Of a stretch of DNA of 60,564 bases, positions 1 to 60,564 are shown one piece after another (the stretch's first letter is position 1; the number at the start of each line of letters is the position of its first letter). Source of the DNA: Candidatus Roslinia caecavium (GTDB lineage: Bacteria > Bacillota > Clostridia > Monoglobales > Monoglobaceae); assembly GCA_904419955.1 (NCBI GenBank), contig CAJFTO010000015.1, positions 1 to 60,564 of the forward strand, in the 5' to 3' direction. The notes below the pieces were generated by a model that saw only the letters and a program-made list of their open reading frames with translations, ran no database searches and was not told the DNA's origin. A program made the translations under genes and the position numbers.

Positions 1-5
1 AAACA

Positions 6-3000
6 ATGAATTTTAGAGCGAAATTGATCGGTTCGATCGCGGCGCTGTGCATGATAACGGCGCTGTGTCCGACTGTTTTAGCGGCCGACGCGGAGACGTC
101 GATCGTATTGTCGGAGGAAGGCGTTACGGTAGACGGCGCGGCGATCTCGGAAAACGCGGATTCGGCGGTATATATGTCCAAGAAGACGGAGACGCACGAG
201 GACGTCGCGGAGGAACTTAAGGATGTTGAAAACACGGTCGTGACGATAACTCAGGCCGGAACTTATCGCGTGAGCGGTTCCATGACGGACGCGCAGATAG
301 CGGTCGCGGCGGGGGAGCAGGACGGCGTGGAGATCATTTTGGACGGGGCGGATATTACCTGCCGCACCGCGCCGGCTATCCTCGTATATTCGGCGTACGA
401 ACCCGCGGAGGCAGGCGAGGCGGGGGTCAAGATCACGCTCGCCGACGGGTCTGAAAACGCGCTGACCGGTTCGCATACCCTCGCCACTGACGAAGACGAG
501 ATCAAGCACGACGGCGCGATAAGCTCTAACGTCTCTCTGGTTATAGACGGCGGCGGCTCGCTAAGCGTCGTTGGAGATATGGAGGGGATCGAGATAAAAT
601 ATAAGCATCTTACGATAAACGGCGGAACGATCTACGTCGAGAGTCAGGACGATCCTATAAACGGCAGCGAGGACTACGTAACGCATATCACAATCAACGG
701 CGGATATATATACTGCCACGCGGTCGGCGCCGAGGGCGACGGTATGGATTCCAACGGCTATATGACGATAAACGGCGGCACGGTTATCGCGCTCGCGAGT
801 ACGCAGAGCATGGACAGCGGTCTGGATTCCGAGATGGGAACCGTGATAAACGGCGGTACGGTCGTCGGCGCGGGAAATATGTTCGACGAACTCGACGAGG
901 AGTCTCAGCAGTCGTATATGTTTCTGCAATTTACCGAGTCCACCGACGATTTGATCTGCGTTACAGACTTAAACGGGAACCCGGTATTCGCCTATGATTT
1001 CCCGTTCAGTTACTCGTATATCTCGCTGAGTTCTCCGGAGCTTGTCGAGGGGACTTATCACGTCTATATAGGCGGATCTATAGAGGGCGACGAAAGCGAC
1101 GGGCTGTATACTAACATAACCTCGTATACGCCCGGCTCGCAGATGCATCACGGCGGGACCGCGGCCGTCGGTTTCGGCGGAACGGGCGGCTTCGGCGGCA
1201 TGCAGCCGCCCGAGGGCATGGAGCCCCCGGAAGGTATGGAATTTCCTGAAGGTATGGAGCGGCCCGACGGAGGACAGCTCCTTGAAGGAGGACAGCGCCC
1301 TGAAGGAGATCATCTCCCCGACGGAGAGCGCCCCGAGGGCATGGGCGGAGGACGCGGCCAGGGCGGCGGACCCGGAATGATTAGCAGCAGCTCGGAGACG
1401 GAGACGTATGAATTTACGCTTACGAGCGAGAGCAGGAGCTTTACCAACGTGACCAGCGCGGAGATCGAGACGCTTCCGTTCGAGGACGTCGCGGCGGGAG
1501 ATTGGTATTACGAGGCCGTGAGCCGGGCGTATAGCGACGGGCTTATAGTCGGAAAGACGGATACTGAGTTCGCGCCGGAGGATACGGTCACGGGCGCGGA
1601 GACGATAACGATGTTATACCGCCTGAGCGGCGAAGGGTCGGCGGATACGACTTCGGGCGACGACTGGTACGAGGCCGCCCGGAGCTGGGGCGAAGAGAAC
1701 GGGATAATAGGCCGAAGCGGCTGGACGTTTGAACCGGATTCGGCGCTTACGAGGGAACAGACGATGGATATGCTGTACAGGTATCTGACCTACGAGAATA
1801 TACCGCTGTCCGAGACGGACGATCTGTCCGGTTACGGCGACGGCGCGAGCGTGAGCGATTACGCCGCTCAGGCGGCCGGGAAACTGAGCGCGGCGGGCTT
1901 GATCGAGGGCGACGAGAACGGACTGCGCCCGGCCGATACGCTTACCCGCGCGGAGATCGCCGCGATCCTGGTTCGAGCGATGGATATAATGGATTCCGAC
2001 GTAAAGATCTATCCGGTGAGCGTAGACGAGGCGCTCTATACGGATTTCGCAGAGAGCTCGGAGGGCTATTTTGAAAACGGATTAAAGACCGGCTTCGGTT
2101 CGGCGATAACTTTCAGGGGCTACGACGAAGACGGAAATCCGCAGTTCTACGGCGTTACCGACCGCGGACCGAGTCTGGACGTTCCGGAGGATTCCCAGGC
2201 CGCGGACGAATACGACGCGGCGAAGATATTCCCGGCGCCCGATTTCACGCCCAGTATTGGGCTGATCACGATCAAAAACGGCGAAGCGGTAGTCGAGGAT
2301 TCGATTACGCTTAAGAATAGCGACGGAACGCCGCTTACGGGTTTGCCTCTGCCTTCGGGCGAACTCGGCGCGACCGGAGAGACGGCGCTGGATATGGAGC
2401 TTCAGGAGCTCGGCTACGACGAAAACGGTTTCGATCCCGAGGGTATCGCGGTCGATTCCGACGGTAATTTCTGGCTCGCGGACGAATACGGGCCGTTTAT
2501 CGCCAAGTTCTCGTCGGACGGAACGCTGATAGAGAAATACGCGCCCGGCGACGGGCTGCCGGAGATCTTGAAGTATCGCATCGCAAACCGCGGCTTCGAG
2601 GGATTGACGATATCCCCGTCGGGTAAAATTTACGCTTCGCTTCAAAGCGCGCTCGATATCGAGGGAGAGACGAGCGCTACGGCGACGTTTATCAGGATAT
2701 TGGAACTCGATCCCGAGACCGGAGAGACTAAAACGTACGCGTATCCGGTAGACGTTAGCGCGTATTCGTCGCCGAAGAACTGCAAGATAGGCGATATATA
2801 CGCGATCGACGACAATACGCTTTTGGCGATCGAACAGGGCGAGCTTGCGGACGGAACGATAAGCAATATCGTATACGAAGTAGATCTGACCAACGCGACC
2901 GATATTACCGGCGTAACTTACGACGGGAGCGAGCTCGAATATACTTCGGACGCGGACGTTCTTTCAAGCGTTATCGCTTACGCCGACAAGACCGAATTTA

Positions 3001-3221
3001 TCGATCTGAGGGCGCTCGGCTGGACTGCCGAGAAGGCGGAAGGCCTTTGTATGTTGGGGGATAACGAGACCCTGGCGCTGATCATTGAGGACGATTTCGG
3101 CCTCTCCGGCGCGTCTTTAAATCCAAGCTCCGGAGAAGCAGGCGAGAGCGCGGTGATCCTAAACGAGATCGCAGAGTCGGACGCCGCGAAAATTTGGCTG
3201 ATCGCAACGAATAGTCTGTAA
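6..3221 (+). CDS. SLH surface protein: beta-helix carbohydrate-binding region plus phytase-like esterase domain
   Basis: A predicted 1071-residue secreted protein. The first ~27 residues form a signal peptide (basic start, hydrophobic core, cleavage near LAADA). Residues ~35-370 have repeated INGG(T/Y) turns typical of Cthe_2159-type carbohydrate-binding beta-helix proteins. Residues ~380-460 are a low-complexity Pro/Gly/Glu/Met linker built on PPEGME/PEGMERP repeats. Three SLH repeats follow at ~490-660 (FEDVAAGDWYYEAV is the first). The C-terminal ~690-1065 resembles the esterase-like phytase family (PF13449), with FDPEGIAVDSDGNFWLADEYG and NRGFEGLTISPSGKIYASLQ. SLH repeats usually bind pyruvylated wall polymers, so surface location is inferred. 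The substrate is unknown. The SLH block is internal rather than terminal, which is unusual. The ribosome binding site would lie mostly outside the window. Domain calls are from motif recognition only. Confidence 0.85.
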   Translation: MNFRAKLIGSIAALCMITALCPTVLAADAETSIVLSEEGVTVDGAAISENADSAVYMSKKTETHEDVAEELKDVENTVVTITQAGTYRVSGSMTDAQIAVAAGEQDGVEIILDGADITCRTAPAILVYSAYEPAEAGEAGVKITLADGSENALTGSHTLATDEDEIKHDGAISSNVSLVIDGGGSLSVVGDMEGIEIKYKHLTINGGTIYVESQDDPINGSEDYVTHITINGGYIYCHAVGAEGDGMDSNGYMTINGGTVIALASTQSMDSGLDSEMGTVINGGTVVGAGNMFDELDEESQQSYMFLQFTESTDDLICVTDLNGNPVFAYDFPFSYSYISLSSPELVEGTYHVYIGGSIEGDESDGLYTNITSYTPGSQMHHGGTAAVGFGGTGGFGGMQPPEGMEPPEGMEFPEGMERPDGGQLLEGGQRPEGDHLPDGERPEGMGGGRGQGGGPGMISSSSETETYEFTLTSESRSFTNVTSAEIETLPFEDVAAGDWYYEAVSRAYSDGLIVGKTDTEFAPEDTVTGAETITMLYRLSGEGSADTTSGDDWYEAARSWGEENGIIGRSGWTFEPDSALTREQTMDMLYRYLTYENIPLSETDDLSGYGDGASVSDYAAQAAGKLSAAGLIEGDENGLRPADTLTRAEIAAILVRAMDIMDSDVKIYPVSVDEALYTDFAESSEGYFENGLKTGFGSAITFRGYDEDGNPQFYGVTDRGPSLDVPEDSQAADEYDAAKIFPAPDFTPSIGLITIKNGEAVVEDSITLKNSDGTPLTGLPLPSGELGATGETALDMELQELGYDENGFDPEGIAVDSDGNFWLADEYGPFIAKFSSDGTLIEKYAPGDGLPEILKYRIANRGFEGLTISPSGKIYASLQSALDIEGETSATATFIRILELDPETGETKTYAYPVDVSAYSSPKNCKIGDIYAIDDNTLLAIEQGELADGTISNIVYEVDLTNATDITGVTYDGSELEYTSDADVLSSVIAYADKTEFIDLRALGWTAEKAEGLCMLGDNETLALIIEDDFGLSGASLNPSSGEAGESAVILNEIAESDAAKIWLIATNSL

Positions 3222-3240
3222 AACAGAATACCAAAAAACG

Positions 3241-3276
3241 AGCCGGCGCCGTTTCCGTTTAGGCGCCGGCTTTTAG
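3241..3276 (+). terminator. Rho-independent terminator after the SLH/phytase-like gene
   Basis: A perfect 10-bp GC-rich stem (agccggcgcc / ggcgccggct) with a short loop is followed by TTTTA. An A-run lies on the left flank, so it may work in both directions. It starts 20 nt after the stop codon. Confidence 0.8.
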
Positions 3277-3420
3277 AATACGCGGCCATCCGCCTTTTTG
3301 GAATACGGGCGCTATGGTCGTAGGTTTGGACGTAAAATTTTTGCGTTTTTCCATGGATCGATAACGCTTATATTAGAATATTTAGCGGAATATCGAGCCA
3401 AAAATAGAGGGCGCCTCGGC

Positions 3421-3449
3421 TTGACAATATAATCATATTATGGTATTAT
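3421..3449 (+). promoter_or_regulatory. Promoter of aspS
   Basis: TTGACA (3421-3426) and TATTAT (3444-3449) are separated by 17 bp, with TGG just before the -10. It lies about 90 nt upstream of the aspS start. Confidence 0.65.
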
Positions 3450-3540
3450 AACTTGGATATTCGGCTGTTGAGCGCCGCAATATAGCGGGATTATCGATCC
3501 GGGCGGCCGGATCTTAATATATGTTTTAGGAAGTGAGATT

Positions 3541-4887
3541 ATGAAACTTATTGACTTAGAAAAACACAAGGACCGGTACGATATAGAAAATATCATATCG
3601 GACTTTAAAAGCGGGGCGCTGAAGGACGGGGATACCGTCTCTCTCGAAGGTTCTATCCACAAGATACGCGCTATGCGTAAATTCGCGTTTTTTGTTATCC
3701 GCACGCCGCGCAGGCTCGTTCAATGCGTATACGAGCCGACCGAGGGGCAAAAGCCGGTCTCGGATTTCAGCGAAGAGGACTGCGTAAGACTTAGCGGGAC
3801 CATAGCCGTGGACGCGAGAAGTCCGCTCGGCTTCGAGATACGCGTTAAGGACATAACGGTCCTGTCGTCGCCGGCCGAGAATCTTCCTATAGTTATAAAT
3901 AAAAAGAAACTCGACTGCAACGTCGATATAAAGCTCGACTACAGAGCCGTATCGCTCAGAAATCCCCACGAGAGAGCGTATATAAAGATATTGGACGGGA
4001 TAATGGACGCGTTCTCGACGTTTATGAGAAGCGAGGGCTTTACCGAGTTCGTGCCGCCTAAAATCGTTTCGGCGGGCGCCGAGGGCGGAGCCGATCTCTT
4101 TGAAGTGGACTATTTCGGAGAAAAGGCGTATCTTAACCAGAGCCCGCAGGTGTACAAGCAGATGATGGTCGGCGTGTTCAAAAAGGTATTCGTCATAGCT
4201 CCGGTATTCAGAGCCGAGAAACACAGCACGACGAGACATATAAACGAGTTCGAGGGTCTCGACTTTGAGATGGGATTCATCGATTCGTTTGAGGACGTGA
4301 TGGCGGTCGAGGCGAGGTTCATGGTCTACCTTTTCGACTTCCTGAAGAAGAATTACGCGCTCGAGCTTGAGGAGATAGGCGTAGAGCTTCCTGAAATAAA
4401 GCAAATACCGCAGTTTAAGTTTGTCGAGGCTAAGAAGATAGTAGCCGAAAAGTACGGAAGAGAGTTTAGAAACTCCAACGACTTAGACCCGGAGGAGGAG
4501 CGTTTGATCGGCGAATACGTCAAGGAGGAGTACGGCTCGCCGCTGGTGTTCGTCACGCATTATCCGTCTAAAAAGAGGCCGTTTTACGCGATGGACGACC
4601 CGGAGGATCCGAAGTATACGTTAAGCTTCGACCTGCTGTTAAACGGCGCCGAGGTCACGACCGGCGGCCAGAGGATACACGATTACCGGACGCAGGTCGA
4701 CAAAATGCTCGCGCGGGGTATGGATCCGGACGAATTCAAAGACTTTTTGATGATACACAAATACGGAATGCCGCCGCACGGCGGACTTGGTATTGGTCTT
4801 GAAAGACTCGCGATGAAGCTGCTCGAGGTCGATAACATCAGAACTGTCACGGCCTTCCCGAGAGATATGGGCAGGATCAATCCGTAA
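3541..4887 (+). CDS. aspS: Archaeal-type aspartate--tRNA ligase (aspartate--tRNA(Asn) ligase)
   Basis: A cytoplasmic class II aminoacyl-tRNA synthetase of 448 residues. An N-terminal OB-fold anticodon-binding domain (~1-125) precedes the catalytic domain. Motif 2 is FRAEKHSTTRHINEFEGLD and motif 3 is GIGLERLAM. The short length and the LNQSPQVYKQMM segment are typical of the archaeal/eukaryotic AspRS class; the bacterial AspS is about 590 residues with a GAD insertion. In Clostridia this class is often non-discriminating: it makes Asp-tRNA(Asn) as well as Asp-tRNA(Asp), and GatCAB then amidates the former. Discrimination cannot be judged by eye. The ATG follows AGGAAGTGAG with normal spacing. 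The gene stands alone with its own consensus promoter. Confidence 0.93.
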   Translation: MKLIDLEKHKDRYDIENIISDFKSGALKDGDTVSLEGSIHKIRAMRKFAFFVIRTPRRLVQCVYEPTEGQKPVSDFSEEDCVRLSGTIAVDARSPLGFEIRVKDITVLSSPAENLPIVINKKKLDCNVDIKLDYRAVSLRNPHERAYIKILDGIMDAFSTFMRSEGFTEFVPPKIVSAGAEGGADLFEVDYFGEKAYLNQSPQVYKQMMVGVFKKVFVIAPVFRAEKHSTTRHINEFEGLDFEMGFIDSFEDVMAVEARFMVYLFDFLKKNYALELEEIGVELPEIKQIPQFKFVEAKKIVAEKYGREFRNSNDLDPEEERLIGEYVKEEYGSPLVFVTHYPSKKRPFYAMDDPEDPKYTLSFDLLLNGAEVTTGGQRIHDYRTQVDKMLARGMDPDEFKDFLMIHKYGMPPHGGLGIGLERLAMKLLEVDNIRTVTAFPRDMGRINP

Positions 4888-4905
4888 ACGAGAGAATAGC
4901 GACGC

Positions 4906-4989
4906 AGAGATTAGCGAATAGGGATCGGCGACGCGGAAAATAGCGATAGAAAATAGCTATAGATATCGGCGATAGAGATTAGCGAATAG
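4906..4989 (+). repeat. Two direct copies of a 16-bp AT-rich repeat
   Basis: AGAGATTAGCGAATAG occurs at 4906-4921 and 4974-4989. Degenerate GAATAGCGA/GATAGCGA-like copies fill the space between them. A third exact copy lies at 10215-10230. This stretch begins just after the aspS stop and is non-coding in all frames. Confidence 0.75.
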
Positions 4990-5170
4990 GAGCCGAAAAG
5001 GCTCCTGCCGCCGTCTATGCGGCTTCTTAAGCCGTTTAGGAAGACGGAGTATCATTTCGCTTGAGTAGCCGCTTAAGCGTTGCGCGGGCGAATTTTAGCC
5101 GCCTAATACCTAACGCTTAAATTCCTAACGCCTATATAACCGCCTTTTGATTCGAGGCGGTTATATTTTT
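4988..5170 (+). other. Structured non-coding stretch ending in a distal terminator
   Basis: This lies in the 653-bp gap between aspS and blaI. A 7-bp hairpin (aggagcc/ggctcct, 4988-5006) begins it. A Rho-independent terminator ends it: stem ataaccgcc/ggcggttat at 5136-5164 followed by ATTTTTT. The terminator is about 250 nt beyond the aspS stop. It therefore closes either a long 3' UTR or a separate small RNA. I see no coding region and no known riboswitch or RNA family. From 5171 to 5450 nothing can be identified. Confidence 0.5.
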
Positions 5171-5452
5171 TATACGAAACATTTTACAAATTATTTATTA
5201 TACAATTTCACGCCGAGCGGATACGTATGCGCATTCGAAGCGCCTTGTTTTTCTCTCCCGATCGCGACGCCGTTTTGGCTTTCAAGACCTGATCGACTAT
5301 GATTTAAGCCGGGCGGATATTCGTGCGGAAGCGGAGCGCTTTATTCCGTCTTTACGCTCGCCGCGCCGCTTTGCGACGCTTAAGTCTATAACGTTTATTA
5401 TTTCCAATAATTAATCTCTAAACGGCTGTTTCATTTGAATAATAAATAATTC

Positions 5453-5521
5453 TACAAAGTGTAGAAAAAGTGCTTGACAAGTTGTTTTACATGGTGTAGA
5501 ATGTAATTACTACACAGTGTA
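5453..5521 (+). promoter_or_regulatory. blaI promoter with three BlaI/MecI-type operator boxes
   Basis: TTGACA (5474-5479) and TAGAAT (5497-5502) are spaced by 17 bp. Three copies of the dyad TACA-N3-TGTA surround and overlap them: tacaaagtgta (5453-5463), tacatggtgta (5488-5498, overlapping the -10) and tacacagtgta (5511-5521). TACA/TGTA dyads are the recognised MecI/BlaI operator core, so autorepression by the product of the next gene is a strong inference. Confidence 0.85.
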
Positions 5522-5540
5522 GAATGAAAGGAGAGGCAAG

Positions 5541-5897
5541 ATGACAAGGATATCTGAGTCTGAGATGAAACTGATGAAGATCATATGGGACTACGACGGG
5601 GAGCTTTCGACGGCGGAGATATTAAAGAGGCTCGACAACTCGTGGAAGCATACGACGACGCTCACGTTTTTAAAGCGTCTGACGGACAAGGGGATACTGA
5701 GCGTTAAGCGGCGCGGAAAGACGAACTGTTACAGCGCGCTGGTAAGCGAGGAGGAATATAAAAAGGCGCAAACCAAGGAGTTTTTGGACGATTTTTATTC
5801 GGGTTCGGTGGGTAAATTTCTCACGGCTTTTTACGGAAATAAGAAACCTTCCGAAAAAGATATGGAAGAGATCAAACGCTGGTTTGAGGAGGTTTAG
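5541..5897 (+). CDS. blaI: BlaI/MecI/CopY-family transcriptional repressor
   Basis: A winged-helix DNA-binding repressor of 118 residues, the usual size for the family. The N-terminal half carries the motifs ISESEMKLMKIIWD, HTTTLTFLKRLTDKG and LSVKRRGKTNCYSALV seen in BlaI/MecI proteins. The C-terminal helix would mediate dimerisation. Family members repress their own operon and are cleaved when the partner M56 membrane protease senses a wall-active signal. The start follows a strong AAAGGAGAGG site. The partner protease gene begins 2 nt after the stop, so the two form an operon. Three operator dyads lie in the promoter. No beta-lactamase gene is adjacent; the nearest possible target is the SLH gene at 7926. 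Confidence 0.92.
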   Translation: MTRISESEMKLMKIIWDYDGELSTAEILKRLDNSWKHTTTLTFLKRLTDKGILSVKRRGKTNCYSALVSEEEYKKAQTKEFLDDFYSGSVGKFLTAFYGNKKPSEKDMEEIKRWFEEV

Positions 5898-5899
5898 CT

Positions 5900-7801
5900 A
5901 TGACGAGCTTGATCTATAATCTGATAGTATGCTCGGTCTCGGGAACGATCGTGTATTTTCTTGGCAGGATATTCGATCTTATTACCCGAAAACGCAGCGT
6001 AGCGTCAAGAAATTACGCCTTGCTCGTCGCGGCTATGGTCGTGTTTCTTGTTCCGATCCGGTGCGTTCTGGATCTGCCGGCCTTGTTTAGCTTCGATCCG
6101 AATCAAAATTCGATTACCGGAAATATAACCGGAAACGCCGTCGTTCTCCCGGCAATGGACGCGGGTATCGGACTTGATACGACGTCGGGCGGCGAAGGTA
6201 TAAATATGTTATGGCCAGTCGCGGCGCTATGGATTACGGTCGCGGCGGTGAAAATATTCGCGTATATTTTAAGCTATAAGAAATCCTTGGTATATCTTGA
6301 GTCGATAAGCAAGCCGTGCGGAAAGCTCGCCGTTTTAAACGAGTTTAGATGCGTGAAGGACGAGCTCGGAATAAGGCGCAGGATAGAACTGCGCGTAAGC
6401 GATACGGCGCCGTCGCCGTTTTTGTACGGACTCGCAAGGCCTAAGATAGTTGTTCCCGAGTGCGCTTTAAGCGGCGACGGGCTAAGGCTGATCTTGGCGC
6501 ACGAGCTTATTCATTATAAGCGACGCGATCTGTTCGTCAAGTTGCTGTCAAATATCGTTTGTTCTATCCATTGGTTCAATCCATGCGTATATCTACTGCG
6601 TAAGTCGCTCTTTAGCGCATGCGAGACGTACTGCGACGAGACGGTTTTAAAACTGTTCGAGTTTAAGGATAAAAAGGATTACGGGCGACTTCTTATATCC
6701 GTGATCGAAAACAGCGGAGCCGCTTTTAGGATATGCTCGACTTCTATGGCGGCGCCTCGGCGGGAGCTCAAACGCCGGCTTTTTAAGATAGCGACATATA
6801 AGAAGGCGTCTAAGACGTTTCGGGGGTTGAGCGGATTATGCGCGGTCATGGTATTTGTCTGCGGAGTTACTGCGTTTGGATTGGCAAAGACCGCGGAGAT
6901 AACGCCCGAGAGCGCGGCGGAGCTGTTTGAGACTAAGACTCCAGGATTCGACTCAAGAGCGGCTCTTAGCGGACGGGGCGCATACGGCCGAGCCGGGGCC
7001 GCGACCAAAGCGGAAACCCAAGAGGACGATCCGGAATCGGCGGACGAGCGGCTATACGGGGCGGAGAACGCGGTAAGTATCGAAGAAAGTTACGCAGAGA
7101 CGGAGAGCGAAACCGGCGGCGTCGCGTATGAGAGCGTAGGGCGCGGCGATTTGTCAGAATGGGATATAGTCGAGGATTTAAGCGGCGGAGAGACATATTC
7201 AGATCAAGGCGGCGCGACGGCTTCGCAGGACGAAGGAGAAGCGGACGTGGCAAGCGTTGAAGCCGCGGATCTATCCGGCGACGGAGAGCCTGAAGAGTCG
7301 GGCGTTACTTACGAGGCGCCGTCCGCTGTGCTCAATACCGCGCCTGTTCCAGAAAATACTCCTTATTCTCAGCCCTCGATAATTCTGCCCGAAAACGAGG
7401 GGGAATCCCAACCCTCGGACGGATTGGAGCCGGAAGCCGAAGACTCAGCCGACGACGCGGCGACGGTAAAAGCGGACGAGTACGTCAGAGTTCCTGAAAA
7501 TTCCACCTACATATTCAGCCTAAATCTAAGTCCGGGCGAAAGCGTTAGCACGCCGATTCTGGCGACGGCGCCGAATAAGGTTTTCAGGATAGGCAGGAGC
7601 GACAACTCGCTTAACGCGGGGAGAATCGGGATAACGATATATAAGCTAACCGGCGGCGAGCTAAAACCGATATATTCCGACGACGATTTCGATCGGGATC
7701 TGAGGATAAATACAGAATACGAGGAATATTATTGCGTCTCTTTTAGATCCGGCGCCGAGACGAGGCTGAACGAGAAGATATATCTGTATTACGAGAGCTG
7801 A
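5900..7801 (+). CDS. BlaR1/MecR1-like M56 membrane metalloprotease sensor with an unusual C-terminal region
   Basis: A 633-residue membrane zinc protease, probable signal transducer for the adjacent BlaI. Hydrophobic segments lie at about 3-24, 38-60, 102-125 and 306-328. The M56 zinc site is AHELIHYKRRD near residue 200, and an ETYCDETVL segment may supply a further ligand. Classical BlaR1 ends in a penicillin-binding domain with SxxK. Here the part after the last membrane segment is instead a ~200-residue acidic, low-complexity Glu/Ser/Gly/Ala-rich stretch. It is followed by a ~110-residue C-terminal module (from DEYVRVPENSTYIF) resembling a small extracellular beta domain. No SxxK, SxN or KTG signature was seen there. 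The sensed ligand is therefore unlikely to be a beta-lactam through acylation. The gene is co-transcribed with blaI at 2-nt spacing. Confidence 0.85.
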   Translation: MTSLIYNLIVCSVSGTIVYFLGRIFDLITRKRSVASRNYALLVAAMVVFLVPIRCVLDLPALFSFDPNQNSITGNITGNAVVLPAMDAGIGLDTTSGGEGINMLWPVAALWITVAAVKIFAYILSYKKSLVYLESISKPCGKLAVLNEFRCVKDELGIRRRIELRVSDTAPSPFLYGLARPKIVVPECALSGDGLRLILAHELIHYKRRDLFVKLLSNIVCSIHWFNPCVYLLRKSLFSACETYCDETVLKLFEFKDKKDYGRLLISVIENSGAAFRICSTSMAAPRRELKRRLFKIATYKKASKTFRGLSGLCAVMVFVCGVTAFGLAKTAEITPESAAELFETKTPGFDSRAALSGRGAYGRAGAATKAETQEDDPESADERLYGAENAVSIEESYAETESETGGVAYESVGRGDLSEWDIVEDLSGGETYSDQGGATASQDEGEADVASVEAADLSGDGEPEESGVTYEAPSAVLNTAPVPENTPYSQPSIILPENEGESQPSDGLEPEAEDSADDAATVKADEYVRVPENSTYIFSLNLSPGESVSTPILATAPNKVFRIGRSDNSLNAGRIGITIYKLTGGELKPIYSDDDFDRDLRINTEYEEYYCVSFRSGAETRLNEKIYLYYES

Positions 7802-7925
7802 ACGCGTCGTCTCGCATACGCCGCGGAGACAGGCGGATTATCTCCGCTGAATAAACACGATTAATTACGATCGTCTAAAACGGTCGGGAGAGGAAAAGTA
7901 TAAATGAATTATACAGGTTTAAGAT

Positions 7926-9578
7926 ATGAAGATTTACAGAGGAGCTAAGAAAGCGCTGATCGCTCTCTTGACGTTCGCGTCTCTAATATGTTTAGGGACG
8001 GTTGCGGTTTCGGCCGAGGAGATAACGGCCGAGCGTGTAGAGGAGCTTATATGGGCGGATACGCTCGATAAAAACCCGGCATTGCAGTCGATATTAGAGA
8101 CAGATTACGTCTCTGAAGAGATCGACGCGGGCGAGGGCGGAAATGTCATAGGCGATCTGATAACGCCTTCGGAGTGTCTGCGCGATTACGGATCGCCGCA
8201 GTTTTACGCAAGACTATATGTTAACGAGGAATACGCGGTAGATAATTTTGAGGACGCGGAAAAGGTCATGAGAGAGAATATCAACGACTATGATTGTTAC
8301 GTCTGCTTTGAGAACGGAGCTTTGTCGGAAGACGGCTCCGCCTATGAGATCGGTTACAGTTCGTCGGAGGGCGCGGTAATGTATCGCAGTATAAAGAGCG
8401 CGTTTTTTGCCGAGTATCAGACGATCGCCGACGTGATAAACGAATACGGGCTTGGCGCGGTAAGCGGGATACGCTGTTTTATGAATTACGGCGACGCCGC
8501 AGTGTTGGTCGAGTCTGACAAGGGAGAGTATTTGATCTTTAAAGACGCGGTCGTAAACAAAGACGGTTTGTATATAGGCGAAGCGGAGGAGAGAATCGAG
8601 GCGCTGACGCCGGTCGAACCCGAGGAATACGGGTATTTTATATTGAGATCGGAGGACTATAAGGAGCGGAGCGAGCGGAAGCTTGTCGAGCTTATGAAAG
8701 AGGCGGCTCCGGAAATACCGACGTACGACGAGACTGTAGAGCAGGGAATAACATCCCGGGATACCGATTGCTTTTCGGCTTATATAGGAACTGAGAAGAG
8801 GTATCCGGACATAGACGACGGCTGGGCGGCGCTGACAAATCAGCTCAGCGACCGGGGTATAATAATCGGAGATTCGGACGGAAATTTCAGGCCTTACGAT
8901 AATGTGACCCGCGGCGAATTCGCGGCTATGCTGTGCCGGCTCATGAGTTATGAGCGGACGGAGACCGACGCTTTTTCAGATATAGACGGACATTGGGCCG
9001 AAGGCTATATAGGAGCGGTCGCTCAAAACGGATTGATGAACGGCTACGACGGCGGATTCGATCCGGACGGAGACATAACCTACGACGAGGTCTTTAAAAC
9101 GATCCTGCACGTTTTGGGATACACCGAAGAGAGTACATGGATGTACGGGGGCTATCCTATCGGGACTACGTATACCGCTATATCGATTGGGCTCGGCGAC
9201 GATTTCGGGAGTTTTGATTCGAGCGCGCCGATAAACAGGATATATCTCGCCTGCGCGATCAGCAGGGCGCTCGATACGCATATGCTGAGTTACGGCATGG
9301 TTATCGACGGAGCCGATCCGAGTTTTAAAGTATATTACGATATAACCTTGTCGGATTATTTAGGCGGCGTATCGCCGGTTGGGATTGTCTTCCACTCCGA
9401 AGAGGAGCAGAACGATTATATCGCTCAGAGCTGCGAACTGTTTAACGAGCTTTTTGGAGATATAGTAGACGAGTATAATTTGGCTATGGGATTCGGATAC
9501 GGCGACACGGTAGGGATAATAGGCGCCGGAATAAGGATAAACCCAAATCTCGCGGCGAGATATACGGAAAACGCGTAG
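7926..9578 (+). CDS. Secreted SLH-domain protein of unknown function
   Basis: A 550-residue exported protein. Residues 1-30 form a signal peptide ending near VAVSAEE. Residues ~35-285 are an acidic region I do not recognise. Two SLH repeats occupy ~295-395: YPDIDDGWAALTNQLSDRG with FRPYDNVTRGEFAAMLCRLM, then FSDIDGHWAEGYIGAVAQNG with FDPDGDITYDEV. The last ~155 residues are less clearly SLH-like. SLH repeats are expected to anchor it non-covalently to wall polymers. It lies 124 bp downstream of the BlaI/M56 pair in the same direction, with no obvious terminator between them, so it could be part of that regulon. This is inference. A terminator follows at 9667. Confidence 0.8.
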   Translation: MKIYRGAKKALIALLTFASLICLGTVAVSAEEITAERVEELIWADTLDKNPALQSILETDYVSEEIDAGEGGNVIGDLITPSECLRDYGSPQFYARLYVNEEYAVDNFEDAEKVMRENINDYDCYVCFENGALSEDGSAYEIGYSSSEGAVMYRSIKSAFFAEYQTIADVINEYGLGAVSGIRCFMNYGDAAVLVESDKGEYLIFKDAVVNKDGLYIGEAEERIEALTPVEPEEYGYFILRSEDYKERSERKLVELMKEAAPEIPTYDETVEQGITSRDTDCFSAYIGTEKRYPDIDDGWAALTNQLSDRGIIIGDSDGNFRPYDNVTRGEFAAMLCRLMSYERTETDAFSDIDGHWAEGYIGAVAQNGLMNGYDGGFDPDGDITYDEVFKTILHVLGYTEESTWMYGGYPIGTTYTAISIGLGDDFGSFDSSAPINRIYLACAISRALDTHMLSYGMVIDGADPSFKVYYDITLSDYLGGVSPVGIVFHSEEEQNDYIAQSCELFNELFGDIVDEYNLAMGFGYGDTVGIIGAGIRINPNLAARYTENA

Positions 9579-9666
9579 TCGGAAGACCCGCGCCGCGGAC
9601 GTTTAACGATTGTTGGCGATAACGAAAAACGAGACAAGCTAAGATAGAAGAAAAGATTATCTATTC

Positions 9667-9692
9667 GGCGCGGTAGCTCCGCGCCATTTTTA
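9667..9692 (+). terminator. Rho-independent terminator after the SLH gene
   Basis: Stem ggcgcgg/ccgcgcc with a TAGCT loop, followed by ATTTTTATT. It lies about 90 nt after the stop codon at 9578. Confidence 0.75.
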
Positions 9693-9751
9693 TTCTATGC
9701 GGCTTTGGCTAAATATAAATTTAATATAAAACAACAAATATTGCATAAATA

Positions 9752-9780
9752 TTGACAACGCGCGCGATTTATAATAATAT
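9752..9780 (+). promoter_or_regulatory. Promoter of the cytidine deaminase gene
   Basis: TTGACA (9752-9757) and TAATAT (9775-9780) with a 17-bp spacer, 36 bp upstream of the GTG start. Confidence 0.55.
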
Positions 9781-9815
9781 CTTATATTATAAACTATAAC
9801 CTGGAGGTATAAAAC

Positions 9816-10223
9816 GTGTCCGATATCTGGAAAACTTTGTATGAGGAAGCGCGGAAGGTTCAGAATCCGAGAGAAATATCGCCGTTTGCGGAAGCCGGAG
9901 GAGTTGCCGCGGCTATATTGACGAAGGCGGGGAATATTTACGTCGGGGTCTGTATCGATACGGCGTGTTCGCTTGGGATGTGCGCGGAGAGAAACGCTAT
10001 CGCGAACATGGTTACAAACGGAGAGCACGAAATAGACAAGCTGATAGCTCTAATGCCGAACGGTAAGGCGGGCTCGCCCTGCGGAGCTTGCCGGGAGCTG
10101 ATGATGCAGCTCGGCGCGGTCAACGCGGACGCCGAGATCCTGACGGATCTAAAGAGCGGCGCAACCGTCAGGCTTTCGGAATTGGTCCCCGATTGGTGGG
10201 GCAACGTAGGGATTAGAGATTAG
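9816..10223 (+). CDS. Cytidine deaminase-family zinc hydrolase
   Basis: A 135-residue cytoplasmic zinc-dependent deaminase. The zinc and catalytic motifs are CAERNA (Cys ligand and catalytic Glu) and PCGACREL (two Cys ligands), as in the tetrameric CDA family that converts cytidine or deoxycytidine to uridine. Length is standard. The N-terminus (WKTLYEEARKV) and the C-terminal LVPDWW segment differ somewhat from housekeeping CDA. A related activity such as blasticidin-S deaminase or another small-substrate deaminase cannot be excluded. Translation starts at GTG 9816, preceded by CTGGAGGT at proper spacing. The final codons run into a repeat sequence (caacgtaggga) that recurs at 10702. Confidence 0.85.
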   Translation: MSDIWKTLYEEARKVQNPREISPFAEAGGVAAAILTKAGNIYVGVCIDTACSLGMCAERNAIANMVTNGEHEIDKLIALMPNGKAGSPCGACRELMMQLGAVNADAEILTDLKSGATVRLSELVPDWWGNVGIRD

Positions 10224-10230
10224 CGAATAG
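10202..10230 (+). repeat. Repeat segment at the end of the deaminase gene
   Basis: caacgtaggga (10202-10212) recurs at 10702-10712. It is followed by the third exact copy of the 16-bp repeat AGAGATTAGCGAATAG (10215-10230), whose first two copies lie after aspS. The deaminase stop codon falls inside this segment. Confidence 0.7.
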
Positions 10231-10286
10231 AGAATAGGGGGTAAAACGGGTTAATTTAACGCCGGACGCAAGCGGAGGCGGAAATG

Positions 10287-10315
10287 GAATACTTTGTAAA
10301 GAAATTGTAAATTGA
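10287..10315 (+). repeat. Left direct repeat flanking the candidate toxin-antitoxin unit
   Basis: This 29-bp sequence beginning gaatactttgtaaag recurs at 10718-10746 with 27 of 29 identities. Together with caacgtaggga (10202 and 10702), the repeats bracket the promoter-to-promoter unit between them. The last bases of the left copy contribute to the -35 box at 10312. Confidence 0.8.
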
Positions 10316-10340
10316 CATGATTTGTCGAATGATATATAAT
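10312..10340 (+). promoter_or_regulatory. Consensus promoter of the toxin-side transcript
   Basis: TTGACA (10312-10317) and TATAAT (10335-10340), both perfect consensus, with an ideal 17-bp spacer. The expected transcription start is about 10346-10348, exactly where the inverted repeat agcagaaaagag begins. Confidence 0.85.
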
Positions 10341-10347
10341 TATCGTT

Positions 10348-10359
10348 AGCAGAAAAGAG
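10348..10359 (+). repeat. Left arm of a 12-bp inverted repeat bounding the TA candidate
   Basis: agcagaaaagag on the + strand is the perfect reverse complement of 10658-10669. Each arm sits immediately downstream of a consensus promoter. The sense and antisense RNAs would therefore share the same 5' sequence, and the two ends of a full-length sense RNA could pair. Confidence 0.85.
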
Positions 10360-10373
10360 AAATCGAAGGACGG

Positions 10374-10398
10374 GCAGGCGTCGCCTGCTTTTTGTTTT
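10374..10398 (+). terminator. Leader terminator/attenuator hairpin
   Basis: Stem gcaggc/gcctgc with a three-base loop, followed by TTTTTGTTTT. It would stop transcription about 50 nt after the promoter start. This gives either a short leader RNA or attenuation of the downstream toxin mRNA. Confidence 0.7.
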
Positions 10399-10446
10399 GG
10401 GTTTCTTTAGCGATCATATCATAAAGCCGCTTAAAATAAGAGTAGA

Positions 10447-10482
10447 ATGTTTTCGTATCTTAGCTATATTGCCATCTCCTAA
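10447..10482 (+). CDS. Possible 11-residue leader peptide upstream of the toxin ORF
   Basis: An ATG-initiated reading frame encoding MFSYLSYIAIS, stopping at 10480-10482. Its last codons overlap ctcct (10476-10480), the strand that would pair with the toxin ribosome binding site. Translation here could open that structure. The upstream Shine-Dalgarno is weak (AAGAG). This is only a possibility. Confidence 0.2.
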   Translation: MFSYLSYIAIS

Positions 10483-10508
10483 GTTGCATTTGCAACAGAA
10501 AGGAGGTG
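10476..10508 (+). promoter_or_regulatory. Hairpin sequestering the toxin ribosome binding site
   Basis: The inner stem gttgc/gcaac (10483-10487 with 10492-10496, loop attt) and the outer stem ctcct/aggag (10476-10480 with 10501-10505) can stack. The outer stem buries AAAGGAGGTGA, the Shine-Dalgarno of the ORF at 10515. Hidden ribosome binding sites are typical of type I toxin mRNAs. Confidence 0.6.
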
Positions 10509-10514
10509 AAGTCT

Positions 10515-10589
10515 ATGTGGAATACAATATTTAAGTTTATTGTATCTGTTATCATATTTCTGATAATAGTTTCCATAAAAGCAATGTAA
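10515..10589 (+). CDS. Candidate type I toxin: 24-residue hydrophobic peptide
   Basis: ATG at 10515, TAA at 10587-10589. The peptide starts MWNTIFKF and continues with a run of Ile, Val, Phe, Leu and Ser. It ends in Lys-Ala-Met, leaving one short membrane-spanning helix. The ribosome binding site AAAGGAGGTGA is the strongest in the neighbourhood, 6 bases before the ATG, but lies in a hairpin. The ORF sits between two facing consensus promoters, and an antisense RNA with its own terminator covers its end and 3' UTR. Small hydrophobic peptides in this arrangement (TxpA, BsrG and Fst in Firmicutes) act on the membrane. This sequence matches none I can recall, so function is inferred from architecture. 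Confidence 0.7.
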   Translation: MWNTIFKFIVSVIIFLIIVSIKAM

Positions 10590-10667
10590 CCGCCCTCGTC
10601 CAATAGGCGGTTACATCATAATTATCCAAATATTGGGCTAACCGCAAAGCGGTTTTCCTCTTTTCTG
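10577..10667 (-). ncRNA. Candidate antisense antitoxin RNA (~90 nt)
   Basis: Starts near 10666-10668 from the promoter at 10673-10701 and runs leftwards. Its 5' end reads gcagaaaagagg, nearly identical to the sense RNA start. It then forms a small hairpin (10640-10654) and ends at a 9-bp terminator stem gtaaccgcc/ggcggttac (10586-10614) followed by ATTGCTTTT. It is complementary to the whole toxin 3' UTR and the last codons of the ORF. No sequence family is recognised. Confidence 0.7.
10640..10664 (+). terminator. Terminator of the toxin-side mRNA
   Basis: Stem aaccgc/gcggtt with an AAA loop, followed by TTCCTCTTTT. It lies about 50 nt after the toxin stop codon and overlaps the right inverted-repeat arm. 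Confidence 0.65.
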
Positions 10668-10669
10668 CT
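10658..10669 (-). repeat. Right arm of the 12-bp inverted repeat
   Basis: Perfect reverse complement of 10348-10359. On the minus strand it forms the 5' end of the antisense RNA. Confidence 0.85.
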
Positions 10670-10672
10670 TTT

Positions 10673-10701
10673 ATTATACACTAAAACTTCTCAGTTGTCA
10701 A
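10673..10701 (-). promoter_or_regulatory. Consensus promoter of the antisense RNA
   Basis: On the minus strand TTGACA (10701-10696) and TATAAT (10678-10673) are perfect and separated by 17 bp. It mirrors the + strand promoter at 10312-10340, including the sequence placed at the start site. Confidence 0.85.
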
Positions 10702-10717
10702 CAACGTAGGGAATAGA

Positions 10718-10746
10718 GAATACGTTGTAAAGGAATTGTAAATTGA
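10718..10746 (+). repeat. Right direct repeat flanking the candidate toxin-antitoxin unit
   Basis: 27 of 29 bases match 10287-10315. Upstream at 10702-10712, caacgtaggga repeats the end of the deaminase gene. Nothing else is recognised between here and the valS terminator. Confidence 0.8.
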
Positions 10747-10760
10747 AGCAGCGCCCAATA

Positions 10761-10796
10761 AAAACGACGCCTCCCCGTGTGATTTCCGGGAGGCGC
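10761..10796 (-). terminator. valS Rho-independent terminator
   Basis: On the minus strand a GC-rich stem (cgcctcccgg with a nearly complementary cggggaggcg, 10768-10795) is followed by TCGTTTTTATT. It lies just after the valS stop codon at 10812. Confidence 0.75.
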
Positions 10797-10811
10797 CGAT
10801 ATGTCCTTGAT

Positions 10812-13442
10812 TTATTTCAAACTCTCTATGCTTTCCAAAACGGTATCGAGCATTTCCCTATACTTAACGCCCTTTTGACGTTCCTCTTCAACGACCTTTG
10901 CGGGAGCTTTTTCGGTGAAGCCTTTGTTGCTCAGCTTGCCCTCGACCCGCTTGATCTCGCCTTCGAGGCGTTTTTTCTCTTTTTCGAGTCTTTCGAGTTC
11001 TTTACTCTTATCTACCAGCTCGTCGAGCGGCATCAGTATCTCCGCGCTCGGAACTACGACCGAGACCGCGTTTTCGGGGACGCCGTCCTTATCGCTTTGA
11101 ACGCTGATCTCAGAGGCCGAAGCGAGCTTTTTGAAGAACGCGTCGCCCATGCCGAAGACTTCGGATTTGTCCGTTATTATATACAGCTTGGCCTTTTTTG
11201 AAGGCGGAACGTTCATCTCGTTTCTGATGTTGCGGATACCCTTTATAGCGTCCATTATGAGTTGCATCTTATTTTCGGCGTCCGGATCGTCGAGCTTTTC
11301 GTCGTATACCGGGAAGCTGGAGATCATTATACTCTCGCCCTCGTGCGGCAGCGCCTGCCATATCTCTTCGGTGATGAAGGGCATGAACGGGTGCAGCAGT
11401 TTAAGCGTGTTTGATAAGACGTACACGAGCGTCTGCTGCGCGACTATGTTGCTCTCGCCTTCCTCGCTGAATCTCGGCTTGACCAGCTCTATATACCAGT
11501 CGCAGAATTCGTCCCATATGAAATCGTACAGCTTCTGGACGGCTATGCCCAGCTCGTACTTGTCGATATTCTCGGTAACTTCTTTCGCGAGCGTGTTGAA
11601 CCTCGATACGATCCATTTATCCTCAAGCCTGAGTTTTTCGAGGTCGGGCAGTTTGTTTTCGGTTATGTTCAGGTTCATAAGCACGAACCTCGACGCGTTC
11701 CAGATCTTGTTTGCAAAGTTACGGCTCGCCTCCACGCGCTCGATATAGAAACGCATATCGTTTCCGGGCGAATTGCCGGTGGCCAAAGTGAATCTCAAGG
11801 CGTCCGCGCCGTACTGATCCACTATCTCCAGCGGATCGATCCCGTTGCCGAGCGATTTGCTCATCTTGCGTCCCTGCGAATCGCGCACGAGTCCGTGGAT
11901 ATAGACGTCCTTGAACGGGACCTGACCGGTCTGCTCGATCGCCGAGAATATCATGCGCGCAACCCAGAAGAATATTATATCGTATCCCGTTACAAGAGTA
12001 GACGTAGGATAGAAATACTTATATTCGGGCGTTATATCCGGCCAGCCGAGCGTTGAGAACGGCCAGAGCGCGCTGCTGAACCAGGTGTCTAAGACGTCCT
12101 CGTCCTGTTTTACCTTGCCGCCGCATTTGGGGCAGGTCGTAATATCCTCTTTGGAGACCGTGGTCTCGCCGCAGTCCTCGCAGTAGAACGCGGGGATCCT
12201 GTGTCCCCACCAGAGCTGTCTGGAGATACACCAGTCGTGGACGTTGTTCATCCAGTGCATATATACTTTGGTAAAGCGTTCGGGGATAAACCGCGTCTCG
12301 CCTTTTTCGACCGCCTCGGCCGCGGGCTTCGCGAGAGGCGCCATCTTAACGAACCACTGCTTCGACGTGATCGGCTCTACGGTGGTTCCGCATCTGTAGC
12401 AGCAGCCCACGTTGTGCTTATGCGGCTCGACTTTGACCAACAGCCCCGCCTCTTCGAGGTCGGATACTATAGCGCGTCTCGCCTCGTATCTGTCCATGCC
12501 GCAGTATTTGCCGCCGAGCTCGTTTATAGTGGCGTCGTCGTTCATGACCTTGATCTGTTCAAGGTTGTGTCTCTTACCTACCTCGAAGTCGTTGGGGTCG
12601 TGAGCCGGGGTTATCTTTACGCAGCCGGTACCGAATTCCTTATCGACGTATTCGTCTGCTACGACCGGTATCTCGCGGTTTACAAGCGGCAGGATCAGCG
12701 TCTTACCGACAAGGTCTTTGTATCTTTCGTCGTCCGGATTGACCGCGACCGCGGTGTCTCCGAGCATGGTCTCCGGTCTGGTCGTCGCTATCTCTACGAA
12801 CTCGTCCGAATCCTTGACCGGATATTTGATATGCCAGAAATGTCCGTCCTGTTCCTCGTATTCGACTTCGGCGTCCGACAGAGCGGTCTTACAGCTCGGG
12901 CACCAGTTGATTATACGCGTGCCCTGATAGATAAGGCCTTTGTCGTACAGCTTTACGAAGACCTCGCGGACGGCCTTGCTGCAGCCCTCGTCCATGGTGA
13001 AGCGTTCTCTGTCCCAATCGCAGGAACAGCCGAGCTTTTTGAGCTGGTTTATGATCCTGTCGCCGAATTTTTCCTTCCACGCCCAAACGCGTTTTAAAAA
13101 TTCCTCGCGTCCGAGATCGTATCTCGTCGTACCGTTTTCGTTTACTCTGAGGTCTTCCTCGACCTTGATCTGAGTCGCGATGCCCGCGTGGTCGGTCCCG
13201 GGGATCCAGAGCGCGTTATAGCCCTGCATCCTCTTGGTTCTTATCAATATATCCTGAAGAGTTTCGTCGAGCGCGTGTCCCATATGGAGCTGACCCGTGA
13301 CGTTCGGCGGGGGAATGACGACGGTAAACGGTTCTTTGGTCTCGTCGGGTTCCGCGTGGAAATATCCGTTTTTCACCCAATCGTTATAAATCCTCTCCTC
13401 TACTGAACTGGGGTCGTATTTTTTTGATAGCTCTTTCGCCAC
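10812..13442 (-). CDS. valS: Valine--tRNA ligase
   Basis: A cytoplasmic class I aminoacyl-tRNA synthetase of 876 residues, the normal bacterial size. It has the HIGH-type motif ([17 protein letters not shown], ~48-64), the editing domain ([17 protein letters not shown] near residue 220), a zinc-binding insert (CEDCGE ... CPKCGG), and the KMSKS loop ([14 protein letters not shown], ~525). The C-terminal valyl-specific coiled coil occupies ~805-870. The start follows AAAGGAGAG on the minus strand. No T-box leader element (AGGGTGGNACC-like) was seen in the 260 bp separating it from the divergent efp gene. It is monocistronic with its own terminator. Confidence 0.97.
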
Positions 13443-13605
13443 AAAAATCTCTCCTTTCGGTTACTCTTATTATCTTTTAGTATGGGATCGCCGCAAAAGG
13501 CAATCTTAATGATTAATTATAACAGTCTTGGAGCCATAAATCAAGGGTTAATTGAAGATTCTCGTCCGCCGAATGCGATAAATTCATAAATATTTGTAAA
13601 AGCGC

Positions 13606-13634
13606 TTGCATTTTTTGCCGTTATAGTATAAAAT
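13606..13634 (+). promoter_or_regulatory. Probable efp promoter
   Basis: TTGCAT (13606-13611) and TAAAAT (13629-13634) with a 17-bp spacer, about 70 bp upstream of the efp start. The rest of the valS-efp gap is AT-rich with no other recognised element. Confidence 0.5.
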
Positions 13635-13704
13635 GAATTGTAATTTAAATCAAAAATAAACATACAAATATTTAATTTATATCAACAGAGGAGGAATTAG
13701 TCCG

Positions 13705-14262
13705 ATGATTACAGCGGGTGATTTTAGAAACGGTTTAACTTTTGAATACGAGGGTAACGTATACCAGATAGTGGAATTTCAGCACGTTAAACCCGGTAAA
13801 GGAGCGGCGTTCGTCAGGACCAAGATGAAGAACGTCATGACCGGCGCGGTCGTTGAGAGAACTTTTAACCCTACCGAAAAAGTTGAAAAGGCGATGATCG
13901 AGAGAAAGGATATGGAATATCTCTACGAGGATAGCGGCCTTTACTATTTCATGGATCAGGAGACCTACGAGCAGGTTCCGCTCAGCTCGGAGCAGCTCGG
14001 CGACGCTTTGAAGTTCGTTATGGAAAACATGACGGTCAAGTTCCTGATGTATAAGGGTAACGTTTTCGCGGTGGAGCCGCCGACGTTCGTAGAACTCACC
14101 GTGACCGAGACCGAACCGGGCGTTAAGGGCAACACGGCGTCCAACGTGACCAAACCGGCGACCGTAGAGACCGGAGCGGTCGTTACCGTGCCTATGTTTA
14201 TCAACGAGGGCGACAAGATAAGGATCGACACTCGTACAAGCGAATATATGGAGAGAGTATAG
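13705..14262 (+). CDS. efp: Translation elongation factor P
   Basis: A 185-residue factor that binds between the P and E sites and relieves ribosome stalling at polyproline. It shows the KOW-like N-terminal domain ([20 protein letters not shown]), the modification-loop lysine at residue 32 in VKPGKGAAF, and the C-terminal OB domain ending in [17 protein letters not shown]. The PGKG loop matches the EF-P class whose modification state in Clostridia is variable. No modifying enzyme is nearby. The start follows GAGGAGG. Next to a CD1247-type zinc-ribbon gene, as I recall from other clostridial genomes. Confidence 0.96.
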
Positions 14263-14399
14263 TAAATACTCATATCGCAGAGAGCTTTAATATTACCAGC
14301 CGGGCGGTGGTATGATAAATTTCGCCTGAATAATACGCGCGTTTGGAGAGCCGGAAAGTTTGCCTCTCAAACGGCGCAGAAGGATAGGAGACGAAGAAT

Positions 14400-14819
14400 A
14401 TGTCTGAGATAACAAATAAAGCCTCGTACTTAAAGGGCTTAGCGGACGGAATGAAGCTGGATACAAACACCGACGAGGGCAAGCTTCTTTCCGCGATAAT
14501 CGACGCGATCGGCGATATAGCCGAGGAGATAGAGAGTTTTGAGAGCGAGACGGACTTTATCGCGGATAAGCTCGACGACCTCGAGGACGTCGTTGAAGTA
14601 ATAGGCGATACGGTTTTCGGCGAGGACGACGACGAGAACGACTTGTATGAGATCAAATGCGACAACTGCGGTCAGGAGATAGAGCTTACCGGCGAGGATC
14701 TCGACGATCTCTTCGACGGAAATATCGAGTGTCCCAACTGCGGCGAGAAGATAGAACTCGACTTAGAGGGGATCGACGACTGCGACTGCGGCTGCGATCA
14801 CGACCACGACCACGAATAA
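14400..14819 (+). CDS. CD1247 N-terminal domain-containing zinc-ribbon protein
   Basis: A 139-residue acidic protein. The N-terminal ~75 residues match the CD1247 domain (LKGLADGMKLDTNTDEGKLL, then helical IIDAIGDIAEEIESFE). A zinc ribbon follows with CDNCGQEIEL and CPNCGEKIEL. The tail is rich in Cys, His and Asp (CDCGCDHDHDHE) and could bind further metal. The function of the family is unknown. It lies 137 bp downstream of efp in the same direction, and a strong terminator follows. The ATG is preceded by AGGATAGGAGACG. Confidence 0.88.
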   Translation: MSEITNKASYLKGLADGMKLDTNTDEGKLLSAIIDAIGDIAEEIESFESETDFIADKLDDLEDVVEVIGDTVFGEDDDENDLYEIKCDNCGQEIELTGEDLDDLFDGNIECPNCGEKIELDLEGIDDCDCGCDHDHDHE

Positions 14820-14882
14820 TTTGAAAAATTAAACGGATTTCGTAGTATAGTTTATTTTACGCCGTCTTAAGCGAGCGTTAGC

Positions 14883-14920
14883 GGATCGGGTTTTGTTTCA
14901 TGCAAGGCCCGGTCCTTTTT
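14883..14920 (+). terminator. Terminator after the zinc-ribbon gene
   Basis: Stem ggatcggg/cccggtcc (one G·U pair) followed by TTTTT. Confidence 0.75.
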
Positions 14921-15068
14921 ATCGATTCGCGTTTATCGATTCGCGGCGTCGAGCTAAGCATTTTGAGCGAAGGGCTCCGTTGTAGAGTCGTTTTTGCGCG
15001 AGTTTGAGCGCCGGGGACGTTTTAATATTAGCTATAACGCGTTTTATCAAAAAATGGGGTGTGGAACA

Positions 15069-15986
15069 ATGAAACGGGAAAATAATGGCGGCGGACGATC
15101 TGAAAATTTTGATTTATCCGATTCAAAGACGCGCCGCGTAGAGATATTGACTCTGAACGAACTTAAAAGCGACTATCCTCAGATCTTTCACAGGAGTTTC
15201 TCCGTAAACGATTTAAAGAGTATAAGATTCTGTAAGGCGGATATATTAGGCGATTATATTATAGGTACGTTCGCAATACCCAAGAGGGAATATTTATCGG
15301 ACGAGGAATATGCGTTCGGCTATTTTGCGACTGATGAAAAACTGGTTTTTATCGACGATACAAATTACGTTAAGTCGACGTTGGAAGAAATGCGCGGACG
15401 AAGAATTACGGAAATATCGTCTACTTATATATTCCTTTTGGATTTTATGGAATACATACTTAAAGACGATATGCTGTTTTTGCTGCAGTATGAGGAAAAA
15501 CTGACCCGGCTTGAAGAAGAGCTTTTAGACAAAAAAGCCGAGAACTTTGATAAGGAGATATTTTTGATCCGAAAGAATTTATCGAATCTCGGCGCCTATT
15601 ACGAACAGATCTCCGACGTGGGCGAGACGATCCGGCAGGAGACGGCCGAGAACGCGCTTGAAAGAGAGAGCGCGCTGTACGGTCTGCTTTCGGACAAAGC
15701 GGGCAGATTGTATCAGACGGTCCAGTCTCTTAAGGAATATTCGATACAGCTTAGGGAGATGCACCAGACCCAGATAGATATACGGCAGAACGAGATAATG
15801 AAATTCCTGACTATCGTGACTACGATATTTATGCCGCTGACCCTTATAACCGGATGGTACGGGATGAATTTCAGCAATATGCCGGAGCTGTCCTTTAAAT
15901 ACGGCTATCTTATCGTATGCATAATCTGTTTCGTGATAATCGCGGCGGAGATCTGGATATTTGGAATTAAAAAGTGGTTTAAATAG
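15069..15986 (+). CDS. corA: CorA-family divalent metal transporter
   Basis: A 305-residue inner-membrane channel protein, likely for magnesium or a related divalent metal. A long cytoplasmic N-terminal domain with coiled-coil helices (~130-240) is followed by two C-terminal membrane segments at ~242-262 and ~278-298. The signature GMN is in TGWYGMNFSNMP, as expected for the pore. It is a short clostridial CorA variant. The reading frame is open back to 14994, but ATG 15069 is preferred because GGGGTGTGG lies just upstream. ATG 15054 is an alternative. No operon partner. Confidence 0.85.
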   Translation: MKRENNGGGRSENFDLSDSKTRRVEILTLNELKSDYPQIFHRSFSVNDLKSIRFCKADILGDYIIGTFAIPKREYLSDEEYAFGYFATDEKLVFIDDTNYVKSTLEEMRGRRITEISSTYIFLLDFMEYILKDDMLFLLQYEEKLTRLEEELLDKKAENFDKEIFLIRKNLSNLGAYYEQISDVGETIRQETAENALERESALYGLLSDKAGRLYQTVQSLKEYSIQLREMHQTQIDIRQNEIMKFLTIVTTIFMPLTLITGWYGMNFSNMPELSFKYGYLIVCIICFVIIAAEIWIFGIKKWFK

Positions 15987-16008
15987 GTTCTGAAGTAAAA
16001 TATAAAGG

Positions 16009-16036
16009 CGCCGGAGCGGCTCAACCGCCCCGGCGT
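16009..16036. terminator. Shared terminator between corA and purD
   Basis: An imperfect GC-rich stem (cgccgg with ccggcg, plus inner gcgg/ccgc) lies between the convergent stops of corA and purD. The T-tracts on either side are modest. Confidence 0.5.
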
Positions 16037-16047
16037 TAATTCTTGAA

Positions 16048-17313
16048 TTAATATTTCTTTATCCCAATATCGCGTCTGAAATGCGCGTCCTTGAAGCTGA
16101 TAAGTTCGACGTACTTATATGCGTTTTCGATCGCTTCGTCCAGGGTTTTACCCATCGCGGTAACGCCGAGAACGCGGCCTCCCGCGGTCAGGAACTTACC
16201 GTCTTCGTACTTTGTGCCGGCGTGGAAAACGAGCGCGCCGAGGCTTTCGGCCTGCTTGATCCCCTCGATCGGATATCCGGTCTGATATTTCTGCGGATAG
16301 CCGCCGGACGCCATTACGACGCATACGCAAGCGTCGTCCTTCCAGCTTATATCGACGTCGCTCAGTTTCTCGTCGATCACGGCGTCGAATATGTCGACGA
16401 GGTCGGTATTCAGTCTCGGGAGCACGACCTGAGTCTCCGGGTCGCCGAATCTGCAGTTGTATTCGATGACCTTAACTCCGTCGGCGGTCTTCATAAGACC
16501 GAAGTAGAGCACGCCCTTAAACGGTCTGCCCTCCGCGTTCATAGCCTCCACTGTCGGCAGGAAGATGTTCTTCATACATTCGTCGGCGACTTCGGGAGCA
16601 TATATCCTGCTCGGCGAAAACGTCCCCATGCCGCCCGTGTTGAGTCCTTTATCGTTGTCGTACGCTCTCTTATGATCCTGGGCGGAGACCATCGGTTTTA
16701 TCGTCTTTCCGTCGGTGAACGCGAGCACCGAGATCTCGGGGCCGGTCAAAAATTCTTCTATTACGACCTTGCCTCCGGCCGCTCCGAATACCTTATCGTC
16801 CATTATCGAATGAACGGCGTCCTCCGCGGCGCCTAAGTCCTCGGCGATTATTACGCCCTTGCCGAGAGCGAGCCCGTCGGCCTTGACTACGACCGGGAAC
16901 TTGTCCATGCTCTTTATATATTCTATAGCGTCCGCGCTCGAGTCGAACACCTCGTATTTAGCCGTGGGGATATTATATTTCTTCATCAGATCCTTGGCGA
17001 ACGCCTTGCTGCCCTCTATGATAGCCGCGGCCTTATTGGGACCGAACGCCCTGAGCCCGGCCGCTTCAAAAGCGTCTACCGCGCCCGCCGCGAGCGGATC
17101 GTCCGGGGTCACGACCGTCATGTCTACGGCGTTGTCCTTCGCGAACTCGACCAGCTTATCAAATTCCATGACCTTTATGGGAACGCATTCCGCGATCTCC
17201 GATATGCCGCCGTTGCCCGGCGCGCAGTAGATCTTATCCACCTTCGGGCTTTGCTTTAACTTCCATACGACGGCGTGTTCTCTGCCGCCGCTTCCAATAA
17301 CCAATATTTTCAT
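16048..17313 (-). CDS. purD: Phosphoribosylamine--glycine ligase (GAR synthetase)
   Basis: A 421-residue ATP-grasp enzyme for the second step of purine synthesis, joining phosphoribosylamine and glycine with ATP. It shows the N-terminal GSGGREHAVVWKL and CAPGNGGI motifs, an ATP-grasp core (VVKADGLALGKGVIIAED, then IEEFLTGPEISVLAFTDG) and MGTFSPS. Length is standard. It stands alone here rather than in a pur operon. A promoter on the minus strand lies upstream. No purine riboswitch was seen in the 245 bp before it. Confidence 0.97.
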   Translation of the reverse strand: MKILVIGSGGREHAVVWKLKQSPKVDKIYCAPGNGGISEIAECVPIKVMEFDKLVEFAKDNAVDMTVVTPDDPLAAGAVDAFEAAGLRAFGPNKAAAIIEGSKAFAKDLMKKYNIPTAKYEVFDSSADAIEYIKSMDKFPVVVKADGLALGKGVIIAEDLGAAEDAVHSIMDDKVFGAAGGKVVIEEFLTGPEISVLAFTDGKTIKPMVSAQDHKRAYDNDKGLNTGGMGTFSPSRIYAPEVADECMKNIFLPTVEAMNAEGRPFKGVLYFGLMKTADGVKVIEYNCRFGDPETQVVLPRLNTDLVDIFDAVIDEKLSDVDISWKDDACVCVVMASGGYPQKYQTGYPIEGIKQAESLGALVFHAGTKYEDGKFLTAGGRVLGVTAMGKTLDEAIENAYKYVELISFKDAHFRRDIGIKKY

Positions 17314-17385
17314 CGTTTCGACTCCTTTCGCTATGCGTTACGGGTATTTATAAACCGCTCCTTAGTAATTATGAAACATATTAGT

Positions 17386-17414
17386 ATTGTACAATATATA
17401 TCAAAATTTTACAA
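17386..17414 (-). promoter_or_regulatory. Probable purD promoter
   Basis: On the minus strand TTGTAA (17414-17409) and TACAAT (17391-17386) with a 17-bp spacer, about 70 bp upstream of the purD start. Confidence 0.5.
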
Positions 17415-17559
17415 GTATTATTTTAGGGCAAAACAAAAGTGCGCGGAAAACGCGCTCCGGACTGTAGAAGGATCCGAATTTGGATGAAGCGAAAATATAT
17501 CCCGCCCGCGCCGGGACCGCGGCCGGATCCCGAAAGCGCGAAGCTTGGTTTTCGTCGGG

Positions 17560-18225
17560 CTATATCGCGAAAAAACTGCAAAACGGCTTGATCAGCGTCG
17601 GCGCGATATAGCTGTCTATCAATACCGTTATAAAAAGCGCCGCGCAGAATAGGACGAGCGCGTATAAATTCTTTGCGTACAGCGTTCTGAGATTTTTGTA
17701 ATACGAGCCGGACTGTTTCAGCTTCCGGACGTTTACGCTAAAGCTCGCGCAGAACGCCGCGTACAGAAGCATAGCCGGGATAGCTATTATATTTTGGGGC
17801 AGTATAGATATTATGCCGAACGCCAGCCCGCGGCCTCCGTAGTGCGATATCAGGAAGGTGAGCGTAAAGCCGAGCCCGAGCCCTTTAGTCAGCAGCCGCA
17901 AGTAGCCGAGCGGGATAAGTATAGGATGCAGGCAGCTTAGCCAGATGATCAGAGCGGTCTTGGCGGTCTCGAGGAGCGAGAGCTTGAATATTTCGCTCTC
18001 CGCCGCGCTGAGCAGCGGATATGCGGAGAAAAAATTATCCATATACGCGCGGAGCGATTCGGAGCTGTTCGCGTCCGAGAACGTGAACGTGAAACAGCCG
18101 GCGGTTATCCCGACTATCAGCGCCGCGCAGCCGGTCAGCAGGTAGATCCTGTTCGTGAAAATAAAGCCGGTCAGCGATTCGGCTGTCTCGGTCAGTTTTC
18201 TTTTAAGATGAGATTGTGTTTTCAT
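17560..18225 (-). CDS. spoIIM: Stage II sporulation protein M
   Basis: A 221-residue polytopic membrane protein of the SpoIIM/DUF95 family. Hydrophobic segments lie at about 28-48, 85-110, 115-130, 138-165 and 190-215. In Bacillus it forms the SpoIIDMP complex that remodels peptidoglycan during engulfment of the forespore. Signature-like segments are LLTKGLGLGFTLTFLISHYGGRG and ISILPQNIIAIPAMLLYAAF. It is evidence that the organism sporulates. The gene stands alone; I see no strong sigma-E-type promoter by eye. ATG 18225 is chosen; its upstream AAGAAATCGGGAGAAC gives a GGAG site. Confidence 0.88.
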   Translation of the reverse strand: MKTQSHLKRKLTETAESLTGFIFTNRIYLLTGCAALIVGITAGCFTFTFSDANSSESLRAYMDNFFSAYPLLSAAESEIFKLSLLETAKTALIIWLSCLHPILIPLGYLRLLTKGLGLGFTLTFLISHYGGRGLAFGIISILPQNIIAIPAMLLYAAFCASFSVNVRKLKQSGSYYKNLRTLYAKNLYALVLFCAALFITVLIDSYIAPTLIKPFCSFFAI

Positions 18226-18433
18226 TTGTTCTCCCGATTTCTTGCAGATTATTTAGGTTATTGAAAAGGGGAACCCATAAACCCTTTAAGGCGGTTTTTA
18301 GATTTGATATTTACGGCCGCGGCCGTAAGTCGTCCTATGAAAATATTTATGACGCGAAACCGGAATTGAGAACCGTAATTATTATAAAAATACGGGGCGG
18401 AAATAAAGACCGGTCTATTTACCGTTTTCCGCG

Positions 18434-18462
18434 TTGTATTTTTAGAGTATTTGTGTTAGAAT
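18434..18462 (+). promoter_or_regulatory. Promoter of the M42 peptidase pair
   Basis: TTGTAT (18434-18439) and TAGAAT (18457-18462), 17-bp spacer, with TG one base before the -10 (extended -10). It is about 50 bp upstream of the first M42 gene. The rest of 18226-18430 shows nothing recognisable. Confidence 0.6.
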
Positions 18463-18514
18463 AGAAAAGCTATGATTTAAAGAATAATTTTATATAAAGG
18501 AGAGACGCCGGTCT

Positions 18515-19585
18515 ATGTTTCAGATAAAAGAATATCTCAAAAGATTAACGGCCGCTTACGGAGTCAGCGGATATGAATCGGGCGCCGCGGAGGAGCTTAA
18601 GAATATTTTAAGCGGATATTGCGAAGACGTTAGCGTAGATAAGATGGGAAACGTTGTCGCCCGTTTGGGATGCGGTCTTAAAAACGCCAAAAACGTCATG
18701 CTCGAGGCGCATATGGATCAAATAGGTTTTATAATAAGCAAGATAGAAGACGACGGAAAAATACGCGTAAAACCCGTAGGGGGCTTCGATTCGGGTATCC
18801 TGCCCGGACTGCGCGTTAAAATTTTCGGCTCTAAACGCGGAGCGGAAGACAACGATCCGGGCGGGGCCTCGGGCGCCGTCTTAGACGGAGCGATAATGAT
18901 AAACGACTCGTTTAAGCAGGCGGATAAGGCGCCCGGCTTCGACGATATCTATATAGAGACGGGCTATTCAAAGGAGGAGCTCGGCGAAAAGCTCTGCATA
19001 GGCGATCCCGCAGCGTTCGCCGGCGAAGCGAAGGGGCTTTTGGGCGATAATATGTCGTCCAAGGCGATGGACAACAGAGCGGGAGCGGCGGCTATCCTGA
19101 ATACGCTCGATATGCTGTCCGAAAACAGAGGAAGGCTAAGACGCGATCTGACGGTCGTTTTTTCGACGCAGGAGGAGATCGGTTTAAGGGGCGCGACTAC
19201 CGCCGCTTACGGAGCGGCGCCGGATTTTGCGATAGCTGTGGACGTGACCCACGGCGAGACGCCGGATTCAAAGTACGAGACGGGAACGTTTAAGCTGGGC
19301 GGCGGAGCGGTCATATGCCGGGGACCCAATCTCGACTACAAGAGGAGCTTAGAGCTGATCAAGCTCGCCGAAAGGCTCGGGATCCCCTACGACATAGAGG
19401 TCGCGGGCGGCTCGACCGGAACGACGGCCTGGACGATACAGACCTCGGGAGCCGGGATACCCGTCGCGCTCATATCCATACCGCTCAGATATATGCACAC
19501 CAACGTGGAAACGCTCAATATAAAGGATATAGAAAACACTTCAAAGTTGATCTATGAAGCCGTATGCGGAGGTATTGAAATATGA
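18515..19585 (+). CDS. M42-family aminopeptidase (FrvX/YsdC-like)
   Basis: A 356-residue cytoplasmic metallo-aminopeptidase of the dodecameric TET type. All the usual metal and catalytic residues are visible: His and Asp in LEAHMDQIGF, bridging Asp in KAMDNRAG, Glu-Glu in STQEEIGLRGA, Asp in IAVDVTHGE, and His in RYMHTNVE. Such enzymes trim N-terminal residues from peptides produced by proteasome-like proteases or taken up. The start follows AAAGGAGAGACG. It overlaps the second M42 gene by four bases (ATGA), which implies translational coupling and perhaps a shared complex. Confidence 0.92.
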   Translation: MFQIKEYLKRLTAAYGVSGYESGAAEELKNILSGYCEDVSVDKMGNVVARLGCGLKNAKNVMLEAHMDQIGFIISKIEDDGKIRVKPVGGFDSGILPGLRVKIFGSKRGAEDNDPGGASGAVLDGAIMINDSFKQADKAPGFDDIYIETGYSKEELGEKLCIGDPAAFAGEAKGLLGDNMSSKAMDNRAGAAAILNTLDMLSENRGRLRRDLTVVFSTQEEIGLRGATTAAYGAAPDFAIAVDVTHGETPDSKYETGTFKLGGGAVICRGPNLDYKRSLELIKLAERLGIPYDIEVAGGSTGTTAWTIQTSGAGIPVALISIPLRYMHTNVETLNIKDIENTSKLIYEAVCGGIEI

Positions 19586-20568
19586 TAAACGTTCAGGATC
19601 TGATAAACGATATAAAAACAATGTCCGGGCTCTGCGGAGTTTCCGGCTGTGAAGACGAGGTAAGAGACTATATCGTCTCCGAGATCGCCCCTTACTGCGA
19701 CGAGGTAACGGCGGACAATATCGGCAACGTGGTCGCCAAAAAGACGGCGGATAAGGGCGAATATATCATGCTGTCCGCGCCTATGGACGAGAGCGGACTG
19801 ATCGTGACCGATATCGACCCAAACGGCTACCTTAAATTCGATACCGTCGGCAGGGTCGATACCCGCGCGCTCGCTTCAAGGTATGTAAAGGTAAACGGGC
19901 TTACAGGCGTGGTATCGCGAAAAGCGATACATTTGATACCGAGAGAGGAGCGGGGCAAGGCGGTAGCCGCCAAAAAGCTCATGATCGACATAGGCGCAAG
20001 TTCTAAGGAAGAAGCGGAGAAGTATGTAAGACTCGGAGATTACTGTTCGTTCGATACGGATTTTCTAAGGCTGAACAACAAGCTCTGCGGCAAGGCCGTA
20101 GGCGGGAGAAGCTGCTGCAAGGCGCTTATAGAAACGTTAAAATCGGAAAACAAGCGGAATATTTTGGCGGTTTTCAACGTCCAGAACGAGATAGGCTCAA
20201 GGGGCGCGAAAGTAGAGCCGGGCGCGGCGGTCGGCGTAGACGCGGAGGATATAGAATACGCGCTCGTTTTGGATTTTTACGACGCGGGGAAGAACGCCGA
20301 AATAGAATGCGGCAAGGGCGTCGCGGTCCCGCGCATGATATCCGAGACGGTCGTGGACGGAGCCGTTACGGACAGGATAAAGGAAGCCTTCGGAGCCGAT
20401 ATATCTATACAGGAAATAGCCCTTGTAAAGGAGCATAGCGCGGCCGAGCATATCGGAGTCGTCAAGTCAGGGATCCTTACGGCGGCGCTCGGTATCCCCG
20501 TATACGGCGGCGCGGCCGACGCTGCGGATATTATGGCACTGATAAAGGCGCTTGATAAACTTGTGTAA
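19582..20568 (+). CDS. Degenerate M42 paralogue, probably catalytically inactive
   Basis: A 328-residue protein that aligns by eye with the preceding M42 enzyme through its length. The catalytic positions are changed: LSAPMDESG has Pro for the first metal His, KAVGGRSCC has Gly for the bridging Asp, NVQNEIGSRGA has Asn for the catalytic Glu, and the C-terminal HTN-type His is missing. The downstream LVLDFYD may retain one Asp. The frame is intact over its full length, so it is not a decayed pseudogene. It could be a structural or regulatory subunit co-assembling with the active enzyme. Coupling by ATGA overlap supports this inference. Confidence 0.8.
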   Translation: MINVQDLINDIKTMSGLCGVSGCEDEVRDYIVSEIAPYCDEVTADNIGNVVAKKTADKGEYIMLSAPMDESGLIVTDIDPNGYLKFDTVGRVDTRALASRYVKVNGLTGVVSRKAIHLIPREERGKAVAAKKLMIDIGASSKEEAEKYVRLGDYCSFDTDFLRLNNKLCGKAVGGRSCCKALIETLKSENKRNILAVFNVQNEIGSRGAKVEPGAAVGVDAEDIEYALVLDFYDAGKNAEIECGKGVAVPRMISETVVDGAVTDRIKEAFGADISIQEIALVKEHSAAEHIGVVKSGILTAALGIPVYGGAADAADIMALIKALDKLV

Positions 20569-20721
20569 ACCGCCGAGGCTTTACAGGCGCTCGGAGGGCC
20601 GTATCTGCCGGGAAGCCGTATAAAAAGCGGGCGGAACAGGGGAAGGATACGTCCGATATTACATTTTTATGCGGTAAAATTTATTATTGGCTCAAAGCGG
20701 CTCGAATCAGACAAATTACCC

Positions 20722-20750
20722 TTGAATTATATACAATTTAGCGCTATAAT
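20722..20750 (+). promoter_or_regulatory. Promoter of the sodium:solute symporter gene
   Basis: TTGAAT (20722-20727) and a perfect TATAAT (20745-20750) with a 17-bp spacer, 34 bp before the ATG. Confidence 0.65.
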
Positions 20751-20783
20751 GTCATCATTATATATAAATTTGGAGGATAAGTT

Positions 20784-22262
20784 ATGGATAGCTCTACAGT
20801 GATAAACCTGCTTATTTTGGCCGTTTATATCGCGTTGATGGTCGGGATAGGCGTTTACTCAATGAAAAGCTCGAAGAGCGTCGAGGGGTTTCTGCTCGGC
20901 GGCCGCGGACTGGGGCCGTGGCTTTCGGCGTTCGCCTACGGAACTTCGTTTTTCTCGGCGGTAATATTTATAGGTTACGCCGGCAAGAACGGTTGGAATC
21001 TCGGTATATCGGCGGTCTGGATAGGCGTCGCCAACGCGCTGATCGGCTGTCTCGTCTCCTGGCTGGCGCTCGCGAAGCCGACCAGAAGGATGACGCATAA
21101 GCTGAACAGCAAGACGATGCCGGAATTTTTCCAGTCGAGATACGACGACAACGGGCTTAAAATATTTTCCGCGATAGTTATATTTTTATTCCTGACGCCG
21201 TACGCGGCTTCGGTATACATGGGTCTCAGCTACCTGTTCAACGCTGTTTTCCCGGCTGTGGACTATATCTGGTGGATGGTGATAATGGCCGTGTTGACCG
21301 CGCTCTATCTGACGCTCGGCGGATATATGGCGACGGTCCTTACGGATTTTGTACAGGGAATAATCATGATCGTAGGCATCGTGCTCGTCGTTTATTTTGT
21401 GATGACTAACGACGTCGTGGGCGGCCTGAGAAACGGTCTCGAACAACTCGCCGAGACCCCGGACGCAGGCGGGGATCTCACCTCGTGGTACGGCGGCAAA
21501 AACTGGTTCAGCCTCATATCCCTGATGGTTCTTACCAGTTTGGGAACCTGGGGACTGCCGCAGATGGTACATAAGTTCTACACTATAAGAGACGGTAAAT
21601 CCATAAAGCAGGCGTCGGTTATCTCGACCGTATTCGCGCTTTTGATAGGCGGCGGAGCTTACTTTATCGGCGCGTTCGGAAGGCTGTTTTTAAACAACCA
21701 ACTCCCGGAGCAGGGGTTCGACGCTATAATGCCCGAAATGCTGAATATGGCGCTTCCGACCGTCATGATGGGAGTCCTGCTCGTGCTGATACTTTCGGCG
21801 TCGATGTCAACGTTATCGTCGGTCGTCATGACTTCGGCGAGTTCTATCACTATAGATCTTATAAAAGGCCAGTTCGCTCCGAACATGGGCGAGAAAGATA
21901 CCGTGGGCCTGATGCGGGCGCTCTGCGTTATCTTTGTCGGGCTTTCGTTCTCGATAGCGGTATTCCAGCCCAAGGAGATAATAACGCTTATGTCGTTCTC
22001 GTGGGGAACGGTAGCGGGCACGTTCTTAGGTCCGTATTTCTGGGGCTTATACTCTAAGAAGATCACCCGTATAGGGGCTTGGAGCGGAATGATATGCGGC
22101 TTTTTAAGCTCGATCGTCCCCGCTATAGTATCCGGATTCAATTCGGTCTACGCGCCGACGTTCGGTATGATAGCCATGGCGGTCTCGCTTATCGTTACCC
22201 CGGTCGTGAGTTTATATACGCCCAAATATTCGGACGAATTTATCAAAGGTATCTTTGATTAG
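20784..22262 (+). CDS. Sodium:solute symporter family protein
   Basis: A 492-residue integral membrane transporter of the SSS family (LeuT-fold, 13 membrane segments expected). Family-typical segments are SVEGFLLGGRGLGPWLSAF, GTSFFSAVIFIGYAG, LTLGGYMATVLTDFVQG and SASMSTLSSVVMTSAS, the last being the Na2-site region. It uses the sodium gradient to import an organic solute. Relatives carry proline, pantothenate or carboxylates, so the substrate cannot be fixed. It precedes the paaK-ior cluster by about 100 bp in the same direction, so an aromatic or 2-oxo acid substrate is possible but unproven. The start follows TTGGAGGATAAG. Confidence 0.9.
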   Translation: MDSSTVINLLILAVYIALMVGIGVYSMKSSKSVEGFLLGGRGLGPWLSAFAYGTSFFSAVIFIGYAGKNGWNLGISAVWIGVANALIGCLVSWLALAKPTRRMTHKLNSKTMPEFFQSRYDDNGLKIFSAIVIFLFLTPYAASVYMGLSYLFNAVFPAVDYIWWMVIMAVLTALYLTLGGYMATVLTDFVQGIIMIVGIVLVVYFVMTNDVVGGLRNGLEQLAETPDAGGDLTSWYGGKNWFSLISLMVLTSLGTWGLPQMVHKFYTIRDGKSIKQASVISTVFALLIGGGAYFIGAFGRLFLNNQLPEQGFDAIMPEMLNMALPTVMMGVLLVLILSASMSTLSSVVMTSASSITIDLIKGQFAPNMGEKDTVGLMRALCVIFVGLSFSIAVFQPKEIITLMSFSWGTVAGTFLGPYFWGLYSKKITRIGAWSGMICGFLSSIVPAIVSGFNSVYAPTFGMIAMAVSLIVTPVVSLYTPKYSDEFIKGIFD

Positions 22263-22365
22263 GAGTTTGGGCGCGGCGTTTACCTTGAGAGGACGGCGCG
22301 GCGATATAATTACTGCTTTAGATCGGACCTAAAGCTTAGGAGAAAGTAAGGAGTATTAAAAGAAA

Positions 22366-23688
22366 ATGTTTAAAATTTGGGATAAGGAAATTGAATGTTG
22401 CTCGGATCATAAGAAGATAGAAGAGATCCAGCTCGAACGTCTGAAGTATTCGGTAAACAAGGCGTATAACAACGTCAAGTTTTACAAAGACAAATTCGAC
22501 GAGACGGGGATCTCGCCCGATTCGATAAAGAGTCTTGAGGATATCAAGAATCTGCCGTTTACGACCAAAGACGATATGCGGGACAACTATCCGTTCGGAT
22601 TGTTCGCCGAGCCTAAGAAGAATATCGCGAGGATCCACGCTTCGTCGGGAACCACCGGCAAGCCGGTCGTGGCGGGATATACCAAGAAGGATCTCGATAC
22701 TTGGTCTACCGCGATTGCGAGGATAGCCACCGCGGCGGGGATCACCGACGAGGACGTAGTTCAGATCGCGTTCGGCTACGGCTTGTTTACGGGCGGGTTC
22801 GGTCTCCATTACGGTATTGAAAAGATCGGTTCCATGATAGTTCCTATGTCGAGCGGAAACACTCAGAAGCAGCTTATGCTTATGCAGGATCTGGGCGTCA
22901 CCGGGTTGGTCGCGACGCCGTCGTACGCCGTCTACCTGTCCGAGATGATAGAGGAGATGAACATCCCCCGCGAGAATTTTAAACTCAAATACGGACTCTT
23001 CGGTTCGGAGGGAATGAGCGAGGAGATGCGCAAAAACCTCGAGGATAAGATGGGTATTCTGGTGACGTCCAACTACGGCCTCACCGAGGTCATGGGTCCG
23101 GGAGTATCGGGCGAATGTCATTTAAAATGCGGACAGCACATAAACGAGGATATGTTCTACATAGAGATAATCGACCCGGCGACGGGCGAGGTATTGCCGT
23201 ACGGAGAGAAAGGCGAGGTGGTGATAACCACGCTCGCGAAAGAGGCGATGCCGGTCATAAGATACAGGACGAGAGACATATCGTACCTGATACCGGATTC
23301 ATGCGAGTGCGGCAGAACGAACTGGCGCCTTGCGCCGATACAGGGACGCACCGACGATATGCTCATTATCAAGGGCGTAAACGTGTTCCCGTCTCAGATC
23401 GAGAGCGTAGTCCTCGGATTCCCGCAGGTCAGCCCGAATTACCAGTTGATCGTAAGACGCAAAAATATGCTGGACTACCTCGAAGTCGTCGTAGAGCTGA
23501 TCGACGGAGAGCTGCTGACAAGTTTCAGCGAGGTCGAAAAGCTTCAGAAAGAGATCTCGGCCAAGCTGCACAGCGTGCTGGGGCTCAGAGCTAATCTAAG
23601 GCTCGCCGAGCCGCGTTCTATCGAAAGGACGACCGGTAAGTCGAAGCGCGTTATAGATCTTAGAAATCAGGACGAAACGCAGGATTAG
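22366..23688 (+). CDS. paaK: Phenylacetate--CoA ligase family protein
   Basis: A 440-residue AMP-forming acyl-CoA ligase of the PaaK type. The ATP-binding loop is ASSGTTGKPVVAGY and adenylation motifs include NYGLTEVMGPGVSGEC. The C-terminal PaaK domain carries GRTDDMLIIKGVNVFPSQIE. It would activate an aryl acetate such as phenylacetate or indoleacetate to its CoA thioester, or run in reverse for ATP gain. It sits directly before iorA, iorB and an ACT-domain gene, a set I recall from anaerobes fermenting aromatic amino acids. The start follows AGTAAGGAG. Confidence 0.93.
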   Translation: MFKIWDKEIECCSDHKKIEEIQLERLKYSVNKAYNNVKFYKDKFDETGISPDSIKSLEDIKNLPFTTKDDMRDNYPFGLFAEPKKNIARIHASSGTTGKPVVAGYTKKDLDTWSTAIARIATAAGITDEDVVQIAFGYGLFTGGFGLHYGIEKIGSMIVPMSSGNTQKQLMLMQDLGVTGLVATPSYAVYLSEMIEEMNIPRENFKLKYGLFGSEGMSEEMRKNLEDKMGILVTSNYGLTEVMGPGVSGECHLKCGQHINEDMFYIEIIDPATGEVLPYGEKGEVVITTLAKEAMPVIRYRTRDISYLIPDSCECGRTNWRLAPIQGRTDDMLIIKGVNVFPSQIESVVLGFPQVSPNYQLIVRRKNMLDYLEVVVELIDGELLTSFSEVEKLQKEISAKLHSVLGLRANLRLAEPRSIERTTGKSKRVIDLRNQDETQD

Positions 23689-23763
23689 TATAAAACGGCG
23701 CTAAGCGGAACGCTGTTTTTATATGTTATTTATTTGAATAAGTTTGTAGGAGGAAGCGAAGAT

Positions 23764-25494
23764 ATGGAAAAGAAATTGATGCTCGGCAACGAAGCCGTAG
23801 CGCGGGGTATGTATGAAAATTCCGTAAGGGTGTCGTCGGCTTATCCGGGTACTCCGAGTACGGAAATATCCGAATACGCCGCAAAGTACGATGAGATTTA
23901 TGCGGAGTGGGCGCCTAACGAGAAGGTGGCGCTCGAGGTCGCGATAGGCGCGTCGGTCGGCGGAGCCAGGTCGTTTTGCGCTATGAAACACGTCGGTCTG
24001 AACGTCGCGGCGGATCCTTTGTTTACCGTCTCGTATACCGGCGTAAACGCGGGTCTGGTAATAGCGGTCGCGGACGACCCGAGCATGCGCTCGTCCCAAA
24101 ACGAGCAGGACAGCAGAAACTACGCCAAGGCGGCGAAAATACCGATGGTAGAGCCGTCGGACAGCCGCGAATGTAAGGAGTTTATTAAGTACGCGTACGA
24201 GCTCAGCGAAAAATACGACACGCCGATGTTATTCAGGCTCAGCACAAGAGTCGCGCACTCGCAGAGCATAGTCGAGCTTGAGGAGCGCGACGAGGTCGAG
24301 GTAAAGGATTACGAGCCGGATATTGCGAAATACGTAATGATGCCGGGTTATGCGATAAAGAAGCATCCGATCGTTGAAAAGCGGATAGCGGATATGACCG
24401 AATACGCGGAGACCACGCCGCTCAACAGGATCGAATACGGCGATAAAAAGATTGGCGTTATCACAAGCGGAATGTGTTATAACTATGTAAAAGAAGCGTT
24501 TGGAGACGGCGTTTCTGTGCTTAAGCTGGGTATGACCTATCCGCTGCCGGTGAAGATGATAAAAGAGTTCGCGGCTAACGTCGATAAGCTCTATGTTGTT
24601 GAAGAACTCGACCCGTTTATCGAGGAGCATTGCAGAAATATAGGCGTAGAGGTTATAGGGAAAGAATTGTTCCCGATATGCTACGAGTTCAGTACGAGAA
24701 TGATAAAGGAGCTTATAACCGGGAAGCCGGGCGCCGAGTTCAGCGAGCCGGACGAGGACGTGCCCGCAAGGCCGCCGGTTCTATGCCCGGGATGTCCGCA
24801 CAGGGGAATTTTCTACGTGCTGAATAAAATGAAGCTGAACGTCTGCGGAGATATAGGCTGCTATACTTTGGGCGCGGTCGCTCCGCTGAACGCGATCCAC
24901 ACGGTCGTATGTATGGGAGCGAGCGTCGGAATGTCGTTTGGAATGTCTTTGGCCCGCGGCAAGGAATTCGCTAAGAACACGGTCGCGGTGCTGGGCGATT
25001 CGACGTTTATACATAGCGGCATAACCGGACTTATCGAGATCGTTTACAACAAGGGGATCAACACCGTTTTGATCCTGGATAATTCGATCACCGGAATGAC
25101 CGGACATCAGGACAACCCGACGACCGGAAAGACGCTTAAGGGCGAGGCGACGAAGCAGGTAGATCTCGAGCTTTTGGGCAAGGCGGTCGGAATAGACAGG
25201 GTCAAGATCGTAGACCCGTTCGACCTCGAGCAATGCGAAACGGTTCTGAAAGAAGAGCTGAGCGCCGACGAGCCGTCGTTGGTGATCGTACAGAGACCCT
25301 GCGCGCTGCTTAAGAACGTCAAATTCCCGGGTCCGATACAGATCGACGCTGATAAGTGTAAGAAGTGCAGAATGTGCATGAAACTGGGCTGCGGCGCTAT
25401 CGTAGACCGCGGGACCCATTTGGAGATCGACAAAACTCTGTGCGTAGGCTGCGGACTTTGCAAGAACGTCTGCAAGTTCGGCGCGATAGATTAA
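23764..25494 (+). CDS. iorA: Indolepyruvate:ferredoxin oxidoreductase, alpha subunit
   Basis: A 576-residue TPP- and iron-sulfur-dependent enzyme subunit that oxidatively decarboxylates arylpyruvates to aryl-acetyl-CoA with reduction of ferredoxin. It shows the pyrimidine-binding part (SAYPGTPSTEISEY), the TPP domain (CPGCPHRGIFYVLNKM, GDIGCYTLG, LDNSITGMTGHQDNPTTG) and two C-terminal 4Fe-4S motifs (CKKCRMCMKLGC and CVGCGLCKNVC). Length matches IorA. The frame is open to a TTG at 23734, but ATG 23764 is chosen because TAGGAGG lies 10 bases upstream. iorB follows after 123 bp. Confidence 0.95.
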   Translation: MEKKLMLGNEAVARGMYENSVRVSSAYPGTPSTEISEYAAKYDEIYAEWAPNEKVALEVAIGASVGGARSFCAMKHVGLNVAADPLFTVSYTGVNAGLVIAVADDPSMRSSQNEQDSRNYAKAAKIPMVEPSDSRECKEFIKYAYELSEKYDTPMLFRLSTRVAHSQSIVELEERDEVEVKDYEPDIAKYVMMPGYAIKKHPIVEKRIADMTEYAETTPLNRIEYGDKKIGVITSGMCYNYVKEAFGDGVSVLKLGMTYPLPVKMIKEFAANVDKLYVVEELDPFIEEHCRNIGVEVIGKELFPICYEFSTRMIKELITGKPGAEFSEPDEDVPARPPVLCPGCPHRGIFYVLNKMKLNVCGDIGCYTLGAVAPLNAIHTVVCMGASVGMSFGMSLARGKEFAKNTVAVLGDSTFIHSGITGLIEIVYNKGINTVLILDNSITGMTGHQDNPTTGKTLKGEATKQVDLELLGKAVGIDRVKIVDPFDLEQCETVLKEELSADEPSLVIVQRPCALLKNVKFPGPIQIDADKCKKCRMCMKLGCGAIVDRGTHLEIDKTLCVGCGLCKNVCKFGAID

Positions 25495-25617
25495 AGAACG
25501 CGATCCGGATCAAGCGGGAGAGCGTCCGACAGGGCGTGTAAGATAAAGTTTGAATTTATGAATAGCCGCAGGCTCGAACGTCGGGCCCGCGCGTTTAGGA
25601 TATAGGAGGAAAATATA

Positions 25618-26187
25618 ATGGGATTATCGATAATGATAGTCGGCGTTGGAGGACAGGGAACGCTTTTAGCGAGCAGGATCCTTGGCAATATGCTGCTCGG
25701 TCAGGGATACGACGTCAAGGTATCCGAGGTTCACGGTATGTCTCAGCGCGGCGGATCTGTTGTAACATACGTCAAATACGGCGACAAAGTGGACTCGCCT
25801 ATAGTGGATAAGGGCGAGGCGGATATAATACTCGCCTTCGAGGAGCTTGAAGCGTACAGGTATTTGCCTTATTTAAAAAAGGGCGGCCGGATAATCTGCA
25901 ACACGCAGAATATCGACCCCATGCCCGTTATTATAGGCGCTAAGGAGTATCCTAAAGATATAATTAAGAAGCTTAAAAGTAAGGATATCGACGTCGTCTC
26001 GGTCGACGCGGAGAAGCTTGCGTATAAGGCCGGAAACGTTAAGACGGTGAACGTAGCTTTGATCGGCTTGATGTCAAAATCTACGGACATACCGGAAGAA
26101 GTCTGGCTCGACGCTATAAAGTCTACGGTCCCGCCTAAAGTCTTAGACGTTAATATAGAGGCGTTTAAGCTGGGCAGAAGCGCGTAA
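25618..26187 (+). CDS. iorB: Indolepyruvate:ferredoxin oxidoreductase, beta subunit
   Basis: A 189-residue gamma-domain subunit of 2-oxoacid:ferredoxin oxidoreductases. Typical sequences are IMIVGVGGQGTLLASRILGNMLL and VSEVHGMSQRGGSVVTYVK. It pairs with IorA in the same operon to oxidise indole-, phenyl- or 4-hydroxyphenyl-pyruvate from tryptophan, phenylalanine or tyrosine. The start follows TAGGAGGAAAAT. The 123-bp gap from iorA has no terminator that I can see. Confidence 0.94.
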   Translation: MGLSIMIVGVGGQGTLLASRILGNMLLGQGYDVKVSEVHGMSQRGGSVVTYVKYGDKVDSPIVDKGEADIILAFEELEAYRYLPYLKKGGRIICNTQNIDPMPVIIGAKEYPKDIIKKLKSKDIDVVSVDAEKLAYKAGNVKTVNVALIGLMSKSTDIPEEVWLDAIKSTVPPKVLDVNIEAFKLGRSA

Positions 26188-26316
26188 GCGGGAGCCGCGG
26201 CCTAAGCGGTTTGAGTTTGGTAGAATTAAATATTTAGATAAACGCGGTTTGGGATTTGAAAAAAGATTAATAACGTTACCCCAAATCCGAAAAAATCTTT
26301 TTATGGAGGTAATAGA

Positions 26317-26760
26317 ATGTTTATTAAGCAAATATCGGTATTTATGGAGAATCGTCCCGGAAGACTGGCCGAGATCACCAAAGTGTTGTCGGATAACGAT
26401 ATAGATGTGCGCGCGATAAATATCGCGGATACGACCGATTACGGAATACTCAGAATGATAGTGAACGACGAGGTCAAGGCCGAAAAAGTCCTGCGCGAGA
26501 ATAACATGACCGCGAGCGTTACGGACGTAATAGCGATCTCTATTCCGGATACGGTGGGCGCGTTCAGTACGGTGATAAACTTGCTCAAGGATAAGGGTAT
26601 AAGCATCGAGTATATCTATTCGTTTATAGGCGAGAAGTCGAATAAAGCCGTTATCGTCATAAAGACGAATAAACTTGACGAATCTTTGGAAACGCTTAAA
26701 AACAACGGAGTTGCGGTACTGACTAAAGAGGAAGTGAATAATCTGGAGTATGCAGAGTAA
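26317..26760 (+). CDS. ACT-domain regulatory protein
   Basis: A 147-residue cytoplasmic protein made of two ACT domains (~1-70: ISVFMENRPGRLAEITKVLSDNDIDVRA; ~72-145: VIAISIPDTVGAFSTVINLLKDKGISIEYIYSF). Tandem ACT proteins of this size bind amino acids and often sit beside paaK-ior genes, so it likely senses an aromatic or branched-chain amino acid. The partner is unknown. The start follows TATGGAGGTAA. An imperfect ggatttg/caaatcc hairpin with U-rich sequence lies just upstream (26252-26300) and might modulate expression. Its end overlaps the next gene by 11 bases. Confidence 0.87.
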   Translation: MFIKQISVFMENRPGRLAEITKVLSDNDIDVRAINIADTTDYGILRMIVNDEVKAEKVLRENNMTASVTDVIAISIPDTVGAFSTVINLLKDKGISIEYIYSFIGEKSNKAVIVIKTNKLDESLETLKNNGVAVLTKEEVNNLEYAE

Positions 26761-28033
26761 CGAGATAGAGATACTTAAAGACAGGTTCCGGCTGAGCGAA
26801 AAAACTATAGAGCTTTACGCCGAGGCTGAGAAGGAGCTTGAAGACGAGTTTAAGAAGATCGACGACGCCGCGGCGTATAATCAGCTCAAGGTTTTGAGCG
26901 AATTTCAAAAAAACAGGGTCTCTTACGCCCATTTCGGCGAGACGTCGGGATACGGTTACGACGATATGGGCCGGGATACCCTCGATAAGATATACGCGGG
27001 AGTATTCGGCGCGGAGGACGCTATGGTAAGACATAACATAGTCTCCGGCACGCAGGCGATAGCGGCGTGTCTCTACGCAGTTCTGCGCCCGGGCGACCTG
27101 CTGGTTTCGGTCGCCGGACGTCCCTACGATACGCTCGAGGAGGTTATCGGTCTCAGAGGCGAGCCCGATTCGGGATCGCTGGCGGATTTCGGCGTAATGT
27201 ACGGACAGGTTGATCTGACCGAAAGCGGCGAGCCGGACTTTGACGCGATAGCCGATAAGATCGAGAATAACAGAGTTAAGGCGGCGCTTATCCAGCGTTC
27301 GAGGGGTTACGACTGGCGCGATTCGCTTACGGTGGATACGATAGGCGAGATAATAAAGACGATCAAAGCGGCGGATAAAGACGTTATATGCATCGTCGAC
27401 AACTGTTACGGCGAGTTTGTAGAGACGAAAGAACCGACGGACGTCGGAGCCGATCTCATAGTCGGCTCTCTTATCAAGAACGCGGGCGGCAGCCTCGCGC
27501 TGAGCGGCGGCTACATAGCCGGAAGAGCCGACCTGGTCGAGAAGGTGAGCTACAGACTGACCGCGCCGGGGCTTGGCAAGCACGTAGGAGCCAGCCTTGG
27601 GATGAACCGGAATTTGTATCAGGGCCTGTTCATGGCGCCCCATATAGTAGCGCAAAGTCTTAAAACGGCGTCGCTGTGCGCTTGGATGATGAAGAAGCTC
27701 GGATATGAGGTATGTCCGGACGTCGGGACAAAACGCAGCGATATTATACAGGCGGTGAAGTTCGGCTCGGCGGAAAAGGTTATAAAATTCTGTCAGGCGA
27801 TCCAGAAGGGTTCGCCGATCGACAGCTACGTCACGCCGGAGCCGTGGGATATGCCCGGGTACGAGGATCAGGTAATAATGGCGGCCGGGGCCTTCGTGCA
27901 GGGCGCTTCGATAGAGTTGTCGGCGGACGCTCCGATATGCGAGCCGTACGTTGCGTATATGCAGGGCGGAATAGTATACGACGCCGCCAAGATAGGTATA
28001 CTCAAGGCGGCCCAGTCGCTTATCGCGGAGTAA
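26750..28033 (+). CDS. Methionine gamma-lyase family PLP enzyme (YnbB/aluminium-resistance type)
   Basis: A 427-residue PLP-dependent fold-type I enzyme of the PF06838 family. Family features are ETSGYGYDDMGRDTLDKIYA, VSGTQAIAACLYAVLRPGD, IVDNCYGEFVETKEP and the probable PLP-lysine segment SLIKNAGGSLALSGGYIAG. Relatives are annotated as methionine gamma-lyase family or aluminium-resistance proteins; the true substrate is unsettled. The start at 26750 lies 11 bases inside the preceding ACT gene after TCTGGAG, so coupled translation is likely. It is the last gene of this cluster, followed by a strong terminator. Confidence 0.9.
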   Translation: MQSNEIEILKDRFRLSEKTIELYAEAEKELEDEFKKIDDAAAYNQLKVLSEFQKNRVSYAHFGETSGYGYDDMGRDTLDKIYAGVFGAEDAMVRHNIVSGTQAIAACLYAVLRPGDLLVSVAGRPYDTLEEVIGLRGEPDSGSLADFGVMYGQVDLTESGEPDFDAIADKIENNRVKAALIQRSRGYDWRDSLTVDTIGEIIKTIKAADKDVICIVDNCYGEFVETKEPTDVGADLIVGSLIKNAGGSLALSGGYIAGRADLVEKVSYRLTAPGLGKHVGASLGMNRNLYQGLFMAPHIVAQSLKTASLCAWMMKKLGYEVCPDVGTKRSDIIQAVKFGSAEKVIKFCQAIQKGSPIDSYVTPEPWDMPGYEDQVIMAAGAFVQGASIELSADAPICEPYVAYMQGGIVYDAAKIGILKAAQSLIAE

Positions 28034-28053
28034 AGTTTAATACGTTTGTTATT

Positions 28054-28086
28054 CGGGAGCGGCGAATTTGACCGCTTCCGTTTTTA
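28054..28086 (+). terminator. Terminator closing the paaK-ior cluster
   Basis: A 9-bp stem (cgggagcgg with ccgcttccg, one G·U) followed by TTTTTAT. It lies about 20 nt after the stop of the YnbB-like gene. Confidence 0.75.
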
Positions 28087-28382
28087 TATTAGTTATTTTA
28101 TATTAGTTAGAGTTTTTAAATCGATTTACGGATCGCTTGGATCATGGATCAAATTGAATTGCAAGCCGCCGATCGGGTATAGCCGTATAAGGCGCCTCGA
28201 TCTGTCGAGCCGCCGCGATCGTCCGACTGCCGCGCCGGGACAAACCGCGATAACGCCGCGAGTCGAGCCTTGCGGGCGCCGATGGATAAAACGCGGGGCG
28301 GATCGCTTTAAGTTTTGGATAAAACGCCGGAAGAACAGGATCGGCAGAATATATTTTTTACATCCCATACCCGTTTAATTAT
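28087..28382. other. Gap with no identifiable gene
   Basis: About 300 bp rich in CG and GATC-type words between the terminator and the lysA promoter. One frame (28046-28378) is open for 110 codons but is Arg-rich, lacks a ribosome binding site and overlaps the terminator, so I do not call it. No lysine riboswitch signature was seen. Confidence 0.5.
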
Positions 28383-28411
28383 TTGACAAAGAAGCCCATA
28401 TATGATAAAAT
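28383..28411 (+). promoter_or_regulatory. lysA promoter
   Basis: TTGACA (28383-28388) and TAAAAT (28406-28411) with a 17-bp spacer, about 90 bp before the lysA start. Confidence 0.65.
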
Positions 28412-28502
28412 TCATTTTTAAGGATAAAAAAACAATTTCAGCGGATTTTAATGCCTTTGAAGCTGATAACCGACACAATATACAGATAAAGGAGTATTGC
28501 AA

Positions 28503-29804
28503 ATGAGTTTTGTAATGAACTGTTTGGACGTTAATGAAAAGGGCGAATTGAGGATAGGCGGGGCCGATCTGACCGAGGTCGCAAAAAAGTACGGCACGCC
28601 CGCGTACGTTATGGATGAAAACGAGATTCGCCGTAACTGCAGAGTGTATACCAAAGCGATGAACGATTACTACGACGGGAACGGTATCGTTCTATACGCC
28701 AGCAAGGCGCTCTCCTGCAAATACATATATAAGATAATGGCGGAGGAGAACATGGGCGTGGACGTCGTATCCGGCGGAGAGTTGTACACCGCGCTGAAAG
28801 CCGGTTTCCCTGCGGATAAGATATATTTCCACGGAAACAACAAGACCGAAGACGAGCTTAGGATGGCTATTGAAAACGGCGTCGGCAGGATAGTCGTCGA
28901 CAATATTTTCGAACTTGAGGCGCTCGATAAATTATCCGGCGAATACGGCAAAAAGAGCGCGATAATGTTTAGGATCAAGCCGGGTATCGACGCGCACACT
29001 CACAGCTTTGTTCAGACGGGTCAGATAGATTCCAAATTCGGCGTGGCTTTAGAGACCGGAGAGGCGGAGGAGATCGTTAAGCGGGCGAGCGAGATGGAGA
29101 ACGTGGTCGTCGTCGGCTTCCACTGCCATATCGGTTCGCAGATATTCGAGCTCGCGCCGTTTGAGCTCGCCGCTGAGAAAATGATGAATTTTATCGGCGA
29201 TATCAAAGATAAGTATGCAGTAGAGACGGCCGAACTGAATTTAGGCGGAGGCTACGGGATAAAATACGTAGATACGGACGAGCCGATCGATTATGACAAA
29301 TACATCGAGGCCGTGTCGAAAGTAGCGCGCAGGATAGCCGAAGAGCGGGGCCTTAAGCTTCCGTTTATGGTAATGGAGCCGGGCCGCTCTATCGTAGCTC
29401 CGGCCGGACTCACGCTGTATACCATAGGCGCGGTCAAGGAGATACCGGGAGTCAGGACGTACGTCTCGGTAGACGGCGGCATGGGGGACAACCCGAGATA
29501 TATAATGTACGAGAGCGAATACGAGGCCGTAGCCGTCGGGAATCCGAACGGCGATAAGGAGATGACCGCGACCATAGCGGGCAAGTGCTGCGAGTCGGGA
29601 GACGTTCTCGTTAAAGACGCGAAGCTGCCCAAGGTCAAAAACGGCGATCTGCTCGCGGTGCTCGCGACGGGCGCGTATAATTATTCGATGGCGAGCAACT
29701 ACAACAGGATACCCCGCCCGCCGATCGTAATGATAAAAGACGGGGAGATGAAACTCGCGGTAAAGCGCGAATCTTACGACGATCTGATCGTAAACGATCT
29801 GTAA
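28503..29804 (+). CDS. lysA: Diaminopimelate decarboxylase
   Basis: A 433-residue PLP enzyme of fold type III that converts meso-diaminopimelate to lysine. The PLP lysine is in VLYASKALSC, followed by the glycine-rich GVDVVSGGELYTAL, HCHIGSQIFE, LNLGGGYGIKY, EPGRSIVAPAG and the C-terminal CCESGDVL plus GAYNYSMASNYN active-site motifs. Length is standard. A TTG two codons upstream (28497) is in frame, but ATG 28503 is correctly spaced from AAAGGAG. It is monocistronic behind its own promoter. Confidence 0.96.
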   Translation: MSFVMNCLDVNEKGELRIGGADLTEVAKKYGTPAYVMDENEIRRNCRVYTKAMNDYYDGNGIVLYASKALSCKYIYKIMAEENMGVDVVSGGELYTALKAGFPADKIYFHGNNKTEDELRMAIENGVGRIVVDNIFELEALDKLSGEYGKKSAIMFRIKPGIDAHTHSFVQTGQIDSKFGVALETGEAEEIVKRASEMENVVVVGFHCHIGSQIFELAPFELAAEKMMNFIGDIKDKYAVETAELNLGGGYGIKYVDTDEPIDYDKYIEAVSKVARRIAEERGLKLPFMVMEPGRSIVAPAGLTLYTIGAVKEIPGVRTYVSVDGGMGDNPRYIMYESEYEAVAVGNPNGDKEMTATIAGKCCESGDVLVKDAKLPKVKNGDLLAVLATGAYNYSMASNYNRIPRPPIVMIKDGEMKLAVKRESYDDLIVNDL

Positions 29805-29942
29805 GTTTATTCGGCGCGATAGCCGCTCGATATTCAGAGCCGGAATAAAATCGGGTTTGGGAGTGTGACTCAAGCGCCGCTTATGCGAATATAATAAATT
29901 TGAAAGCGCCTTAATTATAAGCCGCGCTGCTGGAGGTAAAAT

Positions 29943-30632
29943 ATGTTATTTAGCGTTTTATCAGGTTCGGGTTCTATAGGCTATAAGATAATAAGCGTGC
30001 TTATAATAGCGGTGTGCACTCTGCTCTCCATAACCCTTCACGAGCTGGGTCACGGCTTTATGGCCTACCTTTTGGGAGACAGGACCGCGAAATATAACGG
30101 CAGGCTCTCGCTCAATCCGCTGTCGCATTTGGATCCTATCGGAGCGCTGTGCCTGTTCCTGTTCGGTTTCGGATGGGCTAAGCCCGTTCCGGTAAACCCG
30201 TATAACTTCAAGAACATGAAGGGCGGTATGGTTCTCACGTCAATAGCCGGTCCGCTGATGAACTTTATTATAGCGTTCTTCTCGACCGTTATCACTACGA
30301 TAGTTGGGAGCATGACGTTCTCGTCTATGGGGCTTTTATATAGCGCGATGTCGGCCGTATATATGATATTTAACTATTTAACGATACTTAACCTGGGCTT
30401 GGGATTATTTAATCTGATACCGATACCGCCGCTCGACGGCTCCAAGATACTTGGGGCGCTCTTGCCTACCGGCGCTTATTTTAAATATATGCAGTATGAG
30501 AGATTCGGCTTTATAATACTGATCTTGATCATAAATATGCCGTTCTTCAATCGTATACTGTACGCTTGCATGAACGCCGTGACGAGGTTCTACGACTTTA
30601 TTATAAGCGGCGCGCTGTCGATATTTATGTGA
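29943..30632 (+). CDS. Site-2 protease family (M50) membrane metalloprotease
   Basis: A 229-residue polytopic membrane protease. The zinc motif is HELGHG in TLHELGHGFMAYLLGD near residue 35. The third ligand motif is NLIPIPPLDGSKIL near residue 160. It is the short YwhC/rhomboid-like S2P type without PDZ domain. These enzymes cleave substrates within the membrane, but the targets of this subgroup are unknown. It lies directly upstream of scpA-scpB, an arrangement common in Firmicutes. The start follows CTGGAGGTAAAAT. Confidence 0.9.
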   Translation: MLFSVLSGSGSIGYKIISVLIIAVCTLLSITLHELGHGFMAYLLGDRTAKYNGRLSLNPLSHLDPIGALCLFLFGFGWAKPVPVNPYNFKNMKGGMVLTSIAGPLMNFIIAFFSTVITTIVGSMTFSSMGLLYSAMSAVYMIFNYLTILNLGLGLFNLIPIPPLDGSKILGALLPTGAYFKYMQYERFGFIILILIINMPFFNRILYACMNAVTRFYDFIISGALSIFM

Positions 30633-30721
30633 CGACGGTAATGAGGAGCGATTAAGCGCCGGCGGCGCAAGCCGGTTTGTCGGCGCGGGGCTTTGGAGAA
30701 AGAAGGAACGATCGATCTGAT

Positions 30722-31489
30722 ATGGAACAGCTAAAATTTAAGATAAGCGACTTTGAAGGACCTCTGGATCTGCTTTTGGTTCTTATTAAAAAGAATAAAG
30801 TTAATATATACGACATTCCCATATCGCTTATCCTCGACCAATACATGGCCGTTATGGACGAGATGAAGGAATACGATCTCGAGGTATCGAGCGAGTTTTT
30901 GGTGCTGGCGGCGACGCTGATCCAGATAAAGTCGCGAATGCTCCTGCCTAAGCCCGAGGAGGAAGAGGACGGCGAGGATCCCCGCGAGGAGATAGTAAGG
31001 CGGCTTATCGAGTACAAGAAGGTAAAAGCCGCGGCCGAGTATCTTGCCGGGCGGCAGAATATAGGCGCTATGCAGTTTTATAAGAGTCCGGACGTTATCG
31101 AGCCGCCGCCGGCGGAGTGGAATTATTCCAAGCTGACGCCCGAGAATCTGGTAGCCGCCTATAAACGCGCGTATCAGAAGATGGAGCGCAGACTTCCGCC
31201 TCCGAAACAGAATTTCAGCGGCATTGTCGGACACGAGAAGGTCTCGGTCAGGACGAGAGTTAAAAATATTTGGAACAAGCTCGTGAGCGCCGGCAAGTTG
31301 ATGTTTAAAGAGATATTTAAAAATATCAAGACCCGGCCCGAGGCGGTCGCTTCGTTTATGGCCGTGCTTGAGATGATCAAGCTGAACAAGGTCCGCGTCG
31401 AATACGACGACGAGAGGGATATATATAATCCGACGGTATATAAGACGAACGGCGGCGACGATTTAGATTTAGACGTTATCGAGGATTAG
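30722..31489 (+). CDS. scpA: Segregation and condensation protein A
   Basis: A 255-residue kleisin subunit that bridges SMC heads in the bacterial condensin and recruits ScpB. It shows the family start MEQLKFKISDFEGPLDLLLV, the helical EYDLEVSSEFLVLAATLIQIKSRMLLP segment, and a winged-helix C-terminus ending near MAVLEMIKLNKVRV. The frame is open to 30677, but ATG 30722 matches the family N-terminus. The ribosome binding site AGAAGGA is somewhat distant. It is followed by scpB. Confidence 0.95.
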   Translation: MEQLKFKISDFEGPLDLLLVLIKKNKVNIYDIPISLILDQYMAVMDEMKEYDLEVSSEFLVLAATLIQIKSRMLLPKPEEEEDGEDPREEIVRRLIEYKKVKAAAEYLAGRQNIGAMQFYKSPDVIEPPPAEWNYSKLTPENLVAAYKRAYQKMERRLPPPKQNFSGIVGHEKVSVRTRVKNIWNKLVSAGKLMFKEIFKNIKTRPEAVASFMAVLEMIKLNKVRVEYDDERDIYNPTVYKTNGGDDLDLDVIED

Positions 31490-31534
31490 CATAAGCCGCG
31501 CGGGACGAAGCCAAAGGAGAACCAATAAAAGATC

Positions 31535-32179
31535 ATGGAGATAAGAGAAATACAGGCGATTATCGAGAGCTTGCTCTTCGCCGCCGGGGAGCCGGTCGAG
31601 CTGGACAGGCTCGCCGATATAGTGGACGTTGACAAACGCTCGCTTAGAGATATAATTAAAAATATGATGGATTCGTACAACTACGAGCGCAGAGGCATAC
31701 ATATAATACGCATGGAGGACTCGTATCAGATGTGCACGAGGAGCGAATACCACGATTATGTCGCGGCGCTCGCTCAGCCCAGACGTAAAATGCAGCTTTC
31801 CAACGCCGCTATCGAGGTTTTATCCATCGTAGCGTATAAACAGCCCGTCACCAGGGCGACAATAGAAAATATACGCGGGGTCAACTGCGATTATATAGTA
31901 AACAGGCTTATAGAGCGCGGATTCGTATGCGAGGTCGGCAGACTCGACGCGCCCGGGAAACCGATCCTATTCGGAACAACAAAGCATTTTCTGCGGATAT
32001 TCGGCATACAGGAGCTTTCGGAGCTCCCCGAATTTGACAGATTCGGCGATTCGGAAGACGCGGACGAGCAGATGGAGCTGTTTGAAGAGAATACGGAGCA
32101 GGTAGAGCTCGACGTACCGGGCGGAGATTTGGAGGACGACGAGATCGATTCGGGTCTCTCCGAGAGAAACGAAGCGTAA
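31535..32179 (+). CDS. scpB: Segregation and condensation protein B
   Basis: A 214-residue protein with two winged-helix domains that dimerises and binds ScpA in the SMC-ScpAB complex. Family features are IQAIIESLLFAAGEPVELDRLA and LSNAAIEVLSIVAYKQPVTRATIENIRGVN. The last ~40 residues are an acidic tail beyond the usual core. The start follows AAAGGAGAACC. It sits 45 bp after scpA in the same operon. Confidence 0.95.
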   Translation: MEIREIQAIIESLLFAAGEPVELDRLADIVDVDKRSLRDIIKNMMDSYNYERRGIHIIRMEDSYQMCTRSEYHDYVAALAQPRRKMQLSNAAIEVLSIVAYKQPVTRATIENIRGVNCDYIVNRLIERGFVCEVGRLDAPGKPILFGTTKHFLRIFGIQELSELPEFDRFGDSEDADEQMELFEENTEQVELDVPGGDLEDDEIDSGLSERNEA

Positions 32180-32327
32180 AGCGCGTTAAGAAAAGTCTCG
32201 GTTATATCCGAAAATAGCGCCGGTATCCGCCGCGCCTCGGAAGATGAAGATAAATAAGCGCGGCCGAGCGGACGAGAGCCTTAAGAAAGATCGCGGCGCC
32301 CCCGGCGAGTTGTTTGCGGAGGAAAAA

Positions 32328-33095
32328 ATGCGGTATGTTTTGATTGTATTGGCGCTTATAGTTTTGCTGATCGTGTTAGCGCTATTTTCGGATATAACCT
32401 TAAAGATAAAATTAAGCGATAAGAGAACAAAAGCCGTTTTGAGAGTATTCGGCGTTATTAAGAAGGAGTTTCCCGTAGACGAAGAAGAAGCGGCCGAGAC
32501 AAAAGACGAAGCCGGGGCTGAAGATACGGGCGCTCCCTCCGAGCGCAAAGCCGCGGAGGAGGACCGGGAAAAAGACGAAAACAGCGGGCCCGGCGGCGAA
32601 AATGATGGAATAATTACAAGAATTTTGCTTAGAATAAAGAATGACGCGAGGGACGTTTTCGGATTATTTCCGATCGTAGACTTTGGCAGGCTGATCGGCG
32701 TGATAGAGGAGTACGGGCGGATATATAAGGGATATAAACTGACCCTAAAGAGTTTTATTCATCATCTGCGCCGAAAGATCAGGATAACCGAGTGCGATAT
32801 ATTCATAAAGTACGGCGCCGGGGATCCGGCCGACACGGGCATAGCCTACGGCGGAGTATGCGCCGCCGCGCCGGCCGCGTATTCGTTTTTGAGCGGGTAT
32901 TTTCGGATCCGCTACCCTAAGATAGTATTCGAGCCGAACTATTACGAAAAGACGCTCGAGTACGAGATAGACTTAAAATTTAAGCTTAGAGCGGCGTTCA
33001 TAATCAGCGCCCTTACGGTCTCCGCCTTTCGCGCCTTGACCGAATACGTCAAGTATTTAAGGCTGAGGAAGGAAAATATGGAAGATACGGGCTAA
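32328..33095 (+). CDS. DUF2953 (YtfI-like) membrane-anchored sporulation-associated protein
   Basis: A 255-residue protein with one N-terminal membrane helix (MRYVLIVLALIVLLIVLALF). An acidic linker rich in Glu, Ala and Lys occupies ~45-95. The C-terminal part (VDFGRLIGVIEEYGRIYKGYK onward) fits DUF2953. In Bacillus, ytfI lies directly upstream of ytfJ/gerW, as here. The molecular function is unknown. The frame is open to 32244, but ATG 32328 is used because GCGGAGG lies upstream and the membrane helix then begins the protein. Confidence 0.82.
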   Translation: MRYVLIVLALIVLLIVLALFSDITLKIKLSDKRTKAVLRVFGVIKKEFPVDEEEAAETKDEAGAEDTGAPSERKAAEEDREKDENSGPGGENDGIITRILLRIKNDARDVFGLFPIVDFGRLIGVIEEYGRIYKGYKLTLKSFIHHLRRKIRITECDIFIKYGAGDPADTGIAYGGVCAAAPAAYSFLSGYFRIRYPKIVFEPNYYEKTLEYEIDLKFKLRAAFIISALTVSAFRALTEYVKYLRLRKENMEDTG

Positions 33096-33170
33096 TAAAA
33101 ATAAATTCGAGAGTAATTAAAGTATAATTTATATATTCAAATAAATTTGATATGGAAAGGAATGTGCGTT

Positions 33171-33668
33171 ATGTCAAATATTTCAGATAAGCACCCTATC
33201 GAGGGTTTGATGGCGTCGGCGATGTCCGGCCTAAAAAACATGATCGACGTTAATACGATCGTCGGAGACCCGATAACCACGCCGGACGGCACGGTTATAA
33301 TGCCTATCTCTAAGGTCAGTCTCGGTTTTGGAGTGGGCGGCAGCGAATACATGAAGAAGAGAGCGCTCATAGGCTCGGGCGAGACCGAACCCGCGAACCT
33401 GTTCGGCGGCGGCACGGGCGGCGGGATCTCTCTGAGTCCGGTCGGCTTTCTTGTAGTCGGCGGCGGCACGATAAGGATGGTATCCGTCAGCGAGGAGAAC
33501 AGTATTTACGACCGCATTTTCGACGCGGTTCCGGTTGCGATAGACAAGATAACGGAACTGTATAACGAGTATAAGAAAAACAAGGACGGCGCTATAGACG
33601 TCGACGCGGAAGATATAGACGACGACTACGATTATACAGATTTATCGTCGGACGACGACGGCGAATGA
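33171..33668 (+). CDS. ytfJ: GerW-family sporulation protein (YtfJ)
   Basis: A 165-residue protein of the YtfJ/GerW family. Typical features are HPIEGLMASAMSGLKNMIDVNTIVGDPI, ISKVSLGFGVGG, and a Gly-rich segment FGGGTGGGISLSPVGFLVV. In Bacillus GerW is needed for SleB function in spore germination, so this protein probably serves the spore. The C-terminal ~25 residues are Asp-rich. The frame is open to 33147; ATG 33171 is chosen after GAAAGGAATG. It sits in an apparent operon with the DUF2953 gene. Confidence 0.92.
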   Translation: MSNISDKHPIEGLMASAMSGLKNMIDVNTIVGDPITTPDGTVIMPISKVSLGFGVGGSEYMKKRALIGSGETEPANLFGGGTGGGISLSPVGFLVVGGGTIRMVSVSEENSIYDRIFDAVPVAIDKITELYNEYKKNKDGAIDVDAEDIDDDYDYTDLSSDDDGE

Positions 33669-33711
33669 TCTTTAAGGAATCGTTTAGGCTTTAAGGAGGA
33701 ATGCAAACGTT

Positions 33712-35064
33712 TTGAATTACAGCAGAGTGAAAGCTAAATACGAGGAAAAGGGAAATGTTAGCCGAGCGGCGGGGCGTATTTTGTTATTCTTCGTTTCCGT
33801 TATGCTGGCGTTTTTCGCCGCGGTCGGAACGGAGGCGTACGCCGACGACGGGATGTTGGTTGTGGTAATAGACCCCGGACACGGCGGGACCGACTATGGA
33901 GCGACTTCGGTCGGAGGCCTGAACTACCAGGAAAAGATATTGAACTTTAAGCTGGCGGAATATTTACAGTATGAGCTTTCCAGATACGACGGCGTAACCG
34001 TCGCTTTAACGAGGTATGCGGATTACAAAATGACGTATGCCGAAAGAGCAACGTACGCCGAAAAGGTCGGCGCGGACGTGGTTATAAGTCTTCACTTCAA
34101 CAGTTCCGCCGACCGCCAGACCCACGGCGCGGGCGTATGCGTTTCGGGGATGTGGGAGTATACGCTGCCGGATCTTGGACAGAGCATATTAAACAGCCTG
34201 TCGGAGAACCTGGGAGTCGATATAACCGCCGGAGTATACACCAAATCGTCTCAGACTCAGATGTGGGACGATACGAGAATGGCGGACTATTCGGGCCTGA
34301 TGCGTGAAAACGGCTGGCGCGGAATACCTACGGTCTCCGTGGAGCACTGTTACCTGACCAGCTTCGACGATCTGATATATTATAACTCGGACTCCATGCT
34401 TCAGGAGATGGCCGAAGCGGACGCTCAGGGTATAGCGAGCTACTACGGATTGCAGCTTAAAGACGAAAGTTCTTCTATAACGCGAACTTACGACGAGGCT
34501 TACATGAGCGGCTACGACGACGGCACGTTCAGACCGCTCGCGTATATGACGAGAGCGGAGACGGCGGCGCTGCTGGCGAGACTCAGCGACGGCTACGACC
34601 CGAACACTCAGTATCAGACGACGCTCAGCGACGTTTATCCGACCGACTGGTATTATAACTATGTGGCGTATATGAACAGCATTGGCTTTATAACCGGCGA
34701 CGTGTACGGAACCTACAGACCGAACGAATATATCTCGAGGGCTGAGTTTGCGATCTTGGCGTGCAGGTATCTCGGACTTCAGGAGAGCGACGGCGCGAGC
34801 GGCTTCGCGGACTGCGCGGGGCATATGGCGGACGGCTACATAGCGGCGCTGAGACGCGCGGGATTTGCAGAAGGCGACGAGAACGGCGAATTCCAGCCGT
34901 TTAACCCGATGTCGAGATCGTCTATGGTAATGATAATGAACAGGATACTCGAAAGGTCTCCTGCATGTTCTACAGAGAAGCAGAATCCGTTCACCGATAT
35001 AGACCCGTCGTATTGGGCGTACGACGATATTCTTGAGGCGACGGTTTCGCATAACGTAGGCTGA
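33712..35064 (+). CDS. N-acetylmuramoyl-L-alanine amidase with C-terminal SLH repeats
   Basis: A 450-residue exported zinc amidase that cleaves the lactyl-amide bond between MurNAc and the stem peptide. The signal/anchor helix lies at ~20-45 and ends near TEAYADD. The Amidase_3 domain (~48-245) shows VVVIDPGHGGTDYGAT (first His ligand), Glu in NYQEKILN, ISLHFNSS (second His) and SVEHCYLTS (catalytic Glu). Three SLH repeats follow (~255-450), the last ending abruptly after YWAYDDILEATVSHNVG. The gene starts with TTG at 33712, 12 bases after AAGGAGG; the ATG nearer the site is in a frame that stops at once. Confidence 0.92.
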   Translation: MNYSRVKAKYEEKGNVSRAAGRILLFFVSVMLAFFAAVGTEAYADDGMLVVVIDPGHGGTDYGATSVGGLNYQEKILNFKLAEYLQYELSRYDGVTVALTRYADYKMTYAERATYAEKVGADVVISLHFNSSADRQTHGAGVCVSGMWEYTLPDLGQSILNSLSENLGVDITAGVYTKSSQTQMWDDTRMADYSGLMRENGWRGIPTVSVEHCYLTSFDDLIYYNSDSMLQEMAEADAQGIASYYGLQLKDESSSITRTYDEAYMSGYDDGTFRPLAYMTRAETAALLARLSDGYDPNTQYQTTLSDVYPTDWYYNYVAYMNSIGFITGDVYGTYRPNEYISRAEFAILACRYLGLQESDGASGFADCAGHMADGYIAALRRAGFAEGDENGEFQPFNPMSRSSMVMIMNRILERSPACSTEKQNPFTDIDPSYWAYDDILEATVSHNVG

Positions 35065-35316
35065 GACTGGGAATGGTAAATACTTAAAATAATTATAAAA
35101 ACTGAATAATAGGCTCCGGTTATACATAATTGTATTTTAAATACATATATTATTAATATGTATCGGACGAGCAATTTAAGCGGGCGGCGCTTAAAACGCG
35201 TGAAGGTCATATTTTGCAGGACGACTTTTAAGATATGACGGACCGAAGGCGGCGAAAAACAGATTTTCGCTCCGAGCGGTCGTGATTCATGAGTTTTTTG
35301 CGCCGCTTGTTTATAG
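35065..35316. other. Intergenic region with a possible hairpin
   Basis: No gene seen. Around 35244-35278 the sequence gaccg...cggtc encloses gcgaaaa/ttttcgc, followed later by GAGTTTTTTG. This could be the terminator of the amidase gene or a leader for the carboxypeptidase gene. It is not a recognised element. Confidence 0.3.
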
Positions 35317-35361
35317 ATGCGGAAACCGATTATATTTTACATGTATACCGGAGATGATTTA

Positions 35362-36549
35362 GTGACAGCTAACGTACAAAACAGAGAGATCAGAAAAATA
35401 AGAAAGATATTTTTGACGTTATTTATATTGCTCACAGCGGCCGTATATTCCGTTTGCTCAGGATATACGGCTTTTGCGCAGGCGGAATCCTCCATAGTGA
35501 TAGAGAAGGAGAGCGGGCGGGTCTTATATCAGTACGATCCTCGGAAACAAATGGCCGTCGCGAGCACTACGAAGATAATGACCGCGATCGTCGCAATCGA
35601 GTACGGCGATCCGAACGATACGGTAACGGTCAGCGCCAACGCGGCGAATACCGAGGGCTCGAGCATGTATTTGGAGTCGGGCGAGGAGCTCAGCCTTAAC
35701 GATCTGCTCTACGGATTGATGTTATCGTCCGGAAACGACGCGGCTGTCGCGATCTCGGAGCATATAACCGAGAAAACGGGTCTGGATTTCGTGGGCTTGA
35801 TGAATGAAAAGGCGAGAAGCCTCGGGGCGGAGTCCACGCATTTTGACAATCCGAACGGGCTCCCGTCCGATACGCATTACAGTACCGCGTACGATATGGC
35901 CGTTATAACCAAGTACGCGCTGGACAACCCAAAATTCAAGGAGATCGTTTCGACCAAGAGCGTGTCTATACCCGGGCAGAATGGAGACTACGGCAGAGCG
36001 CTTACCAATCATAATAAACTGCTGAGTATGTGCGAAGGCTGTATAGGCGTTAAGACGGGTTATACCAAGAGCGCGGGCAGATGCCTGGTCTCGGCCGTCG
36101 AAAGAGGAGGGATGACCCTTATATGCGTCACTCTGAACGATCCGGACGACTGGAACGATCATATGTATCTTTACGATAAACTGTTTTCCGAGTACGCGCT
36201 TAAAAAAATCATAAGCAAAACGGATAAGCTGGCCGAAATAAAAGTTGATAACGGGACGAGCGAATATATAAAACTCGTTTCCGATAAGGAGTATTCCCTC
36301 CCCTTAAATGAAGACGATAAATATACTATCGAGACCGACGTAAATCCGGAATACGCTCTGCCGGTGAGCGCGGGCGACGTACTCGGCTCCGGACGGATAA
36401 TCTTAAACGGGGAGGAGTACGGACGGTTCAACCTAATAGCCGAAAACTCTGTAGAGGAGATCCCGGCGGATACTTTTTCCCGGCAGCTAAAAGATAATAT
36501 GAGCGGGATATTATCTTTCTTGATGCAATTGTTTACAGGTCAAATATAG
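35362..36549 (+). CDS. D-alanyl-D-alanine carboxypeptidase (DacF-like, S11 family)
   Basis: A 395-residue exported penicillin-binding protein that removes the terminal D-Ala from peptidoglycan stem peptides. The N-terminus has a basic region (REIRKIRK) and a hydrophobic signal helix ending near TAFAQAES. The three active-site motifs are STTKIMTA (SxxK), SSGNDAAVA (SxN) and VKTGYTKSAG (KTG). A C-terminal PBP5-like domain follows. The start is uncertain: GTG 35362 has CCGGAG at good spacing, while ATGs at 35317 and 35341 are in frame but lack a clear site. It could act in vegetative or spore cortex wall synthesis. Confidence 0.9.
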   Translation: MTANVQNREIRKIRKIFLTLFILLTAAVYSVCSGYTAFAQAESSIVIEKESGRVLYQYDPRKQMAVASTTKIMTAIVAIEYGDPNDTVTVSANAANTEGSSMYLESGEELSLNDLLYGLMLSSGNDAAVAISEHITEKTGLDFVGLMNEKARSLGAESTHFDNPNGLPSDTHYSTAYDMAVITKYALDNPKFKEIVSTKSVSIPGQNGDYGRALTNHNKLLSMCEGCIGVKTGYTKSAGRCLVSAVERGGMTLICVTLNDPDDWNDHMYLYDKLFSEYALKKIISKTDKLAEIKVDNGTSEYIKLVSDKEYSLPLNEDDKYTIETDVNPEYALPVSAGDVLGSGRIILNGEEYGRFNLIAENSVEEIPADTFSRQLKDNMSGILSFLMQLFTGQI

Positions 36550-36566
36550 AAATCGGACAATGAAAA

Positions 36567-36589
36567 ACGACCGGAGTATTTCCGGTCGT
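36567..36589 (-). terminator. Hairpin between the carboxypeptidase and AraC genes
   Basis: A perfect 9-bp stem acgaccgga/tccggtcgt with a GTATT loop. On the minus strand it is followed by TTTTTCATT. It best serves transcription coming from the araC-type gene but could act on both. Confidence 0.65.
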
Positions 36590-36729
36590 GCAGTAATATA
36601 AATTCCTTATATCTTTTGAAAGCGTGAAAATTGGCTATGCAAGCGCCGTATCGATCGGCGGTATATTTGCCGGTCCAATACGCGGATATGTCCGCTAAAG
36701 CGATCAACCTCCATTATATGCGTTTTGGT

Positions 36730-37689
36730 TTAAAGCTGTTTCATATATTCTCTCGGCGTTTTTCCGAAATATTCTTTAAACGCTTTGTAGAAATTGCTGC
36801 TGTTGCTGTAGCCGAGCATAAGAGCCGTTTCTTCGACGGAAAGATCCGTACCGCGAAGCAGGATCAAGGCTCTCTCCATGCGTTGTTCCAGCAGCAGCTC
36901 CGAAAAAGACTTTCCCAGCTCTTTACGCAGCAGCGAGGATATATAATTCGGATGATATGAAAAACGCGCCGCAATATCCTTTAGAGTTACGGCGTCAAAA
37001 TGCTCCGACATATATTGAACTATCCGCTCCGAAAGTTTGTCGGATTGCGGAGCGCTATTGCGTAAATTATACTGCCTTGCAACGTTCATCAGAAACGACA
37101 GCATAAGAGCCTTGAGCATATCCTGCGTGTCGTCGCGTTTATAAGCGTACTCGACCGCCATCATTTCAAGCAGGGCGCGTATGGCGCTGTCGTCTTGCAG
37201 TTTGAAATGAATAAATTCATCAGAAAAGCGGTCCGTCGACGGGTCTATAAGAAACCGGAACAATCTTGAATTTGCCGACAGCATGGGGAGAAACGACCTG
37301 AAAAATGTATTTCGCTGGATAAGGACGCCTATAATAGTGGTCTCATAATTATCATGCACGCAGAGCGCGTGTCCGGCAAACGGCTGACCGGCGTAAAGCT
37401 CGCCCTCTCGGATCGTTATTTTGTTGTCGTATTTATAGCTAAGAGAATCGTATTCGCCCTTGTATGTGTAGTTGAAATAGAAAAAATCATGTCTGTGAAA
37501 TAGTTCCTGCACGCCGGCGCTCTTATGGACAAGGACCAATATTTCCTCCTCAGGCGGACCCGGCCATCGGTACATCTTCTCGTTTTTGTCGCCTGCGGAA
37601 AAATCATGGTATGTCCAGTTTAGCGTCGGATAGTGCTCCCTCAATTTTTCGATCGCGTCGCTTAATAGCTTTTCGTTCAATACAAACAC
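36730..37689 (-). CDS. AraC-family transcriptional regulator
   Basis: A 319-residue regulator with an N-terminal cupin-like sensing region (~30-160) and a C-terminal AraC double helix-turn-helix (~215-319). The DNA-binding part contains VTLKDIAARFSYHPNYISSLLRKELGKSFSELLLEQRMERAL and SVEETALMLGYSNSSNFYKAFKEYFGKTPREYM, a classical match. The gene is divergent from the alcohol dehydrogenase operon that begins 140 bp away. It is therefore the likely activator of that operon; the inducer is unknown, perhaps an aldehyde or alcohol. The start follows AAGAGGTG on the minus strand. Confidence 0.92.
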   Translation of the reverse strand: MFVLNEKLLSDAIEKLREHYPTLNWTYHDFSAGDKNEKMYRWPGPPEEEILVLVHKSAGVQELFHRHDFFYFNYTYKGEYDSLSYKYDNKITIREGELYAGQPFAGHALCVHDNYETTIIGVLIQRNTFFRSFLPMLSANSRLFRFLIDPSTDRFSDEFIHFKLQDDSAIRALLEMMAVEYAYKRDDTQDMLKALMLSFLMNVARQYNLRNSAPQSDKLSERIVQYMSEHFDAVTLKDIAARFSYHPNYISSLLRKELGKSFSELLLEQRMERALILLRGTDLSVEETALMLGYSNSSNFYKAFKEYFGKTPREYMKQL

Positions 37690-37790
37690 CTCTTTTATGT
37701 CTTGATTTTATCATAACGCCTTAGAATTTACAACTATATATCTTAAGATTTAACGCTGAATTTTACCAAAGATCATGATAAACTCATATT

Positions 37791-37810
37791 ACAGCAAAAT
37801 CAATTGCTGT
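37791..37810. promoter_or_regulatory. Dyad in the araC-adh intergenic region
   Basis: ACAGCA-N8-TGCTGT lies 20-39 bp before the alcohol dehydrogenase start, between it and the divergent AraC gene. It may be an operator or the 5' stem of the mRNA. No clear -35/-10 pair was found by eye. Confidence 0.35.
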
Positions 37811-37829
37811 ATAAGAAGGAGGAATATTC

Positions 37830-38993
37830 ATGAACAACTTTACTTTTTATATGCCGACGCGGGTATTGTTCGGATCGGGTCGACTAAGCAGACTGCACGA
37901 AGAAAATTTGCCGGGTAAAAAGGCTCTTATCATAACCTCAAACGGTAATTCCGTGAAAAAATACGGTTATCTGGAGCGGCTCGAAAGGGAGCTGGAGCTT
38001 GCGGATATAGGATACGCGCTGTTTGACGAGATACGCCCCAACCCGACGCGCGAGAACGTTATGGACGGCGCAAAAGCGGTGAGAGACAACGGCTGCGATT
38101 TTGTTATAGCCTTGGGAGGCGGCTCCGTTATGGACTGCGCAAAATGTATTGCGCTTATGGCGGCAAATGACGGAGACATATGGGATTACAGTTTCAGCGC
38201 TGCCGGCGGTAAAAAAACGCCAAAGAACGACGCGATCCCGATAGTTGCGATAACTACGTCTGCGGGGACCGGGAGCGAGGTGGATATCGCCGCAGTTATT
38301 TCAAATGATGAGACGCGGGAGAAAACTGGGATATTCTTCCCATCGATGTTTCCGACGCTTTCGGTAGTGGACGCGGAGCTTATGACGAGCGTGCCGCCTG
38401 TGTTTACCGCGTATCAGGGAATGGATGCGTTTTTCCACGCTTCGGAAAGCGTTATAAACAAAAACGAGCATACCATGGGAGAAATGTTCGCCTTAAAAGC
38501 TATAGAGCTTATTGCCAAGTATCTTCCAACAGCCTGCAGGGACGGAAACAATAAAGAGGCGAGAGAAAACATGGCGCTCGCAAACACTCTTGCGGGATAT
38601 TATATGTTGTGCACGTCGGCGCATACGATGGAACACGTCATGGGCAGCTATCATCCCGACCTTGTACACGGCGCGGGACTGATAATGATCGCTCATTCAT
38701 ATTATGATTTTTTCGCTCAGAGAAAGGCGGCGGAGGAGCCTATGCTCAAAATGGCGCGAGCTATGGGAGTAAAGGAGCCGACTTCCGGAAAGGATTTTAT
38801 CAATGCGCTTGATAGGCTGATAGACTCTATCGGCTGTTCAGATTTAAAAATGAGCGAAGCCGGTATCGCAAAAGACGAATTGGAACTTTATCCGAAGCGT
38901 ATCCACGAAGTACTCGGCGGCGATATTACCGCCGATCCTCTGCCGTTGTCCGATGAAGATTATCTTGAGATATACAAGAGAGCGTATCGTTAA
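37830..38993 (+). CDS. Iron-containing alcohol dehydrogenase
   Basis: A 387-residue group III (iron-dependent) alcohol dehydrogenase. The nucleotide-binding loop is FVIALGGGSVMDCAKCIALMA, then TTSAGTGSEVD. The metal site includes Asp and His in YQGMDAFFHASES and His residues in HTMEHVMGSYHPDLVHGAGL. It resembles the butanol dehydrogenase/YqhD-like group that reduces aldehydes with NAD(P)H. It is the first gene of an operon with a C_GCAxxG_C_C protein, an acetyltransferase and an aldo/keto reductase, under a divergent AraC regulator. This suggests carbonyl detoxification. The start follows AAGGAGGAAT. Confidence 0.93.
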   Translation: MNNFTFYMPTRVLFGSGRLSRLHEENLPGKKALIITSNGNSVKKYGYLERLERELELADIGYALFDEIRPNPTRENVMDGAKAVRDNGCDFVIALGGGSVMDCAKCIALMAANDGDIWDYSFSAAGGKKTPKNDAIPIVAITTSAGTGSEVDIAAVISNDETREKTGIFFPSMFPTLSVVDAELMTSVPPVFTAYQGMDAFFHASESVINKNEHTMGEMFALKAIELIAKYLPTACRDGNNKEARENMALANTLAGYYMLCTSAHTMEHVMGSYHPDLVHGAGLIMIAHSYYDFFAQRKAAEEPMLKMARAMGVKEPTSGKDFINALDRLIDSIGCSDLKMSEAGIAKDELELYPKRIHEVLGGDITADPLPLSDEDYLEIYKRAYR

Positions 38994-39011
38994 AGCGGAG
39001 GCGACGGGCAT

Positions 39012-39437
39012 ATGAAGGATATAAACAAAGAGCTGGCGGCGGCGAGCGACGCGTACAGTAAGGGCTGTACCTGCTCTCAGGCGGTATTCTGCGCGTTCGC
39101 CGGCGATATGGGGATAGATGAAGATACGGCGCGCCGGCTTACAGAAGGGTTTGGCGGCGGCTTTGGAGGTCTGCAGGAAGTGTGCGGCGCGTTTTCAGCG
39201 GCCGCGGCCGTTATCAGTTTTTACACCGCCGACGGCGGCGCGGACGGCGCCGGCAAGGCGAGGACATATAAGGCGGTGCGCCGCGCGGCGGAAATATTTA
39301 AACGGGAATACGGATCTATACGATGTCGCGAAATATTGCATGGTAACAGTCCTAAGGCGTTTCAGTGCGGAATGAAGGTCAAGGACGCCGTGCTTACCGT
39401 GCGCAAAACATTATCTGAGGAGGAAAGAGCGCAATGA
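39012..39437 (+). CDS. C_GCAxxG_C_C family protein
   Basis: A 141-residue cysteine-rich protein of the C_GCAxxG_C_C family (PF09719). Cysteines occur in KGCTCSQAVFCAF, EVCGAFSAAAAV, SIRCREILHG and FQCGMKVKDAV, and the Gly-rich GFGGGFGGLQ lies between them. The family may bind a metal or redox cofactor, but its role is not established. It lies 18 bp after the dehydrogenase stop and overlaps the next gene by four bases (ATGA). The start follows AAAGCGGAGG. Confidence 0.88.
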   Translation: MKDINKELAAASDAYSKGCTCSQAVFCAFAGDMGIDEDTARRLTEGFGGGFGGLQEVCGAFSAAAAVISFYTADGGADGAGKARTYKAVRRAAEIFKREYGSIRCREILHGNSPKAFQCGMKVKDAVLTVRKTLSEEERAQ

Positions 39438-39997
39438 CTGAATTGGAAAAACTCGACGCAGGGCTTGAATTCTGCGTACTTGATAAAGAGGTAGACGCGC
39501 GCAAGCAAAGAGCGGTCTTGGGCTGCGCGAAAATAGAGGCCGCCGCAAGCGAGGACGAACGCGACGCGGCGATAAAGGAACTTTTGGGAAGTACGGGCGG
39601 TATCGTCAATATCCTGCCGGGATTTCACTGCGACAATGGAAAAAACATTCATGTCGGAGAAGATTTTCTTGCAAATTATAACGTGACGATACTGGATATA
39701 GCTCCGGTAAACATAGGCGAACACTGTATGATAGGCCCGAACACGCTTATAACTACTGTGGGTCATCCGCTATCGCCGCAGGGCAGACGTAAAAAATTAG
39801 CATACGGAAAACCAATAAATATCGGCGATAACGTATGGATCGGCGGCGGCTGCGTTATACTGCCGGGAGTTACCATAGGAGATAATTCGGTCATAGCCGC
39901 GGGCGCCGTAGTTACAAAGAATGTGCCGGAGAACAGCGTTGTCGCGGGCGTTCCGGCAAGAGTAATAAAAAATATTGAAGAAGCGCCGGAGGGATAA
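39434..39997 (+). CDS. Sugar O-acetyltransferase (maltose/galactoside acetyltransferase type)
   Basis: A 187-residue left-handed beta-helix acyltransferase that moves acetyl from acetyl-CoA to a sugar hydroxyl. Hexapeptide repeats are seen in IGDNVWIGGGCVILPGVTIG and DNSVIAAGAVVTKNVP. The active-site His region is ITTVGHPLSPQGR and the N-terminal part carries LLGSTGGIVNILPGFHCDNG. It overlaps the preceding gene (ATGA) and the next gene begins at its stop codon, so all are one operon. The acceptor is not known. Confidence 0.9.
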   Translation: MTELEKLDAGLEFCVLDKEVDARKQRAVLGCAKIEAAASEDERDAAIKELLGSTGGIVNILPGFHCDNGKNIHVGEDFLANYNVTILDIAPVNIGEHCMIGPNTLITTVGHPLSPQGRRKKLAYGKPINIGDNVWIGGGCVILPGVTIGDNSVIAAGAVVTKNVPENSVVAGVPARVIKNIEEAPEG

Positions 39998-40848
39998 TGA
40001 TGAAAAATTTATCGGATACATTTATTTTAAATAACGGATATAAAATACCACGCGTGGGATTTGGAACATGGCAGACGCCGGACGGCGACGTTGCGGCGAA
40101 TGCTGTGAAAAAAGCGATAGAGATCGGCTATCGCCATATAGATACCGCGGCTGCGTACGGTAATGAAAAAGGCGTAGGACTGGGAATAATTGAATCGGGA
40201 ATCGACCGCGATAAGTTGTTTGTAACGAGTAAGGTCTGGAATACCGAGCGCGGCTATGATAAAACGATGCGCGCTTTTGAAAAAACGTTTTCCGATATTC
40301 AGCTGGATTATCTCGACTTATATCTTATACACTGGCCCGCCTCGCCCGCGCAGTTTTCGGACTGGGAAAAAATAAATCTGGAGACATGGAAAGCGATGAC
40401 CGAATTGTACAAATCCGGACTTATTAAGGCGATGGGGGTATCTAATTTTAAGCTCCGTCATTTAGCGGCCCTTATGGAAACGGAGATCGCTCCTATGGTA
40501 AACCAGATAGAGTTTCATCCGGGACAGATGCAGACGGAGATCGTCGCTTATTGCAGAGAAAATAATATAGTAATCGAAGCGTGGAGTCCGCTTGGTACGG
40601 GAAGAATGTTGAAAAATCAAACGCTTAAAGAAACGGCGGCTAAGTACAACAAAACGGCGGCGCAGCTCTGTATTCGCTGGTGTCTGCAAAACGATATTGT
40701 TCCCCTGCCGAAATCAGTCAATCCGTCGCGTATCGAGGAAAACGCTGAGGTATTCGATTTCAGCATATCAAAAGAGGACATGGACGCTATAAACTCAATG
40801 CAGTATTTCGGCGGTTCGGGCTTAGACGCCGATAAAATAGATTTTTGA
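39997..40848 (+). CDS. Aldo/keto reductase
   Basis: A 283-residue NADPH-dependent oxidoreductase with a TIM-barrel fold. The catalytic tetrad is visible: Asp and Tyr in YRHIDTAAAYGNEKGVG, Lys in FVTSKVWN and His in LYLIHWPASP. Cofactor-binding segments include MGVSNFKLRHL and PLPKSVNPSRIEEN. The enzyme likely reduces an aldehyde or keto sugar together with the upstream alcohol dehydrogenase. The ATG overlaps the stop of the acetyltransferase gene; a second ATG at 40000 is an alternative start. It is the last gene of the operon. Confidence 0.94.
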   Translation: MMKNLSDTFILNNGYKIPRVGFGTWQTPDGDVAANAVKKAIEIGYRHIDTAAAYGNEKGVGLGIIESGIDRDKLFVTSKVWNTERGYDKTMRAFEKTFSDIQLDYLDLYLIHWPASPAQFSDWEKINLETWKAMTELYKSGLIKAMGVSNFKLRHLAALMETEIAPMVNQIEFHPGQMQTEIVAYCRENNIVIEAWSPLGTGRMLKNQTLKETAAKYNKTAAQLCIRWCLQNDIVPLPKSVNPSRIEENAEVFDFSISKEDMDAINSMQYFGGSGLDADKIDF

Positions 40849-40924
40849 CTTCATATTCGATTTGCGCTATAGCGAAGCCTATCCATAATACTTTGAATAT
40901 GCGGCGACAAACGAAGAAATTAAT

Positions 40925-40956
40925 ACGGCAGGAGCGAATATATAACGCCCTGCCGT
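40925..40956. terminator. Hairpin between the aldo/keto reductase and SLH genes
   Basis: Perfect 8-bp stem acggcagg/cctgccgt between convergent genes. The U-tracts on both sides are weak. Confidence 0.5.
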
Positions 40957-40979
40957 AATGTTTATGTATTCAGTTTTGA

Positions 40980-43307
40980 TCAATATATAATGTTATATAC
41001 TTCCCAGACCATTTTAGCGGCCTCCGCGCGGGTGGCGGTTCCTCTCGGAAGGAAAGTTCCGTCGGTGTAACCGTTTATTACGTTGAGTCCGACGAGTTCG
41101 GCGACCGCGTTTTTAGCGTAATCCGCGATATTGTCCACGTCGCTGAAAGTAAGCTCCACCTCGTCGCCGGTCTGACCCAAGGCCCTGTATAATATGGTAG
41201 CCATATCCTGTCTCATGATACTCTCGCCTATGCCGAAGTACTCGTCCGACTGACCCTCTACGTATCCGGCCTCTACCGCCGAAGCGACGTAGTCGGTATA
41301 CCAAGCGTCCGGATCGACGTCGTCGAAAGAAGTAACAATGTTTTCTTTGTATACTCCGAACATAAGAACCACCATCTTACAGAACTGTTCGCGGGTGACC
41401 TCTCCCGCGGGATTAAATTCGTTCTCGCCCATACCGTTTACTATTCCGGCGTTAGTAAGACCTATTATAGCTTCCTGAGCCCATTCGTAATTATCTATAT
41501 CGGTATACGGATTATCTCCTACCAAGCTCGGCGCGTATGTGGGCGACGCGGTAGGACTGACGTCGGGGTATATGGTCCCACTCGTGTTAGAGCCTGTGTT
41601 GCCGCCGCTCGAACTCGATCCGCTCGAAGTCCAGCCGTTGGCCATATTATCGCTTGAGGTAGGAGAAGTCGAGCGCGTTATAAGGCTGTCCTTTTGGCCT
41701 AAGTAATAACTTGTTCCATTGTATTCGTAGTAAACGCTTATATATACGTTCGTATCCGACGGGTATGTCGTGGGGCTGGCGAGGATGCCTATCGTAAGCT
41801 CCGTATCTCCGGAGGCGAAAGCGCTCTCCGCTTCGTCTATAAGCTCGTTTGTCGATTTGTTATAGAGGCGAACCGTCACGTTAGCGTCGTGGTTTGAAAT
41901 ACTCGAGTTTCTGTTTACCGTCACCTGCCATCTGATATTGCGGTATATGCTGTCCGGAACGGTGAAGGTCGGCAGATGTTGGGAGATCTCCTCGTCCGAA
42001 TCCATATTGGAAAGTATATCGTTCAGATCCGCTATCAGGTACTCCTTATAGGAACCGGTATAGTTTTTCTCAATGTCGTCAACGGTCGAGTTTACCATGT
42101 TCCTGAGCGAAGTCAGATACGTTTCGTAATATGAGTCAGTACTATTTTGCTTTATCGTGTCGTATTGCATCTCGTAAGAGGCGATCTTGGTTTGATACGC
42201 TTCCGTCTCGGTTCCGGTCAGGCGCTCGAGCGCCGAGTCTACGTATGTAACGTAGGTCTCTATCTCGCTTTTCGCGGTCTCGAGCTCGGCGATAGCGGTC
42301 GTCGCCGGTCTTAAATTATTCGGCGTCGTCTTTGAGATACTCTCGTAAGTAGCGCTGAGATATTCATAGTTTATCGCGTCGTCGTTATTTTCGATCCCGG
42401 AGAAATTTTTATGTATCTGCATAACGCCTATAACTTCGCGCATCGCCGTAGCCGCGCTTCTGAGCGTCTGAACGTCGTCTATCTCGACGCCGTCTATCGA
42501 GAGCGCCGTGTTTACTGTCGCCTGCGATGTCCGGGACAGAGCGTTGTACGCGTTTATCGCCTCCTGGGCGGGGGTCGCGTACATATTATTTATTTCGCTC
42601 GAGGTGAGCAGAGAGCTCGTATCCGACGAAGTCCTGTAAAACGAAAGCTCGCTCGCGGCGGGAAGGGCGATTATTTGATTATAAACGGCTTCTTCGTCTT
42701 CGCTCATCTCAGGCATATTCACGCCCTCGATAAAATCGAGCTCGGGAACGAAAGTTATATCGACCGAAGTCTCGCCGTCCGTCCTCGTAGCGGTAAAGCT
42801 GTCTACGGTCAAATTATCCGCGCTTATCTCATCGTCTATGCTGACCAGCGCGCTGCATATGGTCGCGGCGCCGCTGATCGTGCTTTCCTCGCTCGACCAG
42901 TCAATAGTAATGGTCTGATTATTGCCGACCGACTGGTTCGCTCCGCTCAGTTCGCTCCCGGGGACGACGTTTGTGACCGTACTTCCTGCGATAGTAGTCT
43001 TAAATACAAAAGAATCGATCTCGGGCATATCGTCGTCGGTCGCAAATATAACTCTGTATACGTTTTCCGTATCCGTCGTATATATCGTAACGTTAACTCC
43101 GACGTTTACGCTTTCGGCGTCGCCGGTATCAGTTCCGTCCGGCGAAGCGGTCGGCGAGGCCGTCGGCTCGCTTAAAGTCGCTTCCGCCGAATATGCGGGC
43201 TGCGACGCGGCGATATCTTCGCCCTCCGCGAAAACAGACAGACCTGCGTATCCCGGCACGATCATAGAAAGCGACAGGAGTCCGCAAATTATCTTTTTGT
43301 TTTTCAT
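40980..43307 (-). CDS. SLH-anchored surface protein with cohesin-like N-terminal region
   Basis: A 775-residue exported protein. The signal peptide covers ~1-28 (ends near SVFAEGE). A Thr/Ser/Pro/Ala linker with ATASPTASPDG-type words follows. Residues ~68-200 form a beta-rich region (VGVNVTIYTTDTENVYRVIF) that loosely resembles cohesin-type or Ig-like modules. Residues ~205-430 are helical and may be coiled coil. A second beta region (~440-555) precedes another Ser/Gly/Pro linker. Three complete SLH repeats end the protein (~590-775: YTDIDNYEWAQEAI, FDDVDPDAWYTDYVASAVEAG, FSDVDNIADYAKNAVAEL). Function is unknown beyond wall attachment. The minus-strand start follows GGAGGAAAT. Confidence 0.87.
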   Translation of the reverse strand: MKNKKIICGLLSLSMIVPGYAGLSVFAEGEDIAASQPAYSAEATLSEPTASPTASPDGTDTGDAESVNVGVNVTIYTTDTENVYRVIFATDDDMPEIDSFVFKTTIAGSTVTNVVPGSELSGANQSVGNNQTITIDWSSEESTISGAATICSALVSIDDEISADNLTVDSFTATRTDGETSVDITFVPELDFIEGVNMPEMSEDEEAVYNQIIALPAASELSFYRTSSDTSSLLTSSEINNMYATPAQEAINAYNALSRTSQATVNTALSIDGVEIDDVQTLRSAATAMREVIGVMQIHKNFSGIENNDDAINYEYLSATYESISKTTPNNLRPATTAIAELETAKSEIETYVTYVDSALERLTGTETEAYQTKIASYEMQYDTIKQNSTDSYYETYLTSLRNMVNSTVDDIEKNYTGSYKEYLIADLNDILSNMDSDEEISQHLPTFTVPDSIYRNIRWQVTVNRNSSISNHDANVTVRLYNKSTNELIDEAESAFASGDTELTIGILASPTTYPSDTNVYISVYYEYNGTSYYLGQKDSLITRSTSPTSSDNMANGWTSSGSSSSGGNTGSNTSGTIYPDVSPTASPTYAPSLVGDNPYTDIDNYEWAQEAIIGLTNAGIVNGMGENEFNPAGEVTREQFCKMVVLMFGVYKENIVTSFDDVDPDAWYTDYVASAVEAGYVEGQSDEYFGIGESIMRQDMATILYRALGQTGDEVELTFSDVDNIADYAKNAVAELVGLNVINGYTDGTFLPRGTATRAEAAKMVWEVYNIIY

Positions 43308-43507
43308 TATATTTCCTCCTCCGATTTATATGTAAATAGTTCGCTATAAATTTCTAATTATCAAACTTCTGTTTGGATCTCTTTACTGGCGAAAAACATA
43401 GAAATTTACATTAATTTAGTATATCATTACAATGTTTTTATAGCGTTAAATAAATATTACAATTGTGTAATAGGACGCCGGAATTTATTCCCAGCTCAGG
43501 CGCTGAG

Positions 43508-44017
43508 TTAGGTATCGTATTTATAATAATACAGTATATCCGCGTCCAAGTCGTAGATCGCCAAACTGAAATTGAAGGAATGCGCCGCAAATATATCGTC
43601 GCTGTATTTATCAGCAGCGTTCGGGTTTCTGTTTATAAACTTGTAAAAACCGTTGTTTATCTCTGGTATTTTAGCGTCGCTCGATAAGTCGTATGCATAT
43701 TCGACTCCGTTCTTTTCTCCGCCGTACATGATCAGCCGCAGGTTTTCCGAGAGAGGAAGTCTGTTCCAACCGGCGACTCGCTTCAACGCCTTTTTCCTGC
43801 TTTGAGAGCAGTCCATGATCAGTCTATAAGAACCTTCGCCTTGTAATCCGCCGTGCGAATCGTACTCGTCTATGATAATATAATCGTCTTTATCGAATCC
43901 AAACTCATGTCTAAGTTCAAGATCGCCGAGGAGCATAAATTGGAATACGCCGAAAATCAGCGCTATGAATATAATTGAAAACAGAAAAATCAAAGCTGTA
44001 CAAATAACCTTTTTCAT
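43508..44017 (-). CDS. Orphan protein with one N-terminal membrane segment
   Basis: A 169-residue protein I do not recognise. A basic start (MKKVICTALI) and a long hydrophobic helix (~5-30) suggest a membrane anchor or signal peptide. The remaining ~135 residues are mixed alpha/beta and slightly acidic, with segments such as FGFDKDDYIIIDEYDSHGG and ALKRVAGWNRLPLSENLRL. The latter reads like a DUF-type lipoprotein domain, but I cannot name it. It lies between two SLH genes on the same strand, 123 bp downstream of the CAP/SLH gene. The start is preceded by GGAGGTTCC. Confidence 0.7.
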   Translation of the reverse strand: MKKVICTALIFLFSIIFIALIFGVFQFMLLGDLELRHEFGFDKDDYIIIDEYDSHGGLQGEGSYRLIMDCSQSRKKALKRVAGWNRLPLSENLRLIMYGGEKNGVEYAYDLSSDAKIPEINNGFYKFINRNPNAADKYSDDIFAAHSFNFSLAIYDLDADILYYYKYDT

Positions 44018-44082
44018 AACGGGGAACCTCCAATTTCCTCAATACGCGCGCAAAAGCGTGCGAGCGCCGCGATAGTTTAACA

Positions 44083-44121
44083 AAAAATTAAGCGGCGGCC
44101 AACGCAGAGTTTAGCCGCCGT
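44083..44121 (-). terminator. Terminator after the SLH/CAP gene
   Basis: On the minus strand the stem acggcggc/gccgccgc with an AT-rich loop is followed by TTAATTTTTTG, about 20 nt after the CAP gene stop at 44141. Confidence 0.7.
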
Positions 44122-44140
44122 ATATACGCCGTTATTTTCG

Positions 44141-45280
44141 TCAACCGGTAAAACACTGCGTCCAGTAGATCCCGTAGTCTCCGCCGTAAGCGACGCCGAT
44201 ACCGATCTGTTTCAGATCCGGGTTTAAGATGTTGGCTCTGTGTCCCTCCGAATTCATCCACGACTCCATGACCGCCTCGGGGGTCCGCTGACCCGCGGCT
44301 ATGTTTTCGGCCGCCGTATAGTACGAGATACCGGCCGCGTTCATTCTGTCGAAAGGCGAGAGCCCGTCGAGGTTGGTGTGAGAGAGATAGCCGTTTGCAG
44401 CCATATCCTCGCTGTGCGCCTGCGCGACTTGATCGAGCGCTTCGCTGTAGGTAAGCGGAGCGAGACCGTACGCCTCGCGATTAGCGTTTACAAGCTCGAA
44501 TACCTCCCGCTTGAACGCGGATATCGTATCGTCGGCAGTATCGTTAGTCGTCTCGCCGGTAGTTTCGCCGGTCGTCTCGCCGCTAATATCGCCGTCCGAT
44601 CCGGACGAACCGCCTTCGTTTTCGATTATGGCCGAAGCGTTGGAATCTATGATCTGATTGATGAGCGAGTTTAGAGCGATTACGCCGGCGGCGTTTGTAT
44701 CAAGCCTGTTTAAGAGCGCGCATAATTCGGCTCTGGTCATAGGCTCGTACGGCGCGAAGCCGTCGCCCTTGCCCTGCATTATTCCGTTGTCGAGCGCGGA
44801 CGAGATGATCGCGCAGAGATCGGCGTCCGACGAGTATTGACTGTAGTCGGGCATGGAGGAGGCGGAAGAGCTGTCGTAATCCGGTTCTATCCCATAGACA
44901 AGCAGGGTAGCGTATGCGGCTTCGAATCTCTCGAGCGGCTGGTCGGGATAAAGGTTTCCGTCCGAATATACGGGCAGTAAAAGCCCCGCCGCGGAGTATG
45001 GACCGTACCAATCCTGCGGATCTACGTCCCGCCACAGCATATAGCCGTTTTCGTTTTGGGTCAAGCCGTACATAGTAGTCAGTATTTTCAGAAATTCAGC
45101 CCTCGTGATTGAGTCGTCGGGTCTGAACGAACCGTCGGGATAACCCTTTAGGTAGCCGAGCTCGGTCATCGCGTCTATCTCGCTCTCAGCCCAATGCCCC
45201 GCCGTGTCGGAAAACGCGAACGCACAAGAGCCCGTGAGCAGCACAAGCGCCGCGATAAGCGCCGATAAAAGTTTTTTCAT
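44141..45280 (-). CDS. Secreted SLH- and CAP-domain protein
   Basis: A 379-residue exported protein. The signal peptide is ~1-22 (ends SCAFAFS). SLH repeats fill ~23-205, clearest in FSDTAGHWAESEIDAMTELG with FRPDDSITRAEFLKILTTMY and in FAPYEPMTRAELCALLNRL. A Thr/Gly/Asp linker with ETTGETTGETTND repeats follows. The C-terminal CAP/SCP domain (~255-379) has ELVNANREAYGLAPL, AQAHSEDMAANGYLSHTN, NIAAGQRTPEAVMESWMNSEGHRANIL and IGIGVAYGG. The His and Glu cavity residues are present, as in YkwD-type proteins. The function of bacterial CAP proteins is unsettled. The start follows AAGGGGGCTTTT. Confidence 0.9.
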   Translation of the reverse strand: MKKLLSALIAALVLLTGSCAFAFSDTAGHWAESEIDAMTELGYLKGYPDGSFRPDDSITRAEFLKILTTMYGLTQNENGYMLWRDVDPQDWYGPYSAAGLLLPVYSDGNLYPDQPLERFEAAYATLLVYGIEPDYDSSSASSMPDYSQYSSDADLCAIISSALDNGIMQGKGDGFAPYEPMTRAELCALLNRLDTNAAGVIALNSLINQIIDSNASAIIENEGGSSGSDGDISGETTGETTGETTNDTADDTISAFKREVFELVNANREAYGLAPLTYSEALDQVAQAHSEDMAANGYLSHTNLDGLSPFDRMNAAGISYYTAAENIAAGQRTPEAVMESWMNSEGHRANILNPDLKQIGIGVAYGGDYGIYWTQCFTG

Positions 45281-45313
45281 GTTAAAAGCCCCCTTGATAT
45301 TTAGGTTTGATAA

Positions 45314-46192
45314 TTATCTCTTACACCTTTTTTGAAGTTCGATAAGGTCTTCGGTATCGAACGAATACTTATTGTCGCAAAAATGACAAGCCAGTTCGGC
45401 GCCCTTGCCGTCATCTATCATCTCCTGCAGGGTATCGCGGCCTAAGGAGACGAGCGCGGTCTCCATTCTCTCTTTTGAACAGCCGCAGTTATATCTAACG
45501 GATTCTTCCTCGAGGATATCGACGTCGAAGCCGAGCATCACATATTTTATTATTTCTTCGGGCGTCATGCCTTTAGACAGCATTTCGGTGACGCTCATAA
45601 GTCCGCCTATCGAGTTTTCAAGCTTTGAAAGACTCTTCTCGTCGCATTCGGGCATTACCTGAATGATAAACCCTCCGGCGCATTTGATAGAATAATCGCG
45701 GTCGACCAGCACGCCTAAAGCCACGACGCTCGGGACCTGCTCCGACTGCATGAAGTAGAAGGCTATATCGTCGCCGATCTCGCCGGTTTGCAGCGGAACC
45801 TGGCCGACGTAGGGTTCTTTGAGCTTTAAGTCCTTTATAACGCCCAAAACGCCGTTTCCTATGGCTCCGCCGACGTCGAGCTTGCCGTTTTCCTTGAGCG
45901 GGATATCGACTATGGGATTCTCGACGTAGCCCTTGACCTCGCCGTGAGAGTTTGCGACTACCACGAGCATGTTCAGCGGGCCGTCGCATTTTATCTGAAG
46001 CGTGACGGTTCCGTCCTCTTCCTTGAGCGAGGCGCCCATCATAAGCCCCGCGCTGATAAGCCTGCCGAGCGCCGCCGCCGCGACCGGCGACAATTTATGA
46101 TATAAATTAGCCTGGTTCACCGTTTCAGTCGCGTCTAACGCGTACACGCGCATAAAACCGTCTTTCGTTATTCCTTTAACAAGTTTGTCCAT
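45314..46192 (-). CDS. hslO: Redox-regulated chaperone Hsp33
   Basis: A 292-residue cytoplasmic holdase activated by oxidation. It has the N-terminal substrate-binding domain (DGFMRVYALDATETVN, GRLISAGLMMGASLK, QIKCDGPLNMLVVVANS, and NGVLGVIKDL). The C-terminal zinc-thiol switch is CGCSKERM ... CHFCDNKY, the CxC-CxxC pattern. Length is standard. It lies 33 bp upstream of the CAP/SLH gene on the same strand but is probably a separate function. The minus-strand start follows GGAGGTTTTTAT. Confidence 0.95.
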   Translation of the reverse strand: MDKLVKGITKDGFMRVYALDATETVNQANLYHKLSPVAAAALGRLISAGLMMGASLKEEDGTVTLQIKCDGPLNMLVVVANSHGEVKGYVENPIVDIPLKENGKLDVGGAIGNGVLGVIKDLKLKEPYVGQVPLQTGEIGDDIAFYFMQSEQVPSVVALGVLVDRDYSIKCAGGFIIQVMPECDEKSLSKLENSIGGLMSVTEMLSKGMTPEEIIKYVMLGFDVDILEEESVRYNCGCSKERMETALVSLGRDTLQEMIDDGKGAELACHFCDNKYSFDTEDLIELQKRCKR

Positions 46193-46339
46193 ATAAAAAC
46201 CTCCGTAGCCTAAGCTTGATTTGATATCTAATAATATAGAGTTATTTTATTATACCAAAAAGAATTGTATAAAGCAATAAGATTGGAGATGTAAAATATC
46301 GATCCGCGTTTTTGGTAATTTTTAGGCGCCCGGCAATAG

Positions 46340-46368
46340 AAAACCCGAAGAGCGTTATACTCTTCGGG
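46340..46368 (-). terminator. Terminator of the EF-G-like gene
   Basis: A perfect 9-bp stem cccgaagag/ctcttcggg with a 7-base loop; on the minus strand GGGTTTTCT follows. It lies about 20 nt beyond the stop at 46391. Confidence 0.75.
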
Positions 46369-46390
46369 AAAATATTTATTTAATCATAAA

Positions 46391-48454
46391 CTATTTATTT
46401 TGCTCGGCTATGATCTTTTCGGTTATATTCGCCGGAGCTTCCTGGTATCTGTCAAATTCAAACTCGAAGTTGCCGCGAGCCTGAGTCATAGAACGCAGAT
46501 CGGACGAATACGAATGCATCTCGGCCATCGGGACCTCGCCTTCTATCATGGTGATACCGTCGCCTACAGGCTCCATGCCGAGCATCTGGCCGCGGCGTTT
46601 GTTTATGTCGCCTATGATATCGCCGGTGTAGCCGTCCGGAACATAGACCTTAAGATGTCCGATAGGTTCGAGGATAACGGGCGAAGCCTGCTCCATTCCG
46701 GCTTTGTACGCGAGGTTTGCGGCGATCTTAAACGCCATCTCCGACGAGTCTACGTCGTGATATGAACCGTCGACCAAAGTAGCCTTTAAGCCTACCATCG
46801 GGAAGCCGCCGAGCACGCCGTGCTGCATCGACTCCTGAAGTCCTTTCTCGACCGCCGGGAAGTAGCCCTTCGGAACGCTGCCGCCGAAGATCTTTTCCTC
46901 AAATACAAGTCCTTCTTGATCGGTCGGCTCGAACTCAATCCAAACGTGACCGTACTGACCGTGACCGCCGGACTGCTTCTTGTGCTTGCCCTCTACCTTG
47001 ACCTTTTTCCTTATCGCCTCTCTGTATGGAACCTTCGGCTCTTCAAAAGATATATCTACGCCGAACTTGTTCTTGAGTTTGGATACGATAACGTCGATGT
47101 GCTGATCGCCGAGACCTTTAAGGATCTGCTGATGCGTCTCCTTGTTATTCTCTAAAACGAACGTCTTATCCTCGTCCATCAGTTTGATAAGTCCCTGAGC
47201 TATCTTTTCCTCGTCGCCCTTGTTCTTGGGAACGACCGCGAGCGACATGTTCGGTTTTGAAAATTCTATTCCGTCGAGCTGCAGAGGATTGTTAAGACTG
47301 CTAAGAGTGTCCGCGGTCTTCGTCTTGGTCAGCTTTGTGGTTGTACCGATATCGCCGGCGTTGAGCCTCGAGACCTCGATCTGTTTTTTGCCCTGCATCA
47401 CGTATATCTTACCTATTTTTTCGTTGGTATCCTGATTCATGTTGTATACGGTAGTATCCGGGGTCATTATTCCCGAGAACACCTTAAAGTATGAAAGTTT
47501 TCCTACATACGGATCCGCGACCGTCTTGAATACGAGCGCGCTGAGCGGATCGCTGCTGTCCACCTTGAGCCTCGAATCGCTTCCGTCCTTTTTCTTAGCG
47601 ATTATAAATTCGTCCTTCGCGTTCGGAGCCGGGAAATACGCGTGTATAGCGTTCATCAAAGAGGATATGCCCAGCTTGTTAAGAGCGCTGCCGCAGAGTA
47701 CGGGGACGATGTCGCCGAGCGCGACGCCCTCTCTGAGCGACGAATACATCTCGGGAAGAGTGAACTCCTCGCCGCTGAAATATTTCTCCATAAGTTCTTC
47801 GGACTGCTCCGCGACCGCTTCGTTTATCATCTCGCGCAGCGGTTCGAGTTCGTCCTCGATACCCTCGGGCATTTCGGCTGTGACCGTTCTGTTGCCGTCG
47901 AATTTTCTCGCTTCCTTTTCGACTATGTTGACGAAGCCGGTTATCTTATCGCCTTCGCGTATAGGCAGCTGGAAAGGCGCTATCTTCTTGCCGTATTTAT
48001 CCTTAAGCTGCTGGAGCACTTCGGAATAGTTAACGCGCTCGTCGTCTACCTTATTTATGAAGATCATCTTGGGGATATTATGTTCTTCGCAGTATTTCCA
48101 CGCTTTTTCCGCGCCTACGGTCAGACCGGATTTACCCGATAAAACTATTATAGCCGCGTCGGATACGCGAAGAGCCTGCTGTACTTCGCCGACAAAATCA
48201 AAATATCCGGGAGTATCTAAAATATTAAACTTAACGCCGTTCCATTCGCATGCGGCGAGAGAGGTAGAGATCGAGAATTTACGTTTTATCTCCTCGGGAT
48301 CAAAGTCCATAACGGTGTTACCGTCCTGTGTGCGGCCGAGCCTGTCGATATTTCCGGCAGTTAAAAGCATCGCCTCGGCCAGAGAAGTTTTTCCCGAGTT
48401 GCCGTGACCCAGCAAACAAAAATTTTTGATATTAGATGTCTCGTATAGTTTCAA
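46391..48454 (-). CDS. Elongation factor G paralogue (EF-G-like GTPase)
   Basis: A 687-residue five-domain translational GTPase. G1 is GHGNSGKTSLAEAM and G4 is NKVDDE. G3 reads DTPGYFDFVGE, so the catalytic His of canonical EF-G (DTPGHVDF) is Tyr. Domain IV contains SGGHGQYGHVWIEFEP and domain V GDIIGDINKRRGQMLG. The sequence fits the EF-G2-like paralogues common in Clostridia. The housekeeping fusA normally sits with rpsL-rpsG and tufA, which are absent here. The role may be translocation, recycling or a specialised function. It is not clearly a TetM-type protection protein. The start follows TTGGAGG. Confidence 0.88.
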   Translation of the reverse strand: MKLYETSNIKNFCLLGHGNSGKTSLAEAMLLTAGNIDRLGRTQDGNTVMDFDPEEIKRKFSISTSLAACEWNGVKFNILDTPGYFDFVGEVQQALRVSDAAIIVLSGKSGLTVGAEKAWKYCEEHNIPKMIFINKVDDERVNYSEVLQQLKDKYGKKIAPFQLPIREGDKITGFVNIVEKEARKFDGNRTVTAEMPEGIEDELEPLREMINEAVAEQSEELMEKYFSGEEFTLPEMYSSLREGVALGDIVPVLCGSALNKLGISSLMNAIHAYFPAPNAKDEFIIAKKKDGSDSRLKVDSSDPLSALVFKTVADPYVGKLSYFKVFSGIMTPDTTVYNMNQDTNEKIGKIYVMQGKKQIEVSRLNAGDIGTTTKLTKTKTADTLSSLNNPLQLDGIEFSKPNMSLAVVPKNKGDEEKIAQGLIKLMDEDKTFVLENNKETHQQILKGLGDQHIDVIVSKLKNKFGVDISFEEPKVPYREAIRKKVKVEGKHKKQSGGHGQYGHVWIEFEPTDQEGLVFEEKIFGGSVPKGYFPAVEKGLQESMQHGVLGGFPMVGLKATLVDGSYHDVDSSEMAFKIAANLAYKAGMEQASPVILEPIGHLKVYVPDGYTGDIIGDINKRRGQMLGMEPVGDGITMIEGEVPMAEMHSYSSDLRSMTQARGNFEFEFDRYQEAPANITEKIIAEQNK

Positions 48455-48845
48455 AGCTTAAACCTCCAATGTGTTGAAATTAGGTTCTAATTTTTTATTT
48501 AATTTAATAAGTACCATTTTTTATTTTATCTTATTTTAATTGTAAAATCAACCGAATAATAACCAATAATATTTTTAAAATATATACAATATGCACAAAG
48601 TTTTATTGCGCGTTTTATTAAAGTTGTTTTTATAAGGTTAAAACAGCTCGTCGCCGCGGTCTGAATATTTTGGTTTATAACTGATATTGTATGATCGGAA
48701 GTTTGGTTTAAACCTATTTTATAATAAAAAAGCGACGATTCGATTTTGTCAGACATACACAAAATATTTGAGTCTGTGAAAAAACAGACGCTAAAAATCT
48801 GTATAATATGTCTAAAATAACGGCGCCGGAAAGGGCTTGAAAATC
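48455..48845. other. AT-rich gap between divergent fusA-like and ABC genes
   Basis: About 490 bp in all. I see the fusA-like ribosome binding site at the left edge and the ABC promoter at the right edge. Nothing coding or structured can be supported in between. A 78-codon open frame on the minus strand (48526-48762) has no ribosome binding site and is not called. Confidence 0.5.
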
Positions 48846-48874
48846 TTGTCTTTTTTTATTTTTTGTGCTAATAT
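48846..48874 (+). promoter_or_regulatory. Promoter of the ABC transporter gene
   Basis: TTGTCT (48846-48851) and TAATAT (48869-48874) with a 17-bp T-rich spacer and TGC just before the -10 (extended -10). Confidence 0.5.
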
Positions 48875-48943
48875 AGTTTCGTCGCCGGACGCGGGAACGA
48901 CGGCGAACGGATAACTGAAAGTTTAAGAAAAGAGGAGGAAGAG

Positions 48944-50668
48944 ATGAGTACGATTAAAAAATTCATCAAATACTACGCCCCGTATAAGGGGGTGTTCTTT
49001 TTTGATCTGTTCTGCGCGGCGGTCATAAGTATCGTCGATCTTATGTATCCGCAGATACTGCGAACTTCGATAAACACGCTGTTTACGAGGGACGCGGGCG
49101 CTATTGTCCGCGCGCTGATACCGATAGCCGCGGCGCTGCTTTTTATGTATATCGCGCAGAGTCTGTGCCAGTATTATGTGAGCTATCAAGGGCATATGAT
49201 GGGCGCGAGAATGGAGAGGGATATGCGCCAAGAGTTGTTCGACCACTATGAAAAGCTGTCGTTTTCGTATTACGACCAGAATAATTCGGGGCAGATGATG
49301 AGCAAACTGGTGTCGGATCTGTTCGATATATCAGAGTTCGCCCATCACGGTCCCGAGAACCTTTTTATCTCTCTGCTTAAGATAATAGGCTCGTTCGCGT
49401 TCCTGTTTATAATCAACTGGAGACTGGCGATACCGCTTGCGGTCGTGGTAGTAATTATGTTTATTTTCTCGATGGGACAGAATAAGCGCATGCAGGCGAC
49501 GTTTATGGAAAACCGCCGCAAGATCGGCGACGTCAACGCAAGCCTTCAGGATACTCTCGCCGGGATCAGAGTCGTGCAGTCGTTTGCGAACGAGGAAGTT
49601 GAGCGCAAGAAGTTTAAAAAGAGCAATCATGGATTTTTGATGTCCAAGGACGCCAACTATAAGTGTATGGGAAGTTTTACCGGATCGAACCGCTTCTTTC
49701 AGGGACTTATGTATCTGGTGACTTTCGTATTCGGCGGATTTTTGATTGCGAACGGCAAGATGCAGACGGGCGATCTTGCTATGTACGCGCTGTACATAGG
49801 GATATTCATAAGCCCGATCCAAATACTCGTCGAACTGATGGAGATGATGCAGAAAGGTCTTTCGGGCTTTAAGCGGTTTAGGGAGGTTATGGAGACCGAT
49901 CCGGAGATCGTAGACGCTAAAGACGCTCAGCCGCTCGAAGACGCGAAGGGTTTGGTGGAGTACGAGAACGTTTCGTTCCACTACAGCGACGACGATACGC
50001 CGGTTCTTGAAAACGTATCGTTTAAAATACCCGCCGGAAAGTCGATAGCGCTGGTCGGTCCGTCGGGAAGCGGAAAGAGCACCATATGCTCCCTTTTGCC
50101 GAGATTCTACGACGTCACGGGCGGACGGATAACCGTAGACGGCAAGGACGTAAGAAAGCTGACCTTGGAGAGCCTGAGAAATCAGATAGGCATAGTTCAG
50201 CAGGACGTATATCTGTTCTGCGGAACGATAAGAGAAAATATCGAATACGGAAAGCCGGGAGCGTCGATGGAGGAGATAATCGACGCGGCTAAAAAGGCGA
50301 ACATACACGAGTTTATCGAAGAATTGCCGGACGGATACGACACTTTCGTCGGCGAGCGCGGAACGAGGCTTTCTGGCGGACAAAAACAGCGTATATCCAT
50401 CGCGAGGGTGTTCCTTAAAAATCCGCCGATACTGATCTTGGACGAGGCGACGAGCGCGCTTGATAACGAGAGCGAAAGACATATACAGCTCAGTCTCGAG
50501 GCGCTCGCCAAGAACCGCACGACCATAACCATAGCGCACAGGCTGTCGACAATACGCGGCGCCGACGAAATACTCGTTGTAGCGGATAACGGGATAGCCG
50601 AAAGAGGAACTCACGACGAGCTGATAGAAAAAGGCGGGATCTACGCGCATTATTATAATATGCAGTAA
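48944..50668 (+). CDS. ABC transporter, fused permease and ATPase
   Basis: A 574-residue half-size exporter (type IV/MsbA-like) that would work as a homodimer or heterodimer. Six membrane segments lie at ~15-300. The nucleotide-binding domain (~335-570) has Walker A LVGPSGSGKSTICSLLPR, Q-loop IGIVQQDVYLFCGTI, signature LSGGQKQRISIARVFL, Walker B ILILDEATSALD and switch His in TIAHRLSTIRGADEI. All ATPase residues appear intact. The substrate cannot be predicted. The start follows AGAGGAGGAAGAG. A GNAT gene follows 79 bp later in the same direction. Confidence 0.94.
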   Translation: MSTIKKFIKYYAPYKGVFFFDLFCAAVISIVDLMYPQILRTSINTLFTRDAGAIVRALIPIAAALLFMYIAQSLCQYYVSYQGHMMGARMERDMRQELFDHYEKLSFSYYDQNNSGQMMSKLVSDLFDISEFAHHGPENLFISLLKIIGSFAFLFIINWRLAIPLAVVVVIMFIFSMGQNKRMQATFMENRRKIGDVNASLQDTLAGIRVVQSFANEEVERKKFKKSNHGFLMSKDANYKCMGSFTGSNRFFQGLMYLVTFVFGGFLIANGKMQTGDLAMYALYIGIFISPIQILVELMEMMQKGLSGFKRFREVMETDPEIVDAKDAQPLEDAKGLVEYENVSFHYSDDDTPVLENVSFKIPAGKSIALVGPSGSGKSTICSLLPRFYDVTGGRITVDGKDVRKLTLESLRNQIGIVQQDVYLFCGTIRENIEYGKPGASMEEIIDAAKKANIHEFIEELPDGYDTFVGERGTRLSGGQKQRISIARVFLKNPPILILDEATSALDNESERHIQLSLEALAKNRTTITIAHRLSTIRGADEILVVADNGIAERGTHDELIEKGGIYAHYYNMQ

Positions 50669-50746
50669 AATAATACCGGCGCGCGCTTTGGCTAAGGCCG
50701 CGCCGGGCGGACGATAAGATTTTTACAGAAGAGGAGGAGGCTTCCT

Positions 50747-51184
50747 GTGAAAGCGGAAATAAGAGGGCTTAAAAGAGACGAGATCGAAGCCGCGACCGAG
50801 CTGATATGGGAGGCGTTTTTGGCGTTTGTCGCGCCGGATTATTCCGAGAGGGGAGTCGAGTCGTTTCGCAGATTCATTTTCGACGAAAGCGCCGCCAAAG
50901 AATTAGACTTTTTCGGCGCGTTTGAAAACGGCGAATTGGTCGGGGTATTATCCGCAAACGGAGACGGGCATATTTGCTGCTTTTTTGTAAAGAAGAGCCG
51001 TCAGGGCCGCGGCGTGGGAAGAAGCCTATGGGAATATTACAGAGATCGAGGCGGCCGATCCGCGTTTACGGTCAATTCTTCCCCGCGCGCGGCGCCGGTT
51101 TATCATCGTCTCGGATTTAAAGACGCCGGCGCCGAGCGTTTGAGCGACGGGATAAGGTATACTCCTATGAAATATGAAAAATAG
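50747..51184 (+). CDS. GNAT-family N-acetyltransferase
   Basis: A 145-residue acetyl-CoA-dependent acetyltransferase. The acetyl-CoA-binding segment is FFVKKSRQGRGVGRSLWEYYRD (motif A, R/Q-x-x-G-x-G/A) and the C-terminal part contains SPRAAPVYHRLGFKDAG. The substrate is unknown. Start codon is GTG at 50747, preceded by GAGGAGGAGG. It lies downstream of the ABC transporter and is closed by a terminator, so the two may be co-transcribed. Confidence 0.9.
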   Translation: MKAEIRGLKRDEIEAATELIWEAFLAFVAPDYSERGVESFRRFIFDESAAKELDFFGAFENGELVGVLSANGDGHICCFFVKKSRQGRGVGRSLWEYYRDRGGRSAFTVNSSPRAAPVYHRLGFKDAGAERLSDGIRYTPMKYEK

Positions 51185-51192
51185 ATCTTAAG

Positions 51193-51216
51193 CGGCCGAA
51201 TACGGCCGTTTTTTAT
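51193..51216 (+). terminator. Terminator after the GNAT gene
   Basis: Stem cggccg/cggccg with an AATA loop, then TTTTTT. Confidence 0.8.
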
Positions 51217-51263
51217 TGGATTCAAATATTGTTTTAGAACCGAAGCGAAAATTTATATCGGAA

Positions 51264-51299
51264 AACAAAAAATGACTCGGCGGGAAAAATTCCGCCGAG
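51264..51299 (-). terminator. Terminator of the CheB/CheR-PAS and GGDEF/EAL operon
   Basis: On the minus strand stem ctcggcgg/ccgccgag (51276-51299) is followed by TCATTTTTTG. It lies about 20 nt after the stop at 51322. Confidence 0.75.
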
Positions 51300-51321
51300 C
51301 CTCGAAATTAAAGTTATAAGT

Positions 51322-53844
51322 TTAGTTTTTATTATCTCCGCCGAGACTGTCGATTATCGTTATGACAAGACCTTTGATGCGGTTTTCGGTCGTTCGGTAC
51401 GGAGCTATCCTAAGCGTGTAATATCTGCCGTTCATAGCGGTGACCTCGCGGTCTATAGGCACGAGCGTTTTCAGCACGCTGTTCGCGTCGTCTACGATGT
51501 CCTCTTCGGGGAAGCTGTGCGCGAAGATCTGGATCGAGCGGCCTATATCCGGCTCCATGAGCTGGAATTCTCGGCCTATGTATTCTGTGAACTTTCTTAT
51601 GTTCAGGTTCCCGTCGACGAACAATATGCCTATCATGGTCGAGGATAGGAAGTTTGACAAGTCGTTCGTCATTATGGTAAGCTCGTCCAGCTTCTGCTGA
51701 TACTCTGCGTTTACCGTGTAGAGCTCCTCGTTGACCGACTGTAATTCTTCGTTGGAACTTTGCAGTTCCTCGTTCGCGGTCAGCAGTTCCTCGTTCGCCG
51801 CCTGGAGTTCCTCGTTCACGGTCTCGAGTTCGCCGATCGTCGATTTAAGGTCGTTCTGAGATTCGTGAAGTTCCTGTTCCAAATCGGTTATTCTTCTTGC
51901 CGCGGTAGCGTCGATATCGTATTTTTCTTTTACGCCGTCCGTTTCGACGGCTCTTTTATCAACGAATATCATAACGACAAGGTTATAGTCGCCGTCGTCG
52001 TCCCAGTTTATCGGTTCGACGATCAAATCAATGCTCTTTACGCCGTCTTTATCTTCTACCAAAACGTCGGTATACGTGACCGACGTATGCTCGGTGCGGC
52101 AGCGGTTGAGGGCGGTAGACGCCGCAAGTCCTATATCCTTGCTCAGCATACTGAACAGGTTAAACGTCGCCTTTCCGGGAGCGATCTTTAAGTAGTCGTA
52201 ATAGTTCCCAAAAAAGTGGATCACGTTATTTCTGTCGTCTACGACGACGGAAGCGGGAAGAAATCTTTCCAGGTAATTCAGGTAGATATTTTCGAGAGAA
52301 TAGTTTATGCGGTCTCTCTCGCTTATGTTACTTACCGTTCTCCGCGCCGGCTGTATATTCGGCACGGTATATGATGAAGGCGTCCAGTTATCTATTTTTG
52401 CTCCCCCCTTATGTATATAGATCTTTTCGGCTCCGCAGAAAGGCTTGAATACGTTGGCGCACTCGTTCGCGGTCTCGCTCTTCCCCAAAAACAAGAATCC
52501 GCCGTCTTTGAGCGCGGAATGGAATATTGAGAACAGTCCCCGCTGCAGCACCGGCTGGAAGTATATCATAACGTTGCGGCAGCTTATCAGATCGAGTTTC
52601 CCGAACGGCGGATCCGACAACATATTATGCGGCGCGAAAATGATCATCCTGCGTATATTTTTTGAGATATAGTAAAGATCGTTCTTCTTGGTAAAATATT
52701 TTGCAAGACGTTCCGAAGATACGTCGTCGAGAATACTTTCGGTGAAAACGCCCTTGCCGGCCTTTTCAATAGCCGTAACGTCCACGTCCGTGGCGAATAT
52801 CTTGACGTCGCGTTCGACGCCGAGCTCTTCCATGATTTCTTGAAACAGAATGGCGATGGAGTACGCCTCTTCGCCGGTCGAACATCCGGCGCTCCAGACG
52901 CGGATCGCTTCGTTTTCTTTTGCGTGTTCCACAAGCCGCTTGATAACGCTGTATTTTAATTTTTCAAAGGACGCCGCGTCCCTGAAGAAGTTCGTCACTC
53001 CGATCAGTATCTCTTTAACGAGTATTTTTACCTCGTCTTCGTTGGTATCGAGCCATCTTGCGTATTCCTGGAAGCTCGCGCTGTGATTGACCACCATTCT
53101 GCGCTCTATCCTGCGCAGCACGGTAGTGCGCTTATAATTGGTAAAGTCTATACCGCTGACTTTCTTTAAGACGGCGTAAATGTGTGAAAAAGTCTCCTCG
53201 TCCGAGAAGAATTCGTCGCTTTCATGCGCCTTCACGATCGTGGGATAATGCGAAAAGTTGAGGATTTCGGCCGCGATCTCTTTTGCGGACAAGATCCAGT
53301 CTACGAGACCGGTATTAATTGCGCTTTTAGGCATACCGTCGAATTTAGCGTTCGACGGATTCTGTACGATAACCATTCCGCCGTGTTCTTTGATCGCCTT
53401 TATCCCTTTTGTGCCGTCGGTGCCCGTTCCTGAAAGCACGACTGCGACCGAGCGTTCTTTTCTCTCCTCGGCGAGCGAGGTGAAAAATATATCTATCGGA
53501 TGATTTAATATACCATGAACGTATTCGGTCAGGATCAGCTTTCCGTTCTTAAGCGTCATATTATTTTTAGGCGGGATCAAATATACCGTGTTCGGCTCGA
53601 TTTGCATCTCGTTTTCGGCCTGCACCACGTTCATGTTCGTCTGTTTTCCGAGTATATCCGCCATAAGGCTTTTGTAATCCGGAGAGAGGTGCTGAACTAC
53701 GACAAAGCTCAGACCGCTGTTTCCGGGCATGTATCCAAAAAATTGCTGAAGCGCTTCGAGTCCCCCGGCGGAGGCTCCGATCCCGATTATCAAAGGAGCG
53801 CTAACTTCTTTTAATTCAGAGTTTGCGTAATTTGAATCGCTCAT
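51322..53844 (-). CDS. CheB-CheR fusion with coiled coil and PAS domain
   Basis: An 840-residue cytoplasmic protein. The CheB methylesterase domain (~15-200) shows the catalytic Ser in [12 protein letters not shown], His in VVQHLSPDY and Asp in [10 protein letters not shown]. The CheR methyltransferase domain (~215-480) shows the SAM loop [17 protein letters not shown] and [16 protein letters not shown]-like segment (~520-640) follows. A heptad coiled coil (~655-715) is made of repeated (T/S)NEELQ(A/S) units. A final PAS domain (~720-830) ends the protein. No CheB receiver domain and no histidine kinase are present, although similar fusions often carry one. ATG overlaps the stop of the upstream GGDEF/EAL gene, so translation is coupled. 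Confidence 0.9.
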
Positions 53845-56800
53845 TGTATCTCCTCCATTTTATTTTCTAACCATTTTTGTTCAAAATCATCAGGCGGCAA
53901 GGGCTTGTCATAGTAGTAGCCCTGGCAAACCGAACAGCCGATATTAAGCAAGGCGGAAACCTGAGATTCGGTCTCGACTCCTTCCGCAACGCAGGTCATA
54001 CCGTTGTTCTTACAAATACGGACGATATTTTTGACCAGCATTCTGTCGGTTTTGTTGCTCGAGATCTCGTTGATCAGGCTTCTGTCAAGTTTGATGGTAT
54101 CGAAATTCACGTTCGTAAATATCGATATATTTGAATAATGAGAACCGAAATCGTCGAGACCGAACTTCATCCCGAACTGCCTGAAGTTTTCCATAACATG
54201 CGTAAGCGTCGCCTTTTCAATATCGCAGCCCGATTCGGTTATCTCAAGCTCGATCATACCCGCCAGAACGTCGGGATACCGACTTTGGATCGCGAGCATA
54301 GAAGCAGGAGCGGTCGGATCCAGCAAAGTGATGCGCGAGATGTTTACCGAGATCTCTATTGGATCGTATCCTTTGTTATACCACTCCTCCAAGTGTGCAA
54401 ACGTTCTGTCGAGCACGAACAGGTCGAGATCTCTGATCGTACCGTCCTTTTCCATAGAATCTATGAATTTGCCGGGAGGAACGATAGCGCCGTCGTCGTC
54501 TACGCCTCTTACAAGCGCTTCGGCTCCGGCGAGGGTATCGGTAGTCATATCGACCTTCGGCTGGAAGTAAACAATAAATTTTCCGTTTTTCGCAGCGGCG
54601 CTGAAATCCGAATAGCGCATTCCAATTCCTCGCGCGGCGATCGAATCGGCCGGCGGAACAACCTTAACGTGCTCGCAGCGCATGATAGATTTCGCTTCTT
54701 TAACGAGTTTTTTCGCATAAAATACGCCGTCAGACCAGGTATAGCCTATACGTATCTGCTTATAATAGTTTCGCCGGAGAGTTTTACGCACTCTCGAACA
54801 GCGTTCGGTAAAAACGTCCATTGTAGTATTTGGGCATAAAGCCACGAACTCATAATCCCATGTTCTGAAAACGTGCGACTTCCCAAATACCTCCGACAAT
54901 ACTTCGGCTATGTGTAAGATCAGTTTGCTTCCGTATTCAAAGCCGTGAGCGCTGTTGATCGACGGAAGATCCGGAACGTCGAGCGCCAAGGCGCCGAGGG
55001 AACTGTATATATCAGAGTTGACCGAATCTATAATATCGGCGTACGAGCGAAGATCCGGAATATTTGTAAGAGCGTCCAAGGCCGTTTTTTCCTTTTTCCG
55101 CGCGCCGCCCGGGCGGTTGATCGTATCAAAGACATATGAGACGAGCGCCGACGGCAGAGAGGTTTCATCCTTGTGAACCTTTGGGTTTTCTATACAGAAA
55201 AAGCCCTTATCAAGAAGGTCTTTATTTTGATTGATTATAGGCAGGGCTATAAAACTCCACTGACTGCGATTCTTAGCGCCCTCGCTGAAGGAACCAAGAT
55301 CGTTGTTGCTTATGACGACGGGAGTGTTCTCCGCCATACAGCGGCGCAGAAACGGCATCTTCTCGATTCTCATACCCGAGACGGCTCTTTGTATACTGTA
55401 TTTACCGTTTGAGTTCCATTCGTAGATCATGGTGACGACGTTGTCGTTTTCCGCCAAAGCCAATACATAAACTCGATCCGCGTCATAATATTCGCCTATG
55501 ATCCCAAGCACGTTTTTGACGGCGGCGTCGTTTGAATCCGAAACGATTATAGACGACAGACAGTCGAGCGCCGCGTCCTTTTCTCCCTCCGAAAGTATAT
55601 TCGTCAGATCGTTTCCTAAAGAGACGTTATATTTGTCGCTGCGGTTCTCAAAATTATCCTTCCATGACGCATATTCGTTTCCGCTCGGAAAAGCGACCGT
55701 GTCGGACGCAGAATTTTTCCAAAGACTGCAAAGCGATTTTACGCAGGAGATAATATTCTCATAATCGTCTTCCGGGTTCTGAACGCATACCGTTCCGGCG
55801 ACGAATCTGAGCGTCCTCATTATTTTCGTACCCGCCATTGACGAACGCAGAAAGGCGAAAGCGTCCTCGAGCCGCTTTTTTATCGCAGAACGAGATTGAA
55901 CGTCTACAAAAAACGCGATCAGCGCGTCTTCGTCGTATCGACCGATAATGCAGTCCGAACCGAGCGCAAAAAGCAGAGCGTCCGAAATATAACGACGTTT
56001 TTGATCCGGACTTCCGTATTCGTCGTTTGGGATCTCGGAAAAACCGTTGATATGTATCAGTGATACGGCGCATCCGCTTTCGCAGCCGAGCAGCTTTTTG
56101 ATCATAGCCTCCGCCGTAGTTTTGTCGTACAAGCCTGTGACAGGGTCTCTTTCAACGCTGACTTCGCATTCCCATCTGTGTCTGCGTTCTATATCGTTTA
56201 GATAATTAAATAGGTACGCGTTTTGCGCTAACGAATCTTTAACGAGGAGAGCGGTGTTTAAAACCCATTTTATATTTCCCGAACCGTCGATCCTCCGATA
56301 TTCCATGTTCCGCCATCCTATTTTGTTGTTTGAAGCGCCGAGGATTGCGTCGCGGTCGAAATTCTTCGCGAAGCTCTTATCGTCGTCTGAAGAAAACAAT
56401 TTTTTGCGTTCCGATTCGACGATATCCGAAAAGTTTTTTATTTCAGCAAGATCGGTCCTGTCCTCGCCCTCGCTCCAAAGCTCTTTAATAGAGTCGTCCG
56501 ATAAATTAGCTTTAACGTTCAAAATAAGAGAGGGGTAGACCGCGTCGGGCAGAGTCGGAGAAATTACGCCTCCGGTTTTCCGTTCCGAAACGTCGGAGAG
56601 GAACGACTTGACCCCCACGGCTTTTATGGGGGAGCCGGTTTTATCATAAACCGTCTTATACGTAAGAGAGGCCCAGCCGTAGCTGTCGGATTTGCGGTAA
56701 CGCATGATGAACGAGCCGCTTCCGCCGGATTTCCCGCTTAAAATCTCAAGGCCGAATTCACGGAACTTAGCCGCCGAGTCGGGGTGGATCCAGCCTCTGT

Positions 56801-57926
56801 TTATAAGAGATTCCGGAAAATCGCTTAAAGTGTCTACTTGAGCGTCGAAATCGTTATTAAAATTAAAAAACGTATATATTTTACTTTCGATATCGACTTC
56901 CCACATGACCTTGGTTGTGTTTTCAAAGGCTACTCTCAGCATTTCGGCGCTTTCGGCAAGGTAGAGTTCCTTCTCTTTTAGGGCTGATATGTCGTAAGAA
57001 ACTTCTAAAACGACCGGATATGAACTTTCGCGGTACGGTATCCTGACGACGGTTATATGTCGCCAGCCCCAATGCGTTCCGTCCAAAGAAACGCGATATT
57101 CGCCTTCCAATTCGTCTTCGCTGTCAACGGCATTTTTGAGCATATTTTCATATCTTCCTATATCGCCCGGATGTATTGTTACATTGAAGACGTCGTCGGA
57201 ATTATTGTTTTTAACAGTCTTAAAAAAGTTGGGGCTTATATATATCTGTTTTATAGGGTCGCTTATTTCGAGCATTCTTATTCCTTCGTTCATGTTTTTG
57301 ATCAAGTAATTGACCGGAATAAGATTATCATGCTCGAGCGTCAACCGTCTTTCGCCGCCGCCAGTCTCGTTTTCAAAATCGCATGTGACCAGAACATTCT
57401 TTCTATTATTGAATCTTACTTCTTCGATATTTTTCCGCGCCTGTTTATAGAGCTCTTCAAACGTAAGCGAATCTCCGGAGGCGACGTAAGCGCCGACTTT
57501 CAGAGTAAGATCTACGTACGCCGTATCTTCCTCGAGTTTGAGTTTGCAGACGGTCTTCGATTTGTTTAATACGACGCTTTTGTTTAGGGATAAGTCAGAT
57601 ATGAAAACGATAAATTCGTTTTCTCCGACGCGGCCTATAATATCGGTAGCGCGAAACATACCGGATAATTTTTTTGCTACGCCGCGTATGATATTTTCTT
57701 CAGCTTTAGAACCCAACGTAAATTTGATCGAGTCGAAGTTTTCAATACTGATGATAAACATTGCGCAGACGTCGATCTGATCCATATTTTCGAGGCAGTG
57801 TGAGATATAATAAGCCGCGGACTTATAATTAAGCAGTCCGGATTCGGTATCTCTGACTAAACGACCTTTTGGGTCGTATCCATTTTTCGCTGAATTTTGA
57901 TTTGATGATTTTTTAATATCAGCCAT
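53841..57926 (-). CDS. Multi-domain cyclic-di-GMP phosphodiesterase with three degenerate GGDEF domains
   Basis: A 1361-residue protein. Domains in order (rough): degenerate GGDEF (~30-190, signature GENEF), PAS-like sensors (~215-600, several), second degenerate GGDEF (~610-745, RDPVTGLYDK start but GRYDEDAL at the signature), GAF (~800-930), third degenerate GGDEF (~945-1085, signature WDYEF), and EAL (~1100-1350). The EAL domain keeps EALVRG, SVNIS, ELEITE, GLDDFGS, IKLDRS, AEGVE and QGYYYD, so c-di-GMP hydrolysis to pGpG is likely. The GGDEF domains may bind GTP or act in dimerisation. ATG 57926 (AAGAAGGAATTAG) is preferred; the frame extends to 57950. It overlaps the CheB/CheR gene by four bases. 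Confidence 0.9.
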   Translation of the reverse strand: MADIKKSSNQNSAKNGYDPKGRLVRDTESGLLNYKSAAYYISHCLENMDQIDVCAMFIISIENFDSIKFTLGSKAEENIIRGVAKKLSGMFRATDIIGRVGENEFIVFISDLSLNKSVVLNKSKTVCKLKLEEDTAYVDLTLKVGAYVASGDSLTFEELYKQARKNIEEVRFNNRKNVLVTCDFENETGGGERRLTLEHDNLIPVNYLIKNMNEGIRMLEISDPIKQIYISPNFFKTVKNNNSDDVFNVTIHPGDIGRYENMLKNAVDSEDELEGEYRVSLDGTHWGWRHITVVRIPYRESSYPVVLEVSYDISALKEKELYLAESAEMLRVAFENTTKVMWEVDIESKIYTFFNFNNDFDAQVDTLSDFPESLINRGWIHPDSAAKFREFGLEILSGKSGGSGSFIMRYRKSDSYGWASLTYKTVYDKTGSPIKAVGVKSFLSDVSERKTGGVISPTLPDAVYPSLILNVKANLSDDSIKELWSEGEDRTDLAEIKNFSDIVESERKKLFSSDDDKSFAKNFDRDAILGASNNKIGWRNMEYRRIDGSGNIKWVLNTALLVKDSLAQNAYLFNYLNDIERRHRWECEVSVERDPVTGLYDKTTAEAMIKKLLGCESGCAVSLIHINGFSEIPNDEYGSPDQKRRYISDALLFALGSDCIIGRYDEDALIAFFVDVQSRSAIKKRLEDAFAFLRSSMAGTKIMRTLRFVAGTVCVQNPEDDYENIISCVKSLCSLWKNSASDTVAFPSGNEYASWKDNFENRSDKYNVSLGNDLTNILSEGEKDAALDCLSSIIVSDSNDAAVKNVLGIIGEYYDADRVYVLALAENDNVVTMIYEWNSNGKYSIQRAVSGMRIEKMPFLRRCMAENTPVVISNNDLGSFSEGAKNRSQWSFIALPIINQNKDLLDKGFFCIENPKVHKDETSLPSALVSYVFDTINRPGGARKKEKTALDALTNIPDLRSYADIIDSVNSDIYSSLGALALDVPDLPSINSAHGFEYGSKLILHIAEVLSEVFGKSHVFRTWDYEFVALCPNTTMDVFTERCSRVRKTLRRNYYKQIRIGYTWSDGVFYAKKLVKEAKSIMRCEHVKVVPPADSIAARGIGMRYSDFSAAAKNGKFIVYFQPKVDMTTDTLAGAEALVRGVDDDGAIVPPGKFIDSMEKDGTIRDLDLFVLDRTFAHLEEWYNKGYDPIEISVNISRITLLDPTAPASMLAIQSRYPDVLAGMIELEITESGCDIEKATLTHVMENFRQFGMKFGLDDFGSHYSNISIFTNVNFDTIKLDRSLINEISSNKTDRMLVKNIVRICKNNGMTCVAEGVETESQVSALLNIGCSVCQGYYYDKPLPPDDFEQKWLENKMEEIQ

Positions 57927-58167
57927 ATCTAATTCCTTCTTAACATGCAATAACTACGATAACTGTACAAAAACGTTTAATAATATTTTCGGTTATTTAA
58001 CTTTTTTATTCGACGCTATGCCGGAGTGGGAATATTTCCGAAAATTCATCACATTATTATAAATAATATCACAAAATTCTTTGTTTTTCAAGTAGAACAA
58101 AGATATTTATTAAGTCTTAAATTGCAATTATAAGAAAGCAAGTCCTCGATAACGCGTTAAAATTAAA

Positions 58168-58194
58168 TGCGACGGAATCGTCGTATCCGCCGCA
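58168..58194 (-). terminator. Terminator downstream of the cotJC fragment
   Basis: On the minus strand tgcggcgg pairs with ccgtcgca (one G·U), followed by TTTAATTTTAA. It lies about 35 nt beyond the cotJC stop. Confidence 0.6.
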
Positions 58195-58227
58195 TCTTGT
58201 ATTTTTATTAATTTTAATCAATAATAT

Positions 58228-58632
58228 TTAATCGATACCGTTGCAATAATTCTTTTTAACTGGTCTATTTTGGATCCTGTCCAAAGCTTCGCCGAATCTT
58301 TGGAAATGTACGATCTCGCGCTGTCTTAAAAATTTAATAACGTCGCTTACGTCCGGATCGTCGGAAACCCTCAAAATGTTGTCGTAAACGGCCCTCGCTT
58401 TTTGCTCGGCGGCCAAATTCTCGGTCAGATCGGTGATAGGATCTCCCGAAACGGCTATAGACGCCGCGTTAAACGGGACTCCCGTCGAATCCGCGGGAAA
58501 CACGCCGCGTCCGTGGTTGATAAAATACGCGCCGAACGGACTTTCCTCGATCTCCTTATCCGTAGCGTTCTTAGCGAGCTGTCTGACCAGCGACCCGACT
58601 ATTTCCAAGTGCGCCAATTCTTCAGCTCCGCC
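58228..58632 (-). pseudogene. cotJC: 3' part of cotJC (spore-coat manganese catalase), interrupted
   Basis: The frame encodes the C-terminal ~133 residues of a CotJC-type manganese catalase. It begins inside the conserved metal-ligand motif: GAEELAHLEIVGSLVRQL at 58629-58576 corresponds to family GTEELAHLE. It runs to the natural C-terminus, including IAVSGDPITDLTENLAAEQKAR and FLRQREIVHFQRFGEAL. Family members are about 190-200 residues, so roughly the first 60 are missing. The codons just upstream (Gly, His, then a TAA stop at 58636-58638) no longer match the family. No start codon or ribosome binding site fits the fragment. A serine recombinase element begins at the break. The preserved fragment suggests recent or reversible interruption. 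Confidence 0.88.
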
Positions 58633-58636
58633 ATGT
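58624..58636. mobile_element. Predicted attachment-site junction (left end of the integrated element)
   Basis: Similarity to CotJC stops around 58629-58632, within the codons GGC-GGA-GCT-GAA (minus strand). The recombination core is expected to be a few bases shared with the other end of the element. The exact crossover cannot be set without the right junction. Confidence 0.6.
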
Positions 58637-58649
58637 TAGACGTTCGCAG

Positions 58650-58678
58650 AAAAAAACAAGCCAGTTTTGCAGGCTTGT
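58650..58678 (-). terminator. Terminator of the serine recombinase gene
   Basis: Stem acaagcc/ggcttgt (58656-58678); on the minus strand it is followed by a run of seven or more T. It isolates recombinase transcription from the cotJC fragment. Confidence 0.85.
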
Positions 58679-58706
58679 GAAAATCAATACTTAATATATT
58701 ATCTCT

Positions 58707-60299
58707 CTATTTTTGATTCGTAATTTTAGTATTCGCAAGCTTAGGATAGATTACCAGCTCGAAATTATCCTTGCATTTACGCGAGCCTTTATTTCTTTTA
58801 ATATATACGATCTTAGTGATAACTTCCTTGAGCATTTGGTTTTTTGTCTCTATATCGTCAACGCCGTTATACGCCTCGATAAGGTTTTCAATCCGAGGGA
58901 TAAATTCATCGTTTCCAATATTTAAGGCGTTATACTTTTCGATCTTTTCTTTCAACAAAGCCCTGGAGTTTTTTAACTCGGCCAGCTGATCCGCAAGTAT
59001 TTTAGACCGTTCTATAAATATTTCCGACGTATACACTCCCTGTTCGAGTAAATCGTACAGCGAATTGGTCTGCTTATTTAAAGTCGAAATTTCAGCGTCT
59101 ATTTCGCTTATGCGTTTTTCGTATATATAGCGCTCGTCCAGGGCGCGATCTTCTTTCGAGGATAAGTTGAGCTTGTAGTCTTTCAGCCAGTCCGCAAGCA
59201 GACTTAAAACTTTGTCCTCGACGAGCTTAAGCTCGGAGCCTATATTGGTGCACTCAGGCCTTACGCAGATCAAACCGTCCGGCGTTTTACCGCCGTATGG
59301 CCGGCGCATCATTTTATGTCCGCATACGCCACAGACGATTAATCCGGCCAGCGGATTTGACAGCCCGCGCTTTCCTATGGGAGCGGCGCTGTTTTGAGAT
59401 ATATAATACTGTGCGAGATTCCATGTGTCCAGTGAAATAATAGGCGGGTGCAGGCCGTCGGTCGTTATACAATCCTTGTTTCTTGGTCGGCTATTGACTT
59501 TTACGCCGTTTACTATCTTACTTACATGAGCGCGGGCGTTCCATCTAATCTTACCTATGTAGACCGGGTTATGTAAAATGCCTTTTATAGTCTCGGGCGA
59601 CCAGAAGTCGTTTTTTCGGGATTTAATGCCGAGCTGTTTGAGCTGTTTACAGATCTTGCTTGCGCCGATCCGCTCTCTTTGGGCGTTTTCGTTTACGACG
59701 CCGTTAGTATACATATCAAATATAAGCTTTACAACGTCGGCTTCCGATTCTAAGGGTTCAAGCGTGTAGCCCTTTCCGTTTAATACCGGTATGCGGCGGT
59801 ACCCGTATGGCGCGACATTTCCGACATATTTTCCTTCTTTGACCGAAGCGAGCCGACCGCGCTGTAGTCTGCGATTTATGACCTTATATTCTCTGCGCGA
59901 CATAAACAGCCCAAACTCAAAGTATTCTTCGTCGAATTCGTTATTTGGGTTATAGGTCTTTATAGGAGTAATGATTTTTGTGTCGCTGTACTTGAACGTC
60001 TGAGAAATAATACCCTGATCTATCGTATCGCCCCTTGCTAAACGCTCTATCTCCATTACAAGAACTCCGTCCCAAAGCCCCGCTTCAACGTCCGCTAAAA
60101 GTTCCTGTACCATCGGACGGCTCGCGATGGTATCGCCGGAGACGACCTCGCGGTATATTTTAGTTATATTTAAATTCATTTGTTTGCCTAAAGAAAGCAG
60201 CGTCTTTTCGTGACGGCTGAGCGTTTCCTCTACACTCGAATCGGGAGCGCTTTCATCAGCGCGTGATTTTCTTAAATAGACGCAGTAATTCCCGTCCAT
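58707..60299 (-). CDS. Large serine recombinase (site-specific integrase/excisionase)
   Basis: A 530-residue recombinase that cuts and rejoins DNA through a serine-phosphate intermediate. The catalytic N-terminal resolvase domain (~5-150) has the nucleophile Ser12 in CVYLRKSRADE and the motif VMEIERLARGD. A recombinase domain (~165-275: YGYRRIPVLNGKGYTLEPLE, GIKSRKNDFWSPETIKGILHNP) follows. A zinc ribbon (~325-360: CGVCGHKMMRRP and the distal CVRPEC) precedes a coiled coil (~385-455). It is of the SpoIVCA/phage integrase type. The gene ends about 75 bp from the cotJC break, the usual place for the integrase of an element. The start follows AGAAGGTG on the minus strand. Confidence 0.94.
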   Translation of the reverse strand: MDGNYCVYLRKSRADESAPDSSVEETLSRHEKTLLSLGKQMNLNITKIYREVVSGDTIASRPMVQELLADVEAGLWDGVLVMEIERLARGDTIDQGIISQTFKYSDTKIITPIKTYNPNNEFDEEYFEFGLFMSRREYKVINRRLQRGRLASVKEGKYVGNVAPYGYRRIPVLNGKGYTLEPLESEADVVKLIFDMYTNGVVNENAQRERIGASKICKQLKQLGIKSRKNDFWSPETIKGILHNPVYIGKIRWNARAHVSKIVNGVKVNSRPRNKDCITTDGLHPPIISLDTWNLAQYYISQNSAAPIGKRGLSNPLAGLIVCGVCGHKMMRRPYGGKTPDGLICVRPECTNIGSELKLVEDKVLSLLADWLKDYKLNLSSKEDRALDERYIYEKRISEIDAEISTLNKQTNSLYDLLEQGVYTSEIFIERSKILADQLAELKNSRALLKEKIEKYNALNIGNDEFIPRIENLIEAYNGVDDIETKNQMLKEVITKIVYIKRNKGSRKCKDNFELVIYPKLANTKITNQK

Positions 60300-60335
60300 A
60301 GCTATACACCTTCTATTGCTGACTGTAATGCTTAA

Positions 60336-60364
60336 AACATAATACCATGTCGCTTGCGTGTCAA
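60336..60364 (-). promoter_or_regulatory. Probable recombinase promoter
   Basis: On the minus strand TTGACA (60364-60359) and TATGTT (60341-60336) with a 17-bp spacer, about 40 bp upstream of the recombinase start. The -10 is imperfect. Palindromes lie directly upstream. Confidence 0.5.
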
Positions 60365-60378
60365 TAGTATATGATAGT

Positions 60379-60409
60379 ATGTATCAATACATGATAAAAA
60401 ATATGTATT
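60379..60409. promoter_or_regulatory. Operator-like palindromes upstream of the recombinase gene
   Basis: ATGTAT-CA-ATACAT (60379-60392) is a perfect dyad. ATGTATT recurs at 60403-60409, giving three half-sites. A wider pair, ATACCAT (60342-60348) and ATGGTAT (60438-60444), brackets them. They lie between two divergent genes, so they may bind a repressor or developmental regulator. Confidence 0.5.
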
Positions 60410-60496
60410 ATTAATATTTTCGAACAATACTATGAAAATGGTATCCAAAAGCACTAATATCGACATATTGATAATATGCGAATAGGAGCGGCTGTT

Positions 60497-60564
60497 ATGG
60501 ACGGATACGATTCAATAAGAGAAAAGCAAGATGAAAATATAGAGAAGCGGGATTTTGAGACCAG
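60497..60564 (+). CDS. Partial divergent gene of the element (5' end only)
   Basis: ATG 60497 follows TAGGAGCGG. The first 22 codons (MDGYDSIREKQDENIEKRDF and on) are open to the window edge. They are charged and likely helical. Family cannot be judged from so little. It is divergent from the recombinase and shares the palindromic control region. Confidence 0.55.
   Translation, partial: MDGYDSIREKQDENIEKRDFET

Follow-up and report, generated by a model that had tools for sequence, protein, structure and literature searches.

The spore-coat catalase gene cotJC is split by a serine-recombinase element in a Monoglobaceae genome and in many other Clostridia: mother-cell excision inferred

The cotJC fragment and the neighboring recombinase gene

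The window, a 60,564-nucleotide stretch of the Candidatus Roslinia caecavium genome, contains near its right end the 3' part of cotJC and, directly beside it, a gene encoding a large serine recombinase. The features of this region, together with the missing half of cotJC on another contig of the same genome (C37), are as follows.

58228..58623, minus strand: 3' part of cotJC (spore-coat Mn-catalase family), about 132 codons including the stop, from the frame and its translation
58611..58623, minus strand: 13-bp core, also present at the C37 junction, spanning codons 64-68 (attR side)
58628..58637, minus strand: element-side arm AACATGGCGG, inverted repeat of CCGCCATGTT at the C37 junction
58650..58677, minus strand: hairpin CAAGCC-9 nt-GGCTTG followed by a run of T, probable terminator of the recombinase gene, recognized by eye
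58707..60299, minus strand: large serine recombinase of 530 aa, lineage B-I (phage-integrase clade), from Pfam, phage and IMG/VR relatives, and trees
60336..60364, minus strand: sigma-A-like promoter TTGACA-17-TATGTT upstream of the recombinase gene, 10/12 matches
60497..60564, plus strand: start of a divergent frame within the element, recognized by eye and truncated at the contig end
C37:23563-23763: 5' part of cotJC, 67 codons after cotJB, ending ...DIGTEELA

The cotJC frame of the window extends on the minus strand from the shared core (58623-58611) to a stop at 58228, and directly 5' of the core the frame departs from CotJC and runs into a stop. The 129-aa frame matches the Pfam family Mn_catalase (PF05067) from model position 67 onward only, and through this match the window gene meets the criteria for CotJC and Mn catalases (the Mn_catalase domain and the ligand motifs). 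The recombinase carries resolvase, recombinase, and zinc-ribbon domains (PF00239, PF07508, and PF13408), all above cutoffs, and its gene ends 84 nt from the core, meeting the criterion of the skin class of intervening elements that an element have its own recombinase beside an end. The hairpin at 58677-58650 was absent from the output of a scan that allowed loops of at most 8 nt; the loop of this hairpin is 9 nt. The sigma-A-like promoter is a weak call, with 8 such sites in the region against 4.5 expected. The contig stops at 60564, inside the element.

The other half of cotJC and the ends of the element

The genome is a 71-contig draft in which the two halves of cotJC lie on separate contigs. 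On C37, the 5' part follows cotJB (23300-23527), which is itself preceded by a frame resembling CotJA (recognized by eye). Both cotJC ends contain the 13-bp core GAAGAATTGGCGC in identical register, an in-register run of 13 nt that compares with 5 nt or fewer at the 90 other offsets tried. When the halves are joined, the gene reads ...TDIGTEELAHLE... in an open frame without a stop, which meets the direct-repeat criterion of the skin class (a short repeat at both ends whose exact removal restores the frame). The element-side sequences of the two junctions are inverted repeats of each other and resemble an attP site. The split, core, frame, arms, and recombinase are thus read directly from the DNA. 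Because the other half sits in the same genome and the two ends match in register over 13 bp, the split is more than chance; it is real, and the insertion is exact, keeps the reading frame, and could be reversed without a scar.

The preliminary description of the window had claimed a cotJC split beside a serine recombinase gene with its own terminator, another junction carrying cotJA, cotJB, and the first 60 or so codons of cotJC in frame with a short core, and a full-length CotJC on in silico joining. All of this held, with the hairpin and the CotJA-like frame resting on inspection by eye and with 67 codons found. None of the outcomes that would have refuted it (no 5' half, an intact second cotJC, or an out-of-frame join) occurred. 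It did not foresee that the recombinase would be of the phage-integrase type or that cotJC would be split in many other genomes.

Together, the sequenced ends of the element cover about 7.1 kb, with the gap lying between C37:28969 and position 60564 of the window's contig (C15). Of three frames within the C37 end, judged for phage genes by Pfam alone, a single one received a name, a 1,214-aa subtilase with RCC1 repeats. A search for the middle of the element with the portal protein of the prophage in genome G021 (described below) gave only distant relatives, on contigs C43 (29% identity) and C41 (25%), and neither the C37 end nor the C15 end shared any identical 25-base stretch with 20 kb of C43 or of C41.

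An element might bring its own 3' part of the gene and regenerate cotJC upon entry, in which case excision would not be needed. In favor of this reading, genome G307 carries, in addition to an intact cotJC, another 3' part 2.1 kb beyond it that is 72.8% identical and has a B-I-like arm, possibly representing an element that supplies the 3' end itself. Against it, no such copy was found in the window genome, and the 5' part on C37 enters the element at the core. The reading is all but excluded in general and is refuted for this window. No second cotJC was found in the draft genome, in which the sole other match was a catalase paralog with 31 to 35% identity.

Split cotJC genes in other Clostridia

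Forty genomes of the window's order that were at least 80% complete were searched. By the author's reading, cotJC was split in 14 of these, intact in 13, cut by a contig end in 2, unclear in 4, and absent in 7; among the 14, only a single part was found for G013, G014, and G017, and the middle was missing in G012 and G020. The catalase paralog was present in 19 of the 40 genomes and was split in none, with one copy cut by a contig end. The difference between split cotJC (14/27) and split paralog (0/19) has a Fisher P value of 1.6e-4, uncorrected for kinship. Uninterrupted copies in relatives, which the preliminary description had proposed to look for, thus exist in the order.

In a wider search of the class, 154 of 254 Clostridia genomes (at least 97% complete) gave a match. 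cotJC proper was recorded for at least 145 genomes, and among these 145, tallied by hand, a full-length copy was recorded for 92, a partial copy for 53, and a copy cut by a contig end for 2. Both G221 and G307 contain a partial copy plus a full one, and hence partial-only genomes number 51 of 145. This is an estimate, as the distance to the contig end was unchecked for some of the 53 and the second half was traced for only a minority.

The apparent split could be an artifact of assembly or binning, in which the halves are contiguous and the element was wrongly joined to them. This explanation draws support from the window genome being a draft with the halves on different contigs. However, cotJC is also split in single-contig genomes (G196, as well as G021, G085, G093, G159, G193, and G243, the last six of which show the same arrangement as the window), the halves lie within one contig in two named culture-collection strains, Sedimentibacter acidaminivorans DSM 24004 (sole cotJC found, split by about 46 kb) and Lactonifactor longoviformis DSM 17459 (one split copy plus one intact), and core and arms match between the window genome's own two contigs. 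An artifact is therefore very unlikely and largely refuted.

Insertion sites, cores, arms, and recombinase lineages

The insertions fall at the following sites in the gene.

Site A, codons 28-35: GGPxGE
Site B, codons 53-68: mostly GTEELxH
Site C, codons 133-136: AAEQKAR
Site D, codons 111-113: single case, in G226

The motifs at sites A, B, and C align, via the CotJC of a relative, with solved Mn catalases, and we take these motifs and residues to be the manganese ligands. The preliminary description had held that the element uses codons too conserved to drift, which fits the wider data, in which several recombinase lineages target the same motifs.

Junctions were compared for 26 pairs from 22 genomes, with G057 excluded (its pieces overlap and reach contig ends). 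The in-register match was the longest in 17 pairs, tied in 1, and was shorter than the best off-register match in 8, as would be expected if cores drift or span only a few bases. Arm pairing over 33 junctions from many genomes averaged 13.9 of 20 bases versus 10.8 after shuffling, a value that none of 5,000 permutations reached, and it was individually outstanding at 16 of the 33. The recombinase frame ended within 80 nt of the matched cotJC piece in 26 of 31 cases in a first set and in 16 of 24 in a second.

A tree of 53 recombinase rows contained about eight deep clades (B-I, which includes the window recombinase, B-II, B-III, A-I, A-II, A-III, C, and D), and its starred branches indicated at least six separate origins of site labels (two for A, two for B, one for C, and one for D). 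Four changes of site label were needed versus a shuffled mean of 18.3; this was a quick FastTree reconstruction with some long branches. A smaller recombinase tree needed 3 changes versus 10.8. The few label changes, together with at least six origins, indicate that cotJC was entered repeatedly, with each lineage keeping its site.

G124, a genome listed with 11% contamination, has a 16-bp core, but 227 kb separates the two halves, which are in opposite orientation, and the gene could be rebuilt only by an inversion.

Genes holding several elements

Three pieces of cotJC were found in G021, G029, G159, and G276, and G065 contains four pieces spread over three contigs, with sites A, B, and C all occupied. 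In genus g39, all four genomes that were followed have inserts at both A and B. The site-B insert of G298 has recombinases of two lineages, one at each end, with a piece reading TDIGTEEL between them (3296899-3296876), and the insert of G085 has two recombinase types and a piece reading AKGVLTDIG (3123130-3123104). These short pieces of 8 to 9 codons are on the correct strand, in the correct order, and flanked by arms of both element types. The G298 gene rebuilt with its short piece reads GTEELAH and with its outer ends alone reads GAEELAH, and the four-piece G085 gene reads through. In G196, of the same genus, an arm was found at the expected place with no cotJC codons there, and the gene could not be rebuilt. 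Of G085, G196, G276, G221, and G228, all examined in register, G085 alone was fully rebuilt.

Inserts also differ in size. A 2,668-bp insert at site A of G021 contains a recombinase gene and two small frames, and an insert of about 3.4 kb occupies site C of G065; neither has recognized phage genes.

Phage relatives of the window element

The window recombinase has 70 relatives in IMG/VR, and in 16 of these viral contigs it is followed by a 3' part of cotJC (two pairs among the 16 are alike in the compared stretch). In L247 and L273, this 3' part ends at site C, as though another element were located there. Annotated phage records matching the recombinase number 450, all with less than 60% identity, the best matches being Paenibacillus, fecal, Dorea, Thermoanaerobacterium, and Terrisporobacter phages. 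In the Dorea phage DO134P1, from sewage, 43 nt behind the integrase gene are identical to attR of the cotJC prophage L269, and the shared stretch stops inside the cotJC codons; the free phage thus carries the matching attP half. The human fecal phage record MT835739 has 16 nt over the core in common with prophage L274 and 12 nt in common with cotJC genes. These viral relatives with cotJC attachment sites are a direct finding. In the single-contig genome G021, the insert at the window's site, with a recombinase of the same lineage, is a 40.8-kb prophage encoding terminase, portal, head, tape-measure, and endolysin proteins.

The possibility that the whole recombinase family is tied to cotJC was rejected, as the sequences after the integrase genes of THSA-485A, phiIBB_P123, and TVCOM_ph1 are, by eye, unlike cotJC.

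Selection on rejoined genes

All 21 of the 21 rejoined genes are free of stops up to codon 176 and retain the five presumed ligand residues, with cut points placed by hand and with one ligand of G061 shifted through a one-codon insertion. Among split genes, dN/dS is about 0.01 for G062, G063, and G064 and 0.01 to 0.02 for G058, G065, and G066; for G045 and G046, dN is 0 at a dS of 0.26, and other pairs reach up to 0.11. The range of 0 to 0.11 refers to pairs with an estimable dS, most of the distant pairs being saturated. Intact cotJC genes of genus g7 have dN/dS values of 0.02 to 0.05. Purifying selection on the rejoined genes of relatives is thereby shown. Natural empty sites also occur: G013 is uninterrupted at site B, where the gene of its close relative G006 is split, and 74 of 75 nt agree once the G006 gene is rejoined.

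The dS of the recombinase is often below that of cotJC (0.28 versus 0.77 for G062 and G064). Elements therefore move between species, and some arrived after the species had diverged, so that the gene under selection was not necessarily an interrupted one in every case.

The split genes could be dead remains, with the catalase lost or replaced by its paralog. Compatible with this are the presence of the paralog in the order, the G196 gene that could not be rebuilt, the partial plus full copies of G221 and G307, and a second, intact cotJC copy in G053. The preserved frames and ligand residues of all of the rejoined genes and their low dN/dS values argue against it, and it is very unlikely.

Proposed excision in the mother cell

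In the proposed mechanism, an element whose large serine recombinase is of phage type would have entered cotJC at codons 64-68, which encode the GTEELAH motif, and would be present in both vegetative cells and spores. It would then be cut out in the mother cell, which makes the coat protein and then dies, with a putative directionality factor, not identified, assisting excision. Both attL (C37) and attR (58611-58637) preserve the frame, and a crossover of the two would therefore restore cotJC and free the element in circular form. We consider such excision, similar to that of skin and SP-beta, to be likely; the excision itself, its limitation to sporulation, and the directionality factor are inferred, without excision or expression data. 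The preliminary description had proposed the same event, which remains an inference made without reads. The inference rests on selection acting on genes that are broken in the sequenced genome, some of them two or three times, on the persistence of small elements, on the sigma-E dependence of cotJC in Bacillus subtilis, and on the known elements in spore genes. The requirement of the skin class that the element lie inside a mother-cell gene is met by cotJC, with sigma-E expression borrowed from B. subtilis, where cotJC is listed as a sigma-E gene (table in PMC3416734).

Patterns for sigma-E, sigma-K, and sigma-G/F upstream of 23 recombinase genes showed no clear excess over shuffled sequences, which counts against sporulation control of the recombinase gene. 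In SP-beta, control lies with the directionality factor, and the negative scan at the recombinase is therefore not decisive.

The principal alternative is ordinary lysogeny, in which phages attach in cotJC and inactivate it without developmental excision, the sound appearance of the gene being due either to recent insertion or to occasional phage loss, which would restore cotJC. Several observations support this view, including the full prophage at cotJC in G021, the attP half in a free phage, recombinases that often have a lower dS than cotJC, the negative promoter scan, and the different sites filled in the close relatives G006 and G013. In addition, mutants in Clostridium difficile homologs reportedly have lower catalase activity and no significant coat defect (PMC11222575), so interruption of the gene, or its loss in lysogens, might be tolerated, and this alternative stays alive. 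It is less readily reconciled with the small inserts in G021 and G065 that lack recognized phage genes, with genes that retain open frames and ligand residues despite two or three inserts, and with the A and B inserts in 4 of 4 genus-g39 genomes, and we regard it as unlikely compared with mother-cell excision.

A bolder form of the mother-cell reading, toward which the evidence tips only slightly, is that cotJC of Clostridia (about 190 codons) resembles a gene interrupted by introns at the DNA level. As many as three elements of different lineages would occupy its metal-ligand codons, in some cases with pieces of fewer than 10 codons between them, and the coat catalase could be made only once the dying mother cell had excised them all, perhaps in a set order; phages would thereby ride silently into spores. 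One coat gene, entered by several recombinase lineages, is partial-only in roughly one-third of those sampled Clostridia that show cotJC, and this spore-coat enzyme may have been overlooked by gene annotation in many genomes. A suggested general rule is that a late gene with highly conserved codons, in a doomed cell, is a safe dock for elements that need to outlast dormancy. The rule is testable in culture-collection strains, and the cotJC cases supply natural recombinases with paired sites.

Relationship to known intervening elements

Precedents exist for intervening elements in spore genes, for regulated gene integrity, and, among heterocyst formers, for genes that hold several elements. Within the literature searched, programmed excision from spore genes is described for sigK, spsM, spoVFB, spoVR, gerE, and yabG, and interruption of cotJC by an element was not stated in the open-access literature searched; Mageeney et al. 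2020 may contain related cases. New within that literature are cotJC as a host, the wide occurrence of split copies in Clostridia, metal-ligand codons as the target on which lineages converge, and inter-element pieces of fewer than 10 codons.

The skin element in sigK of B. subtilis and C. difficile (PMC4191935, PMC5025042) is likewise a serine recombinase element in a mother-cell gene, the removal of which rebuilds the gene. It differs in its host gene, with sigK being uninterrupted in the window genome, and excision from cotJC is only inferred. SP-beta in spsM (PMC4191935) is a prophage with a large serine recombinase that splits a spore-envelope gene and leaves precisely. In contrast, cotJC of Clostridia has many recombinase lineages and several sites and, again, an excision that is only inferred. 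The elements gin in gerE (PMC5595907), yin in yabG (PMC10747680), and vfbin in spoVFB and vrin in spoVR (both named in PMC4191935) also lie in late spore genes. Phage genes are absent from gin and seemingly also from some small cotJC inserts, and the gerE core is 9 bp. One element per gene has been described for these four, whereas cotJC can hold two or three.

Several elements per gene are found in 10 of 87 interrupted heterocyst genes of cyanobacteria, with four in one nifD, and serine recombinases occur in each ortholog group (PMC4874684), although in another phylum and another terminal cell type. Regulated gene integrity (Mageeney et al. 2020, gkaa156; via PMC10111431) is similar in that the integrated element silences a gene that its exit restores. 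The nearest report found in the literature searched is that of phi027 of C. difficile (PMC11222575, PMC12122855), the attachment site of which adjoins a CotJC homolog (CDR20291_1465, cotG); there, the catalase gene is a 678-bp frame downstream of attR and is described as adjacent rather than interrupted.

Spacing, orientation and copy number of cotJC

The two parts of cotJC are widely separated in two of the genomes compared, G124 and G093, and others hold additional copies or parts of the gene.

G124:C1 225389-225487 (-) and 452986-453465 (+), the two cotJC halves
G093:C1 2541692-2698414, interval separating the cotJC halves (about 157 kb)
L350 (G307:C100) 1469-2014, intact cotJC, and 4099-4461, second cotJC 3' part
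L351 (G299:C68) 1209-1586 and 4749-5126, two tandem cotJC 3' parts, 3.2 kb apart

In G124, the halves lie on opposite strands of a single contig, 227 kb apart, and have a 16-bp core, the short sequence common to both cotJC ends. From the sequence alone, we infer that this cotJC would be rebuilt by inversion rather than by excision; the G124 genome is listed with 11% contamination. Within the approximately 157-kb interval of G093, only one recombinase of the window's family was found.

Genomes G053 (C73) and G221 (C3) each contained one intact cotJC copy besides the split one. The second 3' part in G307, located 2.1 kb downstream of the intact gene, is 72.8% identical and carries an arm (element-side inverted repeat) like that of B-I, the recombinase lineage that includes the window's. 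It is possible that this arrangement reflects an element that mends its target with its own copy of cotJC.

Gene content of the elements and their surroundings

L071 (G032) 310-1926, second, seemingly broken recombinase in two adjoining frames, close to the far end of the insert
C37:24053-27697 (L038 14554-18198), 1214-aa subtilase with RCC1 repeats, just within the window's element

The G032 insert contains an intact recombinase as well as the apparently broken one, and the window's genome encodes three further large serine recombinases, on contigs C9, C35, and C19. Adjoining the recombinase in the site-B inserts (site B in general lies mostly at the GTEELxH codons) of G029, G032, and G062 is a frame of 63 to 75 aa, the ends of which appear similar by eye and which may encode a directionality factor. 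A different large protein, of about 1,400 aa, is carried by the G062 and G064 inserts.

Shortly upstream of the cotJ genes on C37 (L007), which hold the cotJC 5' part of the window's genome, is a frame resembling Spo0A, a likeness judged by eye only.
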